Origin: Phaeodactylibacter xiamenensis
Lineage (GTDB): Bacteria > Bacteroidota > Bacteroidia > Chitinophagales > Saprospiraceae
NCBI RefSeq assembly: GCF_000759025.1
Contig: NZ_JPOS01000003.1
Span: 1 to 64,000, forward strand
Reading direction: 5' to 3'
Length of the DNA: 64,000 bases
Within the stretch, counting starts at the first letter, position 1; every line of letters begins with the position of its first letter. Below, one piece after another: positions 1 to 64,000 of this stretch. The translations under genes were made by a program, and so were the position numbers. The notes beneath the pieces were generated by a model. It had not been told where the DNA came from and made no database searches. It was given only the letters and a program-made list of their open reading frames with translations.

Positions 1-84
1 TGCAGCCATCAAGCTACCGGGGCTATTGCAATTTGAGATGCAGGGTGTTAAAGCAGGCAGTGCTGCGGCAGTCTTTGCCCTCGT
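1..84. repeat. 84-bp exact copy of an internal part of the EAD11-like gene
   Basis: Bases 1-84 are identical to 5506-5589, inside the membrane segment of the gene at 5018-6151. At base 85 the sequence switches abruptly to IS66 sequence matching 46855 onwards. There is no microhomology of note at the junction. This may be a real duplication with deletion next to an IS, or a contig-end assembly chimera, since it lies at the very start of the window. Confidence 0.9.
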
Positions 85-577
85 CTGCCTGTATGCTGCT
101 CGCCACAGCAAGGGCAATGTTTGACCTCCAGGCGGTGCTCTTCTATTTGCAAAAGCTTCGGGGGGAGGTCAAAAACCTGGCGGCGCTCTAAGCTTATGCT
201 TGGCACAGTGCTTTCCAGGTTCTGGCCGCAGCTGCATTTTTGCTCAGCTACCGGGTGGACAACAAGGCGGTCTGCTGCAGACGGGGCGACCATCTCAAGC
301 GTCTTCCCCTTATGCCCAGACTGGCCTCCCTTCTTGCCGCCTTTCTTGCGCGGGAAAGCAGGGGCCTTCTTCAGCCCATCGCTGCTCGGAGGCCGCGACG
401 AAGTCCGGCTGTTGGCTTTCAGCTGTGCTTCCAGCTCTGCAATACGAGCCAGCGCTGCTTCCAGCAGTGATTCCAGCTTTGCTATTTGCTCAGCTTGTTG
501 CGCTATGATCTCGTCCTTGTTCACCTGTGCTAGTTCGCTATTTTTTCGCTATTTTGCAAATTGACCTAAATAGTTAC
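85..577 (-). mobile_element. Truncated IS66-family element (N-terminal transposase fragment)
   Basis: This stretch aligns base for base with 46855-47347, the right part of the complete IS66 element, with a handful of substitutions. It keeps the terminal inverted repeat (acctaaatagttac at 564-577) but loses the left two thirds. The reading frame starting at 524 encodes the coiled-coil N-terminus and the cysteine pairs of the IS66 zinc-finger region, then runs into unrelated sequence at base 84 and stops at 48. It therefore lacks the DDE catalytic domain and is dead. The few protein differences from the intact copy (for example R for C in the FPxKKGGKKGG stretch) show it is a separate, older copy. 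Confidence 0.9.
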
Positions 578-990
578 CAAAACAGGGTTCAGGGTTTTTA
601 GGTGTGTAGATTGTTTTAATCGGTACATCACAAAGAAGCACAGAATAAACGGGCGGGTCAATAGCCTGAAACGGCCCTCTCCCCTTCTTAGGAGAGTTTA
701 ACGGAAATACCAGGCTCTTACTGTAAGCGTTAAATACAGGGCACACCTCAACATACTGATCCCCAGACCAATACACGAATTGTTAATTTCTTAATATCAA
801 GGCATTAAGAACTTTAACAGGTGTGATGGAAATGTTGTGCAGGCTATTCGGCGCTCTTTCCGGTTATTTCTGTAGCTGTTTGTTTGTTTTGCCTTGTATT
901 CAAAAATATTCCAAAGGGTGACTATTCACATTGACAGGCAGAGTTGGAGGTATCTATTTTGTTTGTGATCTGACCAGATATAATTCCAAC
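578..990. other. Intergenic stretch, no convincing gene
   Basis: The minus-strand frame abutting the IS end at 578-776 has no recognisable homology and contains a short ctctcc/ggagag hairpin near 677-697, so I do not call it a gene. Before the acetyltransferase, TTGACA at 931 followed about 20 bases later by tattttg (955-961) resembles a Bacteroidota promoter imperfectly and would place a transcript start about 20 nt before the ATG. Confidence 0.4.
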
Positions 991-1770
991 ATGACTGAAC
1001 TCATAAATCTCACTCCTGAAACCCTGGCAGAGGAGCATATTTGCTGTGCGATATCTGACAAAAAGTGCATCAAAGGGTACAACGACAAAAAAGCATGGCT
1101 GCGAGGGGAGATGGAGCATGGCTACGTCTTTCGCAGGCTTGATGCCCGGGCAAAGGTATTCATAGAGTATGGGCCTGCTGAGACCGCATGGATACCCATT
1201 TCTGCACCAGGATATTTAAACATCAACTGCTTTTGGGTCTCAGGAAAACACAAGAAACAAGGCTACGGCAAGCTTCTATTGCAATCTGCATGGGAAGACG
1301 CTCTGGCACAGGGCAAAAAAGGGCTTGTCACTGTAGTGGGCACCCGGAAGTTTCATTTCATGTCGGATACCAAATGGCTGCTGCGGCAGGGCTTTGAAGA
1401 AGCAGACCGCATCAGCAGCGGGTTTAGCCTGCTGGTTAAAAAGTTAACCCCCGATGAGCAAAACCCGGGTTTTAAAGATTCCGTGCGGTCGGGTACGTGC
1501 CCGAATCCTATAGGCTTGACCGCCTATTATTCCAACCGTTGCCCATTTGCGCCTTTTCATGCAGAACAATCCCTTTCGGAAACGGCAGAAAAGCGGGGGC
1601 TGCCACTAACACTTATTAAGCTGGAAACCCCGGAGCAGGCTCAATCCGCTCCCAGCCCTGCAAGCATTTTCAGTCTTTTTCTGGATGGTCAGTTTGTAAC
1701 GACTGACCTTAGCGCTTGTATGGACAGCCGCTTTGATAAGGTGATGGACAAGTGGAAAGAGCGGCAATAG
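991..1770 (+). CDS. GNAT acetyltransferase with YoaP-type C-terminal domain
   Basis: This 259-residue protein has an N-terminal GNAT fold. The motif EHICCAI near residues 15-21 is typical of YoaP-like acetyltransferases, and the acetyl-CoA loop is seen as QGYGKLL at 90-96. The C-terminal third (from about residue 165, containing YYSNRCPF) fits the YoaP-associated thioredoxin-like domain. The substrate is unknown. The frame opens upstream at a TTG (931), but the ATG at 991 directly precedes the conserved domain and is preferred. It stands alone, 65 bp before the next gene on the same strand. Confidence 0.8.
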   Translation: MTELINLTPETLAEEHICCAISDKKCIKGYNDKKAWLRGEMEHGYVFRRLDARAKVFIEYGPAETAWIPISAPGYLNINCFWVSGKHKKQGYGKLLLQSAWEDALAQGKKGLVTVVGTRKFHFMSDTKWLLRQGFEEADRISSGFSLLVKKLTPDEQNPGFKDSVRSGTCPNPIGLTAYYSNRCPFAPFHAEQSLSETAEKRGLPLTLIKLETPEQAQSAPSPASIFSLFLDGQFVTTDLSACMDSRFDKVMDKWKERQ

Positions 1771-1835
1771 GCCAGGCTATTAATTACCGAATGGATTCCT
1801 TAAGTTAGCTGCTGTACCAAATATCCGAACCCAAT

Positions 1836-2912
1836 ATGCCTGATGATCAAAGTCCCACTGGCCGGCATACCCAAAAAGGCGTTGTCTCCCCCGGCAGCCT
1901 CAACCCTAATCTCAGGCGTATCCGGAAAAAGCCGTGGAGGCTGGAGGATTATACCTCCGGCATCCAAAGGGGAGACCGGGTAACACTGGCTAAAGCCATC
2001 ACACTGATAGAGAGCACGCGGCGAGAGCATCAGGCGCTGGCGCAACAGATCATTGAAGCCTGCCTGCCGATGAGCGGACAGTCTGTCCGGATTGGCATTA
2101 CGGGAACGCCGGGCGTGGGAAAAAGTACCTTTATTGAAGCTTTTGGACTGCATGTGCTGAAGGAGGGTCGAAAACTCGCTGTGCTCGCTGTAGACCCTAC
2201 AAGCCAGGTGACACAGGGCAGTATTTTGGGAGACAAAACCCGTATGGAGCAGCTGGCGCATCAGGAGAATGCCTTCATACGCCCCTCACCGGCAGGAGAA
2301 TCCCTGGGCGGGGTGGCCCGGAAAACACGGGAGGCGATTATACTATGTGAGGCGGCGGGCTACGATACGATCCTAATTGAAACCGTGGGCGTGGGGCAGT
2401 CCGAAACAGCGGTGCATTCCATGACGGACTTCTTTCTTTTACTCCTATTACCCGGCGCGGGTGATGAACTACAGGGCATCAAGCGGGGCATTGTGGAAAT
2501 GGCGGACCTCGCCGTAGTCAACAAAGCAGATGGTGAACGTCTGCCGCTTGCCAAACAAGCCAAACAGGAGTACCGCAATGCTATGCATTTATTCCCGCCC
2601 AAGGAAAGTGAATGGGTGGCCCGGGTGGAAATCTGCTCTGCCACTACCGGAATGGGCATCCCGGAAGTCTGGAAAGACATTCAGGCTTATCAGGAACAAA
2701 CCCGCGCCAATGGCTACTTTGAGCACAACCGCCGCGCCCAGGCCCGTTATTGGCTGCACGAAACCATAAACCGGGAGCTGAGACAGTTGTTTTTTAATCA
2801 TGAAACTGTACGCAGTCAGCTTGAAGAAGTGGAACGGCAGGTGATGAACGGGCAGCAGTCCTCCTTTCATGCCGCTGAGGCCCTGCTTCAGGCTTTCCGG
2901 GAACAAAAATGA
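1836..2912 (+). CDS. meaB: Methylmalonyl-CoA mutase-associated GTPase MeaB
   Basis: This 358-residue cytoplasmic G protein belongs to the MeaB/ArgK family, which protects and reloads B12-dependent methylmalonyl-CoA mutase. The P-loop GTPGVGKST lies at residues 90-98. The family signatures GSILGDKTRM (about 128-137), ETVGVGQSE (182-190), GDELQGIKRGI and the base-specificity motif NKAD (229-232) are all present. The length is normal for the family. No mutase gene is in the window, so the partner must be elsewhere. The first 35 residues are poorly conserved, and a slightly later start is possible. Confidence 0.93.
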   Translation: MPDDQSPTGRHTQKGVVSPGSLNPNLRRIRKKPWRLEDYTSGIQRGDRVTLAKAITLIESTRREHQALAQQIIEACLPMSGQSVRIGITGTPGVGKSTFIEAFGLHVLKEGRKLAVLAVDPTSQVTQGSILGDKTRMEQLAHQENAFIRPSPAGESLGGVARKTREAIILCEAAGYDTILIETVGVGQSETAVHSMTDFFLLLLLPGAGDELQGIKRGIVEMADLAVVNKADGERLPLAKQAKQEYRNAMHLFPPKESEWVARVEICSATTGMGIPEVWKDIQAYQEQTRANGYFEHNRRAQARYWLHETINRELRQLFFNHETVRSQLEEVERQVMNGQQSSFHAAEALLQAFREQK

Positions 2913-3014
2913 CTTCCCGGCATGCGTTCGTCTAACAATTTGGCAGTCCTGGCGAACCGAATGGAACCTTAACTGCTTTTCAATCAACTTTAGACTCTAA
3001 AATTCAAAACACCA

Positions 3015-3602
3015 ATGAGATCATTACTTCTTCCAATTATCCTGATCGGCCTGGGGCTGGTACTTTTTGTAAGTGGTTGTAACAGCTACAACGGCTTCGT
3101 CGAAATGGATGAGGATGTGGAAAATGCCTGGTCAAAAGTACAGAGTGCCTATCAGCGCCGCGCTGACCTGATCCCGAACCTCGTCAATACTGTAAAAGGA
3201 GTGGCAGAGTTTGAGAAAAGTACACTGACCGAAGTGACGCAGGCACGCTCCCGGGCAACGAGTGTCAATATCGATCCTTCCAACCTGAGTGCAGAGAAGC
3301 TACAGGAGTTCCAGCAGGCGCAGGGCGCACTGTCACAGTCGCTGGGCCGTCTGCTTGTTGTCTCTGAGCGCTACCCGCAACTGCAGGCTAATCAGAACTT
3401 CCGCGAGCTGCAGGCACAGCTGGAGGGCACCGAAAACCGCATTAAAGTGGAGCGCGACCGTTTCAATGATGTGGTAACGGAATACAACAAAAAGGTACGG
3501 CGCTTCCCGGGCAGCCTCTTTGCCGGCCTGTTTGGCTTCGATCAGAGAGCCCAGTTTGAAGCAGAGGCCAGCGCGCAAAATGCGCCAAAAGTAGAATTCT
3601 AG
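3015..3602 (+). CDS. lemA: LemA family lipoprotein
   Basis: This 195-residue protein has a lipoprotein-like N-terminus (hydrophobic segment ending VSGC at about residue 22). It then has the LemA core: a W-x-K-V-Q-S-A-Y-Q-R-R-ADLIPNLV segment near 38-57, followed by long helices. LemA proteins are small membrane-anchored helical proteins of unclear function. In many genomes they sit beside TPM-domain proteins, and the next two genes here are exactly that, so the three probably form one operon. Confidence 0.93.
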   Translation: MRSLLLPIILIGLGLVLFVSGCNSYNGFVEMDEDVENAWSKVQSAYQRRADLIPNLVNTVKGVAEFEKSTLTEVTQARSRATSVNIDPSNLSAEKLQEFQQAQGALSQSLGRLLVVSERYPQLQANQNFRELQAQLEGTENRIKVERDRFNDVVTEYNKKVRRFPGSLFAGLFGFDQRAQFEAEASAQNAPKVEF

Positions 3603-3677
3603 CATTTCTTTAAACCGGGCGGTTCAAAGAGACGGTAACAAACTGCTAAATTGAACTGCCCGGCCCAATTCCACTAT

Positions 3678-4106
3678 ATGATCCGCTTTTTCCAACCCGA
3701 AGAAGAAGACCGTATTATTGATGCCATTCAGGAAGCTGAGCTTAGTACCTCAGGCGAGATCAGGGTACACCTGGAGGACAACCTGAAAGGCGATGTGCTT
3801 CAAGCGGCCCAGAAGACTTTCCTGAAACTGGAAATGCATAAAACGGAGGCCCGCAACGGCGTACTCATCTTCATCGCTCCGGAACAGCGCAAGCTGGCGA
3901 TCCTGGGCGATAAAGGCATTAATGAAAAGGTGCCCAAAGATTTCTGGTCGGAAGAACGGGACATCATGCTTGCCCACTTCAAAAGCGGCAACTACGCTGA
4001 TGGGGTTTGTGCAGCGGTACAGCAGGTCGGTGCTAAATTGAAGGCCTTCTTCCCCTATCAGTCTGATGATGAAAACGAGCTGCCCGATGATATTTCGTAT
4101 AGTTAA
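3678..4106 (+). CDS. TPM-domain protein, cytoplasmic form
   Basis: This is a 142-residue TPM-domain (TPM_phosphatase) protein without a signal peptide. Typical features are the TSGEIRVHLED start of the domain, NGVLIFIAPEQRKLAILGDKGI in two pieces, and a helical C-terminus. An upstream TTG at 3651 would extend it by nine residues, but the ATG at 3678 begins at the domain edge and is preferred. It lies 75 bp after the LemA gene and overlaps the next TPM gene by 20 bp, supporting co-transcription. Its biochemical role is not established. Confidence 0.85.
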   Translation: MIRFFQPEEEDRIIDAIQEAELSTSGEIRVHLEDNLKGDVLQAAQKTFLKLEMHKTEARNGVLIFIAPEQRKLAILGDKGINEKVPKDFWSEERDIMLAHFKSGNYADGVCAAVQQVGAKLKAFFPYQSDDENELPDDISYS

Positions 4107-4962
4107 AACTAAGACGTTGAGATTACAGACCTGGATTTTTGCCCTTTTCACACTAATTGCCCTACCGCTTAGCGCTCAGCAACCGGTACCTGCGCCCACC
4201 AATGAGGTGGTCAACGATTATGCAGGGTTGTTGTCCCGGCAGGAGGATGAACAGCTGACCCGAAAGCTGGCAGCGTATGCCCGGCAGACTTCCACGCAGA
4301 TCGTTATCGTAACGGAGCCTTCACTTGAGGGCGGTGACCCGTTCAACCGGGCACTCGAATACTACGAAGCCTGGGGCATTGGCGGCAGCCGGGAAAAGAG
4401 CAATGGCGCACTCATTTACGTAGCCCGTGATGACCGCAAGGTTCGCATCATGACGGGCTACGGCGCTGAAGGCTTTCTGCCGGATGCCCTTGCCAAACGG
4501 ATTATTGACGAAATCATCACGCCCAATTTCCGGGAGGGCCGCTACTACCGCGGGCTCGACCGGGCGACAAGTGCCATTATGGAACTGGCGCAGGGCGAAT
4601 ACACCAATGACACCCCACAGCAGGCTGATGGCAAACAAGAGGCCAAAGGCGGTATTCCTGCCATTCTGGTCATCCTCTTTGTCATTATCCTCATCGTAGT
4701 GCTCAGCCGTATGGGCGGTGGTGGAGACGATGATGACGATGGCGGCTATTACCGCGGCGGGCGCTACGATATGGACCGCAGGCGGCGAGGCCGGCGCGGT
4801 GGTGGCTGGATGATCTTCCCCTTCCCCTGGATTGGCGGCGGTGGCGGCTGGTCTGGAGGTGGTGGCGGTGGCTGGTCCGGCGGTGGCGGTGGCGACTGGG
4901 GCGACTTCGGTGGCTTTGGAGGCGGCCTCACCGGTGGCGGCGGGGCAGGTGGGGAATGGTAA
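4087..4962 (+). CDS. Membrane-anchored TPM-domain protein (YgcG-like) with glycine-rich tail
   Basis: This 291-residue protein has a signal peptide ending LPLSAQ, then a TPM domain (NDYAGLLS..., IVIVTEPSLEG, KVRIMTGYGAEGFLPDA). A transmembrane helix (IPAILVILFVIILIVVLS) follows, then an Asp run, an Arg-rich segment and a long Gly/Trp/Ser-rich tail. This layout is typical of exported YgcG/BA0554-like TPM proteins linked to LemA. ATGs at 4066 and 4069 are in frame, but 4087 gives the most compact signal peptide. It overlaps the previous gene, consistent with translational coupling. Confidence 0.85.
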   Translation: MIFRIVKTKTLRLQTWIFALFTLIALPLSAQQPVPAPTNEVVNDYAGLLSRQEDEQLTRKLAAYARQTSTQIVIVTEPSLEGGDPFNRALEYYEAWGIGGSREKSNGALIYVARDDRKVRIMTGYGAEGFLPDALAKRIIDEIITPNFREGRYYRGLDRATSAIMELAQGEYTNDTPQQADGKQEAKGGIPAILVILFVIILIVVLSRMGGGGDDDDDGGYYRGGRYDMDRRRRGRRGGGWMIFPFPWIGGGGGWSGGGGGGWSGGGGGDWGDFGGFGGGLTGGGGAGGEW

Positions 4963-5017
4963 AGCAAAGCAGGCAGTTCGGAAATCTTCGCTATCTTGGC
5001 ATAAATACCGAACCCCT

Positions 5018-6151
5018 ATGGCAACACCTAAAGAACTCCGCAAATGGCTGATCGAGGGCGAACTGGAGCGTGTCGTTGATGCGCTGACCCAAATTGCTGA
5101 AGCATCGGACGATTCCTATTTCCAACGGGATGTCATTCATCAGGCCGGGCGCTACAACGGCATTAAGAAACGCTACTACAGCGGTACGCTGGATGTGGAT
5201 AGCTACCAACTGCAACTCAACCAAATACAGCAGTCCCTGCAAAGCCTGATTGAAAAAATACCAAAATCCACTGATGAAACGAAGCTCCAACAAACCGCAG
5301 AGGAAGCAGCGAGCCTGGCCGGAGCTACCCCGGCAGCAATATCAGGCGCTCCATCCGACACTACGGACTTTTCCCAAAATATACCCTGGATAGCCGGGCT
5401 GGTCCTGCTAGTGGGCACGGCGATAGTGGTTGGCGCATTTATCCCCTGCCCTACCGCCGCCCAGGCAATGGTATTCCGATTGCTAATGGCGCTGGGAGGC
5501 GGCCTTGCAGCCATCAAGCTACCGGGGCTATTGCAATTTGAGATGCAGGGTGTTAAAGCAGGCAGTGCTGCGGCAGTCTTTGCCCTCGTATACCTCATCA
5601 ACCCGGCCAGCGTAGTGGCCACGGATGGTTGCGGCCCCTTTGAATTTACCATTAGCCTGAAAACCAAGGTGACCGGAGCCGGACTTTATCCAAAACTCAA
5701 AGAGGGTTCGGTACAATTATTTGTAGAAAATAAATGGGAAAGTGCTGATATTGATGCAGACGGGCTGGCAGATTTCAAATCCCTGCCCGGCACCCTGAGA
5801 GGTAACACCGTCCGGGTACGGCTGAATGCAGATTACTGGAAGCTTGAAGAAAATTCGTTGACCCTCAACGGTAAAAGCACGACCCTTGAAGTGCTACCGG
5901 ATGGAAGCCTGGAAAAGGTATCCGGGCAAATCCTGAATGAGGATGGGACAGAGCCATTACCCGGCGTCAGCCTGCTTATTCTGAACCAAAGGGACACTAC
6001 CGACGAATTTGGGAAATTTGAAGTCACCATCCCATTGGCCATGCAGCGGCTGAACCATTCCATCTCCGCTCAAAGAGCAGGCTACCAACCCCTAAGCCAA
6101 AAGTTTACCCTAAATGGCGGCCCGGTTGAGTTCCGGATGAGGAAAAAATAA
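5018..6151 (+). CDS. EAD11-like / two-helix membrane / carboxypeptidase-regulatory-like protein
   Basis: This 377-residue protein has three parts. Residues 1-85 form an all-helical KELRKWLIEGELERVVDAL...RYNGIKKRYYSG segment that resembles effector-associated domain 11, an adaptor domain of predicted bacterial conflict systems. Around residues 125-200 are hydrophobic segments with a conserved-looking VFRLLMALGGGLAAI and AVFALVYLINPA pattern. The C-terminal part contains a beta-rich carboxypeptidase-regulatory-like domain (SGQILNEDGTEPLPGVSL). The frame is open further upstream inside the previous gene, but the ATG at 5018 starts exactly at the EAD-like domain. A partner protein with a matching domain is not visible nearby. 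Part of this gene (5506-5589) is duplicated at bases 1-84. Confidence 0.7.
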   Translation: MATPKELRKWLIEGELERVVDALTQIAEASDDSYFQRDVIHQAGRYNGIKKRYYSGTLDVDSYQLQLNQIQQSLQSLIEKIPKSTDETKLQQTAEEAASLAGATPAAISGAPSDTTDFSQNIPWIAGLVLLVGTAIVVGAFIPCPTAAQAMVFRLLMALGGGLAAIKLPGLLQFEMQGVKAGSAAAVFALVYLINPASVVATDGCGPFEFTISLKTKVTGAGLYPKLKEGSVQLFVENKWESADIDADGLADFKSLPGTLRGNTVRVRLNADYWKLEENSLTLNGKSTTLEVLPDGSLEKVSGQILNEDGTEPLPGVSLLILNQRDTTDEFGKFEVTIPLAMQRLNHSISAQRAGYQPLSQKFTLNGGPVEFRMRKK

Positions 6152-6153
6152 TT

Positions 6154-6657
6154 TTACACCACCACCATTTCTTCTCCCACGATCTGTCCGATGCTATTGC
6201 CCCAGGCCCGGGCACGCTGCAGCTCGCCTTCCATCAGTGGGCCTTCTTTGTCTGTCACGCAAAAGCCATCCGGCGCGATAACCGCTTGTCCGTCATGGCG
6301 CAGCAGGCTTTTATGAATGGTGCTTGCGGCATAGCCCCCGGTTTTGACAATCCACCGGAACAAGCCATTCTCGATGGTATGCAGGGCAATCCGGGTGTCA
6401 AAGGCAGCTACCCACATCCCTCTTAGCGCGTGGCGCGGCAGTTGACGCAGGAGGGCTTTGGTATCCTCAGAGGGCTGGAATCCCCGGGTAGGCGACCCGA
6501 TGATCAGCACATCCGCCTGCTCCACGTCTTCCGGGGAAGCATTTTGGATACGCTGAAGTTCTACCACTCGCACATAGGGGCGGATGGCTTCGGCTACCGC
6601 TTCTGCAATTTGCTGGGTATTACCAAAGAAAGAATCGTACCAGACTAAGGCTTTCAT
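6154..6657 (-). CDS. Flavodoxin family protein
   Basis: This 167-residue protein has the flavodoxin fold. The FMN phosphate loop is seen as SFFGNTQQIAEAV at about residues 9-21, the second flavin contact as GSPTRGFQPSE at about 54-64, and an AAFDTR strand follows. It has no signal peptide and is probably a cytoplasmic electron carrier or FMN-binding domain protein. It converges on the preceding gene with only 2 bp between stop codons, and its promoter should lie in 6658-6720. Confidence 0.85.
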   Translation of the reverse strand: MKALVWYDSFFGNTQQIAEAVAEAIRPYVRVVELQRIQNASPEDVEQADVLIIGSPTRGFQPSEDTKALLRQLPRHALRGMWVAAFDTRIALHTIENGLFRWIVKTGGYAASTIHKSLLRHDGQAVIAPDGFCVTDKEGPLMEGELQRARAWGNSIGQIVGEEMVVV

Positions 6658-6754
6658 TGTGATTCGGTTTCGTGAAAGATTAAGGTAAGCTGGTGGTGGG
6701 AAATTGGCAATGATTTATGTCAGAGGAAGCACGCAGCCTTGTTGTTGTAAAACA

Positions 6755-6790
6755 GACAAGCCCCGGCAGCCAACACCGCCGGAGCTTGTC
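6755..6790 (-). terminator. Rho-independent-like terminator of the secreted hydrolase gene
   Basis: A long inverted repeat (arms beginning gacaagccccggc, with a roughly 10-base loop) lies about 25 bases after the stop at 6817. On the minus strand it is followed by tgttttac. It separates this gene from the flavodoxin gene. Confidence 0.75.
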
Positions 6791-6816
6791 CATAAAGCCT
6801 TATTCCTCTTCCAGCC

Positions 6817-9800
6817 TTACCGCTGCACCATCACTTTGAGCTGATGGGCGCGCTGCCCGTCTGCGGTAGTGAAGTGCAGGAAGTACCAGCCTTCTGCCCA
6901 GCTGTCCACCGGCAACCGGTGGGTGCCGGACGGCAGCAGGCCTGACCATACCTCCTGCCCGGCTGCATTAATGGCGCGCAGAGAGAATTGGGCGCCCGGG
7001 TTCCACTCTACCGCCACTTCGTCCTGTGCCGGGTTGGGGAAGGCGGAGGGCTGCCCTGATAAGCTAAGGCCCTGACGCTGCTGCATGCCCTGCGGGCTGC
7101 CGCCTGCCGATTGAAGGTTTTGGCCACCGGTATGGGGCACAAATACCCGCGCCACGTCGATGTAGTGCTTGCATTGATCGGATGCGGTGCCCCGCTCTGT
7201 GTTGGACTTCTGGGCGACAGCTGCAAACAAGCTGTACGTGGTTTCCGTCAGCTCCTCCTGTTCCAGCCTGTCCTGATAGGCGAAAAAGGCATCAAAGAAG
7301 CTGCCGCCAAGCTGCTCGGTTGGCGTAGCCATCAGCCCGCTGCAATCTTTGGACGGCGGCACGTGCGGGCCGGTAGGCGGGCCCGATGGGCAGCTCGTGG
7401 GCGCACCGGTGGCTTTGGTGCCAAATCCCAGGCTGATTTCCGGGAAACCGCCGCAGCCGCCAAAGTTGGTTTTGTCCAGGGCGTAGTAGTACAGCCCACC
7501 GCCCGGCTCCGGGTTGGCATTGTCGGTGCCCCAGTAATTGCCTTCGGCGGGGATGGTATTGATCGTTTCAGCAAGGGTGCCATCGTAACAAATATCGAAC
7601 CAAAGCGCATCATTGGGCCCGCGCTGGAAATGGTTGGCCCGGGCGTAAGCCAGATTGTCCGTTTGGGAATTGATGAATGCATCAATGTTCAGGATGAGGT
7701 TTTGCCCCTTGATGCCGGCCAGCCCGTTGTTGAGCAGCCTGGCGCAGTCCATCGTGACCAGCCCATAGTTGCTGCCTTCCCGGTTGCCCTCTACGATATG
7801 GAGCCCATAGAAGTCATTATCCGCCACTTCAGCCTGCCCGCGCAGGGTGACATTAACATACTTGCCTGGCGGGCAGTACAAGCCCACGTCATTATTGGAC
7901 AGCTCGCCTCCGCTCATGATGTACTCGCCTACGTTGGAGACGTGGACGGCGCCCCAGGTCAGATACTCAGGCTCCGTTGGCACGTTGTAGTTTTCAATGA
8001 CACTTGCGTCTACCCGCACAGACTGCAGCTCGTCGAGCAGCATCGCATTCACACCGGTGCCTGTGCCATTGAAATTACAGTCCCAAATACGGGCATTACC
8101 GCCGTGGGAGAGCCAGATGGAATTCTGGTTATCGGAAAAGCCGCTCTGGAAAAACAGGAAATCCAGCGTACTGGCCGGGTAAATGTTGTAGGCTTCCACG
8201 GCATTGGCAAACCCGTAGGCTTCGTTGTATACAAAACGGATTTTAGTCGCCCCGTCAGCCAGCAGTCCCACCGCCGTCTGCCCGCCGGTCTTCAGCTCTA
8301 TGTTGGAGATAAAGGCTTCGCCCTGACCTACGGAGATTTTGGCATAATTCCCGTATTCCGCCAGGCCTTCCAGCAGCTCTACGGTATTGTCTCCAATATC
8401 AAGGGTCGTATTGTTGCGGAGGCGCAGGAAGCGCTTGCCGATGCCCCGCCCTTCGATGCGGAAAATACCGCCCGTAAGGCTGAGAATATGGCTCTGGAAA
8501 AAGTCAAAGAAGCCATTGCCGCTGAAGTCGATGCTGCCCTGTACCTCCAGCTCGCCCTGCACTTCGAGCACAGCACGTCCGAAGGGGTCGTCCCCGTCCC
8601 AAAGCTGCACGATAGCGCCCGGCTCCAGTACCAGCTTGCCACCGTCTTCCACTACGCATTTGGAATCCTGGCTGACGCGCAAAATGCCGCCACTGCCAAT
8701 GCGGGCTTCGCCCCCTTTTTCGATGCGGACCTGCCCGCCAAAGCCTGCGCTGAGCAGCCCATCGGAGAGCACCTCGGTATAGCCGCCATTTTGTACGATG
8801 AACTTGGAATCTTTATTGATGTACAGCTCGCCCTGGGCTTGGATGGAGACCGTCGCGTCTGCCTGCACGTAGACCTGGGCGGTGTTGGTGATGCCGGCGG
8901 CGGCGTCCCATTGGCCGAGCTCCATGCGGGCATTATTGGAAATTGTTAAAAAAGTTTGAGGTTCACAGCCTTTTCTGATAAATAACTCGAACTGGCTCAC
9001 TTCATTCGAGGGGTTGGAGCTTACATCAGTATAACCTATTGTCCCAGTTCTATTAACCCATACTTCTCCGCCTGAGCCAATAACCTTGTCTTCATCTATG
9101 GCTATTGGGGTTTGACTAATTGTGAAGCCCGGAGCGGGGACAGCCCGGTAATCATATTCGATATTGGCTTTCCCGAAGTTGTAAGTGCGAGCAAGTAGAG
9201 GCGAACTGAACCCTGAACTATTAAGTATTTCTGTAAGGATTACGCCTGTATTATCGAAACTAAAGCCAGGGTGCGCTTGATTGTTCTCCAAGTCGGAAGT
9301 AGGGTCTGGGTCATCGTCTACTGCGACGTAACGGGTGACTAAGGTTTGGCCACTCGCAATCACAGCATCATTATCTGACACATCGGTATATAAATCAGCC
9401 AATGTTGATGAAAAACCTCTGAATGGGCCGATTTCAAGTGCACTGATGGTGGGGATGAAACAAAAACGGTCTAAGAACAATTCAGCAGGAGGGGCATCAA
9501 ATGCGGGTAAGCCCAAATCCTCTGGCTGGGGAATATCTGCAAAACCGCCCGGGGCATTGTCTAAAGGTAAAATATTGCCGCCGCCTACTTTCACTTCTCT
9601 TGAGAAATAGTTGACCGTCAGAAGCCCAAATAACAACTCCTGGCTTATTTCTCCCTTGTAAATGCGGTGCTGTCCCGTATTGGGGGCTGGCATAGCGGAA
9701 AACTCAAAGTCTACTTGGGCCCCTATTGCTAATTCAATAGCCACGAATGGCCCTAGAACAGCGCCCCAGAACCCATCGATTATAGGTAAGTCCTGACCCG

Positions 9801-11385
9801 CAAATGCAGCAAGCTCTGCACCTGAACCTTCTATATCAAGGAATTTAGCCCCTGCATTGAAGCCCTGCCCTATCCCAATCTGCGAACCATTGCTTACTGC
9901 TACGTGCTCACACTGAGTTAAAGCCCCCTTGTTGCGCAGCATCTCGTAGAAATCAGTATGCTCCACAGTCAGCCCGATAGTGCCTGAGCCTTCGATGTAG
10001 CCGTCTTTATGATAGATGAGCATCTGTTTTGGAGAGGGGCGTTCGAGGACCTCAACCGCAGTGCCTAAAAGTTCTACCATATCGCCAAGGCCTACTCCAA
10101 AAACGGTTTCATTAGCCAGGTGGTCGACTGCAAATTGCGCGCCGAGCGGGATATTCGCCCCGCGCAGTGGAGAGTCCATACTGAAGAACACAGCGCTTTC
10201 GTGCTGCTCGCCAGCCGCTTCCATATCAAGCAGCGCCAACTTGCCGACTACACCTCCCATGCTGATGCCTACTACCACGTTTTGTTCACTGCTCCCTGCC
10301 TGATGTTTGCGGGCGTTGATCTCACGTATGGCTTCTTCCACCAGCCGGGCATTGATTTCAAGCGCCTCTGTTTCGTCGGCAAAGTCAATGAACAGGATGT
10401 CGTAGTTGGAGGATTCTAGGTCGTTATATATAGAATTTCCAGTTGGAGAGCCAGCAAAAAATTGAAGGTTATTTATTAAACCGTTAAACGTAAAGCCAAA
10501 AAAATCCTCCAAAGCCGGCGTTTCAAAACCATTGATGACAATGAAGGGTTTTCGGATTTCAGTATCGCAGCATGCTGAGCGGCCAGTGACCGTTGCCGTA
10601 TGCACCGTTCCATTTTCTGTGGTGTTTACCGTAAAGGTAAAATCGCTGTTCGTACAGTACGTTTCCGGGCCTGCAGGCGAGGCACTGCCTGCGGGAGCGG
10701 CAATGTTTATGCGACTTTTACTGATTAATTTAGTCCTGTTCCAAAGAGTCAGTTCAGCTGTGATTTCTACAGCGCCCCCTGAGCTGTACTGCACACTCAC
10801 CCAATCGCCGTCTTGCACAGCCTGCAAGCCACCACCATCGCCAAAGTCAACTTTTGTGGACAGTACCGGCAATGAAGCACCTGCATGCAGGTCAATCCGG
10901 AAATGATAAGTGCCAGCGGGCAGTTCCCGGCTGACCGAAGGAGCGGCTGCAAAAAGCCGGTTGGGCAGATAGGGGCTCCCGGCGCCGCTTACGTGCTGCA
11001 ACTGCCCATTGTTAATACTCAGCAAGCCATTGTTGACTGCGTTGGGGTCAAGGCTATGGTAGTCAAATAGCAGTAAATTGAAAGGGATGGTATCCGAAAT
11101 AGATGCAGGTTCTACGATGCCTACTACATTGGGAGCGCTGCCGCTAACTGTAGCACCTGCGAGTGTCGCGCATATCCGGTCAAGGCTATGCTTGTTTACG
11201 AAAACGGAATCTGATCCGTTGTATCTGGAAAGCCTGGCGAGCGGTATGCCCTTTTCTGCCAAAAAGCCGGAAGTGACGGCTGTGAAGTCGAGGGCGCCAA
11301 AGGCATGGTCCGGCGTTACGGTGCCCGCCGGTGGCGTGTCAATAATTTGTACTTGCTGCGCACTCAGAGAGAGGCTTAAAAGCAA
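6817..11385 (-). CDS. Giant T9SS-secreted protein with alpha/beta-hydrolase and beta-helix regions
   Basis: This 1522-residue frame encodes an extracellular protein. Residues about 280-480 form an alpha/beta-hydrolase (lipase-like) domain with the nucleophile elbow GISMGG at 373-378 (Ser375) and a FIVINGFE strand. Residues about 850-1330 are glycine-rich short repeats typical of a right-handed parallel beta-helix. The last ~80 residues (FPNPAQDEVAVEW to LKVMVQR) are a T9SS type A sorting domain. The frame opens at a TTG inside the signal peptide, and the natural ATG at 11447 is one base out of frame because of the C8 run at 11410-11417. With one more C the product would begin with a complete signal peptide ending SLSLSAQQ. 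The gene follows a related lipoprotein gene at 11474-12064. Confidence 0.85.
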   Translation of the reverse strand: MLLSLSLSAQQVQIIDTPPAGTVTPDHAFGALDFTAVTSGFLAEKGIPLARLSRYNGSDSVFVNKHSLDRICATLAGATVSGSAPNVVGIVEPASISDTIPFNLLLFDYHSLDPNAVNNGLLSINNGQLQHVSGAGSPYLPNRLFAAAPSVSRELPAGTYHFRIDLHAGASLPVLSTKVDFGDGGGLQAVQDGDWVSVQYSSGGAVEITAELTLWNRTKLISKSRINIAAPAGSASPAGPETYCTNSDFTFTVNTTENGTVHTATVTGRSACCDTEIRKPFIVINGFETPALEDFFGFTFNGLINNLQFFAGSPTGNSIYNDLESSNYDILFIDFADETEALEINARLVEEAIREINARKHQAGSSEQNVVVGISMGGVVGKLALLDMEAAGEQHESAVFFSMDSPLRGANIPLGAQFAVDHLANETVFGVGLGDMVELLGTAVEVLERPSPKQMLIYHKDGYIEGSGTIGLTVEHTDFYEMLRNKGALTQCEHVAVSNGSQIGIGQGFNAGAKFLDIEGSGAELAAFAGQDLPIIDGFWGAVLGPFVAIELAIGAQVDFEFSAMPAPNTGQHRIYKGEISQELLFGLLTVNYFSREVKVGGGNILPLDNAPGGFADIPQPEDLGLPAFDAPPAELFLDRFCFIPTISALEIGPFRGFSSTLADLYTDVSDNDAVIASGQTLVTRYVAVDDDPDPTSDLENNQAHPGFSFDNTGVILTEILNSSGFSSPLLARTYNFGKANIEYDYRAVPAPGFTISQTPIAIDEDKVIGSGGEVWVNRTGTIGYTDVSSNPSNEVSQFELFIRKGCEPQTFLTISNNARMELGQWDAAAGITNTAQVYVQADATVSIQAQGELYINKDSKFIVQNGGYTEVLSDGLLSAGFGGQVRIEKGGEARIGSGGILRVSQDSKCVVEDGGKLVLEPGAIVQLWDGDDPFGRAVLEVQGELEVQGSIDFSGNGFFDFFQSHILSLTGGIFRIEGRGIGKRFLRLRNNTTLDIGDNTVELLEGLAEYGNYAKISVGQGEAFISNIELKTGGQTAVGLLADGATKIRFVYNEAYGFANAVEAYNIYPASTLDFLFFQSGFSDNQNSIWLSHGGNARIWDCNFNGTGTGVNAMLLDELQSVRVDASVIENYNVPTEPEYLTWGAVHVSNVGEYIMSGGELSNNDVGLYCPPGKYVNVTLRGQAEVADNDFYGLHIVEGNREGSNYGLVTMDCARLLNNGLAGIKGQNLILNIDAFINSQTDNLAYARANHFQRGPNDALWFDICYDGTLAETINTIPAEGNYWGTDNANPEPGGGLYYYALDKTNFGGCGGFPEISLGFGTKATGAPTSCPSGPPTGPHVPPSKDCSGLMATPTEQLGGSFFDAFFAYQDRLEQEELTETTYSLFAAVAQKSNTERGTASDQCKHYIDVARVFVPHTGGQNLQSAGGSPQGMQQRQGLSLSGQPSAFPNPAQDEVAVEWNPGAQFSLRAINAAGQEVWSGLLPSGTHRLPVDSWAEGWYFLHFTTADGQRAHQLKVMVQR

Positions 11386-11409
11386 GCCTAAAACAGTTAG
11401 TTTGAAATT

Positions 11410-11417
11410 GGGGGGGG
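11410..11417 (-). repeat. C8 homopolymer breaking the start of the secreted hydrolase gene
   Basis: On the coding (minus) strand, the ATG at 11447 reads through 10 codons, enters eight C residues and terminates soon after. With nine C residues it joins the hydrolase frame. This is either a slippage-controlled on/off site, a mutation, or a homopolymer sequencing error. Confidence 0.8.
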
Positions 11418-11473
11418 TAGAACCCCGCGTAGAGAAAAGCTAAACATAATGTGTGGTTTTTAAGCGTTAAAGA

Positions 11474-12064
11474 TTAATTGGCGTATTTGATGTCGAACCG
11501 GCCATCGGTGACACGGATGGTGTCATGGCAGTCTTCTTTGATAAAGAGAAAGTTAAAAGTGCCTGAAATGATATTTTGATCTGTATCCAAGAAAGTGATA
11601 TCAATGACGTTTGTATGCATACTATCTAGAATCATGGGGTTCCCGTTCCAAGAGGAACACCTATTTATATCAGCGAACATGCATTGTCGAACACTATCAC
11701 TAGGTGAAATACCCTTGAATGTTGCGTTAATCCCTATCCGTTGATAAGTATCATAGCCATTATCATTTGGACCTAGCCTTCTACTTGCACTGATAAACAG
11801 ACCTCCAGTAGGCTCATGATAAGAAAAAGAAAGCTGAGCATCCAAACCAAAGTAAGGCCCACCTTTAGGCCTCCACACCTCACCATTGACCAAGCAGCCA
11901 AAGGTGTTTTCTCCTGTGGTGGTCATTTCGGGGAGAGTTTCTTCTGCGTCCCAATCTATAGGCTTGATAGTAATTTCATCGTCATCGTTGCCGAACCAGT
12001 TGCACCCGGCCCATAGCAGGGGCACGGCGAGCAGCCAGGTGAGGAGTAGGAATTTGTTTTTCAT
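11474..12064 (-). CDS. DUF6252-like lipoprotein, copy 1
   Basis: This 196-residue protein has the signal peptide MKNKFLLLTWLLAVPLLW followed by AGC (lipobox, Cys20). After an acidic linker comes a beta-rich domain running from TTGENTFGCLVNGEVW to SGTFNF...DTIRVTDGRFDIKY, the pattern I associate with DUF6252-type lipoproteins. The signal peptide, the start of the domain and the last 30 residues match the protein at 13230-13778 closely, while the middle is very different. It lies directly upstream of the large hydrolase gene and is probably co-transcribed with it. An immunity or chaperone-like role is possible but unproven. Confidence 0.75.
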   Translation of the reverse strand: MKNKFLLLTWLLAVPLLWAGCNWFGNDDDEITIKPIDWDAEETLPEMTTTGENTFGCLVNGEVWRPKGGPYFGLDAQLSFSYHEPTGGLFISASRRLGPNDNGYDTYQRIGINATFKGISPSDSVRQCMFADINRCSSWNGNPMILDSMHTNVIDITFLDTDQNIISGTFNFLFIKEDCHDTIRVTDGRFDIKYAN

Positions 12065-12301
12065 AGGTGAAGGTTTTTATGTGTTAAAAAATAGGAATTG
12101 ACTTGGATCCACCCCCGCCCTACGGGCACCCCGTGTCACGGCGCTATAGCCAGTTGCGCTGCCGGAAGCGCCCAGCGGAGTATAGCACAGACAGGGGATT
12201 CAGCTACCGGCTGTCCCAGGCATATCTGTTTAATGCCAATACCAAATGGTACTGCTATAGCTCAAGGCTTTAGCAGGGCGGTTATGTTTTTTGTTCAAGT
12301 A

Positions 12302-12454
12302 TACGCATGACGAAGTGGTATGCTATTCCAAGGCATACCGCTTCAAGGCGTATATGCCGACCCTCCTGCCTTTAAGGTGGTCAAAGCCTAAAGGCGATGA
12401 GACACGGGCAAGCATTGAGTGGGTTTGCCTCGGCAAACCACTTAATCGTCGGTA
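12302..12454. mobile_element. TA-flanked palindromic element, copy A (153 bp)
   Basis: The element is flanked by TA on both sides (12300-12301 and 12455-12456). The homologous position in the tandem copy (around 14018-14021) reads ttcaagtaagtg with a single TA and no insert. The termini are imperfect inverted repeats, tacgcatgacgaagtgg and, on the other strand, taccgacgattaagtgg. There is no coding capacity. The TA target suggests mobilisation by a Tc1/IS630-type transposase elsewhere. Confidence 0.85.
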
Positions 12455-12637
12455 TAAGTGTGGCGGTCACACAGGGAGCGCCGGTTTTTGTTGCTGCGCG
12501 CAGTGATTCGTGCAATAGATTGGTAATATACGACTTGGCCGTGGTAATGTCAAGGTTGCGGCGTGAAAACATTGTTGTTTTTTTTGGGGCTTGGGTGGGG
12601 GTAGGTGGAGCGTTGGTTCTGACTGGGTTGTACATGC

Positions 12638-12701
12638 GACTTCTACGAAGTCGGGCTGCCATAAGGGCCCTGAGAGACTAGGATGTGACTTCTACGAAGT
12701 C
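12638..12701. repeat. Paired 15-base palindromes, 49-bp period
   Basis: The hairpin-forming sequence gacttctacgaagtc occurs at 12638-12652 and 12687-12701, start to start 49 bp. The intervening DNA (ggctgccat...ctgagaga.taggatgt) is also conserved in the array at 14204-14392. A similar pair, 49 bp apart on the other strand, lies at 59942-60005. Confidence 0.85.
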
Positions 12702-13000
12702 GTTTGTCCGTTTTGTCCGGGTTATTAGGCAGGCTACACTTCCTTTGAGTAGCTGAAGGTGTCTGCGCCAGACTCCGCAGGAAGCGCTGTAGTATCCACC
12801 TGCGCATTGGCATTGACGGTGGCGCTGAGCAAAGTAGCCTGCACGAGGCGGCAGCGGAGGGGCGTGGAGATGGTGGTGCTGTCCGGGTCGCCGTTGAAGG
12901 CGCTGAGGCGCGTGAAGGGCGTACCGTGCTCTTGCAGCAAGCCGGTAGACAACCCACTTAAATCGAGGTTAGCAAAGACCCAGTCCGGCGTGTAATATCC

Positions 13001-13012
13001 GGGGGGGGGGGG
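13001..13012 (-). repeat. C12 homopolymer in the hydrolase remnant
   Basis: The run encodes prolines just after the signal peptide. Eleven (or fourteen) C residues would keep the paralogue-like frame open; twelve shift it to a stop 13 codons later. Confidence 0.8.
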
Positions 13013-13096
13013 ACGTATCTATGGTCTGTTGCGCGCAGAGCGCAGGCGCTGCCAGGATGAATACTCCAAGCAGCAGGTTTCTGAAAATAGCGGTTA

Positions 13097-13196
13097 TACC
13101 GACGACGAAGTAATTTGGTTCCAAACATGACTTCGTGTCGGCATATACGCGTGCGTCGGGTTTGTGCCTTAGGCCCAAACCTCTCCGTTCCGAGTA
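13097..13196. mobile_element. TA-flanked palindromic element, copy D (100 bp)
   Basis: The element is flanked by TA at 13095-13096 and 13197-13198, with ends taccgacgacgaag and tactcggaacggag in inverted orientation. Removing it with one TA turns the minus-strand start into ATG CGA CTA ACC GCT, giving MRLTAIFRNLLLGVF, a clean signal peptide. The insertion adds 34 codons without breaking the frame. Confidence 0.8.
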
Positions 13197-13229
13197 TAGT
13201 CGCATGTGATATTGGTTGAAATAGGTTAA

Positions 13230-13778
13230 TTAATTGGCCCAGTCATAGTCGAATCGGCCATCGGTGATAAAGAGCGTGTCGCCGCACCCCTCATGCACCA
13301 GGGTGCATTGAAAGGTGCCGGAGACAATAAATTCGTCGGTGTTCAGGTTGAGGATTTCTACCCAGTTATCGGCAGTTTCTAAAAGAAAATATTGGTCCAA
13401 AACGTCTTGGCACTCCAAGTTGAAATCATCATATTGACCTGCTTCTAGAGGGTACAACCCTATTGAATCGATGAACGCGTTTATGTATACTGCATCGTCA
13501 AAGCCTTCACAACTTCGAAGTCCTTGTAAAGAAAAAATCTTATAAACCGGGTGCCACTCTCCAATGATACTACTCTGAAGGAACCCGCCCCCACAGCGCT
13601 GCCAGTTCACCCCATTGATTTTGCAGGCGAAGGTGCCCTCGCCGGTGGTGGTGATGGGCGGCAGCTCATCGGGCTGTGCGATGGAGGCTTCATCGGTTTT
13701 AAAGAGTGGCTTATCGCACCCGCCCCACAGCAGAGGCACGGCGAGCAGCCAGGTGAGCAATAGGAATTTGTTTTTCAT
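13230..13778 (-). CDS. DUF6252-like lipoprotein, copy 2
   Basis: This 182-residue protein has a signal peptide nearly identical to copy 1 (MKNKFLLLTWLLAVPLLW, then GGC lipobox), a PPITTTGEGTFACKINGVNW domain start and a C-terminal VSGTF...CGDTLFITDGRFD. Between these conserved ends, about 90 residues show little similarity to copy 1. The DNA upstream of both copies is also conserved, so the two genes arose by tandem duplication followed by replacement or fast change of the core. Confidence 0.75.
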   Translation of the reverse strand: MKNKFLLLTWLLAVPLLWGGCDKPLFKTDEASIAQPDELPPITTTGEGTFACKINGVNWQRCGGGFLQSSIIGEWHPVYKIFSLQGLRSCEGFDDAVYINAFIDSIGLYPLEAGQYDDFNLECQDVLDQYFLLETADNWVEILNLNTDEFIVSGTFQCTLVHEGCGDTLFITDGRFDYDWAN

Positions 13779-14424
13779 AGGTGAAGGTTTTTATGTGTTA
13801 AAAAATAGAAATTGACTTGGATCCACCCCCGCCTTTCGGGCACCCCGTGTCACGGCGCTGTAGCCAGTTGCGCTGCCGGAAGCGCCCAGCGGGGCATAGC
13901 ACAGACAGTACCTTCAGCTGCTGGCTGGGCGGCTGTTCGGGCATGACTGTTTAATGCCAGTATTATCATACCCCTATAGCGCAAGGCTTTAGTGGTGCGG
14001 TTATGTTTTTTGTTCAAGTAAGTGTGGCGGTCACACAGGGAGCGCCGGTTTTTGTTGCTGCGCGCAGTGATTCGTGCAATTGGTTGGTAATATACGACTT
14101 GGCTGTGGTAATGTCAAGGTTGCGGCGTGAAAACATTGTTGTTTTTTTTTGGGGGCTTGGATGGGGGTAGGTGGAGCGTTGGTTCTGGCTGGGTTCTACA
14201 TGCGACTTCTACGAAGTCGAGCTGCCTTGAGTGCCTGAGAGATTAGGATGTGACTTCTACGAAGTCGGGCTGTCATAGGGGGGCTGAGAGATTAGGATGC
14301 GGCTCTACCTGTCTGCGCCGGGTAGACAGGTTCTACGAAGTCGGGCTACCATAGGGAGGCCTGAGAGATTAGGATGTGACTTCTACGAAGTCTTTTGGCC
14401 GTTTTTTTCGGGTTAGTAGGTATG
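13779..14424. other. Intergenic repeat region upstream of lipoprotein copy 2
   Basis: No gene is seen. This is the tandem counterpart of 12065-12733 and carries the uninterrupted (empty) site for element A near 14018-14021. Its distal end holds the palindrome array at 14204-14392. Confidence 0.85.
14204..14392. repeat. Array of 15-base palindromes with conserved ~48-bp units
   Basis: Full copies of gacttctacgaagtc start at 14204, 14252 and 14378, and a partial copy (ttctacgaagtc) lies at 14331-14342. Each unit continues with a conserved ggctgccat...ctgagagattaggatgt. Because the whole unit is repeated rather than only the palindrome, it is not a CRISPR array. Confidence 0.8.
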
Positions 14425-14516
14425 CTACTCGCTCTTTGCGTAGCTGAAGGTGTCGGAGCCAGACTCTGCAGGAAGCGCTGCCGTATCCACCTGCGCATTG
14501 GCATTGACGGTGGCGC
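14425..14516 (-). pseudogene. Second, shorter remnant of the giant hydrolase N-terminus
   Basis: The minus strand encodes ATVNANAQVDTAALPAESG and then SDTFSYAKSE before a stop at 14425-14427. This nearly matches the last 30 residues of the remnant at 12734. Upstream similarity ends close to the end of the nuclease gene at 14557, so the rest was apparently lost or replaced there. Confidence 0.75.
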
Positions 14517-14556
14517 CAGGAAAACTCTGCAATGGCACTACTGCCAACAGCAACCT

Positions 14557-15618
14557 TTATTCCTTTTTTCTCACCAGCTCTTCCGACAATTGCGCTAGTT
14601 TTTCCTCCTCTGCTGCGGCGAGAGGAACCTCGGTTAACAGCTCCTCCTTTAGGTATTTCAATAGCATGTCTTTGTCTCCGCCTGCAGCGACTTCAAGGAT
14701 GCCCTCTACGATATTTAGCTTTAACTCGGCCAGATCGGATAATTCCTCAGCAGGCAGCTCCGGGAAGCGGACGGTCAATTTGAGGAGGTTGAAAATGCTT
14801 TTTTTGTAAGCGCCCTGGTCAAGGCCTTTTTCCATGCCTTCTTTGCGGCCGCGGATCAGGATTTGCTCTAGTGTGCTCATGACATCTGGTATTATATCGA
14901 GGTCCGTATTTTCAATAATTGCTTTGAATTCTTGTTCGGAGCGCTCTGCCACCCCGAGGATGTAATGGGTCAGTGCGCTGATGCTGGCCTTGCTGTCTGC
15001 CCCTTCAAAGATAACTTCAATATACTCAAAGATCAAGTCTGGCTTGTGCCGCAGCGCCATTGATAGTACAGTGGAGCGGAAATAGCTCAGGTCTAGCTTT
15101 AGCAGCTCCTCCGGTGGCAGGCGGTGCGCATCTTCAAACAAAAAACGAAAATCCGGCAGATAGGGTTTAAGGACTTCATAACCGGGGTGCCCCTTAAAGA
15201 TTTCCCGGATGCGTTTGGGTTGCCACTTAGTTTTCCCATTGTAAAACAGCAGAGGCAGCACGGGTTCCAATGGCTGCTTTTTAGCCTTCACTTGCTCGCG
15301 CAGCAGTAGGAAAATGTACAGCCCTATTTGTACCGCTACATGCTCGTCCGGCTCTGATTTGTGCTCGAATAGCAGGCAGAAATAAAAATGCTCCCCACTT
15401 CCGCCTTCCAACTGACACCGGTACACGACATCAGCGCTGAACAGCTTCAAATTTGGGCGCAGGGACTGTACTTTCTTCTGCTGCAGCGTACTGAGGTCCG
15501 CAATAGCTGCAATTTTAGGATAGAAATACTCAAGATAGGCTTTTACCACCTCCGGGTCGCTCATAGCCGACTTGAAAAAGCGGTCGTCTGGCTGATGGAT
15601 ATTTAGATTTTGGGGCAT
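14557..15618 (-). CDS. Rpn/YhgA-like PD-(D/E)XK nuclease (putative transposase family), copy 1
   Basis: This 353-residue protein begins MPQNLNIHQPDDRFFKSAMS, the DxxFK-type opening of the Rpn/YhgA-like family. Members are recombination-promoting nucleases and are often annotated as transposases. A probable catalytic E-x-K is seen in LLFEHKSEPDE near residue 90. The C-terminus has the usual RGRKEGMEKG helix and a charged tail. A paralogue lies immediately upstream. It ends beside a truncated hydrolase fragment, so it may mark a rearrangement point. Confidence 0.85.
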   Translation of the reverse strand: MPQNLNIHQPDDRFFKSAMSDPEVVKAYLEYFYPKIAAIADLSTLQQKKVQSLRPNLKLFSADVVYRCQLEGGSGEHFYFCLLFEHKSEPDEHVAVQIGLYIFLLLREQVKAKKQPLEPVLPLLFYNGKTKWQPKRIREIFKGHPGYEVLKPYLPDFRFLFEDAHRLPPEELLKLDLSYFRSTVLSMALRHKPDLIFEYIEVIFEGADSKASISALTHYILGVAERSEQEFKAIIENTDLDIIPDVMSTLEQILIRGRKEGMEKGLDQGAYKKSIFNLLKLTVRFPELPAEELSDLAELKLNIVEGILEVAAGGDKDMLLKYLKEELLTEVPLAAAEEEKLAQLSEELVRKKE

Positions 15619-15729
15619 GGTACAGAGATTGCGAATTAAAAAAACAGAGACTCCTCAAATAAATTGCGCGAAAGAGAGATTACGTACAATAAGAGATGCT
15701 GTGCCAAGCTTCTTGCTTTAGCATAAAAG

Positions 15730-16815
15730 CTAAGCCACAACCAGCTGCTCAATCAACCGGTCCAGCTTTTCTTCATCTTCATTGTTTAGCGGGATATCAG
15801 CCAGCAAGTCCTCAAGGACGTACTTTCTCAACGCAGCATCACCTTGTGATTGGACGGACAGGAAAGTCTGGACGGTCTCCAAATCCAGTTCTGTAAAGTC
15901 GGATAGTTCACTAGCAGGCCAATCCGGGAAACGGATAACAGTTTTGAACAGATTGAAGATACTCTTTTTGTAGATACCTTTGTCCAGGCCTTCTCTGCGA
16001 CCTCTCTCCAAAATTTGCTCTAACGTACTCATAACTTCTGGCTTTATCGTGAATGTTGTGTCTTTAATTTGCTTCAGGAATTCTGCTTCCGAACGCTCTG
16101 CCACCCCCAGGATGTAGGTCGTCACTGCGATAATCTTTTCTTTCCCGTCCGTTCCTTCAAAGATAAGCTGAAGGTATTTGAATATCAAGTGCTGCCGGTG
16201 CCGGAAAGCCATTGACATCAGTACACTGCGGAAGTAGCTCAGGTCAAGCTGCAACAGCGCTGCCGGGCTAAGGCGTGTAGCGTCCTGAAATAGAAAACAG
16301 AAATCAGGGATGTAGGGTTCCAAAGCAGCGTAATGCGGATGCCCCTGAAACAGCTCGCCCAGCGTTTGCGGCATCCATTTCTCCTTGCCGTTATAAAAAA
16401 TGAGGGGCAGCACAGGCTCCAGTTCCCTGCCCTGTTTTTTCACCATGCTGGATAAGAGTTCCATGATGTACAGCCCAACCTGCACGGCAACGTACTTATC
16501 GGGCTTGGACTTGTGCTCAAATAGCAAACAGAAATAGAAGTGGTCATCTGCCTCTCCCTGAAACCGGCAGCGGTAAATAACATCTGCTTCGAACCGTTTC
16601 AGGTTAGGGCGCAGACTGACACCGTTTTGCAGCTTCAGGCTTGCAAGATCTGCAATAGCTGCAATTTTAGGATAGAAATGCTCAAGATAGGCCTTGACCA
16701 CCTCCGGGTTGCTCATTGCTGACTTGAAAAAGCGGTCGTCCGGCTGATGGATATACGCAATACGAAGTGGTTTGCGACATCGGAGCAAGCCACTTCCCAG
16801 CGTAAATGCTGACAT
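15730..16815 (-). CDS. Rpn/YhgA-like nuclease, copy 2, with start remodelled by an insertion
   Basis: This paralogue of the previous gene shares IHQPDDRFFKSAMS, LLFEHKSKPD (probable E-x-K), ILGVAERSEAEF and a C-terminal RGRREGLDKG. The original start (ATG at 16871-16873, MPQNLN) is cut off by the 101-bp element at 16754-16854 plus one TA, which shifts the frame. Translation could now begin at the ATG at 16815 inside the element, giving MSAFTLGSGLLRCRKPLRIA before the family sequence (361 residues), or at a TTG at 16836. Expression is uncertain. Confidence 0.75.
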   Translation of the reverse strand: MSAFTLGSGLLRCRKPLRIAYIHQPDDRFFKSAMSNPEVVKAYLEHFYPKIAAIADLASLKLQNGVSLRPNLKRFEADVIYRCRFQGEADDHFYFCLLFEHKSKPDKYVAVQVGLYIMELLSSMVKKQGRELEPVLPLIFYNGKEKWMPQTLGELFQGHPHYAALEPYIPDFCFLFQDATRLSPAALLQLDLSYFRSVLMSMAFRHRQHLIFKYLQLIFEGTDGKEKIIAVTTYILGVAERSEAEFLKQIKDTTFTIKPEVMSTLEQILERGRREGLDKGIYKKSIFNLFKTVIRFPDWPASELSDFTELDLETVQTFLSVQSQGDAALRKYVLEDLLADIPLNNEDEEKLDRLIEQLVVA

Positions 16816-16854
16816 TGAGTAGGTTTGCTGTGGCAAACCACTTAATCGTCAGTA
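16754..16854. mobile_element. TA-flanked palindromic element, copy B (101 bp)
   Basis: The element is flanked by TA at 16752-16753 and 16855-16856. The paralogous gene start (15592-15620) reads gctgatggatatttagattt with a single TA, giving an exact empty site. The inner ends share aagtggtttgc with copies A and C. It inserts after the sixth codon of the nuclease gene. Confidence 0.9.
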
Positions 16855-16978
16855 TATTTAGATTTTGGGGCATGGTACAGAGATTGCTTCAGCTCTAAAA
16901 TACACAAATTATTTTAAATAAATCAATTTTGAATAAATTAAACAATTTTGAAATTCTGACCTTCCCACAGGAAAAGAT

Positions 16979-17020
16979 CAGGCTGTACTTCCCAAATCCT
17001 ACCCCCGAAAGTACAGCCTG
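16979..17020 (-). terminator. Terminator of the sugar dehydrogenase gene
   Basis: Perfect 12-base arms (caggctgtactt and aagtacagcctg) surround an 18-base loop just after the stop at 17027. On the minus strand it is followed by atcttttcc. Confidence 0.75.
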
Positions 17021-17026
17021 TTTTGT

Positions 17027-18889
17027 TTACTCTCCTTTCACCAACTTCCGGGTGTACTGCTGCCCGTCCCGGCTAATCTGAAGCAGGTAAACCCCGCTTG
17101 CGGTGCGGCTCAGGTCGACTTGCTGCTGCCAGTCATTTTGTACCATGGCTGCGGTTTCCCAGACCAGCTTACCGTCCAGGGTGAAAATACGTAGCTGATA
17201 GGTGTCGGCTACGTTGGCTTCCAGGTAGAGATCGAGGGTGGTGCGGAAAGGGTTAGGCGTGGCGCGGACCTCCGCCAGTCCCAGGTCGAGCGTGGTACTG
17301 ACGATGGTTAGCGCTTCCGATTCGCGGGTACAGCCATTGGCATCGGTAATCTGCACGGTGTAGGTGCCGCTGGACTGTGGCGTGTAGGTAGCTGATGTTG
17401 CGCCTGCTATGGGCTCCCCATCAAGGTACCACTGATAACTCTCAAAACCGGGTGCGGCAGACAGATCGTCGCCCTGTGTGGAAATGAGGTCATCCGGAAA
17501 GTCGGCTGCAGACACTTCGAAAGCAGCGGATACGGAGGAGTTGCAGTTGCCCGCTTCGAATCCGGCTAACACGACATGGTAGATGCCCGGCTCAGTAGCC
17601 GACAGCGTCCCGTTCAGCGTTTCCTGAAGGTAGGTACTGTCGCGGTACCAGCGGTACAGGTAGCCGTCGGGCGTATCTCCTGCATTCAGCACAGCGGGGT
17701 CGTTTGGGCCACAGACGATCGCGTCTCCGGAAATAGCGGGAGCAGGCGGCGATTGATTGCAAGTGGCCTCCACCCTGTACAAACGGCCGTTGATCAGCTC
17801 TGCCAGATAAAGCTCCCCATCACTGTCCTCCCCAAAGGTGGCGTACTCTCCTCCGGGGCCGTCAAAGACTTCGGTGTTTACCCAGTTGCCGGCGAAGTCC
17901 TGCTCCAGGGTCCAAATTTTACCGGAGCAAAAATCTGCATAGACATACTTTCCGTACAAGGCCGGAAACGCGCTCCCCCGGTAGACAAAGCCGCCGGTAA
18001 CGGAGCAACCATCACTGCTGCCGGTATTGTAGGTGTGAATGGGGGGCGTATAGGCACTTTCGGGCTCACAGCCCCCGGTATTGTAAGCCTCAAATCCTTC
18101 ATAACAGCGCCAGCCGTAGTTCTCACCGCCTTCGCTGTCAGCAGGCTGAAAGGTAATTTCCTCCCATTCATTCTGGCCTACATCGCCAATCCAGATGTCG
18201 CCGGTTTCCCGGTCGAAGCTAAAGCGCCAGGGGTTGCGCAGCCCGATCGCCCAGATTTCGTCCAGAGTGAAGTCGTCTTCGGCGTAGGGGTTATCGGGGG
18301 GAATGGCGTAGGGGTCACCATTATCTACATCAATGCGGAGCATTTTTCCAAGGAGCGACTGCCGGTTCTGGCTAAAGTTTTGAGGGTCGCCGCCGGAGCC
18401 ACCATCGCCCATGGGGATGTACAGATAGCCATCGGGGCCGAAGGCCAGGTCGCCTGCATTGTGATTGCCATAGGGTTGCCCAATGTCCAACAGGATGACT
18501 TCGCTGTTGGGGTCAGCGGTGTTCGGATTGCCTGCATTTACCTGGAATCTGGCAATGCGTGTATCGCCGTCATTGGCAGTGTAGTTCACAAAAAAGTAGC
18601 CGTTGTCCGCATAATTGGGGTGGAAAGCCAGCCCCAACAGCCCCCGTTCGCCGTTAGCAGGGCCAACCCGGTCGTTGATATCCAGGAAAGGTTCGGGCAA
18701 TAATTGCCCGTCCGTGTCCAATATCCGGATACGGCCAGTACGTTCTACTACAAACAGGCGGTCATCTCCGGCATTCGTAATGTCTGCGGGCTGTGACAAG
18801 TCGTCATTGATCAATTCCAGATTGAAGATGGGCTGAGCTTGCAAGCTGAAGCTGATGGCAGCCAGCAATAAAAGGAGTAGGGTACGCAT
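17027..18889 (-). CDS. Secreted PQQ-dependent sugar dehydrogenase-like protein with T9SS sorting domain
   Basis: This 620-residue protein starts MRTLLLLLLAAISFSLQAQ (signal peptide). The first ~380 residues are a six-bladed GSDH-like propeller, with QPADITNAGDDRLFVVERTG, GERGLLGLAFHP, GDLAFGPDGYLYIPMGDGG, LRNPWRFSFD and DVGQNEWEEI. These match soluble aldose (PQQ) dehydrogenases. Ig-like regions follow, then a T9SS type A domain (TPNPFRTTLDLYL to YTRKLVKGE). The frame is open 29 codons upstream, but the ATG at 18889 gives the signal peptide. It is transcribed divergently from the next gene. Confidence 0.88.
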   Translation of the reverse strand: MRTLLLLLLAAISFSLQAQPIFNLELINDDLSQPADITNAGDDRLFVVERTGRIRILDTDGQLLPEPFLDINDRVGPANGERGLLGLAFHPNYADNGYFFVNYTANDGDTRIARFQVNAGNPNTADPNSEVILLDIGQPYGNHNAGDLAFGPDGYLYIPMGDGGSGGDPQNFSQNRQSLLGKMLRIDVDNGDPYAIPPDNPYAEDDFTLDEIWAIGLRNPWRFSFDRETGDIWIGDVGQNEWEEITFQPADSEGGENYGWRCYEGFEAYNTGGCEPESAYTPPIHTYNTGSSDGCSVTGGFVYRGSAFPALYGKYVYADFCSGKIWTLEQDFAGNWVNTEVFDGPGGEYATFGEDSDGELYLAELINGRLYRVEATCNQSPPAPAISGDAIVCGPNDPAVLNAGDTPDGYLYRWYRDSTYLQETLNGTLSATEPGIYHVVLAGFEAGNCNSSVSAAFEVSAADFPDDLISTQGDDLSAAPGFESYQWYLDGEPIAGATSATYTPQSSGTYTVQITDANGCTRESEALTIVSTTLDLGLAEVRATPNPFRTTLDLYLEANVADTYQLRIFTLDGKLVWETAAMVQNDWQQQVDLSRTASGVYLLQISRDGQQYTRKLVKGE

Positions 18890-19061
18890 GGATGTTTTGA
18901 TTTTGAAGGTACGAAAATACAACTGCCAGTGCAGCAGGTTGTTTTGAAAACTTCGGCTTTGTCTGTGCCCCGGCAATTGATTTTGATGACGCTACCTGTA
19001 CGGTAAACTTTGCCATGCCAGCCTTTAGTCCTAACTTTACCAGCAATAATACCGATAAGCA

Positions 19062-19961
19062 ATGCTCAAGCAATTTACGATCATTCTGTTTTTACTCGCT
19101 GTAGCTATTGGCCTGCAGGCTCAGCCGGAGTACCCTAAGTCTAACCTTTACCTCTTTAAAGTCAATCAGGAGGACGATGGCAGCATCAGCTTTACCGAGC
19201 CCCGCTACCTGACCGCTTTTAACTCCGAGGGCTTCAACAACGACCCTTTCTTTTTTAGCAATACCGAGCTTTACATTTCTGTAAAGGAGCCGGGTGCAAC
19301 CCAGTCCGATCTTTACAAGCTTGACCTGGAAAACCAAACCAAGCTGCGTGTGACGGAAACACCGGAGCCGGAATTTGTACCTGCCCGTATGCCGGAGTAC
19401 TACACCTTCTCGGCTGTGCGTACGGAAAAAGACGGACAGGATGATGTCTACCGCCTTTGGCAATTCCCTATTGATCAGCTGACGAACGGGAAGCCCGTCT
19501 TTAAATACCTCAGCGGCATAAAAGATTACCTCTGGCTCAACAGCCGGGAAATCGCCATCTACAAGGAAGAAGACCCCACGACAATTTCCATCGTCAATAC
19601 CGCGAATGACGACATTCAGACCCTGGCCACCAACGTAGGCCCCTGCATGTTGCGCCTGCCCAATGGCAACCTCGCTTATGTTCAGAAAAGCCGGTACGAC
19701 GACTGGAAGATCATGGAAAAGAACCTCTACCGTCGCCGGGAGCCGGCCCGTACCCTCATTGAAACCCTGCCTAATGCAGATCATTTTGCCGTACTGCCCA
19801 ATGGTTCTCTGATTATGGGCAAAGGCAGTAAGCTGTACCAGTACAATAAATTTACTGACGATAACTGGACGGAAGTGGCGGATTTGCGCTTTTACGAAAT
19901 CCGGAATATCACCAAAGTCGTCGTCAGCCCGGACTTCCAGGTGGTGATCGTAGCGGACTAA
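19062..19961 (+). CDS. Secreted beta-propeller-like protein of unknown function
   Basis: This 299-residue protein has a clear signal peptide (MLKQFTIILFLLAVAIG, then LQAQ). The rest alternates short beta-strand segments such as NDPFFFSNTELYISVKE, DLYKLDLENQTKLRVTETPE and HFAVLPNGSLIMGKGSKLY, suggesting a TolB/WD40-like propeller. I do not recognise a specific family. It is followed 2 bp later by the glutaminase gene and may be co-transcribed with it. An imperfect promoter (ttttg at 18981, taaactttg at 19004) lies upstream. Confidence 0.65.
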   Translation: MLKQFTIILFLLAVAIGLQAQPEYPKSNLYLFKVNQEDDGSISFTEPRYLTAFNSEGFNNDPFFFSNTELYISVKEPGATQSDLYKLDLENQTKLRVTETPEPEFVPARMPEYYTFSAVRTEKDGQDDVYRLWQFPIDQLTNGKPVFKYLSGIKDYLWLNSREIAIYKEEDPTTISIVNTANDDIQTLATNVGPCMLRLPNGNLAYVQKSRYDDWKIMEKNLYRRREPARTLIETLPNADHFAVLPNGSLIMGKGSKLYQYNKFTDDNWTEVADLRFYEIRNITKVVVSPDFQVVIVAD

Positions 19962-19963
19962 GT

Positions 19964-20878
19964 ATGGACTATCAGGGGATTATTGAGGAGATTGCAGCGC
20001 TCGTCCGGCCAGAATTTGGCAAAGGCAAGGTGGCGGATTATATCCCGGCTTTGGCGAAAGTGCCCGCCAGTAAGTTTGGCATAGCGGTACGGACACTCAG
20101 CGGAGACACCTTTCAGGTGGGAGATGCAGAGGAGGCTTTTTCCATACAGAGTATTTCCAAAGTTTTTGCGTTGGCGCAAGCCTACCCGATCTACGGGGAA
20201 GCGCTGTGGGAACGTGTGGGCATGGAGCCTTCCGGCAATCCGTTCAACTCCCTTGTACAGCTGGAGTATGAGAAGGGCATTCCCCGCAACCCTTTCATCA
20301 ATGCCGGGGCGCTGGTCATTACGGATATGCTGATCGAGCATTTCCCAAAGCCCAAAACACGCATGCTGGACTTCATCCGGGAGCTTTCCGGGTCTGATGA
20401 TGTGTACTATGATTATGAGGTGACCCGGTCGGAGCGGGAGTTTGGGTTTACGAATGCCGCGCTGGTCAATTTCATGAAAAGCCATTACAACATCAAAGCG
20501 CCGGTGGAGCAGGTACTTGATGTCTACTTCCATCAGTGTTCGGTGGCGATGAATTGCAGGGAGCTGGCCAGTGCCTTCCTACTGCTTGCCAATCACGGGG
20601 TGCACCCCCGCAATGGTCAGCGCATATTGACCAAAAGCCAGGCCAAACGCATCAACGCCATTATGCTGACCTGTGGCTTTTACGATGAGGCCGGGGAGTT
20701 TGCGTTCTGTGTGGGCCTGCCGGGCAAAAGTGGCGTGGGCGGCGGTATCGTTGCGGTAATCCCCAATGAGCTGTCCATCGCCGTATGGAGCCCTGAGCTA
20801 AACGAGCACGGCAACTCACAGGCGGGTATCAAAGCCCTGGAGCTCTTCACGACGATGACCGAAATGTCTATTTTTTAA
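19964..20878 (+). CDS. glsA: Glutaminase
   Basis: This 304-residue protein hydrolyses glutamine to glutamate and ammonia in the cytoplasm. It is a serine-dependent beta-lactamase-fold enzyme with the catalytic S-x-x-K seen as SISK at 63-66. The conserved segments EPSGNPFNS, NPFINAGALV and GVGGGIVAVIP are also present. Length and start (ATG directly after the preceding stop) are normal for GlsA. It probably forms a transcription unit with the neighbours on both sides. Confidence 0.95.
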   Translation: MDYQGIIEEIAALVRPEFGKGKVADYIPALAKVPASKFGIAVRTLSGDTFQVGDAEEAFSIQSISKVFALAQAYPIYGEALWERVGMEPSGNPFNSLVQLEYEKGIPRNPFINAGALVITDMLIEHFPKPKTRMLDFIRELSGSDDVYYDYEVTRSEREFGFTNAALVNFMKSHYNIKAPVEQVLDVYFHQCSVAMNCRELASAFLLLANHGVHPRNGQRILTKSQAKRINAIMLTCGFYDEAGEFAFCVGLPGKSGVGGGIVAVIPNELSIAVWSPELNEHGNSQAGIKALELFTTMTEMSIF

Positions 20879-20889
20879 AACGCTTGCCT

Positions 20890-21714
20890 ATGCCTGCCGC
20901 CCAAGTTTACGGAAAGTCTTTTATCATCACCGGTGCTGCGAGTGGCATTGGCAGGCAGCTGGCTACCGGATTAGCACAGCAAGGCGCCCGGTTGCTGTTG
21001 GCGGACCTGAATATTGAGGCCCTGCGAGCTGCTTTTAGCGAAAGCGATGACCTGTTGCTCCGGCAAATGGACGTCACCTCGGAGGCAGACTGGGCGGAAT
21101 TGGTGGAGACGGCAGTGAAGGCTTTCGGGCAGCTTGACTATTGCGTGAACAACGCCGGGGTCATCCGCCCGGGGTTCCTGTTGGACAGCACGCCGGAGCA
21201 TATCCGCTACCATATGGAAGTCAATGCGCTTGGGGTTATGTACGGCACCCACTTTTCGGCCAGGGTAATGGCGCGACAGGGGCACGGGCACATCATCAAT
21301 ATGGCTTCTCTGGCGAGTATCGCGCCCGTGCAGGGGCTGAGCTTATATTCAGGGTCGAAATTTGCAGTACGCGGCTTCAGCCTTGCTGCCGGATATGAGC
21401 TGGAAGACAAGGGCGTCCACGTCAGCCTGCTTTCGCCGGACCTGGTGCACACCAATATGCTGGATGTGCAACTGCAATACCCGGAGGAAAGTGCCTTGAG
21501 CTTTTCCGGCGGCGCCCAACCGCTTACCGTGCAGGATGTGGAACGGGCTTTCTACCAGGTCTTACGCCAAAAACCGCGCGAATACTGCCTGCCCTCGAGC
21601 CGTGGATGGCTGGCGAAAATCGGGAGCGCCTTTCCCGGCCTGGGGGCGAAAATTGGAAAGATCGTCAAGAAGCAGGGACTGAACCGAATTAAAAAGCGCT
21701 ATCAAAAAAGATAA
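20890..21714 (+). CDS. Short-chain dehydrogenase/reductase
   Basis: This 274-residue protein is a classical SDR. The cofactor loop is TGAASGIG at 14-21, the NNAG motif is present, and the active-site Ser and Tyr/Lys are seen in NMASLASI and YSGSK. It has a basic C-terminal tail (KIGKIVKKQGLNRIKKR) that could contact membranes. An in-frame TTG two codons upstream (20884) is less likely than the ATG at 20890. The substrate is not predictable from sequence. It follows the glutaminase gene by 11 bp. Confidence 0.88.
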   Translation: MPAAQVYGKSFIITGAASGIGRQLATGLAQQGARLLLADLNIEALRAAFSESDDLLLRQMDVTSEADWAELVETAVKAFGQLDYCVNNAGVIRPGFLLDSTPEHIRYHMEVNALGVMYGTHFSARVMARQGHGHIINMASLASIAPVQGLSLYSGSKFAVRGFSLAAGYELEDKGVHVSLLSPDLVHTNMLDVQLQYPEESALSFSGGAQPLTVQDVERAFYQVLRQKPREYCLPSSRGWLAKIGSAFPGLGAKIGKIVKKQGLNRIKKRYQKR

Positions 21715-21718
21715 CACC

Positions 21719-22708
21719 ATGAGTAAAACCTGGAATTGGGGCATCATCGGTCCCGGGAAGATCGCCCATAAATTTGCACAGGACATTGCCAAACTGGACA
21801 ATGCGCGCCTGAGTGCCGTGGCCAGCCGCTCTCAGGACCGGGCCGACCAATTTGCCCGGCAGTACGGTGCCCCCTACGCTTACGATAGCTACGAGGCCTT
21901 GCTGAAATGCCCCGAATTAGACGTTGTTTACATTGCTACTCCTCATAGTGAGCACTATCGCAATACCATGGCTTGTATTGAGGCTGGGATACCGGTGCTT
22001 TGTGAGAAGGCTTTTGCATTCAATACCACCGAAGCAAGGGAAATGGCAGCACTGGCGCAGCGCAAAGAGGTTTTCCTCATGGAAGCCCTCTGGACCCGGT
22101 TTTTGCCCACCACTCAGAAGATACTGGAGCTCATTCAGTCCGATGCCATCGGGCGGGTGGTTTCTGTGAAAGCTGACTTTGGATTTAAAGCGGATTATAA
22201 TCCCCAAAGCCGACTGTTCAACCCGGAACTGGCAGGTGGCGCACTGCTGGATATTGGCATTTATCCGGTATTCATTGCTTACCTGATGATGGGGCGGCCG
22301 GAACGTGTACATGCCATTGCCCGCATGGGGCAGACGGGGGTAGACGAAGAGCTGGGCGTACTGTTCCAAATGGGAGACGGACGTATGGCTCATTTGCATG
22401 CGACCCTGCTGGCGCACACCAAGACAGAAGCTTTCATCTACGGGGAAAAGGGGACCATTCACATACATACCCGATGGCACGAGCCTACGCACTTCAGCCT
22501 GATTGGAGAGGACAGGCGGCCACAGAATTTCCACTTTGACTATGACACCAATGGCTATTCCTACGAAGCACAGGAAGTGATGCGGTGCCTGAACGAAGGG
22601 CTGACGGAGAGCCCGCTCTGGCCCCTGAGCCGTACCCTGGAACTTATGGAAACGCTGGACCGCATCCGGGCAGAGATTGGGCTGGTATATCCGGGCGAAC
22701 ATCAGTAG
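21719..22708 (+). CDS. Gfo/Idh/MocA family oxidoreductase
   Basis: This 329-residue protein has the N-terminal NAD(P)-binding motif WGIIGPGKIAHKF and a strand ending CEKAFAFNT, the equivalent of the family EKP motif with Ala in place of Pro. The C-terminal GFO_IDH_MocA domain includes GALLDIGIYP. Such enzymes oxidise or reduce sugar-like or dihydrodiol substrates. It begins 4 bp after the SDR gene, so the two probably work in one operon. Its end overlaps the convergent lipoprotein gene by 7 bp. Confidence 0.88.
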   Translation: MSKTWNWGIIGPGKIAHKFAQDIAKLDNARLSAVASRSQDRADQFARQYGAPYAYDSYEALLKCPELDVVYIATPHSEHYRNTMACIEAGIPVLCEKAFAFNTTEAREMAALAQRKEVFLMEALWTRFLPTTQKILELIQSDAIGRVVSVKADFGFKADYNPQSRLFNPELAGGALLDIGIYPVFIAYLMMGRPERVHAIARMGQTGVDEELGVLFQMGDGRMAHLHATLLAHTKTEAFIYGEKGTIHIHTRWHEPTHFSLIGEDRRPQNFHFDYDTNGYSYEAQEVMRCLNEGLTESPLWPLSRTLELMETLDRIRAEIGLVYPGEHQ

Positions 22709-23535
22709 TTGATCTCGAAGCGGCCATCGGCAAGGGAGACCACTTGCTGACTGCCGGTAGCTTCGAAGTTGAAGGTGCCTTCCAGCCTGCGCCGGTCTTC
22801 ATTGAGCAGATCAATACTAATGGTTCCTGATTCGGCACTCAGTGTATCACTCTGCATTGTGATGAAAATAGCGCTAAATGCTCCGGTGGGGTCCAGGTCA
22901 TAGGTGCCATGGTCTGCATTTTCCGGAATCCGGAAACGGATCTGCCGGCCATTTTCACCCAGTGATTGTACCCGAATTTGCCCATCGCCAAGCGCCGTGG
23001 CGACGGAATCGGAAGTCCAGGTTGCCCCATCAATAACTGCCCGCACACCACTACTGAAAATGGGCGGAAGGCTGTCCGTGTAAGGGACTTTAGTGAAAAC
23101 CCCTTCTGTAATTTCAACGCCACCACCTTCCTGCAGGCGATAGCAGCGGGCTTCGAAGCGGCCACTGATCCATTCCCGGGCAGTGTCTACTGCAGTAATG
23201 CGCAGAAAGCCATCGCCACCCGCTGTGTTAGACACATAAGTGCGTGCCCCTCCCACAGAGGTGTACGTCAGGCCATCCGGGCTGCCGGGGAGGAAAGCTA
23301 CGGTTAGGGGCTTTAAATCGCCAATGGTAGCCCCCATGACGATGGCGCGTTCGTCCAGAGTGCTGCCACTGAGGGTCAGCTCGCCATCTACGTAAGCTGC
23401 CTCCAATACATCAGCCTGCCAGGAGCTGCCGTCAATGACAGCTTTCATACTACCATCGGGGTTCAGGGTGGGTACGTCATCCCGGCATTGTGTAAATAAC
23501 ATGGCTAAAAGCAGCATAGGAAAAATATACTTCAT
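22702..23535 (-). CDS. Two-domain DUF6252-like lipoprotein
   Basis: This 277-residue protein has a lipoprotein signal (MKYIFPMLLLAMLFTQC). It contains two similar beta-rich modules beginning MKAVIDGSSWQADVLEAAY and VRAVIDGATWTSDSV, each ending in an ISGRF or LEGTFNF and EG-F or DGRFEI pattern. It shares the ending DGRFEINY with the lipoproteins at 11474 and 13230, so the same domain type seems to be duplicated here. No function is known. It stands alone with its own promoter presumably in 23536-23600. Confidence 0.7.
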   Translation of the reverse strand: MKYIFPMLLLAMLFTQCRDDVPTLNPDGSMKAVIDGSSWQADVLEAAYVDGELTLSGSTLDERAIVMGATIGDLKPLTVAFLPGSPDGLTYTSVGGARTYVSNTAGGDGFLRITAVDTAREWISGRFEARCYRLQEGGGVEITEGVFTKVPYTDSLPPIFSSGVRAVIDGATWTSDSVATALGDGQIRVQSLGENGRQIRFRIPENADHGTYDLDPTGAFSAIFITMQSDTLSAESGTISIDLLNEDRRRLEGTFNFEATGSQQVVSLADGRFEINY

Positions 23536-23664
23536 GGATTTATTTTACGATCCTGGAAAAGCGGGGTTTGCTTTTCTTTTTTAACCGGATTTTGAGAGCC
23601 ATGTTCTGCAAAGGAGAAAATTGGCAGGAGCTTACATACAGACCAATGCCTGCCGGCTCTGCGC

Positions 23665-24956
23665 TTAGTCCCTTTCAGTTGTAACCAGATAAGGGCGCAG
23701 CTCTATGCCCTTGAGATTGCGAAAGCGGCGGGAAAGTTCCAGTTGCTGAATCTTTTCCGGCTTTAGCGTTGCCGTAAAGGACAAGCGCTGCCCATCCGGA
23801 CTGAAACCCAGATATTGATCGATCCGCAGCACATGCGTTTCTCCCAAAGGACCATAGTCGAAGCCCCGGTACAGGGTGTCCATAGGCTCTGAAAAATGGA
23901 CGGTGAAGCGATGGTCATTTTGTTCCACCTTCGTGACAGTTGGGCGGGCAGCCTCGTAGGCTTCTTTGAGCTTTGCTAAGGGTTGTTTGAAGTACCCCAT
24001 CTGATCTACGAAAGACGCCACGGCAGCAGCATCGCTGTAATCCAGTTCAATCAGGTCGGCGATGGCTTGTTGTTTGTCAGGGGCTTGATTGTAGTAGTGT
24101 TCAGACAATGCATAGCCGATGTAGTAGCCCATGTCCCGCTGCCCGAAGGGATTGGGAGCACCCGACCATACCCACCATCCCGGATGCTGGTTGAAAAGCT
24201 CCTGCTGAAAGCGCTGAAAGACGGTATCGCGATTAGCATCCCCGTAGGCAATAGCAGGCACCACCGATGGCGACTCCATACAAAGCGATGCAATAAACTC
24301 GGCGCTGCCTTCCCGCAGGACGATCGCAAGCAGGCTCGTATTGTAAGCCTCTACCTGCTGCGTATGTACAAATTCGTGCGCCGCCAGAAATCGGACATTG
24401 TGAATGGGGTCGTAATCCCTGATATAGTCTTTGAAATATTGGTAGGAGGGAGGGAACTCAGAAGTATAGACAGTGGAGTCTGTGAAGGCCATCTCCGCCC
24501 CAAACAACACCATGGAATCGACGGTAGTGCCGTTGGTCCGAAAGTTGCCCATGCCGAGATAGATTTTCCCACGCTGCATGGGTGGGTACAACTGCCGGAA
24601 TTTGTCCAGTGCAGCACGGATGTCTGCTTCGATAGGCGCACGCTGTTCCAGTAAGGCCGCAGGGAGGCATAAAATTTGGGGTAAGCCCGGATGTTGGCCA
24701 GGTACTCCTCCGGGGTATAGTTGCGTATGGCGAACAATTGCTGCTGCCCTTCGCTGGCCGGGCTGATGAATACGTCTTTGAGGATTTGGAGGTGCCGGGC
24801 GGTATCGGGTTCTGCCAGAATCTGATCATAAGCCGACCAAAACCGGTCGATATCGGCGGATACCAGGCGCTGTTCCTGATGGATTGGCCCGGGAGTGCTG
24901 CAGGCGTTAAAGAGCCCTGCCAGGATAATTGCGAGAGCGAGGGGTTGCATTTTCAT
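23665..24956 (-). pseudogene. Frameshifted lipoprotein with HExxH zinc-protease-like domain
   Basis: The first part (from the ATG at 24956, MKMQPLALAIILAGLFNAC) reads through PEEYLANIRAYPKFYASLR. The protein then continues in another frame with QRAPIEADIRAALDKF, YPPMQRGKIYLGMGNF, AAHEFVHTQQ (zincin HExxH) and LREGSAEFIASL to a stop at 23665. The total of 1292 bases is not divisible by three, so one base is missing (or two extra) near 24635-24670. The architecture resembles GldB/DUF2268-like predicted metalloproteases of Bacteroidota. It could be a true mutation or a sequencing error. Confidence 0.78.
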
Positions 24957-24978
24957 ATCGTGAGGTTTTAGGTTATTG

Positions 24979-25371
24979 CTATGCTTCCAGCCATGCTCTG
25001 ATCTGCTGCATCTTCCCTTCCCGCTCAAAGTCATACACCTGCTGCACCTGATTCAGGTGTTGGTATAGCGACAAGGCTTTGCTTAACCTTGCCCGGGCGG
25101 CTTCTGCTTCAGTGGCGCTCATTAGGATTTCCCCTTCCGCCGTGAGCAGATCGGCAAGCAGGGTGAGTTGCCCTTCGTCGTAGCGCTGTGCCAGTACTTC
25201 CACCGGGTATTTGACCAGTATTTCACTTTGCTCCTGAAGCTGCTTTTGGTACTGCCCGTCCAGTAATTCCAGAGCAGCTTTGGCGTCGCCGCTATGCGAT
25301 AATTTGAGCGCCCGGGCGATGACCTGCGTAAGTTGTTGCAGGACTTTGAGGAAGTAATCTTTTCGGATCAT
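24979..25371 (-). CDS. DUF6483-like helical protein
   Basis: This 130-residue all-helical cytoplasmic protein begins MIRKDYFLKVLQQLTQVIAR, a pattern typical of DUF6483-type proteins, and contains a TPR-like AEGEILMSATEAEAARARLSKALSLYQ segment. The frame extends upstream to 25452, but the ATG at 25371 matches the family start. Function is unknown. Confidence 0.65.
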   Translation of the reverse strand: MIRKDYFLKVLQQLTQVIARALKLSHSGDAKAALELLDGQYQKQLQEQSEILVKYPVEVLAQRYDEGQLTLLADLLTAEGEILMSATEAEAARARLSKALSLYQHLNQVQQVYDFEREGKMQQIRAWLEA

Positions 25372-25448
25372 AGGGTTAAGCTCGTGTTTCTTTCTGAACA
25401 GAACCGTTTTTTTTCGACGAACTTTACCCCTCCATCGGAAAAGGGCAG

Positions 25449-25979
25449 TCATTTTGCGCTCTTGGGTTTACGAAACCGCCTCAGCACCTTACCGCCCCGG
25501 TTGCGAAAGCCGGCAGAGCCAAACTCTAGCTGGCTCTCGATGGTCAGGCAGACTTCTTCCTGCAATTCAGGAATACCCGCTGCTATTTTGGCGGCAAGCG
25601 AGATGGAGAACACACGCACAGCTACGCCAGCTTTGGGGTCGAGTATCCAGCGGATGGCCCGGTCGTAAAGCACGCCCTGATGGTCCTCGGGGATATCAGG
25701 CAGACGGTCGAAGCCCTTGAGCAACATTCGGTACACTGCATCGTGCTGTGGCTGCAGGAGTGCAGCGACGGCATCATCCAGGATGGTATGCAGCAGCTCC
25801 GGTTGGCGATCCAGGGTGTGGTCCATGGCCCAGGCGGCCCGTTGGGGCAGTGGAGGTTCACCGGTTTTGATGATGTGCCACAGCGCTTTGAAAGGCCAGG
25901 CGCCTTTGGTGACCTGAGTGGCGATGTGCTCCATCCCGGCTTTGCTGTAGTTTTCGTAAAGGGCGTCCGTGAGTTCCAT
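25449..25979 (-). CDS. Hypothetical HEAT-like helical protein
   Basis: This 176-residue protein has no signal peptide or membrane segment. It is built of helix pairs (WPFKALWHIIKTGEPPLPQRAAW..., ELLHTILDDAVAALLQ) suggesting HEAT-type repeats, and ends in a very basic tail (RGGKVLRRFRKPKSAK). I do not recognise the family. Its start at 25979 is the first ATG of the frame. It lies upstream of the DUF6483-like gene on the same strand. Confidence 0.6.
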   Translation of the reverse strand: MELTDALYENYSKAGMEHIATQVTKGAWPFKALWHIIKTGEPPLPQRAAWAMDHTLDRQPELLHTILDDAVAALLQPQHDAVYRMLLKGFDRLPDIPEDHQGVLYDRAIRWILDPKAGVAVRVFSISLAAKIAAGIPELQEEVCLTIESQLEFGSAGFRNRGGKVLRRFRKPKSAK

Positions 25980-26135
25980 TAGGTGCTCTGTTTTGCGGGT
26001 TTCAAAATACGGAATTAAGGGAGAATATGTCTGGCTTGCACTATCCTGCTATTTTAACTCCTGCCGTGACCCGTTTTTTACTCGGAGATGTTGGATTTTT
26101 TGTATCTTATTTTCGCATAGGCAATCTTATGAGTT

Positions 26136-26723
26136 ATGCATAAATTCTACGTTTTCCTGCTTATTTGCTGTCCGCTCCTGGTGCAAGGCATGCCATGGCC
26201 AGGTTACATTGTGAGTAAAAACGGGAAAAAGCTGACTGGCCATATCGGGGTCATGCAGCATCAGTCCAGGACCAGTACCATCGTATTCATCAATGGGTTT
26301 GGCGATACTTATGAGATTGAAGCCGAACGCATCAAGGGGTTTGCCTTTGAAGCTGAGGGCAGGCTGTTTGCCTTTGAGAGCAAAGACCTACAGCATGCAC
26401 ACCGGTTTTTGCGGATTTTGCACAAGAATGGGCCGATGGAACTGTTTGTACTCACTTATGACTCGGGAGCCAGCTGGGCTTACACGTTGCAGACGCTGCC
26501 CAGTATTCAGCGGTCGTACTGGATCCGGCTGCAGGGAGAGGAGACAATGGTGAAGGTTTCACGCTGGGGATTCCGGCGCAAGCTGAGGCGTTTACTTAAA
26601 CCGAAAACGCCAGCACTGGCAGAAAAGATAGGACAGAAAGGCTACCGATTTGATGATATGCCACGGATTGCCGAAATTTACAATCATTTACTGACCCCAA
26701 AGCCAAAGCCAATAGAGATATGA
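26136..26723 (+). CDS. Hypothetical exported protein
   Basis: This 195-residue protein starts with a short signal peptide (MHKFYVFLLICCPLLVQG). A beta-rich region (GYIVSKNGKKLTGHIGVM, DTYEIEAERIKGFAFE, AHRFLRILHKNGPMELFV) is followed by a basic helical C-terminus (KVSRWGFRRKLRRLLKPK). The family is not recognised. The stop overlaps the next start (ATGA at 26720), which implies translational coupling. Confidence 0.6.
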   Translation: MHKFYVFLLICCPLLVQGMPWPGYIVSKNGKKLTGHIGVMQHQSRTSTIVFINGFGDTYEIEAERIKGFAFEAEGRLFAFESKDLQHAHRFLRILHKNGPMELFVLTYDSGASWAYTLQTLPSIQRSYWIRLQGEETMVKVSRWGFRRKLRRLLKPKTPALAEKIGQKGYRFDDMPRIAEIYNHLLTPKPKPIEI

Positions 26724-27079
26724 AGAAAAAGTGTGTGGAGTGTGGAGAATCCTTTCACGGACGGGCGGACAAGAAATTTTGCTCGGCCCACTGCCGCAGC
26801 AGCCATAACAACCGGCTCAACCGCGACTTCAACAACTTCATGCGCAATATCAACAACATTCTGCGCAAGAACCGCCGCATTATGGCAGATTTAAACCCTA
26901 ATGGCAAGGCATACGTCCACCGCGATAAGCTGTTGGAGCAGGGATTTAAGTTCGCTTATTTCACGAACGAATATGTCACCAAAGCAGGCAAGGTCTACCG
27001 CTTTTGCTACGATCAGGGGTATATCGAAAAGGATAATGGCTTCCTGACGCTGGTGGTCAGGCAGGAATATGTGGAATAG
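26720..27079 (+). CDS. Small zinc-ribbon protein
   Basis: This 119-residue protein has an N-terminal treble-clef or ribbon-like motif C-x2-C-x11-C-x3-C in CVECGESFHGRADKKFCSAHC. A basic RSSHNNRLNRDFNN helix and a compact C-terminal domain follow. The motif resembles DUF2116-like or other small DNA/RNA-binding ribbons in Bacteroidota. The four-base overlap with the previous gene suggests one operon. The role is unknown. Confidence 0.7.
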   Translation: MKKKCVECGESFHGRADKKFCSAHCRSSHNNRLNRDFNNFMRNINNILRKNRRIMADLNPNGKAYVHRDKLLEQGFKFAYFTNEYVTKAGKVYRFCYDQGYIEKDNGFLTLVVRQEYVE

Positions 27080-27081
27080 AC

Positions 27082-27537
27082 CTACCAGATATCAAGCCCT
27101 TCTGTAAAAGACAAGCGCTTGGATTCCAGCAGGGCACCTTCCGGGCTGATTTCTTCAATGTGTACGGCTTCGTAAGTTTCCCACTCAATACGGTAGGATT
27201 CTGAGCCATCGGCATACTGTACGCTGCCGATGAAGGAAACGTCCTTGTCTTCATGATTCGCTTCGTAGTACAGGCGCACGGGGCGGGGCAACTGGGACGG
27301 ATAAAGGCGGGTGTGGGTCTCCTCCCACTCACCTTCGGCAGAGAAAAAAGCTTTAGCCAGGCGGTCACGGGCATCGAGGAAAGTCGCAACGAAGTCTTCC
27401 TCTTCCACGCCCCAGGTCACTGTAGCAGTTGGCACGTCCATGTACTGACGGCTGAATGCATCTTTTACCTTGGGAGGAACGGCATCTCCCGCTACAAAAA
27501 GCGAACAGCTAATCAGTACGCTGAGTAAAATGGTCAT
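27082..27537 (-). CDS. Exported PepSY-like protein
   Basis: This 151-residue protein begins with a hydrophobic signal (MTILLSVLISCSLFVAGDA) and has two short alpha/beta modules. The first is VPPKVKDAFSRQYMDVPTAT with VTWGVEEEDFVATF, typical of PepSY-like/DUF2874 domains in Bacteroidota periplasmic proteins. It converges with the zinc-ribbon gene. Function is unknown; PepSY domains are often inhibitory or binding modules. Confidence 0.65.
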   Translation of the reverse strand: MTILLSVLISCSLFVAGDAVPPKVKDAFSRQYMDVPTATVTWGVEEEDFVATFLDARDRLAKAFFSAEGEWEETHTRLYPSQLPRPVRLYYEANHEDKDVSFIGSVQYADGSESYRIEWETYEAVHIEEISPEGALLESKRLSFTEGLDIW

Positions 27538-27707
27538 AAATTACATTTGGCTTTGTTGCACCAATGACATTAATTACGCTGAGGGGTGACAAATGTTTTG
27601 GCTTTAACGCAAAAAATTATTTAAGGAGGTACGCTTTCCAGCAGGCAGGATTATGGACCTTTTTAGCGAAAGGGTTGTTATGTTCACAGAATTGAACCTG
27701 AATTGCA

Positions 27708-28871
27708 ATGCACAACGGCTTTTCAAGACCATTCAACCGGCTCTTTTTATTGGTTGTACTTTTTGTTTTTAGCGTTTGGCCAGCCCTAGCGCAATATGGG
27801 GCTATTGACCGGCATGCCCGGCAGGCACCGGACAGTCTTAGCAGTGACTTACCGCGGTTAGCGGTCTATCTGACGCAAGAAGCTCAAAATGAAACGGAAA
27901 AAGCCCGGGCAGTCTACACCTGGGTGTCCGGGTATTTGCAGTACGACCATCAGGCTGAGCGCAAGGGGCAGCGCATCAATCAGAACCTGCGGGACATCCT
28001 TGACCGGCGGCGGGGCCTGTGTATGGACTACGCTTTATTATATCAGGCCATTTGCCGTTATGCAGGCCTGCAGTGCGAGAAAGTCGATGGCTATGCTGCG
28101 CCCAGGCTTGCTGAGGGGCGGCAGGTTCCGGAAAAGGCAGATCATGCCTGGAATGCCGTTTGGGCAGATGGGCGATGGCATCTGCTCGATGTTACCTGGG
28201 GCGAGGTGCAGGATGAGTCTCATCTGACTTACAGCACGTCCTACTTCTTCACCCCTCCGGAAGTTTTCATACTCACGCATCTTCCCGAGCAGCCGATGTG
28301 GCAACTGCTGCCCTGCCCGGTTTCCGTGGAGGATTTTGCTCAATCTCACACTATGCTCTATCGTCAGGTTACCCAACAGGATACCTGCTGGTCGGCCATG
28401 GACTCCATTGCCGCCACCCTTAGCCTGCCTCCTGCCGCGCGCCGGCTTGCCCTTGCCCGTCAGAGTTATGCATTTAACACTACGTCTTACACCAAAAAGC
28501 AGTGGGCGGCTGCGCTATTCGATCAGGCCGTGGCTTTTGATGAACAAACCGAAGGCCTCCCCTACCCTGATAGTGCCAATACGATCGTCCGGCTCAGGCA
28601 GCAAGCCATTGAAAACGCCGAAACAGCACTGGATCTAAGCGAACCACAGACCTGGCAGCGCGAGCTTTACGCACAGTTGCTGCTCAATCAGGCGATTGGG
28701 CGGTATCAACTTCCGGATGGGCATCCTTTGTCTGCTGATGCGGAGGCTACTGTGGCCATTTTGGAAACTGCTAAAGCTCAGCTGTTGCTGCTGCCACCTG
28801 AAGGGTATTTCCGGGGCTACGCGTTGCAGCAGTGTAATCGTTTGCTGGAACAGCTCTCGGGTGATAATTGA
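27708..28871 (+). CDS. Exported transglutaminase-like protein
   Basis: This 387-residue protein has a signal peptide (ending WPALAQ) and a transglutaminase-like core. The triad candidates are Cys105 (RRGLCMDYA), His146 (KADHAWNAV) and Asp161 (LLDVTWG), all in the expected order, so it is probably an active cysteine peptidase or amidase fold. The C-terminal half is helical and repetitive. The end lies 30 bp before the next start. A purine-rich aaggaggt at 27623-27630 is too far from the ATG to be its ribosome site. Confidence 0.82.
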   Translation: MHNGFSRPFNRLFLLVVLFVFSVWPALAQYGAIDRHARQAPDSLSSDLPRLAVYLTQEAQNETEKARAVYTWVSGYLQYDHQAERKGQRINQNLRDILDRRRGLCMDYALLYQAICRYAGLQCEKVDGYAAPRLAEGRQVPEKADHAWNAVWADGRWHLLDVTWGEVQDESHLTYSTSYFFTPPEVFILTHLPEQPMWQLLPCPVSVEDFAQSHTMLYRQVTQQDTCWSAMDSIAATLSLPPAARRLALARQSYAFNTTSYTKKQWAAALFDQAVAFDEQTEGLPYPDSANTIVRLRQQAIENAETALDLSEPQTWQRELYAQLLLNQAIGRYQLPDGHPLSADAEATVAILETAKAQLLLLPPEGYFRGYALQQCNRLLEQLSGDN

Positions 28872-28900
28872 AGATTTTCACTACATTGAGTCCTAAAAAC

Positions 28901-29656
28901 ATGCCCATCCAGGACCAATTTCAGCTCAACGGCAAAACTGCCATCATCACCGGTGCCAGCAAAGGCATTGGGGAAGCTATTGCCCATGCCCTGCACGAAG
29001 CAGGGGCCAACGTCGTCGTCTCCAGCCGCAAACAGGAAGCCGTGGACCAGGTGGCTCAGGCGCTGGGGGAACGAAGCCTGCCCGTTGCCGCCAATGCCGG
29101 TAAGCCCGAAGAGCTCCAAGCCCTGATCGACCGTACCCTTGAAGCGTTTGGCGGGATTGATATCATCGTCAATAACGCTGCTGCCAATCCGGTATTCGGG
29201 CCGGTGGAAAATACGGAGACCTGGGCGTACGACAAGATTATGGACGTCAACGTCAGGGGCCCGTTTGAGCTGTGCAAGCGGGCACTGCCACACCTGAAAG
29301 CTGGCGGGGGCTCCATTATCAATATTAGCAGTGTGGGCGGACTGAGCCCGGAGCATCAGCTGGGCATTTACAGCGTAAGTAAGGCTGCACTGATTTCCCT
29401 GACGAAGGTAATGGCTAAAGAATGGGGCCCGCAGGGCGTCCGGGCGAATGTCATCTGCCCCGGGCTGATAAAAACCAAATTCAGCGAAGCGTTGTGGAGC
29501 AACGAGAAAATCCTGAAGTATGCCCTGGCGCAACTGCCTATTCCACGGGTGGGCTCGGTGGAGGAAGTGGCCGGACTGGCACTTTTCCTGGCGGCGCCCG
29601 CCAGTAGTTATTGTACCGGCGGGGTGTATACGGCGGATGGTGGGTTTACAATCTAA
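28901..29656 (+). CDS. SDR family oxidoreductase
   Basis: This 251-residue SDR has the cofactor motif TGASKGIG at 17-24, NNAA in place of NNAG, ISSVGG and the catalytic YSVSK. The ending TGGVYTADGG is typical of glucose-1-dehydrogenase or FabG-like SDRs. The frame begins at a TTG at 28868 overlapping the previous gene, but the ATG at 28901 starts just before the fold and is preferred. The last 4 bp overlap the convergent next gene. Confidence 0.88.
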   Translation: MPIQDQFQLNGKTAIITGASKGIGEAIAHALHEAGANVVVSSRKQEAVDQVAQALGERSLPVAANAGKPEELQALIDRTLEAFGGIDIIVNNAAANPVFGPVENTETWAYDKIMDVNVRGPFELCKRALPHLKAGGGSIINISSVGGLSPEHQLGIYSVSKAALISLTKVMAKEWGPQGVRANVICPGLIKTKFSEALWSNEKILKYALAQLPIPRVGSVEEVAGLALFLAAPASSYCTGGVYTADGGFTI

Positions 29657-30720
29657 CTCCGGCTATTCACCTCCGCAATCACCTTGCGCACCCGGTCGAG
29701 CTGCACCGGGTAGTCCAGGATATTCTGAAACAGGTACTGCTTTTTGAGGTCCGGGTAGGGCTTCAGTACTTCTGCGATCAGTTCATCAGTCACGATTTGG
29801 GGCATGCCGGTCTGCATATCGATGAGGATGCCGACGGTCTTGCCAGAGGGGATACCAGCGTCCACAAAGGTAGACTTAATGGGGAAGTGGACCCGGTCGA
29901 CCAGAAAAAGGTAGCGGCCTTTCTCCAGCACGCGGGTATAGTAGTGGGCGCCTCCGGGGTAGGCATTGCCGCGAATAAAAAGCTCATTGCCATCTTTAAG
30001 GGCATAAAAATTATGGCGCTCATGCTGATCGCGGTTGCGCAGCCGGTAGCGCTCCAGCCTGCCCATCAATCGCTTAAGCTTGCCAGGGAAGGCGTTCGTC
30101 CGCCCCTGCTTGAGGTCCAGGAAGTTGCTGGCCGTTTGCAAGCCCCGGGAATCTGATGCCCAGGCCTCTGTTCGGCTCATTTCACGGAAATCTTGATTCT
30201 CCCAACGCTCCTGATAGTGCTGCAGGCAACGAAAGAAGGCGTCCTCCATACGTGGGGAGTGCCCTTTGGCTACGGTGAGCTGATCGCCGGAAAGGGTCAC
30301 CGCCACTTCCTGTGTGGGCTTGCCAGGGGCGTCAAACAACAAGTGCAGGCGGATGTAACCCTCACCATCCTCCAGCTCGCGGCGTAAGTCCTCCCAAAGG
30401 TAGAGTTGCTTTACCCGCAAAACCACAGGTACGGCTTCGGCATCGTGCATGAGCCAACCATTCATGCGGGCCTTAAGGTTGGAGAAAAATTCGGATTCGG
30501 CAATCAGCGGGCGCTTGATATCACAGTCGGCTCCCCGGTTTACGATACCGAGGTTGGCGGTGAAATTGCGCTCATCCCGGATTTCGGCAATGTAAAAATC
30601 GCTTTCCATTACTTTATCGATGCGCTGAGCGGCACCGATTACGCGAAATTCGACTTGCGCCTGCAGGGCGGTACATCCGGTCAGCAGGAGGACAAATATG
30701 GGTAAAAGTCTGGGCTTCAT
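29653..30720 (-). CDS. Hypothetical lipoprotein
   Basis: This 355-residue protein has a lipoprotein signal (MKPRLLPIFVLLLTGC, Cys16). It shows no domain I recognise. The first half is beta-rich (VMESDFYIAEIRDERNFTANLG, GYIRLHLLFDAPGKPTQEVAVTL). The second half contains a basic RLMGRLERYRLRNRDQHE stretch and ends with a helix. It stands alone, followed upstream by the repeat region. Confidence 0.6.
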   Translation of the reverse strand: MKPRLLPIFVLLLTGCTALQAQVEFRVIGAAQRIDKVMESDFYIAEIRDERNFTANLGIVNRGADCDIKRPLIAESEFFSNLKARMNGWLMHDAEAVPVVLRVKQLYLWEDLRRELEDGEGYIRLHLLFDAPGKPTQEVAVTLSGDQLTVAKGHSPRMEDAFFRCLQHYQERWENQDFREMSRTEAWASDSRGLQTASNFLDLKQGRTNAFPGKLKRLMGRLERYRLRNRDQHERHNFYALKDGNELFIRGNAYPGGAHYYTRVLEKGRYLFLVDRVHFPIKSTFVDAGIPSGKTVGILIDMQTGMPQIVTDELIAEVLKPYPDLKKQYLFQNILDYPVQLDRVRKVIAEVNSRS

Positions 30721-31490
30721 GAGCAGTCATTTCAGGTATTCATGGAATTGCCAATGAAAAATACGGCACCACGTAAGTTACAAAACAATCTACTTACAAA
30801 TAGCCAGGCTACCGTACTTGTTTACCGGAATGTCCGGTATCTAACAGCAAGGCCTACATTTTCATAGGGCAAACGCACCACAATTTGAATGTAATTGGAG
30901 CAATTTTGGAACATGTCGCGAAACTCGTAAGAGCGGGTGGCGGCTGCCGAAATTGTATGTTCGACGGAGGAGTCCCGCAAATCGGCCGTGCCCTTGGTAG
31001 GCGGCACCTGGGCGCTCAACCTCGCCCGGCGCTCTCGCTGTCCGACGTAGTATGAAACGAAGTCGGTCCTTTCGCCGGGCGTGCTGGCTGTGGAAATGTA
31101 GAACAGTAAAATGCTTAATGTTAAATGTAAAAGGAGCGAGCGGTGCCGTAGGAGCGGTCTTGGGTTGCGAGCGGTACCGGTGGGTGTGGCTGGCACGCCC
31201 GGCGCTGTCCTTTCGCCGGGCGTGCTGGCTGTGGAAATGTAGAACAGCAAAATGCTTAATGTTAAATGTAAAAGGAGCGAGCGGTGCCGTAGGAGCGGTC
31301 TTGGGTTGCGAGCGGTGCCGGTGGGTGTGGCTGGCACGCCCGGCGCTCTCCTTTCGCCGGGCGTGCTGGCTGTGGAAATGTAGAACAGCAAAATACTTAA
31401 TGTTAAATGTAAAAGGAGCGAGCGGTGCCGGTGGGTGTGGCCCTATTTTTGGATAATGAAAACTTAGTTTGGTGCGTTTGCCCTGGTGCC
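30721..31490. repeat. Non-coding region with 141-bp tandem repeat
   Basis: Copies beginning tcctttcgccgggcgtgctg start at 31067, 31208 and 31349, a period of exactly 141 bp. The third copy is cut short by a jump between short gcggtgcc matches and ends about 31450. Because 141 is a multiple of three, several frames stay open across it on the minus strand, but the predicted peptides are low-complexity and match no protein type I know. The flank 30840-31060 holds no clear gene. Confidence 0.85.
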
Positions 31491-33155
31491 TTATCCCTTT
31501 CTGATCGCTGCCGCAAAGCCTTCCGTGTCCAGTGCGTTCATACACTCCGCAGCGGTCAGCCCGCCCTTCCTGCCGGCTAAGACGCCATAGCGGATGTCGT
31601 GTATACCGCTGGTGCTATGGGCATCGGGATTGATGCTGAGCCGTATGCCTTTCTCCAGCGCATAGGGCACCCAGGTCCAGTCCAGGTCCAGCCGGTAAGG
31701 GTTGGCATTGATTTCCACGCTTACGCCATTGGCCGCACAGGCATCCAGGACCTTTTGATGGTCGATAGGATAGCCGGGGCGGGACAACAGCAGCCGGCCA
31801 GTGGGGTGGCCAAGCATCGTGGTGTACGGATTTTCAATCGCCGTGATGAGGCGCTGCGTGGCTTTGTCTTCGTCCATACGCAGATTACTATGGACGGAGG
31901 CAATGATGAAGTCGAAGGCTCTAAGCACATCTTCCTCGTAGTCCAGGCTGCCATCGTTGAGGATATCACTTTCTATGCCTTTGAAGATGCGGAAGGGCGC
32001 GAGCTCCTGATTCAGGGCATCCACTTCCTCCATTTGTTCGAATACACGCTCCGGCTTCAGCCCGTTGGCGTAGAACGCAGACTTGGAGTGGTCGGTCAGG
32101 CCGAGGTACTGAAAGCCCCGGGCTTTGGCGTATTCCGCCATTTCCCGTAAGGTGTGGGCCCCATCGCTGTAGGTCGTGTGGGCGTGTACGATGCCCTTGA
32201 TGTCCGCCTCGGTGATGAGCTCGGGCAGGTCGTTGCTGCGGGCGCGCTCCAGTGCCCAGGCCTGCTCGCGCAGCTCCGGGGCGATGAAGGGTAGTTTCAG
32301 GATATTGAAAACAGCGGGCTCGTCGGCTTGCCCCGCCCAGTCTGCGGCGGGGGCTTTTGCAGTTACAGCTTCCAGGAAGGTATCACTGGCGGTAAGCGTG
32401 AAGAGCTGAGTGCCAAATTCGGCTGCCGGGCAGGTGTAAACCTTAACGGGTACTTCCGCTTCGGTAGTGGTTTTGGCGGCATGTGCGTTAGCTTCGGAGC
32501 TTACCTCCTTTAGCACGCCCAGGTCAGCCAGTACTTCAGCGGCTCCCTCCTGCCCTACCAGGATCTCTATTTCATCGATGACCACCGACCTGCGGCGAAT
32601 CGCACCGCACCAGTCTGCCGGCACATCAGGTAGGGCTTTTTGGATGGCTGCGAGTAGTTGCTCCGCTTCCGCCTCGATGGCGGCGTAGTGGAACCGGTTT
32701 TTAGACTTTTGGTAGTATTCCAGCTTTTTGCGGAGTTCTTCCTGCGTCTTGGCCCCGAAGCCTTTGAGTTCCACCAGGCGGTTTTCATTGACTGCGTAAA
32801 GGAGTTCGCCAACAGACTCTACGCCAAGCCCTTCCCAGACCGCCATGATTTTCTTGGGGCCGAAGCCTTTGATGTTGAGCATTTCCTGAATGCCCTCCGG
32901 TGTCTTGGCCCGGTATTTTTCCAGGGTAGCCATCTGCCCGGCGTCCAGCAGCTCCTGAATTTTGCCGCTGATGGCTTTGCCTACGCCCTTGATGCTGCCG
33001 ATCTCCTCGGGACTGAGCTCCGAGAGGGGTTGCTCATAGGCGCGCAGATTGCGGTAGGCACTCTGATAGGAACGGATTTTGAACGGATTCTCCCCGTGCA
33101 GTTCCATCAGTTGCCCGAGCTGCCGGAAGTGTTGTGCGATTTCTTTGTTGGTCAT
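31491..33155 (-). CDS. polX: DNA polymerase/3'-5' exonuclease PolX
   Basis: This 554-residue protein has the bacterial PolX layout. It starts with an N-terminal 8-kDa-type domain (ENPFKIRSYQSAYRNLRAYE) and helix-hairpin-helix motifs (IGSIKGVGKAISGKI, MLNIKGFGPKKIMAVW). A polymerase palm with CGAIRRRSVVIDEIEILV follows, then a C-terminal PHP exonuclease domain (VHAHTTYSDGAHTLREMAEYA, LTDHSKS, EINANPYRLDLDW, NPDAHS). The palm has DEIE where active PolX usually has an Asp-x-Asp, so polymerase activity may be reduced while the PHP nuclease looks intact. The ATG at 33155 fits the family; the open frame further upstream overlaps the next gene. It probably acts in gap repair. Confidence 0.9.
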   Translation of the reverse strand: MTNKEIAQHFRQLGQLMELHGENPFKIRSYQSAYRNLRAYEQPLSELSPEEIGSIKGVGKAISGKIQELLDAGQMATLEKYRAKTPEGIQEMLNIKGFGPKKIMAVWEGLGVESVGELLYAVNENRLVELKGFGAKTQEELRKKLEYYQKSKNRFHYAAIEAEAEQLLAAIQKALPDVPADWCGAIRRRSVVIDEIEILVGQEGAAEVLADLGVLKEVSSEANAHAAKTTTEAEVPVKVYTCPAAEFGTQLFTLTASDTFLEAVTAKAPAADWAGQADEPAVFNILKLPFIAPELREQAWALERARSNDLPELITEADIKGIVHAHTTYSDGAHTLREMAEYAKARGFQYLGLTDHSKSAFYANGLKPERVFEQMEEVDALNQELAPFRIFKGIESDILNDGSLDYEEDVLRAFDFIIASVHSNLRMDEDKATQRLITAIENPYTTMLGHPTGRLLLSRPGYPIDHQKVLDACAANGVSVEINANPYRLDLDWTWVPYALEKGIRLSINPDAHSTSGIHDIRYGVLAGRKGGLTAAECMNALDTEGFAAAIRKG

Positions 33156-33165
33156 TGGGGTGTTT

Positions 33166-34413
33166 TTAAAACTCGACTTCCAGTTCCAGGGTCTCTTCGC
33201 CCCGCTTGACGACCACATTAGTCTTGTCGCCTTTCTCAAATTGGCCCAGGCCTTCCATGTAGCCGTAGATGTCTTTGACTGCTGTATCACCGATTTTCAG
33301 AATGATGTCTCCTTTCTTCATGCCCGCATTGTCCGCTGTGCGCCCCTCCATCACACCATCGATGCGCATGCCGGTGCCCTGAAAGACATAATCCGGCATG
33401 ACACCAAGCGTCACTTTGTATGCTGCCGGGCGGCGGCTTTCCTGCTCGTCCTTGGTTTTGGTGAATGCAATTTTACCTGCATCGTCCAGCTCCTCGATCA
33501 GTGCCAGGATGTAATCCGTGGTGAGCAGCAGCCCTTTGTAGTTGACCAGCTCGGAGTCGTCTTCCGGCTTGTGGTAGTCTTCATGCTGACCGGTGAAGAA
33601 ATGCAGCACGGGAATATCCTCCAGGTAGAAGGAAGTATGATCGCTTGGCCCAATGCCAGACTCTGAAACGACCGTGGAAATACCTCCGACGGATAAATCT
33701 GCGAGCAATCCATCCCATTCGGGTGAAGTACCGGCACCGTTGACGGACAGGGTCTTTTCTTCATTCAGGCGGCCCACCATGTCGAGATTGAGCATGTAGT
33801 TGACTTTCTTCAGGTTGATGGTGGGGTTTTGGACGTAATATTTCGAGCCAAATAAGCCCATTTCCTCACCCGAAAAAGCGATAAAAAGGTAGTTGTTGTT
33901 GGTGGATTTGCCTTCAGAGAGCACCTCTGCCAGGCGGAAAATCCCCGCCACGCCACTTGCGTTATCGTCTGCCCCATTGTGGATGGCCGGGTCGCCTGTG
34001 TGGCGGGACCCCATGATGCCGTGCCCCAGGTGGTCGTAGTGCGCGCCGATGACGATGGTGTAATCTGCGCCGTTGCCGAGGTAGCCAATAACGTTGCGGG
34101 CGGTACGTTCTTCGGTCTCTTTAGCATGAGGGTGCGCTTTGTACTGCACCTCAAAATCCTGATACCATTCGCCCCCGTACCCTTTGGGCTCCAGCCCTAT
34201 TTCTTCGAAGCGATAGGCGATGTAATCGGCGGCCATGCGCTCGCCCTTTTTGCCGGTCTCCCTGCCCTGCAGCAAGTCGGAAGCCAGGTAAACGACATCG
34301 ACCTGCAGTTGGAGGGCAGGATCGTGCTGCGCGGTTGAAGTCATTGGCGAAAGCCCCAGTACAAGGGCTAAAGCGAGGGCGTAACCTATCTTTGAAGTAC
34401 CGTTCAGAATCAT
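33166..34413 (-). CDS. Exported M28 family metallopeptidase with PDZ domain
   Basis: This 415-residue protein has a signal peptide (ending PMTSTAQ) and an M28 aminopeptidase-like domain. The zinc-site motifs are seen as GAHYDHLG, HNGADDNASG, FSGEEMGLFGS and NLDMVG, with a distal HFFTGQHEDYH. The C-terminal ~95 residues form a PDZ domain (LGVMPDYVFQGTGMRIDGVM, AGMKKGDIILKIGD). It probably trims peptides in the periplasm or outside the cell. It lies 10 bp upstream of the PolX gene on the same strand. Confidence 0.9.
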   Translation of the reverse strand: MILNGTSKIGYALALALVLGLSPMTSTAQHDPALQLQVDVVYLASDLLQGRETGKKGERMAADYIAYRFEEIGLEPKGYGGEWYQDFEVQYKAHPHAKETEERTARNVIGYLGNGADYTIVIGAHYDHLGHGIMGSRHTGDPAIHNGADDNASGVAGIFRLAEVLSEGKSTNNNYLFIAFSGEEMGLFGSKYYVQNPTINLKKVNYMLNLDMVGRLNEEKTLSVNGAGTSPEWDGLLADLSVGGISTVVSESGIGPSDHTSFYLEDIPVLHFFTGQHEDYHKPEDDSELVNYKGLLLTTDYILALIEELDDAGKIAFTKTKDEQESRRPAAYKVTLGVMPDYVFQGTGMRIDGVMEGRTADNAGMKKGDIILKIGDTAVKDIYGYMEGLGQFEKGDKTNVVVKRGEETLELEVEF

Positions 34414-34501
34414 TGGTTGATGTTTTTGTAGCGTTTATTTGGAGTGAACAGCCAAAGCGGTATTCCGGCTGTCACCCGGTTGTCAGAAAATCAAAAATTA
34501 T

Positions 34502-34533
34502 TAGACTTGTTCAACTGGGCCTGAACAAGTCTA
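34502..34533 (-). terminator. Terminator overlapping the stop codon of the MBL gene
   Basis: Perfect 12-base arms (tagacttgttca and tgaacaagtcta) include the TAG stop of the upstream gene in the stem. On the minus strand they are followed by ataatttttgatttt. Confidence 0.8.
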
Positions 34534-35385
34534 TTGGAACAAAGCCTCCACATCCACATCCGCCCCTTTGGCGATGCGGCCCCGGTCGTTGCGTTCTACC
34601 TGCACGCAGGCAGTGGCGGGGTCATGCTCGAAGAACAGGTAATGCCCCCGGTCTACGCCATCTTCCAGGATACGCCCCTTTTCCCGCATGGTATCGAGGG
34701 GGCGCAGGTCGTAGCTCATCACGTAGGGCATACCGATATGGAAGGAGGATGGGATCACATCCGCACAGTAGACGAGGGTATGATCGCCCTGATGGAAAAT
34801 CGGCACCATCATCGCTTCCGTATGCCCGTAGACGAAGCGGATATCGATACCGGGCAGCCACTCCAGGTCATCTTTCTGCACGTCGATGAATTTAAGGACG
34901 CCCGCCTTTTTCAGGGGCACAAAGTTTTCTTTCAGGAAGGAAGCCTTTTCCCGCGGATTGGGGTAGTACGCCCAGTTGTAGTGCACCTCATTCGACCAGT
35001 AGGTGGCATTGGGGAAGGTTGGCACCAGGTTCTTATCCGCATCGTACTTCACCGCTCCGCCCACATGGTCAAAGTGCAGGTGGGTGAGCAATACATCGGT
35101 GATGGACTCGGGCTCGAAGCCTGCCTGCTGAAGGCTGCCCATAAGGGAAGCTTCTCCGTGCGGCTCAAAGTGGGAGCGAAATTTCTCGTCCTGCTTATCG
35201 CCAATACCGGTGTCTACCAGTATACGGCGCTCCCCGTGCTCAATGAGCAGGCAGCGCATAGACCAGGTGCAAAGGTTATTTTCGTCGGGCTTGTTTTTCT
35301 TTTGCCAGAGGGTCTTGGGCACCACGCCGAACATGGCGCCGCCGTCCAGCTTGAAATACCCGGTTTCTATGATATGGATAGTCAT
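34531..35385 (-). CDS. MBL-fold metallo-hydrolase
   Basis: This 284-residue cytoplasmic protein has the metallo-beta-lactamase fold. The zinc motif is THLHFDHVGG, preceded by DTGIGDKQD, with later ligands in GHTEAMMV and YCADVIPSSFH. It resembles quorum-quenching lactonase or general MBL hydrolases, and the substrate cannot be read from the sequence. The start at 35385 (MTIHIIETGYFKLDGGAMFG) is typical for the group. Confidence 0.88.
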   Translation of the reverse strand: MTIHIIETGYFKLDGGAMFGVVPKTLWQKKNKPDENNLCTWSMRCLLIEHGERRILVDTGIGDKQDEKFRSHFEPHGEASLMGSLQQAGFEPESITDVLLTHLHFDHVGGAVKYDADKNLVPTFPNATYWSNEVHYNWAYYPNPREKASFLKENFVPLKKAGVLKFIDVQKDDLEWLPGIDIRFVYGHTEAMMVPIFHQGDHTLVYCADVIPSSFHIGMPYVMSYDLRPLDTMREKGRILEDGVDRGHYLFFEHDPATACVQVERNDRGRIAKGADVDVEALFQ

Positions 35386-35420
35386 TATATGGTGTTTTGG
35401 GTGTAATCAGTAAAAGAGCA

Positions 35421-35939
35421 CTAAGAAAAACCAATACGGGACTGCCCAGCTTTCAAAGAGTCCTTCAAAGCCGCCATACGGATAGCAGTTACGGCCGCTT
35501 CCACGCCCTTATTGCCATGCTTGCCGCCCGCGCGGTCCCGGGCCTGCTCCTCGGTATTTGGCGTCAGCACCCCAAAAATGAAAGGCTTGCCGTATACCAT
35601 GCTTAGGTTGGTGAGCCCGCTGGCCACCGCCTGATTGATGTACTCATTGTGGGAAGTTTCGCCTTTAATGACGCAGCCAAGGCAGATGACAGCATCGAGT
35701 TTGTGCTTGTCGATCATCATTTTGGCGCCAGCCGGCAGCTCAAAGGAGCCGGGCACCTGAGCGGTATGGATATTGGCTTCCTTCGCGCCGTGCTTGATCA
35801 GGGTGTCATAGCAGCCCTCGTAGAGCGCGTGGGTAATTTCGGGGTTCCAGTCGGCCACTACGATGCCAAAGGCAAACTCCTCTGCGGAGGGCAATTGCGC
35901 TTCGTCGTAGGTGGAAAGGTTCTTTAATGCACTTGCCAT
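35421..35939 (-). CDS. ribH: 6,7-dimethyl-8-ribityllumazine synthase
   Basis: This 172-residue protein makes lumazine, the direct precursor of riboflavin. It shows family segments FGIVVADWNPEITHALYEG, VPGSFELPAGAKM, CLGCVIKGETSHNEYI (with the catalytic His) and PFIFGVLT...QARDRAGGKHGNKG. Length is slightly above the usual ~155. It follows the TPR gene on the same strand, separated by a terminator, so it probably has its own promoter. Confidence 0.95.
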   Translation of the reverse strand: MASALKNLSTYDEAQLPSAEEFAFGIVVADWNPEITHALYEGCYDTLIKHGAKEANIHTAQVPGSFELPAGAKMMIDKHKLDAVICLGCVIKGETSHNEYINQAVASGLTNLSMVYGKPFIFGVLTPNTEEQARDRAGGKHGNKGVEAAVTAIRMAALKDSLKAGQSRIGFS

Positions 35940-35969
35940 AATTGATGTGAATTAGGGGACAAATTAGAA

Positions 35970-36004
35970 AAGGTAAGGCTCTCATCAAAGAAGAACCTTA
36001 CCTT
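35970..36004 (-). terminator. Terminator after the TPR-protein gene
   Basis: Nine-base arms (aaggtaagg and ccttacctt) surround a 17-base loop and, read on the minus strand, are followed by ttctaattt. It separates the TPR gene from ribH. Confidence 0.75.
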
Positions 36005-36032
36005 TCCGATAGTAGTTTAATGCAGCAGGAAA

Positions 36033-36725
36033 TTATCCCTGAGAAGCGCGGACGATATACTTTTCGATATCGCGGCTTACCGGAGACCCGGGGTATTCTT
36101 CCTTGATGCGCTCGTAGGAAGCCTTGGCATCGGCCATGTTGCCGTTACGCTCGTGCAACATTCCAATCTTCTTCAGGTAATAAGGGGTCAGCACTTCGTT
36201 GTCGCCGGCACTGACTGCCTTTTTGTACTGCTTCATTGCTGCGTCAAAGTCACCCAGTTCGGAGTACGCATCGCCCAGGGCGCCGTGCTTCATAACCGGT
36301 GTCACTTCACCCGCCGGGCTGTAGTCCTTCAGGTAGTCGAGTGCAGCCTCGTACTTGCCCAGGTGCAGGTAAGAAACGCCAGCGTAGTACTTAGCCATAT
36401 TACCGGCATCGGTACCGCCGTAGTTATCGATTACATCGAGGAAGCCCATGTAGCCACCACCAGGATTGGTGAGTGCCAGTGCAAAGGAATCCTGCTCGAA
36501 GCGCTGCTGCGCCCGGAACATCTGCTCCACCGCTTCCTGCTGCTTCGGCTTCTGATAAAAATTCTTATAGGCGAGGAAGCCGCCCACGATGAGAACGAGC
36601 GCCACCAGGCCACCAAAGATATAATTCTGATTGGCGTCCATGAAGCCCTGCGCCTGATCGCGCACCTCCACAATATCTACCAACGTCTCGTCTGACTGCT
36701 TCTGATTTCTTTTTCTTCTTGCCAT
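36033..36725 (-). CDS. Membrane-anchored TPR protein (YfgM-like)
   Basis: This 230-residue protein has a basic cytoplasmic N-terminus (MARRKRNQKQ), a single membrane helix (YIFGGLVALVLIVGGFLAY) at about 35-53 and then tetratricopeptide-type repeats (AKYYAGVSYLHLGKYEAALDYL, HGALGDAYSELGDFDAAMKQYK, KKIGMLHERNGNMADAKASYE). The layout matches YfgM-like chaperone-associated proteins, whose exact role here is unknown. A good promoter is visible directly upstream. Confidence 0.82.
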   Translation of the reverse strand: MARRKRNQKQSDETLVDIVEVRDQAQGFMDANQNYIFGGLVALVLIVGGFLAYKNFYQKPKQQEAVEQMFRAQQRFEQDSFALALTNPGGGYMGFLDVIDNYGGTDAGNMAKYYAGVSYLHLGKYEAALDYLKDYSPAGEVTPVMKHGALGDAYSELGDFDAAMKQYKKAVSAGDNEVLTPYYLKKIGMLHERNGNMADAKASYERIKEEYPGSPVSRDIEKYIVRASQG

Positions 36726-36753
36726 TATAACTTACAGTTTTTGAAAAGCTGGG

Positions 36754-36784
36754 CAAAAATAAGGTAAAGTTTGATAGCGGCAAA
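36754..36784 (-). promoter_or_regulatory. Bacteroidota-type promoter of the TPR-protein gene
   Basis: On the minus strand TTTG (36784-36781) is followed by 19 bases and then TATTTTTG (36761-36754), a full match to the -33/-7 pattern. It lies about 30 bases upstream of the ATG. Confidence 0.65.
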
Positions 36785-36814
36785 TTAATTTCCTTAATTT
36801 CACCCAACGTAATA

Positions 36815-36946
36815 TACCGACGATAAAGTGGTTTGCCATAGCAAACCGACTTGATGTCGGCATTAACGCCGGAAAGTGGCCTGCTTCTGTCCTGACAAGC
36901 TATGCTTCGTCAGTGGCCGATGTCGCAAACCACTTTGTTAAGCGTA
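36815..36946. mobile_element. TA-flanked palindromic element, copy C (132 bp)
   Basis: The left end (taccgacgataaagtgg) has a preceding TA. The right end, read from the other strand, is tacgcttaacaaagtggtt; the TA expected after it is AA. The inner part shares gtggtttgcgacatcgg with copy B. It fills the gap between the TPR promoter and the NUDIX start codon, ending 14 bases before the ATG. Confidence 0.8.
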
Positions 36947-36960
36947 AACAACCCGTTGGC

Positions 36961-37677
36961 ATGGCTTATACTTATGAGTACCCACGGCCGGCCCTGACCG
37001 TGGACTGTGTGATTTTCGGACTGGATGAGAGCCATCAGCTGAAAGTGCTGCTGATACAGCGCAAGAACGACCCGTTTGCCGGGCGCTGGGCCCTGCCGGG
37101 CGGCTTTGTGGATATGGACGAGAGCCTGGAGGCGGCTGCCCTGCGCGAGCTGGAGGAAGAGACCGGCGTCCGGGATGTGTTCATTGAGCAGCTTTTCACC
37201 TTTGGTGCGCCGGAGCGCGACCCCCGGGGCCGGGTGGTCAGCGTGGCTTACTACGCGCTGGTCAACCTGAGCGAGCACCCCGTTGAGGCGGCTTCTGATG
37301 CCCGGCGGGTAGAGTGGTTCCCGGTGCAGGAGCTCCCGCCACTGGCGTTTGACCATGACAAAATCCTGCAGATGGCGACCAACCGCCTGCGGGCCAAGGT
37401 ACGCTATCAGCCCATTGGCTTCGAGCTGCTGCCCGAGCAGTTTACCCTTTCTCAGTTGCAGCAATTGTATGAGACGGTACTGGGCGTGGACGAGCTCAAC
37501 AAGCGCAACTTCCGCACCCGCATTCTCAAAATGGGCGTGCTGCGCGAAGTGGGCAAACAGGAAAACGTGGCCCACCGCCCTGCCAAGTTGTATAGTTTTG
37601 ACAAGGAAGCCTACGAGCAACTCTTCCGGGAGCGGTACGACGACTTACTCCGCCGGGGAGTAGACTTCGAAATATAA
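36961..37677 (+). CDS. NUDIX hydrolase with NrtR-like winged helix
   Basis: This 238-residue protein has an N-terminal Nudix domain whose box spans [20 protein letters not shown] and following residues (about 47-69, with the R-E-x-x-E-E core). Its C-terminal winged-helix domain includes [19 protein letters not shown]. This is the layout of NrtR-type regulators, in which a nudix sensor for ADP-ribose-like molecules controls DNA binding. The frame is open from 36913, but that part comes from the mobile element, and the ATG at 36961 fits the family. Its promoter must lie within or beyond the element. Confidence 0.88.
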
Positions 37678-37701
37678 ATTGATTCAGCCGAACTGCCTGC
37701 T

Positions 37702-38886
37702 ATGCCTGCCGCACGTTTCTTCACCGGTACTTCTACCATGATTTTGCTCAGTAGCCTTTTGCTTTTGCCAGGTTGCAAGGAGGACCCGCCACCTGCGGAA
37801 AAGCCCGCTCAGGATTCGACAGCAACCTTGCCCGGCCGGGCAGAGGACTTTGACAAAGCAGAACAGCCCTGGGGCTTTATTGGGCGAAACGGGCGTTTCC
37901 GCATCCCGCCCCGCTTTGACGAAGTACGGGCTTTTTCAGAAGGGCTGGCGGCGGTACGCCTCGGCGGATACTGGGGCTATATTGATCTGGAAGGGCGAAT
38001 GGCCATTGAACCGCAGTTTCAGGCTGCTTTCCCTTTTCGGGAAGGCCTGGCACGGGTGCTGACCTACCCCGACAGCAAAATGGGCTTCATCAACCGGAGT
38101 GGCGAATGGGTGATCGATCAGGCCTACGATCAGCTGAATGACTTTGAAGAAGGGCGGGCCAGGGTGCGCGTTGGAGCACAATATGGTTATCTTAATGGTC
38201 AAGGCGCCCTTATCATTGAACCGACCTTTGATCGGGCTTCTGATTTTCAGAATGGCACAGCCGCAGTGAGGTCTGGAGGCAAATACGGACTTATTGATAC
38301 CTTGGGGCAATGGATGATACCCGCCGCTTACGCGAAAACGGACCCCATGTCAAACCGGCGCATACGGGCACGGCAGGAGGGGTATTATGGCTTCCTGCGC
38401 CCGGATGGCAGCACAGCCGTCCCTTTTGAATGGCTGGATGCCCGGGACTTTGCGAATGACCGGGCGGTAGTCAGCCGGGATAGCCTGTACCAACTCATTG
38501 ACCCCAACGGGCAGCTCATCACAGCCACCGCTTACCAGCAGCTCTGGTACGTAGGTGAAAGCTTCTGGGCCTTTGAGCAGGAAGGGCGTTACGGCTTCCT
38601 AGATCGTAACGGCGAGGAGATCGTGCCGGCACAGTTTGACCAGCTGATGTCCTTTAGCGAAGGGCTCATCCCCTACCGGATGGGGCGGCGCTGGGGGTAC
38701 CTGCATCAGGACGGGCGGGTCATTACCCCCCCTGAGTTCTTTCTGGCCTGGGGCTTTTCGGAGGGGCTGGCACGGGTCGCCACCCGCAACGGCATGGCCT
38801 TCATCGACACGACCGGAGCGATTGCGATCCCCACCAACTTTCAGGATGTAAGAGATTTCTCCGAGGGGCTGGCACCGGGACGATAA
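37702..38886 (+). CDS. WG-repeat lipoprotein
   Basis: This 394-residue protein has a signal and lipobox (SSLLLLPGC) and then about eight WG/KWG-type repeats: WGFIGRNGRFRIPPRFDEVRAF, YWGYIDLEGRMAIEPQF, MGFINRSGEWVIDQAYD, YGYLNGQGALIIEPTFD and so on. Such repeats form beta-structured surface or periplasmic binding proteins of unknown ligand. The gene starts 24 bp after the NUDIX gene and ends 29 bp before purE, so it may be transcribed with either. Confidence 0.88.
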   Translation: MPAARFFTGTSTMILLSSLLLLPGCKEDPPPAEKPAQDSTATLPGRAEDFDKAEQPWGFIGRNGRFRIPPRFDEVRAFSEGLAAVRLGGYWGYIDLEGRMAIEPQFQAAFPFREGLARVLTYPDSKMGFINRSGEWVIDQAYDQLNDFEEGRARVRVGAQYGYLNGQGALIIEPTFDRASDFQNGTAAVRSGGKYGLIDTLGQWMIPAAYAKTDPMSNRRIRARQEGYYGFLRPDGSTAVPFEWLDARDFANDRAVVSRDSLYQLIDPNGQLITATAYQQLWYVGESFWAFEQEGRYGFLDRNGEEIVPAQFDQLMSFSEGLIPYRMGRRWGYLHQDGRVITPPEFFLAWGFSEGLARVATRNGMAFIDTTGAIAIPTNFQDVRDFSEGLAPGR

Positions 38887-38915
38887 TTTTGACAGGAAAA
38901 AACAAAACCAAAGAT

Positions 38916-39419
38916 ATGATTAGCATTATTATGGGATCAGACTCCGACTTGCCCGTTATGCGGCAGGCCGCCGATGTGCTAAAGGAACTGGACATCCCCT
39001 TTGAAGTTACCATCGTTTCGGCCCACCGGACGCCGGAGCGGATGTTTGAGTTTGCCAAACAGGCCCACGGCAGGGGCATCAAAGTCATTATTGCCGGAGC
39101 TGGTGGGGCAGCCCACTTGCCCGGGATGGTCGCCTCCCTGTCGCCACTACCCGTGATTGGCGTACCGGTGAAATCCTCCAATTCTATTGACGGTTGGGAC
39201 TCAGTCCTGTCCATCCTGCAAATGCCCAATGGCGTGCCAGTAGCTACGGTAGCCCTCAATGCTGCTAAGAATGCGGGCATACTCGCGGCTCAGATCATCG
39301 GTGCGCAGGATGAGACGGTGCTGGGGCGTATTTTGGCCTACAAGCAGGACCTCGCTGAAGGGGTCAAGGTGAAGTATACCAAACTGGAAGCGGAGAGGTA
39401 TGAGGATTACCGGAAATGA
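38916..39419 (+). CDS. purE: N5-carboxyaminoimidazole ribonucleotide mutase
   Basis: This 167-residue protein is PurE, which shifts the carboxyl group of N5-CAIR to form CAIR in purine synthesis. It shows SIIMGSDSDLPVM, SAHRTPERM (active-site His), GAGGAAHLPGM, GVPVKSS and MPNGVPVATVALN. The frame opens at a TTG (38889), but the ATG at 38916 gives the normal start MISIIMGSDSD. The gene is followed by two strong hairpins. Confidence 0.96.
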   Translation: MISIIMGSDSDLPVMRQAADVLKELDIPFEVTIVSAHRTPERMFEFAKQAHGRGIKVIIAGAGGAAHLPGMVASLSPLPVIGVPVKSSNSIDGWDSVLSILQMPNGVPVATVALNAAKNAGILAAQIIGAQDETVLGRILAYKQDLAEGVKVKYTKLEAERYEDYRK

Positions 39420-39988
39420 GTTGGGCTGGAAGATAGGCTTCATTCTTTGGAGTCCGGTGGCGGCTTTGGAGCCGCGACCGGACTACCCAAGGCTCAGGCC
39501 GCGATTCCACAATCGCCGCCTGAGTATACTTCGAGCAGATAGCTTTTTATTTGTACAAAATTCTTCCCCGAAGACAAAGTATACCAAAGCCCCCTGTCGG
39601 GTCCCAGTCTTTACTGGAATCCGATAGGTTCCCCAAAGTAAAGCTGGGGCAGAGCTCCTGGCAAGGCCCTGGATTAAGCTCTACACCAGCAAGGCTTGGA
39701 AGAGCTCGGGCAGCGCACCAAGCGAGCACCTTGCTTAGCAGATTGCATTTGCCAGGCAAAAGCCCCCCCGGCGAAAGTAGTGCGCCGGGGGATGCTTCAA
39801 CCTACCGTAAGATAACCAATTTTTGGGTCGCCAAACGATGATTGGACAGGTGAAGGGGCGAGGGGCATAAGCGGCAAGCGTAAAAAAAACAGCCTCGACT
39901 AGGCTACAGAAAGCATGATCCGTTGGTTTCCCACAGATATATAGTGGCATGGTTACTGTTCCATTCAAGGTATGCAGCTATGCAGTGA
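39420..39988. other. Intergenic region with hairpins, a repeat fragment and a sorting-domain remnant
   Basis: After purE come two hairpins (39451-39484 and 39493-39524). Around 39592-39700 is a partial copy of the intergenic repeat at 45220-45520 (ctgtcgggtccc..., aaagctggggcagag). At 39797-39850 the minus strand encodes HLSNHRLATQKLVILR before a stop, almost the same as the end of the T9SS protein at 49676, so this is the last scrap of a deleted secreted-protein gene. Confidence 0.75.
39451..39524. terminator. Two adjacent long hairpins after purE
   Basis: The first hairpin pairs agtccggtggcggct with its complement with one mismatch and a 4-base loop. The second pairs ctcaggccgcgatt with its complement, also with one mismatch. 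Neither is followed by a clear T run, so termination or mRNA protection are both possible. Confidence 0.6.
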
Positions 39989-42367
39989 TCACCAGCTCCT
40001 CACCCACGAGACTGCAGGCAATACCGGAAAAAGCCCAAATTGGTAAAGCTGTCTTTCCCCTCTCTCATTTTCATCAAAATAAATATAGTACGGATTGATC
40101 CGGTTATAAGAGTTATACAGCCCAACTATCCATTTCCGTATGCCTTTTTTCATTGTTTTCTCTACCTGCCAGCTTAAATCAAGGCGATGGTAATCTGGCA
40201 TTCTAAAGCTATTCCGGCTCCCGTAGTAATGGGCTTCGTGATAATCTTCCGATAAATGAAAACCGCTGCCGGGACTACTCCCAAAACCCAGCGTAAGAAT
40301 ATCAAAGCCCCCCTGGGCCAACGAAAGGGCATCGCCTGAGTGATAGACCCATAGAAAAGAGAGCCTTTGGTTGTCTCTGGGCTTGAAGGAAATGCTGAGT
40401 GCTAAATCATGCCTTCGATCGTAACGATAAGGAAAGGAAAGGCCATTGTTGAGTTGTGGAAATGTCCGCTGGTGCCTTGATAGCGTATAGGAAATCATTA
40501 AATCCCATTTAGTCCAATGCTTTTTAATGAAAGACTCCAATCCATAACTTACTCCCTTACCTTCGGCAACAATTTTGGATTCCCAGTCTGTAGCCCCTCT
40601 AAAGAAAGAAGTTCCCTCCTGAAAGGCAATTAAGTTGGTGAGTGTTTTGTAATAAGCTTCCAGCTGTATTTCCCAACCCTTATGGTAAAACCCTGTTCCT
40701 GCAGCATACAGCCATGATTGCTCTACAGGTGCAACCGAGGATGCGGGCACCCAAATGTCTACGGGCAACCCACCACCACTATTAGAAAGCAGGTGCAGGG
40801 GTTGTACCATTTGGCTTATCGAAAGGCTGTGTTTCCAAGTGGGAGATGGTTGGTAATTTAGCAGCAATCGAGGTTGGACGGAAAGGAACTGATAGCTTTC
40901 CCTGAGGACGTCGGAAACAAACCAATTGGCATGCACCCCAACATTGGCAGACCAGTTCCGGGGCAACTGGATATTGGCTTCTGTATAAAAACTCAGCTCG
41001 TGATTAACCGTATTGCTAACCGAAACAGAGGTATCAACACTATTGCCTTCTATACTCCCCTTGAAGCGCTCTATGCTGGGTTGGAAGTTGTGCCTGGTAG
41101 CCCTTATTCCGGAAACTACGTTTACTTGGTTGCTTAAGGAAAAGTCTGCACTGGAATGAAAAATAAAATCAACGATTTTCGATTGGAATTGATTGATTTC
41201 GTTTGTCTTGTCTCCAGTTACTATTTCTTTACGTTCAAATTCCGATCGGGTACCATAACCAAATGACGTGAAGGACACAGCGTTACTCCATACCCATCTT
41301 TTGCGCAGATGGCGCCACCTTAAACCAGCCAGTTGGTTTCCCCACCTGATCCTGGTGGTCTCTCTGGAGGTATACTGTGGGTTGCTTCCCCTGAATTTGA
41401 GCCGAATGTTGTCTCCACCGCCGTAGTAAGAGAAGTATAACTGATTGTTATTATCCAGTTTATGCTTTATTTTGAGATTAGCATCTAAAATGCCGTAACT
41501 CACCCTTTCATCCTGGCTATTAATGATGAGTTGAGCACTACTGTAAAGTAAATCTAAAAAGCTGCGCCGTGCAGAAAAGTGAAAGCTCGTCTTTTCCTTT
41601 CTGAGGGGCCCTTCTATAAAGAGCCTTGAAAAGAGTAAGCCCAGGCCTATTTCTTTTTTAACTTCCTTATGGTTGCCATCTTTCATTTGTATGTCAACCA
41701 CCCCGGAAACACGCCCTCCGTAGCGAGCAGGAAAGCCTCCTTTATACACTTTCAGCTGTTGGATAGACCGGGGCTCAAAAACAGATAAAAACCCGCCCAG
41801 GTGTGCAGGGAAATAAATAGGAATGTCATCAAGGAGAATAATATTTTGGTCTGGTGTGCCCCCTCTTACATACAAAAGGCTGGTCCCCTCCTTGCCTCCT
41901 GAAATTCCAGGCAGAACCTGTAGTGCTCTTAGTACATCGGCTTCTCCAAACAAGGTAGGAATACGTTCTATTTCGGAAGGGCTAAGGGTGGCCATACCTA
42001 ATTCAAGCTGATTCCGTGTTGAGTGGGACGTTACTTCAACGGTCTGTAAGGACACTCCTGCACGGAGGCCTATATTCAAAACGGTATCCTTTGTAGCTTC
42101 TAACCCCAGGGATGCTGTTTCGTAACCAACGTACTGGACTTGCAAAACGAGTGTGTCCCTGGCAGGCAGGAAAAAGTTGAAATAACCTTTAGAATTGGTC
42201 ACTTCAACGAGTGTTTTATCTTGATTGCTTACCAGTGCGCCAATAAGGGATTCCCCGCTACCTGAGTCTGTCACGATTCCTGATATATGGATCGTTTGGG
42301 CAAATGCCAAGCAGGCTGCAAAAATAAATATTAGTGCAATGAATAAGCGGAAAATACTTGTTTTCAT
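39989..42367 (-). CDS. TonB-dependent receptor with carboxypeptidase-regulatory-like N-terminus
   Basis: This 792-residue outer-membrane protein has a signal peptide (AACLAFAQ) and a CarboxypepD-reg-like domain at about 27-110 (ISGIVTDSGSGESLIGALVS). A TonB plug follows at about 120-230 (GEADVLRALQVLPGI, LYVRGGTPDQNIILLDDIPIY, GGFPARYGGRVSGVVDI), then a 22-strand-type barrel. Its start overlaps the end of the DUF4249 lipoprotein gene by 4 bp. This pairing is frequent in Bacteroidota and suggests a two-part uptake complex whose ligand is unknown. Confidence 0.92.
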   Translation of the reverse strand: MKTSIFRLFIALIFIFAACLAFAQTIHISGIVTDSGSGESLIGALVSNQDKTLVEVTNSKGYFNFFLPARDTLVLQVQYVGYETASLGLEATKDTVLNIGLRAGVSLQTVEVTSHSTRNQLELGMATLSPSEIERIPTLFGEADVLRALQVLPGISGGKEGTSLLYVRGGTPDQNIILLDDIPIYFPAHLGGFLSVFEPRSIQQLKVYKGGFPARYGGRVSGVVDIQMKDGNHKEVKKEIGLGLLFSRLFIEGPLRKEKTSFHFSARRSFLDLLYSSAQLIINSQDERVSYGILDANLKIKHKLDNNNQLYFSYYGGGDNIRLKFRGSNPQYTSRETTRIRWGNQLAGLRWRHLRKRWVWSNAVSFTSFGYGTRSEFERKEIVTGDKTNEINQFQSKIVDFIFHSSADFSLSNQVNVVSGIRATRHNFQPSIERFKGSIEGNSVDTSVSVSNTVNHELSFYTEANIQLPRNWSANVGVHANWFVSDVLRESYQFLSVQPRLLLNYQPSPTWKHSLSISQMVQPLHLLSNSGGGLPVDIWVPASSVAPVEQSWLYAAGTGFYHKGWEIQLEAYYKTLTNLIAFQEGTSFFRGATDWESKIVAEGKGVSYGLESFIKKHWTKWDLMISYTLSRHQRTFPQLNNGLSFPYRYDRRHDLALSISFKPRDNQRLSFLWVYHSGDALSLAQGGFDILTLGFGSSPGSGFHLSEDYHEAHYYGSRNSFRMPDYHRLDLSWQVEKTMKKGIRKWIVGLYNSYNRINPYYIYFDENERGERQLYQFGLFPVLPAVSWVRSW

Positions 42368-43308
42368 TGTTCATGTATTGGAAAAATGCCTTCGTGGTAG
42401 CCAGCGAAAATGCCAAAACCATTAGATACATTTGAAAATAAAGTAAAAGGCTCCGCACCAAATAACAATTGCAGTTCATTGTCAAACTGATTATCCGTCG
42501 ATTGATTGTGCCGATGTCTGAACCACGATTTTCGAAAGCGGTAATAATCTTCGCTGACCGTACGGAAAATGAGATAGTATTCGGACTGGTTATTACGGTA
42601 TTTGCCTTTAATCCAGCGATTACCGCTAACCGAACTATGTTCAAATCTCAATTGCATTTCATAAGGCCCTCCATTTATCAGCTCATCGCTAAATACAAAG
42701 GAAGATGGGGCGTATACTAAATCCCCTTCTCTATTTAAGACAGCATCAGGAATGGCTATGTCATGCAAATAGCTTAGATAAGTGGAGTCTTTCAATTCAT
42801 CATAGAAAGGATGTAAAATCACGAATTCGTAGTAATTCTTCTCGCTATCGGGATCGAAAAAATGCAGATTAATATCTATGTATTCGTTTCCATCTGCACT
42901 TTCCACAAAAAAGTACGTTGCGTGATCAATTTCTACTTTTGCAGGAGGCAATATGGCAGAAGCCTGAACTTCATGGTAATCCGTTTTTACTAAAAGCTGG
43001 TATAGCTCGCCGGAAACCAGGTTGGAACCGGTGTACCGATAACGGCCACTACCCTGATAGGACAAGGTATCCATAAGTTGATGCTGGTGCCATAATTCAA
43101 TTATAGCATCCTCTTCAGGAATAGCTTCGGGTTGCAGAATAGATCGAAATTTGGTCAAATATGCTTCAAAATTATCAGAAGTGAAGAAACAAGACAGAAT
43201 CAACTCCTGCGCGTTCTCTTCATCAAGGGGCAGATCAAGTGGTTTGGTGCAGCTCATCAGTATGGAGCCCGCTAAAAAAATGGGGAAAACGCCCTTTTGT
43301 ATAGACAT
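42364..43308 (-). CDS. DUF4249 lipoprotein, partner of the TonB receptor
   Basis: This 314-residue protein has a lipoprotein signal (GSILMSC, Cys20) and the DUF4249 layout: QELILSCFFTSDN near the start, a beta-rich module (AIIELWHQHQLMDTLSYQGSGRY), ASAILPPAKVEID and a late GNRWIKGKYRNNQSEYYLIF. It sits upstream of, and overlapping with, the TonB receptor gene on the same strand. DUF4249 proteins are thought to be surface lipoproteins working with the receptor. Confidence 0.88.
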   Translation of the reverse strand: MSIQKGVFPIFLAGSILMSCTKPLDLPLDEENAQELILSCFFTSDNFEAYLTKFRSILQPEAIPEEDAIIELWHQHQLMDTLSYQGSGRYRYTGSNLVSGELYQLLVKTDYHEVQASAILPPAKVEIDHATYFFVESADGNEYIDINLHFFDPDSEKNYYEFVILHPFYDELKDSTYLSYLHDIAIPDAVLNREGDLVYAPSSFVFSDELINGGPYEMQLRFEHSSVSGNRWIKGKYRNNQSEYYLIFRTVSEDYYRFRKSWFRHRHNQSTDNQFDNELQLLFGAEPFTLFSNVSNGFGIFAGYHEGIFPIHEQ

Positions 43309-43383
43309 TTTATCACAGTGTTTCAGTTACTCAGGTAGCAGAGTACTTTTGCTTGAAATAATTTAATCGATCGGGTAAAAAGA

Positions 43384-43425
43384 AAACCGGCAGAAGCGCA
43401 GGAAATTGCTTCCGCCGGTTTTTTT
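43384..43425. terminator. Bidirectional-looking terminator
   Basis: The stem is formed by aaaaccggcagaagc and gcttccgccggttttt around a short loop, with a T run on the plus strand and A/T-rich flank on the other. It ends the gene at 43449-44684 (minus strand) and lies upstream of the DUF4249 gene. Confidence 0.75.
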
Positions 43426-43448
43426 AATTTTTAGTCAGGTTTTCAGGA

Positions 43449-44684
43449 TCAACCATCCGTCAACTGATAAGTCGTTACAGGGTTAGAATAGCTTTCAACT
43501 AACTTGCCATCAATGGATATATTGTATACATCCAAACATGACCCCCAACATTTGCTGGCGTTATAAGGCGGGTAGCTATTTGGGGGAGGCGGCCACTGAC
43601 CATCAGAATGGGGGTGAAGTTTCACTGCAGTATCATTATTCCCTGAATACCGACGGTTCGACATAGGTGTGTTCGTTACGCCTATAGGTACACTAAATCC
43701 TGTTAGCGGGAACGTAAAATTTTGAAAAGAAGGAGGTGCTCCAGGGTCATTTGTACAGTACCAAAAATTACCGTTTCCACTCCAAGTACCATCCCACCGG
43801 AACCAAGGCTTATAAGAGTTTCTGTATTTCCACTTTCCCCATCTTTTGCGCTGAGCCTCATTATGCAGGTAGTACTTTACAATCATAAAACAATTATCAC
43901 AATTATCAGATGTACTTGAGTAACCATGCCTTTCAAACCTAGCTCTCCTTTTGTTTCCGGTAGAATTCCATCCCTTATTCAGGTTTCCATCCCAACTACA
44001 ATTATCACGATTTATTGTTTTGATGGTAAAAGTAACAATGCCGAGGTCATGGTCTGTTGTCGATGCTTCATTTAAAATAGCCCTTTCACTAATCGTACAA
44101 CTTGCACAAAACTTAATTTGACTAGATGTATACTGCCATAGTGTATCTGCTACCATTACAAACCCTTCGGCGTTGATCAGAGGAGCTGCTGTTCCATCTA
44201 CTACACTAAGGTGGTAAATGTGCGCTTCCCGGGAATCTTCTTCAACAGTGATCAAATTATTTTCGACTGCCTCTCTATACAATTGGCTTTTTGGTTCTTC
44301 AAGATTTAGTGCATAAATTTCATCATCCGACAAATGTGAATAAGGCGCGTAAAACTCTTCTGTTAATTCTTCTTCTGCTGAAATAATATCTTTGAGAATA
44401 CTTCTTTGAGAATAAAACCCAAATCTATTCTCAAAATCTTTAACTTCCTCAAACGACATCAAGAGGATTTCTTCATTGGTTGTACTAAAGTGATCCCATG
44501 ACTTGAACTGCAGAATACCATCTGTTGATTCTAAGTCAGAATCCCAATTTTCATAATAGTTAGAAATTGAGTTGATGTACGTAGTTTGAGGACCGCTTAA
44601 ATCCGCTTCGGAAATAGAATCTTTCTTACAGCTGAAGAGAAATAGTGCTGTAGCAACAATGCCAAGTAAAATTGGTGTTTTCAT
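43449..44684 (-). CDS. Hypothetical lipoprotein
   Basis: This 411-residue protein starts with a lipoprotein signal (VATALFLFSC, Cys19, then KKDS). The first 150 residues are helical and acidic, with some likeness to Bacteroidota DUF4848-type lipoproteins, and the rest is rich in Trp, Tyr, Asn and Gly (GNLNKGWNSTGNKRRARFERHG, WRKYRNS-like). The family is not recognised with certainty. It stands alone, bounded by a terminator downstream and a long non-coding region upstream. Confidence 0.6.
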   Translation of the reverse strand: MKTPILLGIVATALFLFSCKKDSISEADLSGPQTTYINSISNYYENWDSDLESTDGILQFKSWDHFSTTNEEILLMSFEEVKDFENRFGFYSQRSILKDIISAEEELTEEFYAPYSHLSDDEIYALNLEEPKSQLYREAVENNLITVEEDSREAHIYHLSVVDGTAAPLINAEGFVMVADTLWQYTSSQIKFCASCTISERAILNEASTTDHDLGIVTFTIKTINRDNCSWDGNLNKGWNSTGNKRRARFERHGYSSTSDNCDNCFMIVKYYLHNEAQRKRWGKWKYRNSYKPWFRWDGTWSGNGNFWYCTNDPGAPPSFQNFTFPLTGFSVPIGVTNTPMSNRRYSGNNDTAVKLHPHSDGQWPPPPNSYPPYNASKCWGSCLDVYNISIDGKLVESYSNPVTTYQLTDG

Positions 44685-45517
44685 AAAACAGTATTTAAAG
44701 ATGTTATAAAATCATGCAATATATAGGTGGTGTACAGATACAACCCGCCCAAGCTTAGCCACATAAAGCAGCAAATAACCTCCTAATACTTACTCACCTT
44801 TTCCAAATTCTTAACCTTGCTTTTATTTGGGACTGCTACAGACCAACCTCTGCTAACGTTGTTTTTTTGACATTTTATGCATTGTTTTCCCTCGCCACGC
44901 CGAATCATCAATTAAGAATCAGCCCAACTGAAAGGTAAAATATCCTCCGCTCCCCCACTAGCCAAATAGAGATTCCTGTACCTGCGATTAGGTAATCCTG
45001 TTTCATTTGAAGGATCAAGCGTTCATCAGACATAGCATGCTATGCTGACAAAAGAAGCCGTATCTTTTCCAAATTTTCTGTCTAAATAAAATTGTGCTAT
45101 TGTCTGAGCGAAAATATCTTGTTTGTACAGGAGGCAGAAATATTAGATGCCTCCTCGTTTATGTATAAAATCAATTCTTTTCAGGAGTCGATCTTATTAA
45201 TTAGGTGTAAATTTACCCCCCCCCCCAGCGATATTTCCAAATTTTTGTGCGTCTTTTTCAAAAAAAACATTGTAGGAAGCACAAAGCTTGGTGATTCAGG
45301 GACGTAAGGCGCAATGGGTTCTCTGTGACCGTGCAGAAGGTGCGGGGCTACTGAGTACGGCTTGGAGAAGCGGCTGGTTAATATTTTGCAGGTAGACTAC
45401 CTCTGGGCAAGGGCTCCTGTCGGGTCCCGGGTTTTACCGGGATCCGGCAGGTTTCCCGATATAAAGCTGGGGCAGAGTACACGGGTAGGCCTTGGATTAA
45501 GCGCTACGCCAGCAGTA
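44685..45517. other. Long intergenic region, non-coding
   Basis: No gene is supported in these 833 bp. Promoter signals for the minus-strand lipoprotein gene are presumably near 44690-44760. The part from about 45220 on is the repeat described separately, including an 11-base C run at 45226-45236. Confidence 0.6.
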
Positions 45518-45520
45518 TCA
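45220..45520 (-). repeat. ~300-bp intergenic repeat, copy 1
   Basis: This block is about 75-80 percent alike by eye to 51883-52186 across its whole length: aatttaccccc, atatttccaaattttt, cattgtaggaagcacaaagc, ttggtgattcagggacg, tctgggcaagggctcctgtc and aaagctggggcagag. Each copy stops exactly at the stop codon of a minus-strand gene. It contains a strong hairpin formed by ggtcccgggtttt and accgggatcc. A partial third copy lies near 39592-39700. Confidence 0.85.
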
Positions 45521-45864
45521 TTGCTTCACAAACTTCGTCCGCCCTACTGCTCCGTCTTCAAAGATAACAGTGACTGCATATATCCCCTTCGAAAGCTCCC
45601 GCACAGATAGGGGTTGGCCACCCTGCAATATAGTTTCTGCAATAGGCCTCCCACCCAGGTTAAAAATGGCCACCCGGTCGATAAGGTGATCACGGGTGGT
45701 AAAAAGAAAAAGCGCATCGGTAGCTGGGTTGGGATAACAGGTAATCGCCTCCGCAGGCACCTCTTCCGTTTTGGTATTCGTCAACATACAATCCCCCAGC
45801 TGCCATTCCACCATGTCGTCCTGATGAAAGCAGTTCAATTCCACCCAGGTGTCTAAGAAAAAGG

Positions 45865-47347
45865 GTAACTATTTAGGTAGGGCTTCCCGCGGCAGCGTAG
45901 CTTCGAAGGAACGACTCGCCCCGCCAGGCGTTGAGCAGCTCTTCATAGGCAGACAAGCCGTGCTTTTTTGCCGTGCTGCAAAAGCTTTTGATCCTTGCAT
46001 AGTGCCGCGCACCCTGTAGGGTACGGAAGCAGCCGCTGACTTTTAGCTTCGTTTTCAACGGGCGGATATCACGTTCGGCCAGGTTATTAGTGAACGGCAC
46101 TTCGTGCTCCCGCGTGAACCTCAGTACTTCTTCTTCGTATCGTTCCAGCCTTTCGAGCAGGTTCCTCCCTTTTGTTTTCTTCGGCCGGCCTTTCGGGCGG
46201 GGCTCAGGCGGCGGCTCTTCACGGTTGGCTTCTTTCAAGATTTGCCGGTAGCGGGACAGGACCGTTTTATATTTTTTAGCCTGCAGCACTGAGCTCCCGC
46301 CACTGCTAAATTCGTATGCGTACATTAACAAACTGTGCATCTTTTCAGCCCACTTGCGCCCATGGTTTTCGCTTAGGCCTCTGAGCTCGCGCAGCAGGTG
46401 TGCCCCACAAAGCGCATGGCGGGCGTTTGGCAGCCTAAAATAGCTGGCCCAGCAGTCGTGCACCAGCGTGCCTGTATAGTTTTGGGCTATGCTTTGGCCG
46501 CTGTACAGCGCCTGTGCGCCTCTTTTCTCGTGCACAAACAGGTAAGTGAACAGGCCACAGACAAAATTATGGGCCCAGTGCAGTTTGCCTGCCACCCGGG
46601 CACCGCTTTCGTCGGCATGCGCTACGGGGCTGCACAATGCCTGCTCTTTGATAACCGCCTCATCATCGGCCAGCTTCCCGTACATGCGCTGTACAGAAGT
46701 GGAGACTGTATTCTCATTGAGCTCATACCCCGTCAGGCTGGCAAAGAGCTCCCCCACGCGCCCTACGGGCATGCTTTGCTCCACATTCAGCAGGCTGACT
46801 AAGGCATGTACCCTGTCGCCGTATTGTACGGGGGCTGGCACGCCGGATGGGAAGCTGCCTGTATGCTGCTCGCCACAGCAAGGGCAATGTTTGACCTCCA
46901 GGCGGTGCTCTTCTATTTGCAAAAGCTTCGGGGGGAGGTCAAAAACCTGGCGGCGCTCTAAGCTTATGCTTGGCACAGTGCTTTCCAGGTTCTGGCCGCA
47001 GCTGCATTTTTGCTCAGCTACCGGGTGGACAACAAGGCGGTCTGCTGCAGACGGGGCGACCATCTCAAGCGTCTTCCCCTTATGCCCAGACTGGCCTCCC
47101 TTCTTGCCGCCTTTCTTGCACGGGAACGCGGGGGCTTTCTTCAGCCCATCGCTGCTCGGAGGCCGCGAAGAAGTCCGGCTGTTGGCTTTCAACTGAGCTT
47201 CCAGCTTTGCAATACGAGCCAGCGCTGCTGCCAGCAGTGATTCCAGCTTCGCTATTTGCTCAGCTTGTTGCGCTATGATCTCGTCCTTGTTCACCTGTGC
47301 TAGTTCGCTATTTTCTCGTTATTTTGCAAATTGACCTAAATAGTTAC
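45865..47347 (-). mobile_element. Complete IS66-family insertion sequence (single-ORF type)
   Basis: This 1483-bp element has perfect 14-base terminal inverted repeats (gtaactatttaggt) and is flanked by the direct repeat gaaaaagg (45857-45864 and 47348-47355), the 8-bp duplication typical of IS66. It carries only the transposase, with no tnpA/tnpB-like accessory genes, like the ISBst12-type subgroup. A truncated relative lies at 85-577. Confidence 0.95.
45873..47294 (-). CDS. IS66 family transposase
   Basis: This 473-residue protein has an N-terminal coiled coil (IAQQAEQIAKLESLLAAALA), a basic SSRPPSSDGLKK linker and a zinc-binding region with cysteine pairs in CSCGQN and CPCCGEQ. The DDE catalytic domain has candidate acids in HADESGARV, LVHDCWASYF and NLAERDIRPLK. 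The C-terminal helix SFCSTAKKHGLSAYEELLNAW is also typical. All parts are intact, so the element may still be active. The gene ends 8 bases inside the left terminal repeat. Confidence 0.95.
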   Translation of the reverse strand: MNKDEIIAQQAEQIAKLESLLAAALARIAKLEAQLKANSRTSSRPPSSDGLKKAPAFPCKKGGKKGGQSGHKGKTLEMVAPSAADRLVVHPVAEQKCSCGQNLESTVPSISLERRQVFDLPPKLLQIEEHRLEVKHCPCCGEQHTGSFPSGVPAPVQYGDRVHALVSLLNVEQSMPVGRVGELFASLTGYELNENTVSTSVQRMYGKLADDEAVIKEQALCSPVAHADESGARVAGKLHWAHNFVCGLFTYLFVHEKRGAQALYSGQSIAQNYTGTLVHDCWASYFRLPNARHALCGAHLLRELRGLSENHGRKWAEKMHSLLMYAYEFSSGGSSVLQAKKYKTVLSRYRQILKEANREEPPPEPRPKGRPKKTKGRNLLERLERYEEEVLRFTREHEVPFTNNLAERDIRPLKTKLKVSGCFRTLQGARHYARIKSFCSTAKKHGLSAYEELLNAWRGESFLRSYAAAGSPT

Positions 47348-48005
47348 GAAAAAGGTATATACAGGGTTCATGGGAGATAAGGCGCTCCCCACGCCTTCAA
47401 TCCAGTAGGTGGTGCGGTGGGGAGATATTGCATCTGCCATTTCCAGCCTTTTCCGCCTTTCCCCGGAACTGAGGGTCACCGAATCTATGGACAAGACCTC
47501 CAGTTCTATGCTGTTATTGGAATCGTCAATGAGGAACAGGTCGCCTACTTCCAGATTGAAATCATAGATGGCAAATTCTTCTGAATTGTCATCCATTTTC
47601 ATGAAAACAACACCGCCTTCCTCCCGGTAGAACGCCCCCACTTCAAAGACAGGTTCGGGATCATTGGTTCGCAGCTCATAGTAAACCGTTGAATCGATGG
47701 TCACAGTGTCTTCAAACCAATAGCTTTTTGTATCGCAAATAGTCGTCATCTGTAAAGGAGCAACATAACAGTCGTCTATGTACCATTTATTGGAGGGGCT
47801 GACGAATGCCTGCCCCATCATCTGATTAGGGGCGATAAGTATAAAAAGAAGCAGGGACCATAGAGAGTAGGCGCATTTTATCTTTTTCATGTTTTGTAGT
47901 TAATGGGTTTGATGATGAACGACAATGTCAATTTAGCTCATGCGGTGCAGGATTCCTAAATATACCCTGCGGTAGTAGGTAAGGTAAACTGCAAAACGAT
48001 TTTTT

Positions 48006-49595
48006 CTACCGCACCACCACCCGCTCAGCTGCCAAAACCTGACCGTCCGCTATATAGCGCAGCACGTAGGCACCGGCAGGCAGGCCCTGCACCGGCAGTA
48101 TGCTGGTCACCTCATCAATGCGGCCGGCGGGGTGCGACTGCAAGATGCGCCCCTGCAGGTCCAGCAATTGCAGGGCAGGGCCCCGGCGGCGGGCAATGCC
48201 TGCATCCCGGAGCAGCACATAGAGGTACTCTTGCGCCGGGTTGGGATAGAGGTGGAGCGACAAGGCCGGGTCAGCAGCCTCCTCCTCCGTACTGACCAGG
48301 TGACAGCCGGGCACAAGGCAGCCTTCTTCATCCACCCGCAGCAGCCAGCCGCGCTGTATGGGCCCGGAAGGCTCATTGCCGTATATGGTCTGCCCGCCCA
48401 TGACGTAGCCGCCGCCGGGCATTTCTTTTAGGTCGAATATTTCTTGGCTTTCATCATCCACCCCCTCGTCAAAAAAGCGTAGTTTTCTGCTCCAAAGACT
48501 ATCTCCATCTAAAGATACTTTAAGCAGCCAGCCTACGTTATCTGCCACAGGAGGATTATAACTTACTGCCATACGAGCGTGGCCCGCAATTACATAACCG
48601 CTGTGATCTGAAGCCTTGACAATTTTTTTTAGCTCATTTCCAAACATTGTCTGTATTGGCTCATGAAATTCGACACTCCATTCTAATTGATGTTGCTCAT
48701 TGAGTTTATAGATATAAGCTGGGTGCCACCAAATCGCCCCCGAAACCGCATTCACGGAGAACTCTTCGCCTTTGAAGCAGGCGGCAATGACACTGCCATC
48801 CGGCTCCGCATGGATCGCCATTTGTTCGCTCAGCAGCTCCTCAACCGGGCTGAGGTAGTTCCATTGGACGTTGCCGAGGGTGTCGATAGCGTAGATGTGG
48901 TGTTGGTAAGTATAATTTTTTCTGACTCTACTTGAGTTTGTCCGTGCACCACCAATAATGAATTTGTTTTCAACAGACTGCACACTCACTGGCGCGTCCC
49001 AAAAATCAAAAATACCAAAGTTTTTCCGCCACAGTAGTTCACCGCTTGCACTAAATAACTGCAGTACAGTTTCTGTATTGTTAATACCCTGAGCGTTCCG
49101 GTCGCGGGTGGGTAACAAGATCATGCCATTTGGCCCGACGATGGGCTCGTAAGTAGTCAGGAAGGACTGTTCGTGAGGTGGGAAAAAACTGTGAAGTTCA
49201 ATCGTATGGTCAATATACCCCATTGAATCCAGGAAAAGCAATGAAGCCCTCGCGCTAGTATCCCGCTTCATTGCACTAGTAAGGAAGCCTTCTCCATATG
49301 GCTTTAACCCTCCTCCCCAATTTGTAATAATCTGCCCTTCCGGATGGGCAAAAGCCGTATGTTCGACTTCCCCATTCAGGTCCAGCTTAGCAAAAAACAA
49401 GCCTGAAGGATAAAAGGGCGGTATAGTATCAGCGGCCAGCCCCGTGATGTAAATGCAGCTGTCTGTAGGGTAGACCCCATTGATAATAGCCGCAGCATAA
49501 CCAAAGTAATAGCGCTTATTGAAAGACTCCTCCTGTGCAGGCAGCAAGGAAGCGCTGCTGAGCAGAAATAGAAATAGCAAAAATCTGAGTTGCAT
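48006..49595 (-). CDS. T9SS-secreted beta-propeller protein
   Basis: This 529-residue protein has a signal peptide (LFLFLLSSASLLPAQ). Then come propeller-like repeats with GNVQWNYLSPVEELL, ASGELLWRKNFG, LDGDSLWSRKLR and GGYVMGGQTIYGN, the style of Bacteroidota proteins with outer-membrane PQQ/WD-like repeats. It ends in a T9SS type A domain (LYPNPAQEYLYVLLRDAG to LAAERVVVR). It is probably a surface or released protein; the role is unknown. It follows a terminator of the upstream gene. Confidence 0.82.
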   Translation of the reverse strand: MQLRFLLFLFLLSSASLLPAQEESFNKRYYFGYAAAIINGVYPTDSCIYITGLAADTIPPFYPSGLFFAKLDLNGEVEHTAFAHPEGQIITNWGGGLKPYGEGFLTSAMKRDTSARASLLFLDSMGYIDHTIELHSFFPPHEQSFLTTYEPIVGPNGMILLPTRDRNAQGINNTETVLQLFSASGELLWRKNFGIFDFWDAPVSVQSVENKFIIGGARTNSSRVRKNYTYQHHIYAIDTLGNVQWNYLSPVEELLSEQMAIHAEPDGSVIAACFKGEEFSVNAVSGAIWWHPAYIYKLNEQHQLEWSVEFHEPIQTMFGNELKKIVKASDHSGYVIAGHARMAVSYNPPVADNVGWLLKVSLDGDSLWSRKLRFFDEGVDDESQEIFDLKEMPGGGYVMGGQTIYGNEPSGPIQRGWLLRVDEEGCLVPGCHLVSTEEEAADPALSLHLYPNPAQEYLYVLLRDAGIARRRGPALQLLDLQGRILQSHPAGRIDEVTSILPVQGLPAGAYVLRYIADGQVLAAERVVVR

Positions 49596-49622
49596 GATAA
49601 GCCGTTGTTATATTGAAAATAG

Positions 49623-49651
49623 CCCTGCCTACCTGTCTCAGGCAGGCAGGG
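49623..49651 (-). terminator. Terminator of the short T9SS-domain gene
   Basis: Arms ccctgcctacctg and caggcaggcaggg (one mismatch) with a 3-base loop lie 25 bp after the stop at 49676. On the minus strand they are followed by ctattttc. Confidence 0.75.
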
Positions 49652-49675
49652 TATTAATGCTTTAGTTGCTTCAAC

Positions 49676-50185
49676 CTACCGTAAGATAACCAATTTTTGG
49701 GTCGCTAAACGACGGTTGGGCAGATGGAGCGTATAAAAGTACAGCCCGGCGGGGTAAGGCCGGCTGTCCCAGGAGGCCGTCACCTGTCCCTCCACGATGG
49801 GCAGCACGGCTATAGTCTGCCCGTTTACGTCTTGTATGCTAAGCTCTGCCTGTTCTGTGCCTTCCGGCAAAGTACACCGGAAAGTGACCGACTGCCGGGC
49901 CGGGTTGGGGAATGCCTGTACCTGAGCCGGCACTTTGAGCGCTTTTCTGGTTTCGGGACGGTTGGTACCGGGTGTGGATAGGGCTTGTAGGCCAGTAGGG
50001 AGGATGGGCTCGTGGTAATACCCCGCCCCGTAAAAGGCATTCAGGATGTTCTGGGCGCGGACTCCTGCACCGGTGCTCGCGTAGTACGCGATGTCTTCCA
50101 GGGCTTTCAGCTCTGCTTCGCCCAGTTCATGCCACCCTTTGCCCTGACTGATCCGGGCGATATCCACTTCCTTGAGGGTTTTCAT
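49676..50185 (-). CDS. Orphan T9SS sorting domain without signal peptide
   Basis: This 169-residue frame has a helical N-terminal part (KTLKEVDIARISQGKGWHELG, YASTGAGVRAQNILNAFYG) and a complete type A sorting domain (QAFPNPARQSVTFRCTL to LATQKLVILR). It lacks a signal peptide, so it cannot use the T9SS as read. It is best explained as the 3' end of a larger, deleted secreted-protein gene. The last 16 codons are almost identical to the scrap at 39797-39850. Confidence 0.65.
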   Translation of the reverse strand: MKTLKEVDIARISQGKGWHELGEAELKALEDIAYYASTGAGVRAQNILNAFYGAGYYHEPILPTGLQALSTPGTNRPETRKALKVPAQVQAFPNPARQSVTFRCTLPEGTEQAELSIQDVNGQTIAVLPIVEGQVTASWDSRPYPAGLYFYTLHLPNRRLATQKLVILR

Positions 50186-50191
50186 CCGTTT

Positions 50192-50821
50192 CTATTCCTC
50201 AAAACGGTCCAGCACCCACATTTCTCCCTCCCAGCCTTCGAAGCCTACGACACCCAGCTCTATCGTGTAGTATAGCCGGGAGAAAGAGGTGACATTCTCC
50301 GAATCGATCACCCAATTAGTGTAAACGTCTGTAAAAGTCTTGCCCAGAATATCGGCTGATGGCAATAAATCACATATTGATGGCGACTTGTCGGCTGATA
50401 TGGATATAGCACCGGAAAAGCCGTCATTCACTGTTGTCAATATTTCACTCAAAACAAATTGATGTGCCCCTCCTTCCGTATAGTTTGCTGATGCAATGGT
50501 TTTCAATTGGTAGGTCCGGTCACTTTCGTCCAAATACCAGATGGCGATGTGCTCTGATTCGTAAGTACGGTTGCCGTATGCCTTTTCCTTTTCTTCTTCC
50601 AGCAAGTGAATCTGAAGCTTTTTTTCTTCTCCATCGGCATTCTTAAAGACTACAGTGCTGTTTTGCCTGACCAAATCCAACGGCAGGTAATCTCTCACGA
50701 TGCCGATCGTCAGGTTTGCCAGTTCACCGTTGGAACTGTTCCAAGCAGTGCTCACAGTGTCCTTTTCACAAGCGGCAAGCATCAGTATGGCGAGTGTTGC
50801 CAGAAGTGTTATCTTTTTCAT
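50192..50821 (-). CDS. Hypothetical lipoprotein
   Basis: This 209-residue protein has a lipoprotein signal (LLATLAILMLAAC, Cys18) and a mixed domain with HIAIWYLDESDRTYQLKTIA, GAHQFVLSEILTTVND and a C-terminal YTIELGVVGFEGWEGEMW. I do not recognise the family. The end lies 6 bp before the orphan sorting-domain gene on the same strand, so the two may be co-transcribed. Confidence 0.6.
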   Translation of the reverse strand: MKKITLLATLAILMLAACEKDTVSTAWNSSNGELANLTIGIVRDYLPLDLVRQNSTVVFKNADGEEKKLQIHLLEEEKEKAYGNRTYESEHIAIWYLDESDRTYQLKTIASANYTEGGAHQFVLSEILTTVNDGFSGAISISADKSPSICDLLPSADILGKTFTDVYTNWVIDSENVTSFSRLYYTIELGVVGFEGWEGEMWVLDRFEE

Positions 50822-50846
50822 GTTTTGTGGGTTTTAAATTAGTAAA

Positions 50847-51536
50847 TTAACCGATAGATACGCACTCTGTATTGATAAAGTAACAGCAGGTGCCATCATC
50901 GTAGTAAATTACCAAATCGGTTCTGTAACAATAGCTGTAACTGCTTAAGGGAGCGTTAGATAAATTAAAGCTTAAGACTGATGGAGGAGACGTATTGATT
51001 ATTTCAACATCAAAGACTTCATCAGGATCCCCAGTAAACGAAGGTACAAATCCAGTGGTATACCATACCCTAATCCTATAATCATATGCCACAGGGCGCC
51101 TCAACTGACTATAGTTACCACAGTCTGATAAACAATCATAATAATCCTGAAAAGGCAATTCATCACAATAACCTAAACAATGGTGATATGAATTAGGATC
51201 ATTAGGGAACTCATCTGCACAATCTTCGATACAATCATTTTGTATTTCATCAATAACAGTTTCCGGGGGAATCATGCGCTTACAATCCTCCCGGCAGATG
51301 CATCTGTTGCGGTTCTCGCCAACTCCAACCCGGCAAGGTTCACAACTTATCCCGGATATGGATAGCGTCGAATTAGCGCTGTTCAAATTGGCGGTTAAAA
51401 GATTAGGGTATACACTGCACTGGGTGTAACCTTTTTGGGAAGTAGCCAGCAACACGAGACCTACCATGCAAAATCCGCACAAAATCTTTTGGCATGCGAA
51501 ACGAAGGTAGAGCAAATTCAACAGTGATTTTTTCAT
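50847..51536 (-). CDS. Cysteine-rich secreted protein with repeated C-x3-C motifs
   Basis: This 229-residue protein has a signal peptide (MVGLVLLATSQKGYTQ). About 16 cysteines follow in the mature part. Four C-x3-C units (CREDC, CIEDC, CLGYC, CLSDC) are spaced by 16, 13 and 10 residues, the pattern of disulfide-linked helical hairpins. The C-terminal half is beta-rich with CCYF and TEC. No family is recognised. Oxidised extracytoplasmic folding is likely. Confidence 0.6.
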   Translation of the reverse strand: MKKSLLNLLYLRFACQKILCGFCMVGLVLLATSQKGYTQCSVYPNLLTANLNSANSTLSISGISCEPCRVGVGENRNRCICREDCKRMIPPETVIDEIQNDCIEDCADEFPNDPNSYHHCLGYCDELPFQDYYDCLSDCGNYSQLRRPVAYDYRIRVWYTTGFVPSFTGDPDEVFDVEIINTSPPSVLSFNLSNAPLSSYSYCYRTDLVIYYDDGTCCYFINTECVSIG

Positions 51537-52169
51537 ACTACATGATATTTTGGTTTGAAAAAGCTACGCTTAACGTTTTCATTCAAAACTGACTTTTTTG
51601 CACTTCCGGCGCACCGGTGACGGTATTCAATACAACAACAGCGGCCATCACCATTAGGCATAGAACGACCAGGTACTAATCTGTACACAGGATACATAAC
51701 CATCTTTTAATGCCGGACTTGTAGCCGATTAGTCGTGCAAAAACATGAATAAAAAAACTGGTGCAATTAATCGAAATGAACGGAGCGCCCGAACAACAGA
51801 GCGTGCTGCAAGCAACACTAATACTGCGAAAAATCTAATTCCCGTTTTATTATGTGCTTTTATATTTTAGCGATGATCAAATTTACCCCCCCGCAATATT
51901 TCCAAATTTTTGAGCTTTTTTATCAAAAAAACATTGTAGGAAGCACAAAGCTTGGTGATTCAGGGACGCGGATTACAATGGGTTTGCTGTGGCTGCGCAG
52001 AAGGTGTGGGGCTGTTGAGCACGGCCCGGGGGGAGCGGCTGGTTAACATTTTGTAGGTAGGCTACCTCTGGGCAAGGGCTCCTGTCGGGTCCCGGTTTCT
52101 ACCGGGATTTGGCGGGGTTGCTCAAGAAAAGCTGGGGCAGAACTCTTGGGCAAGGTCTTGGCTCAAGCG
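51537..52169. other. Intergenic region, no gene seen
   Basis: No coding region is supported. The half next to the cysteine-rich gene presumably holds its promoter. From about 51883 the region is the second copy of the ~300-bp repeat. Confidence 0.6.
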
Positions 52170-52186
52170 CTAAGCCAGCAAGCTCA
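51883..52186 (-). repeat. ~300-bp intergenic repeat, copy 2
   Basis: This block matches 45220-45520 from aatttaccccccc through aaacattgtaggaagcac, ctctgggcaagggctcctgt and aaagctggggcagaac to gcgctaagccagcaag. It overlaps the last few codons of the gene at 52170-53612. It has the same ggtcccggttt/accggga hairpin. Confidence 0.85.
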
Positions 52187-53612
52187 CCTTCCGCCGCAGC
52201 CAGCTCCGGTTCGCCAGCTCGGGCTGGGCGTCGATGCGCTGCAGCAGGGCATTAAGGTTGTCCGGCGGGGCGCTGCCGTACTGTGCCTGACGGCTGCGCA
52301 GTTTTTGCAGGCGGGCGATCATCTTGAGGAAGTTACCGTTGGACTGTTTCTGATAGGTGGAGAGCTGCCGGTTGCGCTTGATGTATTTGCGGGACGCTTC
52401 CAACAGGGCGTAGAGCGCTTCCTCCTCCTGTAGTTCGTAATAGCTTTTGAGCTGTATCATCTTGGCGGCCATGTGGTAGAAAGCGTCAGAAAACTCGACA
52501 CCCTGAAGGGTTTGCAGGGCTTCCTGGTACTGCGCGCGTTCAAACTGCAGGGCGGCCAGGTTGTAGGTGAAGACGTTTTCCTGTACCTCCGGCGCCAGCT
52601 GAGACCGGTAAGTGTAGATGAAATCTTCGGTCCACTTGAATTCCTTGAGGCGGATACCGGCAGTGACGATGTTGATGTAGCTCCACTGCGTGAGGTAGCC
52701 CTGCCGCAGGAGCACTCTGCGGTCCAGCATTTCCTTGTAAAGGTCCAAAATATCCCGGTAGAAAGCGGCTTCTCCGGAGTTGATGCGCTTGACGCAGTAG
52801 TTCTGGGCGTAGTCGTATAAATCCTGCAGCTCTTCCAGCGTAAAAACGCTATGATGCTGACTGAGCAGTTGCCGCAGCGACCGATAGTGGGCTTCCTCTT
52901 CCGAACTCAGCATCATAAGCGCCTGATAGTAGGTCTGCAGGGCCGGTGATTCTGCCAGTAACGGCGGTTGTTGCCGGAATAAACTCAATAGCTCGTCCAG
53001 AAAATGGCAGGTGTAGGTTGCATTAATCGCCCGGTTGCGGCTGGCCATATCGCAAGCCAGGCGGAGTTTGTTGCACCAGTAGTAGCGGTCAAGGGCATCG
53101 CTTTGGTGCTGCAGGTGGGGCGTAAAGCGGCGGGGGTTACGCTGCAGCGCAAAGCGGTCCAGCAACTGCGCCATCTCGTAGCGCTCATGCTGATACTGAT
53201 GGGACCGGTGGGGCAGGCGCTCGGTAAGCTGTTGCAGCCGCTGCGTGCTGTGCCGCAGATGCTTTTCGGCCCGGCGGTCGAGCAACGCCCCCAGCTCCAG
53301 CCGCTTTTGAAAAGGGCGCCGGGCTTCCAGTTCCAGTTGGGCCAGTAGCTGATAGCCTAGCTGTAGGGTGTCCGACAGTAAGTTGTTAATGCGTAGCTCC
53401 TCGTACCCTTCCTCCTTGTAAATATGCCGGTACGCCGCCCGCTTGTCCAGCCCTTCCGCATCGTAATCCGGCCCAAAGCCCAGGCAAAAGTCCAGCAAAG
53501 CCCGTATCTTTTGGTTCTTATTAAAAAACGGGGAAGCTGCCAGCTCCCGAAAACGGGCCGTTTCTCTGGCATCAAAACTCCGTAGCAGGTCGATTAACTT
53601 AGATTGCTGCAT
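52170..53612 (-). CDS. Hypothetical helical-repeat protein
   Basis: This 480-residue cytoplasmic protein is entirely helical, with TPR-like stretches (ENVFTYNLAALQFERAQYQEA, KMIQLKSYYELQEEEALYALL). The N-terminus MQQSKLIDLLRSFDARETAR and the segment SPFFNKNQKIRALLDF look like a conserved Bacteroidota family of unknown function. Its last codons lie in the intergenic repeat. It is transcribed divergently from the cohesin gene. Confidence 0.65.
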   Translation of the reverse strand: MQQSKLIDLLRSFDARETARFRELAASPFFNKNQKIRALLDFCLGFGPDYDAEGLDKRAAYRHIYKEEGYEELRINNLLSDTLQLGYQLLAQLELEARRPFQKRLELGALLDRRAEKHLRHSTQRLQQLTERLPHRSHQYQHERYEMAQLLDRFALQRNPRRFTPHLQHQSDALDRYYWCNKLRLACDMASRNRAINATYTCHFLDELLSLFRQQPPLLAESPALQTYYQALMMLSSEEEAHYRSLRQLLSQHHSVFTLEELQDLYDYAQNYCVKRINSGEAAFYRDILDLYKEMLDRRVLLRQGYLTQWSYINIVTAGIRLKEFKWTEDFIYTYRSQLAPEVQENVFTYNLAALQFERAQYQEALQTLQGVEFSDAFYHMAAKMIQLKSYYELQEEEALYALLEASRKYIKRNRQLSTYQKQSNGNFLKMIARLQKLRSRQAQYGSAPPDNLNALLQRIDAQPELANRSWLRRKVSLLA

Positions 53613-53731
53613 CTAAAAATCTATATTTTCCTAACGCTAAGCTATTAAAAACAAGCACTTCAGCATCAAAGATCAGCTTTAAAAATCTATAATTGAAGAA
53701 TAATGTACTTTTTTCCGGGACAGGGTACCGC

Positions 53732-53739
53732 TACATTTG
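53732..53739 (+). promoter_or_regulatory. Promoter -7 box of the cohesin protein gene
   Basis: TACATTTG matches TAnnTTTG, with a T-rich block (53709-53714) near the -33 position. Transcription would start near 53746, giving a 60-base leader. Confidence 0.5.
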
Positions 53740-53805
53740 TATCGTAATAATTCCAGGAACGCCCGCGGGATACTCCTGCGGAAAAAAGACAAAACAATTA
53801 TCTCC

Positions 53806-56800
53806 ATGAAAAAAATGATCTTAGGCATAGTCGCGCTTGTGCTCAGCACCTTTGCCCTGCATGCCCAGCAGAACTGTTTCAACCTTTTCATAGACAGTCA
53901 GACCGCATCGCCCGGTGATACGATTTGCTTATCGGTGCGGGTGAATAATTTCGACAACATCCTTGGCCTGCAAACGGCTTTCCAATGGGACACCACCCGA
54001 CTTGACTTTATAGAAATTTCTAATTTCAACCTGCCTGGGCTTATCATCCAGGATTTCAACGTAGAAGGTGGAAATATTGGGGAAGGCCGAGCTACTTTTG
54101 CTTGGTTCAATACAGACTTTACCGGTCTGGATTTGATGGACGGCACCGCAATATTCGATTTTTGCTTCGAAGTCATCGGGGACGATGGCTATGGTGGATT
54201 TCAATTCGTTTCGGCCAGTGATATCACGAACACAGAAATCATCCTGGGCAACTCAGAAATCCTGCCCAGTTTCAGCCTGCTCGGGGGCGGAGTCTCTATC
54301 GAAGATGGTTTTGCAGAGCCGGTAAGGTTTGCCAGCGCCTGCCAGGATTTGGGCGATTGTACCACAGGCAGCAGCCTCTCCGTAGTTGTTGCTGGCGGGA
54401 CGCCTCCCTACGATTATATGTGGCTGCAGGGCAATGCAGAATTTGGCAATGCCGCCAATCTCAACGATGCGCCTGCGGGCCTGTATGAACTTCAGGTTTC
54501 CGATGCGAACGGCGACCAAATTTCCGGCTTGTTTAATGTAACCCCTGAGGAAGGCATTGCGGTCAGCAATATTCTACTCAATCATCCTACTTGTAGCAAT
54601 AGCGATGGCAGCATACAAGTACAGGTTACCGGAGGCTCCGGCGACTATAGCTTTACCTGGAGTACCGGGCAAACCGATGCATACAGCATTTCCGGCCTGG
54701 CCGCTGGTGCTTACTCACTTACAGTTACGGACACTCAAACGGGCTGCAACTTTACTGTAGGCATTAGCCTGGAAGATGAACCGCTGCAAACCAGCTATGC
54801 CTACGAGTGCACCGTAATGCCGGATGGCAGCACAATCGTGGATATCTCCTGCGCTGTGTGGTCAGACGGGCAAACCCCTTATACATTCGAGTGGAGCACC
54901 GGCTATACAGAGACCACCGATGAAATCATAAGTACGCTTGCCGGGGTGAGCCCTGATCAGTCTTATTCTGTAACGATTACAGATGCGAACGGCTGTACGA
55001 GTATCCCGGGGCCGGCTACGCCCGAGTGTCCGGGCACGGGAGGTGACCCCACTATTTACGTTGCCAATGAAACGGTAACCGAGGGCGGTTCCATCTGTAT
55101 TCCGGTCAAAGCAAGTGGGGTCCCGCCTATTACCCAGCTGGATTTTGCACTGGCTTGGTCCACTGATGTCCTGTCCTTCACAGGCGTCAATGAAGGAGCG
55201 CTGACCGCCTTACTCGACGATGGGCTTGACCTTTCTCAAACCGGCAATGGGCAACTGACCGTGCAGTGGGATATCGACATCCCGGAAGGTCTGCCGATAC
55301 AGGAGGATGCTACGCTCTTTGAAATCTGCTTCGATGCGGTAGGCCCTGAAGGCAGCCAAACCGACATTGCCTTTAACGACAGCATCCTGACCAGTTACCT
55401 GGAAAGCGGGACTGAGGTAGCTGCTACTTTTGAGAATGGCAGTTGTACTGTTACGGGGGAATTCCTAACCGGCCATTCCATCAGTTGTACCGGATTCCCG
55501 GATGGTACTTTTTTAGCCTCCATATCCTGTGCGGTATGGAGTGGCGGGGTACCGCCCTACACGTTTGAATGGAGTACCGGATTCGTAGAGCAGGACACGC
55601 TCTTTTCCACCCTGGAGAATGTGCCGGAGCATGTTGCCTACAGCCTCACGATCACAGATGCAGCAGGTACAACCTACAGCCCCGCTCCGATAACACCGAA
55701 TTGCGGCGGTACAGGAAATTCCGCTACCGTAACGATTGGGGAAGCGGTAGTGAATACCAATACCAACTTCTGCGTACCCGTAACCGTCTCAGGTGCAGCT
55801 GAAGTCACTGGTTTTGAAGCAGGAGTGGCTTGGCTGCCAGGTATACTCAGCTATACCGGGATTGCAGGTGGCGTTCTTGGCGATGCGACCACCTTCACCA
55901 TTGATGACAGCGATTCGGATATTGGGCAACTGAGCCTGATTTGGAATGCTACCGCACCTGATGCTATTTTTGTTGAAGACGGAGATGTGCTCTTTGAATT
56001 GTGTTTCGATGCAATTGGGGATCCGGGCAGTTCCACCGGAATTAGCTTCAATGCGTCCACTCATCCCTTCCTATTAGAGAATGTGGAAGGCATTGAATTC
56101 ACACCGGTCAACGGCGGGGCTTTCATACAGGGCTCCGGAGGACCGGATGATGTGATGCTGCAGATCGGTAGCGCTATGGTGGACACTGGTGAGGTGGTTT
56201 GCCTCGACGTGACCGTTGAAAACTTCACGGATATCGGTACTGTACAGCTGTCCATCAACTGGGACGAAGACCGGCTCAGCTTTGACACTCTGATATTAGC
56301 CGGTAACCTACCCGGGCTGAATCCGGCAACAGACTTCAACCTTAATCTTACAGACGAAGGCATTATTGCCATGTCCTGGTTCGATCTCGGACTTAACACC
56401 GTGACCCTTCCGGATGGCGCACCGCTATTCACGCTTTGCCTGCGGGCAGACACCCTGCAGGGGCCCACTCCGGTGACCTTCTCCCCCACCCCGGTCAATA
56501 TTGAAGTGACAGACCTTGAAAACATCCTTCCCGTTGTCCTCCAAAACGGCACCGTGGATGTGCTGCAGCCCGAAGTCTGGCCCGGCGACACCGATGTGGA
56601 TGGGCTGGTGACCCACTTCGACCTCTTGAATATCGGGCTTGGCTTTGGCACGGTCGGCCCGGAGCGGACCGATGCGACGATTGTATGGGAAGCGCAGGTG
56701 GCACCGGGCTGGCAGAACGCCACGCCAACCTCCAACGTCAACTACAAGCACCTGGACACCAATGGCGACGGCTTCATTGATGCGGCAGATACCCTGGCGC

Positions 56801-57567
56801 TGGTGAACAACTGGGGCGAGGAGGTAAACTTCCTGCCGGAAGATGAAAACCGCACCCTGACAGGAGTCATCTATATCGAACCCGACACGGTGGTCCTCGG
56901 CGTCCCGGCTACCTTCAACATCATGCTTGGAGAGCCTGGCACGACCGTACCCGAAGTCTATGGGCTGGCGTTCACCATCGTATACGACACTTCCGCTGTA
57001 ACGCCGGGCAGCGCCTCCACTTCCTTCCTGGAATCCTGGATTGGCAATACCAACGAAGACCTGATCGGGCTTTCCAAAGACCGCTACGACGACGGCCGCA
57101 TTGATGTAGCCCTGACCCGTACCGATGGCCTCAACGCAGAAGGCAGCGGTGCCATTGGCCAACTGCACATTACCATTCAGGACGTCATTTTCATGCGAGG
57201 CAATGACTATCCACTCGACTTTGGCATTGAGAATATACGGCTGATCAATGCTGCAGAGATGGACTTCCAGCTGGAAGGGCTGCCTACTTCCGGATTAGTC
57301 AAAGATGGCCTGGTGAATGCGCCGGAAGCTGCTCAGGCGTTTAAGGTTCGGGCTTTCCCTAATCCAGCCAGGGATCAAATCAGCATCCTGGTGGAGGGTG
57401 CGCAACTGGAAAGCGCCCGCCTGATGGCCACTGATGGCCGTACCGTACAACAAATCCAGGGCGGACAGTCTGAGGTCAATCTGCAGCATTTACCGGAAGG
57501 CTTGTACCTGCTTCAGGTGTTGACCAGCGAGGGGGCGACTACCCATCGCATCATGATTGCGCGTTAA
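53806..57567 (+). CDS. T9SS-secreted multi-cohesin / SprB-repeat protein with dockerin-like segment
   Basis: This 1253-residue protein has a signal peptide (MILGIVALVLSTFALHAQ). Four cohesin-like domains begin near FNLFIDSQTASPGDTICLSV, IYVANETVTEGGSICIPVKA, TVTIGEAVVNTNTNFCVPV and MLQIGSAMVDTGEVVCLDV. Between the first three are SprB-like repeats (GGSGDYSFTWSTGQTDAYSI, PYTFEWSTGYTETTDE). A dockerin-like pair of calcium loops follows (GDTDVDGLVTHFDLLNIGLG, DTNGDGFIDAADTLALVNNW), then a fifth beta domain and a T9SS type A domain (AFPNPARDQISILVEG to THRIMIAR). The frame is open upstream to 53737, but the ATG at 53806 gives the signal peptide. It is followed 75 bp later by a dockerin protein. 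Confidence 0.85.
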   Translation: MKKMILGIVALVLSTFALHAQQNCFNLFIDSQTASPGDTICLSVRVNNFDNILGLQTAFQWDTTRLDFIEISNFNLPGLIIQDFNVEGGNIGEGRATFAWFNTDFTGLDLMDGTAIFDFCFEVIGDDGYGGFQFVSASDITNTEIILGNSEILPSFSLLGGGVSIEDGFAEPVRFASACQDLGDCTTGSSLSVVVAGGTPPYDYMWLQGNAEFGNAANLNDAPAGLYELQVSDANGDQISGLFNVTPEEGIAVSNILLNHPTCSNSDGSIQVQVTGGSGDYSFTWSTGQTDAYSISGLAAGAYSLTVTDTQTGCNFTVGISLEDEPLQTSYAYECTVMPDGSTIVDISCAVWSDGQTPYTFEWSTGYTETTDEIISTLAGVSPDQSYSVTITDANGCTSIPGPATPECPGTGGDPTIYVANETVTEGGSICIPVKASGVPPITQLDFALAWSTDVLSFTGVNEGALTALLDDGLDLSQTGNGQLTVQWDIDIPEGLPIQEDATLFEICFDAVGPEGSQTDIAFNDSILTSYLESGTEVAATFENGSCTVTGEFLTGHSISCTGFPDGTFLASISCAVWSGGVPPYTFEWSTGFVEQDTLFSTLENVPEHVAYSLTITDAAGTTYSPAPITPNCGGTGNSATVTIGEAVVNTNTNFCVPVTVSGAAEVTGFEAGVAWLPGILSYTGIAGGVLGDATTFTIDDSDSDIGQLSLIWNATAPDAIFVEDGDVLFELCFDAIGDPGSSTGISFNASTHPFLLENVEGIEFTPVNGGAFIQGSGGPDDVMLQIGSAMVDTGEVVCLDVTVENFTDIGTVQLSINWDEDRLSFDTLILAGNLPGLNPATDFNLNLTDEGIIAMSWFDLGLNTVTLPDGAPLFTLCLRADTLQGPTPVTFSPTPVNIEVTDLENILPVVLQNGTVDVLQPEVWPGDTDVDGLVTHFDLLNIGLGFGTVGPERTDATIVWEAQVAPGWQNATPTSNVNYKHLDTNGDGFIDAADTLALVNNWGEEVNFLPEDENRTLTGVIYIEPDTVVLGVPATFNIMLGEPGTTVPEVYGLAFTIVYDTSAVTPGSASTSFLESWIGNTNEDLIGLSKDRYDDGRIDVALTRTDGLNAEGSGAIGQLHITIQDVIFMRGNDYPLDFGIENIRLINAAEMDFQLEGLPTSGLVKDGLVNAPEAAQAFKVRAFPNPARDQISILVEGAQLESARLMATDGRTVQQIQGGQSEVNLQHLPEGLYLLQVLTSEGATTHRIMIAR

Positions 57568-57641
57568 CTTTAATTTCCTTTCGATGAATTAGTGGTGCTG
57601 CCTGCTTACGGGTGGGCAGCCCCTTTCAAAACCCGACTATT

Positions 57642-58232
57642 ATGAAAAATGTCATAACTCTGGTAGTGCTATGTTTATGTTCAGCTACCGTCTATGCTCA
57701 AACGGCTACGATTAGTGGCCAAATCACCCGACTGAATGACAGCCCGGTAAGCGGTATCTTGGTGCATCTCCTCAACTGGAATGAGGGGCTTATCGCAGCG
57801 GATACAACTGATACACAAGGTGCATATGCCTTCAGTGACCTCACGACCGGGCAGGAGTACACCGTTGTGCCTCAGGACAATCAGGAAGTCAGCTACCTGC
57901 AGGGCGTTTCCACCTTGGATGTGGTAATCGCGGCACGAATTATTCTGGGAATACAGCCACCAGAAACACCATTTGTTTACGCGGCGGGGGATGTCAACAA
58001 CAGTGGTAGCCTGACCACACTGGACCTGGTCCTGATGCGCCGGCTGATCCTTGGTATTGATAACAGTTTCCAGAACAGCCCTTCGGTAAGGTACCTGCGT
58101 ACAAACGCAAGTTTTATCAATCCTGACTCCCCATTTTCAGGCATCAACTATGGCAATTCGACCCTGCTTTTGGACACCGATACCCCTGCTTTCGACTTTT
58201 ACCAGATAAAAATGGGCAACCTCAACCCATAA
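57642..58232 (+). CDS. Secreted dockerin protein with carboxypeptidase-regulatory-like domain
   Basis: This 196-residue protein has a signal peptide (VVLCLCSATVYAQ) and a CarboxypepD-reg-like domain (ISGQITRLNDSPVSGILVHL). A type I-like dockerin follows, with one complete calcium loop (GDVNNSGSLTTLDLVLMRRL) and a degenerate partner (QGVSTLDVVIAARIILGI). It ends at YQIKMGNLNP without a sorting domain. Related proteins I recall continue further, so it may be truncated. An upstream TTG-type start (57612) is less likely than the ATG at 57642. Confidence 0.8.
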   Translation: MKNVITLVVLCLCSATVYAQTATISGQITRLNDSPVSGILVHLLNWNEGLIAADTTDTQGAYAFSDLTTGQEYTVVPQDNQEVSYLQGVSTLDVVIAARIILGIQPPETPFVYAAGDVNNSGSLTTLDLVLMRRLILGIDNSFQNSPSVRYLRTNASFINPDSPFSGINYGNSTLLLDTDTPAFDFYQIKMGNLNP

Positions 58233-58263
58233 GGGCCTCTACCCCATTATTATAATCCCATTA

Positions 58264-58422
58264 GACTATGTTGGGAATTCGCTTTTGGAGCGAATGCAGT
58301 CAAATTTTATTCTGAACAAGGCGCGATGAAGGAGCCTAGCCAAAGCTAAGCGACTGAAGAGCAACGAAGTGCAGGATAAAATTTGGCAAATACAGCCCAA
58401 AGGGTGAAATCCCAACATAGTC
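58264..58422. mobile_element. 159-bp palindromic MITE-like element
   Basis: Perfect 13-base terminal inverted repeats (gactatgttggga and tcccaacatagtc) are flanked by a direct TTA (58261-58263 and 58423-58425). Inside is a second inverted pair (caaattttattctg and caggataaaatttg) and a small attcgct/agcgaat hairpin. It has no coding capacity and is unrelated to the TA-flanked family. Confidence 0.8.
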
Positions 58423-58539
58423 TTAATCCCTCAGGGGCAAGCTGGCACTGAACTGCGCGCCTTGCCCTTATTTTTTTGAGGATTTGCCGACTGTGCCCGG
58501 CTGTTTTTGCTGTAAATCAGGATGGAACAGCTCTTAAAC

Positions 58540-58597
58540 TGAACGAATTAACGTTAATTCGTTCAACTAACTGAATAAATTAACGTTAATTTATTCA
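58540..58597. promoter_or_regulatory. Twin perfect 26-bp palindromes before the ATPase gene
   Basis: Two perfect palindromes occupy 58540-58565 and 58572-58597. Both are centred on aattaacgttaatt, with arms tgaacg/cgttca and tgaata/tattca, and their centres are 32 bp apart, about three helical turns. They end 9 bases before the ATG at 58607. They look like a double operator or a DNA/RNA binding site for the downstream protein. Confidence 0.75.
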
Positions 58598-58606
58598 AAA
58601 GCAGTC

Positions 58607-59746
58607 ATGGACTTCATTCCAAGATTTACAGAAGTACAGATAAAAGAATACCTGCGGCCCAACAAGGTGGTGGTGCTTCTGGGCCCACGCCGGGTGGGAA
58701 AGACGGTGTTAATCCAAAAGATATTATCAGAAGCCACTGAGCCTTACGTATTGCTCAATGGGGAAGATATTGCTACCAAAGAGCTCTTCGAAAGGAGAAG
58801 CGTCAAAGCGCTTGCTCAAATTCTGGAAGGCAAAAAGTTCCTTGTTATTGATGAAGCCCAAAAGATACCTGATATCGGTAATGCTATAAAGCTCATGATA
58901 GACGAAATCGCAGGGTTGAAAGTGCTCATCACCGGATCATCTGCCTTTGATGTTGAAAACTATACCGGAGAGCCTTTGACCGGCAGGAAGATGACTTTTA
59001 AACTATTCGGCATATCGGAAGGAGAAATCGCAAAAAAAGAAAGCATCAGGGAGCGCAAAGATGGTTTATATCAGCGCTTGATTTATGGCAATTACCCCGA
59101 GTTGCTGCAATTAGATACCATCAAAGAAAAACACTTGTACCTCCGTGAACTGCTCAACTCCTATCTGCTCAAAGACATCCTGACTTTCGAAACCATCAGG
59201 AACAGCGATAAAATCATTGACTTGCTTAGGTTGGTTGCCTTTCAGGTTGGTGGGGAGGTGAGCATACCGGAGCTATCTAATTCGCTTCAAATCAGCAGAA
59301 ACACTGTAGAAAAGTATCTTGACTTGCTCACCAAAGTATTTATCCTGTACAAAACGGGCGGTTTTAGCAGGAACTTGAGAAAGGAAGTCAATAAAAGCCA
59401 CCGGTATTACTTTCTTGATAATGGCATCAGGAATATCCTGGCGGGCAACCTTAACCCCGTAAATATGCGGAACGATATGGGCATTTTATGGGAAAACTAC
59501 ATGATCGCAGAGCGCATAAAGTATCAACATTACAACGACCTGCTTGTCTATAACTATTTCTGGCGAACTTACGATCAGCAGGAAATCGACTGGATAGAAG
59601 ACCGGGGCGGAGCACTATATGGCTACGAATTCAAGTGGAGCCCCCGAAAAAAAACCAAGGCGCCCGGGGGATGGAAGAACGCCTACCCGGATGCAACGTA
59701 TCAGGTAATCAACCCCGATAATTACCAGGATTGGCTGCTGCACTAA
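58607..59746 (+). CDS. AAA_14 / DUF4143 ATPase
   Basis: This 379-residue protein has a Walker A motif GPRRVGKT at about residues 26-33, Walker B FLVIDEAQKI at about 79-88, sensor TGSSAF and the arginine-containing TGRKMTFKLFG. A winged-helix-like segment (EVSIPELSNSLQISRNTVEKYL) and a C-terminal PD-(D/E)XK-like DUF4143 domain (EIDWIEDRGGALYGYEFKW) follow. Such ATPases are common, mobile-looking orphan genes of unknown function. The gene is preceded by the twin palindromes and stands alone. Confidence 0.88.
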   Translation: MDFIPRFTEVQIKEYLRPNKVVVLLGPRRVGKTVLIQKILSEATEPYVLLNGEDIATKELFERRSVKALAQILEGKKFLVIDEAQKIPDIGNAIKLMIDEIAGLKVLITGSSAFDVENYTGEPLTGRKMTFKLFGISEGEIAKKESIRERKDGLYQRLIYGNYPELLQLDTIKEKHLYLRELLNSYLLKDILTFETIRNSDKIIDLLRLVAFQVGGEVSIPELSNSLQISRNTVEKYLDLLTKVFILYKTGGFSRNLRKEVNKSHRYYFLDNGIRNILAGNLNPVNMRNDMGILWENYMIAERIKYQHYNDLLVYNYFWRTYDQQEIDWIEDRGGALYGYEFKWSPRKKTKAPGGWKNAYPDATYQVINPDNYQDWLLH

Positions 59747-60072
59747 TGCGAGCAGACCGAATGATTTGCTAGGTTTCTTGCCCCCTGAAGCCCTTGCAAA
59801 TGCTGAACTTTAAATGGTCAGGCATTTGCGGCTCAATCTACTATACCACACAGCGCCACCCCGTGGCAACAGGCTGGCGCTGTGAATTTCCATTATTGAG
59901 TAGCCTTTGGGAAAGCGTAAGACAAACGGTATAAGCTGCACGACTTCGTAGAAGTCGTATGTTAGTATCAACAGCACACCACGGGAAACCGACTTCGTAG
60001 AAGTCGCAGGTTAAACCAGCAAGCTCCCCTGCCTGCCTCATCTCTTCCCTCACCTCCTCACTGAACAAAGCC
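59747..60072. other. Intergenic region between convergent genes
   Basis: A hairpin (cacagcgcca, 16-base loop, tggcgctgtg; 59849-59884) may end transcription from either side. The two palindromes gacttcgtagaagtc at 59942-59956 and 59991-60005 are 49 bp apart, as in the arrays at 12638 and 14204. No gene is supported. Confidence 0.65.
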
Positions 60073-61326
60073 CTACAGCCCAAATGCCGCTTTCACCTTA
60101 TCCACGTAGTCGAGTTTCTCCCAGGTGAAGGTCTCCACCTGCATCTCCTTAACGCGGCCGGCACCATCGACGAACTTCACTGTCTTTTGCTCCGGCGTAC
60201 GGCCCATGTGGCCATAAGCGGCAGACTCAGAGTAGATCGGCGTGCGCAGCTTTAGGCGCTGCTCAATTGCATAGGGGCGCATGTCAAACACCTCCTCTAC
60301 TTTCTTCGCAATCTCGCCATCGCTCAACTTCACGTTAGCAGTGCCATAAGTGTTGACGTAAATATTGGTAGGTGCCGCCACGCCGATCGCGTAGGACACC
60401 TGCACCAGGACTTCATCACAAACACCGGCAGCCACGAGGTTCTTCGCAATGTGGCGGGTCGCATAGGCCGCAGAACGGTCTACCTTGGAAGGATCCTTGC
60501 CGGAGAAGGCACCACCACCGTGGGCCCCCTTGCCACCATAAGTATCTACGATGATCTTGCGGCCCGTTAGCCCGGCGTCTCCGTGCGGGCCACCGATGAC
60601 AAACTTACCGGTCGGGTTGATGTGGTAGGTAATATTATCATCAAACAGCTTCTGAAGTTCAGGCTTGAGCTGAGCTTTGACCCGTGGGATAACAATCTTG
60701 ATGATGTCCTCACGGATTTTATTCAGCATGCGCTCGTCCTCATCGAAATCATCATGCTGTGTGGATACGACGATGGTATCAATGCGCTGAGGCGTGTTGT
60801 CGTCTGCATACTCGATCGTCACCTGCGACTTAGAGTCCGGACGAAGGTAAGTCATCGGCTCGCCCGCCTTGCGGATTGCCGCCAGTTCCTGCAGGATTTT
60901 GTGAGAAATGGCAAGCGCCAGTGGCATAAAGCTCTCCGTCTCATTGGAGGCATAACCGAACATCATGCCCTGATCGCCGGCGCCCTGCTCTTCCGGGCTT
61001 TCCCGCTCCACGCCCTGATTGATGTCAGGCGATTGCTCGTGGATGGCAGAAAGGACACCGCAGGAGTGGGCCTCAAACATGTATTCAGACTTGGTATACC
61101 CAATACGCTCGATCACATCGCGGGCAATTTGCTGTACATCGAGGTAAACGTCAGACTTGACCTCACCGGCAAGCACCACCTGACCGGTTGTTACCAGCGT
61201 TTCACAGGCGACCTTTGAAGAAGGGTCAAAAGCAATGAAATGATCAACGAGGGCATCGCTAATCTGATCAGCGATTTTATCAGGGTGCCCTTCGGAAACA
61301 GACTCAGAGGTGAATAAGTATGGCAT
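60073..61326 (-). CDS. metK: S-adenosylmethionine synthetase
   Basis: This 417-residue enzyme makes S-adenosylmethionine from methionine and ATP. It has the family motifs [14 protein letters not shown] near residues 9-22, [34 protein letters not shown] and [20 protein letters not shown] small gccggg/cccggc hairpin lies 25-43 bases upstream of the start (61351-61369). I do not see a known SAM riboswitch in the leader. Confidence 0.97.
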
Positions 61327-61481
61327 AAATTCGGTTTATTTCGGATTAACGCCGGGAAATAGCCCCGGCAAAATCGCTGCAAAAATAGGAATAAAGCGCA
61401 AAATGGCTCGCTTTTCAGGGCTTCTCGACAAATAAAATACACAACTGGGTTTGCCCCAATATTTAGGCATATGTTGCGCCC

Positions 61482-62102
61482 TTATTTGATTTCGCAGCGG
61501 AACATGGATTTAACTTCCGTCTTCGTGTGCAGGAAGCCCTCCAGCTGATCGCCAATTTGTACCGGCCCTACTCCGGCAGGCGTGCCGGTGTATATGAGGT
61601 CGCCCATTTGCAATTTGAAGAACTTCGATACGTAAACAATGATGGCATCAAAGGAGAAGAGGAGGTCTTTGGTGTTGCCGTGCTGCACCGTCTCCCCGTT
61701 TTTCTTCAGCTCAAATTCTATGGCGCCCCGGTTGCACTGCTCAATGGGCAGAAAATCACTGATCACTGCCGAGCCGTCGAAGCCCTTGGCTATTTCCCAG
61801 GGATGGCCTTTGTCTTTCAGCCGCTGCTGCACATCGCGGGCCGTAAAGTCGATGCCCAAACCAATTTCCGGGTAGTAATCAGCAGCAAACTCCGGCTGTA
61901 CGTGCCGCCCGTTTTTGCCAATTTTCAGCACCACCTCTATTTCATGGTGCAGGTCTTTGGTGAATTCCGGGTAGTAGAAGGGCTTGTTGTTCACCAGCAG
62001 GGCAGAGGGCGGCTTCATGAATACCACCGGGCTGCCCGGCACCGGGTTATTGAGCTCTTTGGCGTGTTCGGCGTAGTTGCGGCCGATGCAGATGATCTTC
62101 AT
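61482..62102 (-). CDS. Fumarylacetoacetate hydrolase family protein
   Basis: This 206-residue protein has the FAH fold with KIICIGRNYAEHAKEL, VFMKPPSALL, the metal-ligand segment HHEIEVVLKIG (two Glu), GIDFTARDVQ, the GFDGSAV loop and YTGTPAGVGPVQIGD. Small FAH proteins of this type include acylpyruvate hydrolases and oxaloacetate decarboxylases, and the exact substrate is uncertain. It follows the trpS gene by 9 bp on the same strand and is probably co-transcribed with it. Confidence 0.9.
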   Translation of the reverse strand: MKIICIGRNYAEHAKELNNPVPGSPVVFMKPPSALLVNNKPFYYPEFTKDLHHEIEVVLKIGKNGRHVQPEFAADYYPEIGLGIDFTARDVQQRLKDKGHPWEIAKGFDGSAVISDFLPIEQCNRGAIEFELKKNGETVQHGNTKDLLFSFDAIIVYVSKFFKLQMGDLIYTGTPAGVGPVQIGDQLEGFLHTKTEVKSMFRCEIK

Positions 62103-62111
62103 AGTCGTGAT

Positions 62112-63131
62112 TTAAAACTTCACATTGGACAGCCCTGCCATTTCCTTTACGGCACGGACGGTCTCCTGTGCTTTCTTACGGATTTCAGCAGAAGACGCCT
62201 TGATTTGATTCTTGATCTCCTTCTTATCGGCTTTCAGGGCTTCCTTACGGGCTTTAAAATCAGCGCTCAGCCCCACAAGGGCATCAGCTACGGCATCTTT
62301 CAGGTCCACATACTTTAATTCGCCGGCCTCGTAGTCCTTCATCAGGCTTTCGTAGGCTTCCATAGACTCAGCGGCCTTGAGCAGGGTGAAGAGGTTGTCC
62401 ACGCCCGGGCTCATTTCGCCGGCAGGCGTATCTCCGGTATCGGTCACTGCGGAGCGGATTTGCTTGCGGATGCGGTTATCATCTCCAAACACGTCAATGT
62501 AGTGCTTCTCGCCTGCACTTTTGCTCATCTTACGGGTGGGGTCTGCGGTGGAGCGGACCTTAGGCACTTCCGTATATAGGGGCTCCGGCAGGACGAAGTA
62601 TTCTTTGCCCATCTGATTATTGAAGCGTTGCGCGATGTTGCGGGTGAGCTCCAAATGCTGCTCCTGATCTTTGCCTACAGGCACGTAATCCGCCCGGTAG
62701 ATCAGGATATCCGCTGCCTGTAGCACGGGATAGTCCAGCAAGCCAGCGGAGATGAAGCTGTCGGTAGCGGTTTCTGCCACCTGCGCGCTTTTGTCCTTGA
62801 ACTGCGTCATACGGGTCAGCTGCCCATAGGAAGTGAAGCAATTGAAAATCCAGCACAATTCTGTATGCTCCGGCACCAGGGACTGAATAAACAGGGACTC
62901 CGGCTTAACACCAACCGCCATCAGGTTGAAAAGGAGTTCCCAGGTATTTTCCCGAAGTTTTTTCGGATTGTAGGGCATCGTCATGGCATGGTAATCCACC
63001 ACCCCGTAGGTGCAATCGTACTTTTCCTGCAGGGCGACCCAGTTCTTCACTGCCCCGAAGTAGTTGCCAAAGTGCATTTGCCCGGTGGGCTGAATAGCAG
63101 AAAGGACTTGTTTGCGTTGCTCCATGGTCAT
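62112..63131 (-). CDS. trpS: Tryptophanyl-tRNA synthetase
   Basis: This 339-residue class I synthetase charges tRNA-Trp. It has the HIGH-like signature SAIQPTGQMHFGNYFGA, VDYHAM, the QAADILIYRADYVPVGKDQEQH block and the KMSKS signature (KMSKSAGEK). The ATG at 63131 (MTMEQRKQ) and the one at 63125 (MEQRKQ) are both possible starts. The open frame further upstream has no family similarity. Confidence 0.96.
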   Translation of the reverse strand: MTMEQRKQVLSAIQPTGQMHFGNYFGAVKNWVALQEKYDCTYGVVDYHAMTMPYNPKKLRENTWELLFNLMAVGVKPESLFIQSLVPEHTELCWIFNCFTSYGQLTRMTQFKDKSAQVAETATDSFISAGLLDYPVLQAADILIYRADYVPVGKDQEQHLELTRNIAQRFNNQMGKEYFVLPEPLYTEVPKVRSTADPTRKMSKSAGEKHYIDVFGDDNRIRKQIRSAVTDTGDTPAGEMSPGVDNLFTLLKAAESMEAYESLMKDYEAGELKYVDLKDAVADALVGLSADFKARKEALKADKKEIKNQIKASSAEIRKKAQETVRAVKEMAGLSNVKF

Positions 63132-63248
63132 TTTTTTGAACAGCGCGAATATACTTGTTCCATTGGTTTTGGAGCAATAAAAACAGGGAATTCCCATCAG
63201 AAGCCGGGTTTTGGCCAGCCCGGCAGTCGCAGCAATGGAAAATCCAAG

Positions 63249-63279
63249 TTGGGCAGGCCAGCCACAGTTCGTACTTTTG
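63249..63279 (+). promoter_or_regulatory. Bacteroidota-type promoter of the lipocalin-like lipoprotein gene
   Basis: TTG at 63249-63251, 20 bases, then TACTTTTG at 63272-63279 match the -33/-7 pattern. The implied transcript start is about 23 bases before the ATG. Confidence 0.6.
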
Positions 63280-63308
63280 CTACGGATTCAAACAATACCG
63301 AATTGCGA

Positions 63309-63680
63309 ATGAGAATACCGATTGTTGTTTTTGCGCTGCTCACCATCCTCCCTGCCTGCCAGTCGGGCTATCAGCCTGCCGACCTGCAGGGAAACTGGCA
63401 AGCTGTGGCTATCACGGAAGAAGGCACCCCTTTAGCGGTTGACCCCAGTCAGATTGAACTTCAATTCACGCCCGCTGACCGTTATACCTACCGGAGTACG
63501 CTCAATTACCGGGAAGCCGGTAGCTTTTACGTAGACGGCACCTACCTGTTCACCCGCGACACCCTCAATCAGGCCAGCACCGAAAAGGCAGTCGAAATCC
63601 TCAAGCTTGTTAATGACACGCTTCAGCTCAAAATGATGGATGGGGATAAGGAGCGGCTCTTGACGATGGTCAAACAGTAG
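63309..63680 (+). CDS. Lipocalin-like lipoprotein
   Basis: This 123-residue protein has a lipoprotein signal (VVFALLTILPAC, Cys17) and a small beta-barrel-like domain beginning LQGNWQAVAITEEGTPL and ending VNDTLQLKMMDGDKE, typical of Bacteroidota lipocalin-like/DUF4923-type lipoproteins. The frame is open far upstream (to 62865) across the trpS gene, but the lipobox and the promoter at 63249-63279 fix the start at 63309. Confidence 0.75.
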   Translation: MRIPIVVFALLTILPACQSGYQPADLQGNWQAVAITEEGTPLAVDPSQIELQFTPADRYTYRSTLNYREAGSFYVDGTYLFTRDTLNQASTEKAVEILKLVNDTLQLKMMDGDKERLLTMVKQ

Positions 63681-63681
63681 C

Positions 63682-64000
63682 TTATTTATTCAACCCCTTC
63701 ACCCGCACATTGACGTTGCCCGTAAGGGCCAGGTCAACGACCATGCCATCCACCGTGAGGTAAGCATTGCGGAGGTCGAGGGCTTCCAGGTTGCCGTTCA
63801 GCACCACGCCGGTAGCCAGCTCATAATCCTGAAGCTGCTCCTGGAATTGGGCCTGCATGTCCTTCATGTTGTAGTCGAGCAGGAAGTTGAGGTTTTCGGC
63901 AATCTTGTTTTTGATGGTACTTTTCATCAGCCAGCCGGCAGACCGGAAGAGGTAGTTTTTGGTATCGAGCGTATACTCCAGGTCTTCGATATCGATGGTA
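63682..64000 (-). CDS. DUF4403-like protein, C-terminal part
   Basis: The frame runs off the window end, so only the last 105 residues are visible. They read IEDLEYTLDTKNYLFRSAGW, LMKSTIKNKIAENLNFLLDY and a final beta region VDGMVVDLALTGNVNVRVKG. This pattern matches the C-terminus of DUF4403 proteins, large beta-structured lipoproteins with BPI/SMP-like folds. The internal Met at 63927 is not the start. It converges with the lipocalin-like gene. Confidence 0.75.
   Translation of the reverse strand, partial: TIDIEDLEYTLDTKNYLFRSAGWLMKSTIKNKIAENLNFLLDYNMKDMQAQFQEQLQDYELATGVVLNGNLEALDLRNAYLTVDGMVVDLALTGNVNVRVKGLNK

What the first reader, a model, noticed from the sequence alone, without database searches (positions are those of the whole stretch)
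58540..59746. Twin perfect palindromes 9 bp upstream of a DUF4143 ATPase
Two perfect 26-bp palindromes share a 14-base core and differ only in the arms. Their centres are 32 bp apart, so they lie on the same helix face. The distance to the start codon suggests autoregulation, or that the sites are targets of the ATPase itself; its C-terminal domain is nuclease-like. Orphan genes of this type have no known function, so a linked DNA motif would be a useful clue.
Basis: partly seen in the sequence, partly recalled or inferred. Interest (0 to 1): 0.65.

Follow-up and report, generated by a model that had tools for sequence, protein, structure and literature searches.

The report
Defence-candidate ATPase with private DNA address
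A common but unstudied bacterial ATPase-nuclease, a candidate anti-phage protein, carries paired DNA palindromes right in front of its own gene, and across relatives their letters change in step with the protein's DNA-reading residues, so each protein most likely recognises and controls its own gene.

Summary
The twin palindromes are real and far beyond chance: the only perfect palindromes of 16 bp or more in the window. They sit 9 bp before a 379-aa AAA_14-DUF4143 protein that matches PADLOC's candidate defence family PDC-S01. The arrangement recurs: 26-bp palindromes with a 32-bp period upstream of the start codon, passing a 1% shuffle threshold in 174 of 244 relatives found with the window protein. 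The inner AATT is common; the outer bases differ between genes and track the protein's own winged-helix domain. In 86 path-disjoint pairs, residue 232 with arm base 3 (P = 1e-11) and residue 231 with arm base 4 (P = 1e-7) each rank first of 334 columns. Rules written down beforehand got 57 of 73 arm bases right in a third set (shuffled mean 32.6, maximum 45). The palindromes are therefore most likely binding sites of the ATPase itself, used for autoregulation. Binding and repression are inferred, not shown. Limits: the code is weaker at arm bases 2 and 6, distant subfamilies have other geometry, and only 5 of 16 plasmid-borne relatives sampled had a significant repeat. No such operator was found in the papers searched.

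The parts
58540..58565 (.). Palindrome 1 of the proposed operator, half-sites TGAACGAATT at 58540-58549 and its reverse at 58556-58565
   Evidence: unique in genome
58572..58597 (.). Palindrome 2 of the proposed operator, half-sites TGAATAAATT at 58572-58581 and its reverse at 58588-58597; 32 bp from palindrome 1
58607..59746 (+). AAA_14-DUF4143 ATPase, 379 aa, PADLOC candidate PDC-S01
   Evidence: AlphaFold2 mean pLDDT 87, pTM 0.87
58661..59029 (+). AAA_14 ATPase domain, residues 19-141, with invariant G31 K32 T33 and D82 E83
59204..59413 (+). Winged-helix domain, residues 200-269
   Evidence: Helices 200-213, 220-227, 231-243, strands 247-252 and 265-269 in the model
59264..59269 (+). Residues I220 and P221 at the start of helix 2; 221 covaries with arm base 5, 220 with base 6 only in the mutual-information screen
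59294..59302 (+). Residues S230, R231, N232 at the start of the recognition helix, covarying with arm bases 2, 4 and 3
59363..59398 (+). Wing, residues 253-264, with invariant F253 S254 N256 L257 R258 E260 K263; proposed reader of the common AATT (inferred)
   Evidence: Invariance in 25 sequences; position in model
59444..59743 (+). C-terminal PD-(D/E)XK-like domain, residues 280-379, with invariant E296, D328, E341, K343

Best explanation
The two palindromes are binding sites of the ATPase encoded just behind them. The protein is a STAND/Orc-like AAA+ ATPase with a winged-helix domain and a PD-(D/E)XK-like C-terminal domain. A pair of subunits reads one 26-bp palindrome: the start of the recognition helix reads the variable outer arm, and the conserved basic wing probably lies on the common AATT. 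Sites repeat every 32 bp, three helical turns, so neighbouring pairs sit on one face of the DNA and could assemble cooperatively. Binding at its own promoter most likely keeps expression low until an unknown trigger changes the protein's state. Different paralogues carry different arms, so their circuits can stay separate. Shown by sequence statistics: site architecture, linkage to the gene, covariation with the protein's own DNA-reading residues. Inferred: physical binding, repression rather than activation, cooperativity, the trigger, a defence role.
For: Palindrome score >=10 of 13 upstream of 61 of 80 relatives, against 2 of 302 other stretches of the same loci and 104 of 1600 shuffles. 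Blind 32-bp register search above its 99% shuffle threshold in 60 of 80, 81 of 109 and 33 of 55 relatives. Unbiased screen of 2274 residue-base pairs: S230-base 2 and R231-base 4 first and second in 68 loci; N232-base 3, P221-base 5, I220-base 6, R231-base 4, S230-base 2 at ranks 1, 2, 4, 5, 11 in 146 loci. Tree built without the wHTH, 86 path-disjoint pairs: N232-base 3 P = 9.6e-12 and R231-base 4 P = 1.4e-7, each first of 334 columns. Rules written before fetching: 57 of 73 right, arm-shuffled mean 32.6, maximum 45 of 2000. Palindromes found only beside the gene or its remnant in 39 relatives. The -7 box TANNTTTG in 132 of 318 loci, 25.3 expected, with start at phase 11-15 of the 32-bp unit in 70 of 100.
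Against: No binding or expression data. In the path-disjoint test S230-base 2 ranks only 10th and base 6 has no wHTH partner. Learning single columns from set 1 to predict set 2 did poorly, other columns doing better for base 2. In the third set base 2 was right in only 21 of 32, and L023 and L291 break the rules. 70 of 244 relatives gave no operator call, nor did 55 of 65 in the wider phylum sample. Only 51 of 100 boxes lie inside the called operator, and no good -7 box was seen at the window's own gene. 9 of 92 control genes also had an inverted repeat of score >=10.
Confidence: 0.78

Rival explanations
1. The ATPase binds the palindromes, but as an activator or as the seed of an ATP-driven assembly for its effector function, not as a repressor of its own gene.
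For: Covariation shows only who binds. The protein resembles STAND and Orc/Cdc6 ATPases, and tandem sites at a 32-bp period suit an assembly. In 49 of 100 loci the -7 box lies outside the called operator.
Against: The -7 box sits in the operator's register in 70 of 100 loci, and the start-proximal half-site ends at a median of 13.5 bases before the ATG, a usual place for a repressor.
Confidence: 0.13
2. A separate regulator, such as a TetR-like protein, binds the palindromes.
For: Arms such as TGAACG and TGAATG resemble some TetR-family operators (recalled).
Against: The arm follows residues of the ATPase's own wHTH, first of 334 columns at two bases; arms differ between paralogues in one genome; the 26-base site is unique in the genome.
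Confidence: 0.05
3. The repeats act as RNA hairpins in the leader, not as protein-binding DNA.
For: Perfect palindromes can fold as RNA, and in several relatives an inverted repeat runs up to the ATG.
Against: Loopless symmetry with a fixed 32-bp period and covariation with wHTH residues are not expected of an RNA element; in many loci the sites overlap the -7 box and so would lie at or before the transcript start.
Confidence: 0.02
4. The palindromes are ends or insertion sites of a mobile element that carries the gene.
For: The gene is patchy (matches at E <= 1e-60 in 89 of 395 class genomes), multicopy (15 DUF4143 matches in this genome), and in L019 and L020 DNA similarity to the window starts at the operator and ends in the gene.
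Against: No matching repeat behind the gene within 58300-59900; the arms track the wHTH rather than a transposase or flanks.
Confidence: 0.02

Closest known systems
PDC-S01, candidate single-gene defence family (PADLOC; PMC12988326, passages read)
   Same: The window protein matches model PDLC04789 over residues 4-377, E 1.3e-150; the paper describes an ATPase fused to a PD-(D/E)-X-K domain.
   Different: A linked operator, its 32-bp design and the residue-to-base code do not appear in the passages or listings seen.
Archaeal STAND-type ATPases 2FNA (SSO1545) and 2QEN (PABY2304)
   Same: Best fold matches for residues 1-280, Z 16.4, rmsd 3.4-3.5 over 257-259 residues.
   Different: Sequence identity only about 20%; no DNA site is named in the entry titles, and I read no paper on them.
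Autorepressing partition ATPases: RepA of repABC operons (PMC4492784, title and start of abstract only), P1 ParA (recalled)
   Same: Works like: several ATPase paralogues in one genome, each specific for its own operon's control.
   Different: Another ATPase fold (recalled), no nuclease domain, and a role in plasmid partition.
Defence-system regulators BrxR and CapW (PMC9122589, PMC9122588, starts of abstracts only)
   Same: Works like: a winged-helix/WYL regulator controls a defence system at a palindromic site.
   Different: There the regulator is a separate protein; here DNA reader, ATPase and nuclease-like domain are one chain.
Orc1/Cdc6 initiators
   Same: AAA+ plus winged helix, fold similarity (Z about 12); initiator genes near their own repeated binding sites (recalled).
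   Different: No PD-(D/E)XK domain; nothing here suggests an origin of replication.

Membership tests
AAA_14-DUF4143 (Pfam PF13173, PF13635) | Both domains above the gathering score | tested here: met
   DUF4143 127.8 bits (cut-off 28.1), AAA_14 90.6 bits (cut-off 27)
PDC-S01 | Match to the PADLOC models over the protein's length | tested here: met
   PDLC04789, E 1.3e-150, residues 4-377
PDC-S01 | Protection against phage | not testable with these tools
STAND/MNS-type AAA+ ATPases | AAA+ core followed by helical and winged-helix domains | tested here: met
   Model and matches to 2FNA, 2QEN, NLR and CED-4 with Z 14-16
PD-(D/E)XK nucleases | D and E-x-K catalytic residues conserved | tested here: met
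   D328, E341, K343 (and E296) invariant in 25 sequences
PD-(D/E)XK nucleases | Restriction-endonuclease-like fold | tested here: inconclusive
   Top rows are mostly such nucleases (Can2 Z 6.6, EndoMS 5.9, McrBC 5.8, Hjc 5.3, EcoRV 5.2), but all Z are under 8 and Foldseek gave no E <= 0.001
PD-(D/E)XK nucleases | DNA cleavage | not testable with these tools
   No assay
Autoregulatory operator | Site at own promoter, linked to the gene across relatives | tested here: met
   the promoter of the window gene itself is not located
Autoregulatory operator | Bound by the gene's own product with effect on expression | not testable with these tools
   Binding is supported indirectly by covariation; expression effect untested
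Transposon with terminal repeats | Matching repeats on both sides of the gene | tested here: not met
   Repeat search of 58300-59900 found copies only upstream

The most novel reading that the evidence does not exclude
The arm is a molecular address. Each PDC-S01 protein reads its own address both to silence itself and to detect or attack incoming DNA that carries the same address, such as rival copies, plasmids or phages; the family diversifies addresses through a few recognition-helix residues so that copies in one cell neither cross-talk nor attack each other.
Probability: 0.12. Interest if true: 0.93.

Novelty: new variant of a known kind. Interest (0 to 1): 0.82.

Why it matters
PDC-S01 is described as the fourth most common defence across all prokaryotes (PMC12988326, passage), and the searches made here found no mechanism for it. 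A gene-linked DNA site with a readable residue-to-base code gives a concrete substrate for binding, ATPase and nuclease assays, lets the site of many subfamily members be predicted from a few residues, and suggests how many paralogues can share a cell. It also offers a natural set of diversified winged-helix specificities for work on DNA recognition.

Tried and rejected
Chance was rejected by shuffles. A wide regulon was not found: no further site in this genome. RNA hairpin, separate regulator and mobile element: see rivals.

Method failures. One search read reverse-strand loci in the wrong orientation; one search replaced it. The first automatic arm extraction often locked onto the palindrome centre or AT-rich stretches and was replaced. 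In one search L321, L323 and L330 look mis-registered and stay in the count as errors. The learn-and-predict test of single columns failed to single out the helix residues; set 1 held few D230 and K232 proteins. Within-genome separation of arms (0 of 26 pairs within one mismatch, 2.7 expected from identity-matched pairs) is only suggestive: the pairs were compiled by hand from 35 genomes, and L007, L272 and L279 have doubtful arms.

Rows dropped. One search parsed 158 of 164 loci; L013, L014, L015, L127, L129 and L143 fell out. One search kept 69 of the 158 loci with a 26-bp pair; L008 was then removed, so one search used 68. Set 2 was 109 of the places listed, not all of them; L170 was dropped as over 90% identical to set 1 (it is probably the same locus as L020 and is counted twice in 174 of 244). 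Set 3 was 55 loci, 22 below the operator threshold, L294 dropped as over 90% identical; L290, L296, L297, L299 and L300 were left out as seen before. leave out the wide phylum sample L100-L168.

Generality. In the wide sample the 32-bp design holds in 10 of 65, although 34 of 65 have some strong inverted repeat. Of 16 plasmid-borne relatives (chosen from 60 rows shown of 262 records) 5 had a repeat at p <= 0.02: Agrobacterium, Thermus, Moraxella and the Bacteroidota Spirosoma and Runella. Archaeal members were not tested. The phage collection gave 8 records, not followed up.

Other searches. No solved structure matched the protein over its length by sequence. NCBIfam and PHROGs gave only weak hits to other families. 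Papers: DUF4143 1 paper (section 7 read); COG1373 7 (listing); AAA_14 with palindrom 15, unrelated (listing); two multi-term searches (listings); Rv2008c 2 (listing); PDC-S01 3 (passages of two read); a PDC search 7 (listing); DUF234 59, of which 10 listed, on type VI secretion; guilt-by-embedding 4 (listing). The original PDC paper was not in these listings.

Full report
Observation. The two palindromes are as described: 58540-58565 and 58572-58597, both perfect over 26 bp, sharing AATTAACGTTAATT, 32 bp apart, 9 bp before the ATG at 58607. They are the only perfect palindromes of 16 bp or more in the window; shuffles reach at most 20 bp. The core occurs only there in the 7.87-Mb genome, as does the 26-base pattern with up to three mismatches. 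At the same locus in a sister genome (L018, 97% protein identity, same neighbours including the gene recalled as metK) the palindromes differ at 1 of 52 bases, the rest of the adjoining stretch at 35 of 132 columns.

The protein. The 379-aa product has AAA_14 and DUF4143 and matches PADLOC candidate PDC-S01 at E 1.3e-150. AlphaFold2 (25 sequences) gives mean pLDDT 87 and pTM 0.87, with an AAA+ core, a winged-helix domain (helices 200-213, 220-227 and recognition helix 231-243; strands 247-252 and 265-269) and a C-terminal mixed domain. Residues 1-280 resemble archaeal ATPases 2FNA and 2QEN (Z 16.4), then NLR/CED-4 and Orc/Cdc6 proteins. The C-terminal domain predicted alone resembles PD-(D/E)XK nucleases only at modest Z (Can2 6.6, EndoMS 5.9, McrBC 5.8, Hjc 5.3, EcoRV 5.2), but E296, D328, E341 and K343 are invariant in 25 sequences.

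The motif is a family feature. Of 80 relatives in named genomes, 61 have a palindrome score of at least 10 of 13 pairs near the start codon; other stretches of the same loci do so in 2 of 302 cases, shuffles in 104 of 1600. A stricter inverted-repeat score of at least 10 is reached by 6 of 12 own paralogues, 37 of 79 relatives and 34 of 65 genes of a wider phylum sample, against 9 of 92 control genes and 0.6-2.1% of shuffles. The common design is a 6-nt arm, AATT, 6 nt, AATT, reversed arm: 26 bp, repeated every 32 bp. A blind search in the 32-bp register passes its 99% shuffle threshold in 60 of 80, 81 of 109 and 33 of 55 relatives found with the window protein, in 6 of 12 own paralogues and in 10 of 65 of the wider sample. 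Runs hold 2-8 half-sites, that is 1-4 palindromes. Distant subfamilies often show inverted repeats of other spacing (seen by eye).

The arm follows the protein. Sorted by arm or helix the pattern is visible: SKNT with TGAC, SRNT with TGAA, S[GSVT]NT with TGAG or TGAA, DKNT with TCAC, D.KT mostly with TCC, DNET with CGC; L023 is an exception. An unbiased screen ranks S230-base 2 and R231-base 4 first and second of 2274 residue-base pairs (68 loci). With 146 loci N232-base 3, P221-base 5, I220-base 6, R231-base 4 and S230-base 2 rank 1, 2, 4, 5 and 11. To control for kinship I built a tree from the alignment without residues 200-265 and took 86 path-disjoint pairs of 180 loci: N232-base 3 (P = 9.6e-12; 19 of 22 residue changes come with a base change, against 5 of 64 without) and R231-base 4 (P = 1.4e-7) are each first of 334 columns; P221-base 5 is third; S230-base 2 is tenth; base 6 has no wHTH partner. 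These residues lie at the starts of helices 2 and 3 of the predicted winged helix, where base contacts are usual (general knowledge).

Prospective test. Rules were written in the notebook after seeing sets 1 and 2 and before fetching set 3, which holds genes from the phylum sample and further genes from the class sample. Of 55 loci 33 had an operator call; after dropping one near-duplicate, 57 of 73 predicted bases were right: base 2 in 21 of 32, base 3 in 16 of 21, base 4 in 20 of 20. Shuffling arms among loci gave a mean of 32.6 and a maximum of 45 in 2000 trials. Errors came largely from N230 proteins and from arrays that look mis-registered. A different test, learning single columns from set 1 to predict set 2, did poorly and counts against the simplest form of the code.

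Linkage and insulation. Among 39 related genomes the window's palindrome is found in four: this genome, G733 and G407 beside the gene, and G730 beside a remnant that keeps residues 1-38 and 323-378. In L019 and L020 the DNA similarity to the window region begins at the operator and ends in the gene. Within genomes 0 of 26 paralogue pairs have arms within one mismatch, 2.7 expected from identity-matched pairs; suggestive only.

Promoter. The Bacteroidota -7 box TANNTTTG (consensus recalled) occurs within 90 nt upstream in 132 of 318 loci, 25.3 expected. In 70 of 100 loci with both box and operator its start lies at phase 11-15 of the 32-bp unit, near the palindrome centre; in 51 of 100 it lies inside the called operator. 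This fits occlusion of the promoter in many relatives. At the window gene I saw no good box, so its promoter is unlocated.

Mechanism. I conclude that the ATPase binds the palindromes through its own winged helix and thereby controls its own gene, most likely as a repressor, each gene with its own address. Binding, direction of control, cooperativity and trigger are inferred. A published hint that such genes are regulated: a Thermus AAA_14-DUF4143 gene, TT_P0211, rises 6.6-fold in HB27 with a plasmid, and no such change was seen without Argonaute (PMC4406477, section 7 read). I did not establish that it is the gene of locus L362.

What is known. PMC12988326 (passages read) calls PDC-S01 the fourth most common defence across all prokaryotes, counts 29,494 in Bacteria and 9,986 in Archaea, and describes an ATPase fused to PD-(D/E)-X-K. 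PMC13356809 (passages read) reports it as the most frequent individual locus in rumen genomes. Neither the passages nor the listings seen mention a linked operator or a recognition code. The library holds no bioRxiv collection and lacks most subscription papers, so this is weak evidence of absence.

Verdict. The kind of thing, an autoregulatory operator, is known. Its carrier, a candidate defence ATPase with a nuclease-like domain, and the diversification of private sites in step with recognition-helix residues make it a new variant of real interest.

Noticed in passing
window 58263-58423: A 160-bp MITE-like element with imperfect 29-nt terminal inverted repeats (AGACTATGTTGGG / CCCAACATAGTCT) lies upstream of the operator and is absent from the same site in sister locus L018, around 2318-2320.
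   Followed up: partly
L013 and L015 (own genome, fragments of DUF4143 genes): Decayed copies with in-frame stops still have a clear inverted repeat in front (read by eye).
   Followed up: no
L341 (G730), about 1505-1800: Gene deleted between residues 38 and 323 while two diverged palindromes remain in front of it.
   Followed up: partly
L362 (Thermus thermophilus plasmid pTT27): A DUF4143 gene on this replicon has a 9-bp inverted repeat upstream; a Thermus DUF4143 gene is reported to rise 6.6-fold with plasmid DNA (PMC4406477). Identity of the two was not checked.
   Followed up: no
window 53737-57567 and 57612-58232: Neighbouring genes look like a large repeat protein and a dockerin-like secreted protein (motif GDVNNSGSLTTLDLVLMRRLIL; labels recalled, no family search run).
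   Followed up: no
phage collection records MT836252 and seven others: Eight phage records from human faecal samples encode relatives of the ATPase; their upstream regions were not examined.
   Followed up: no
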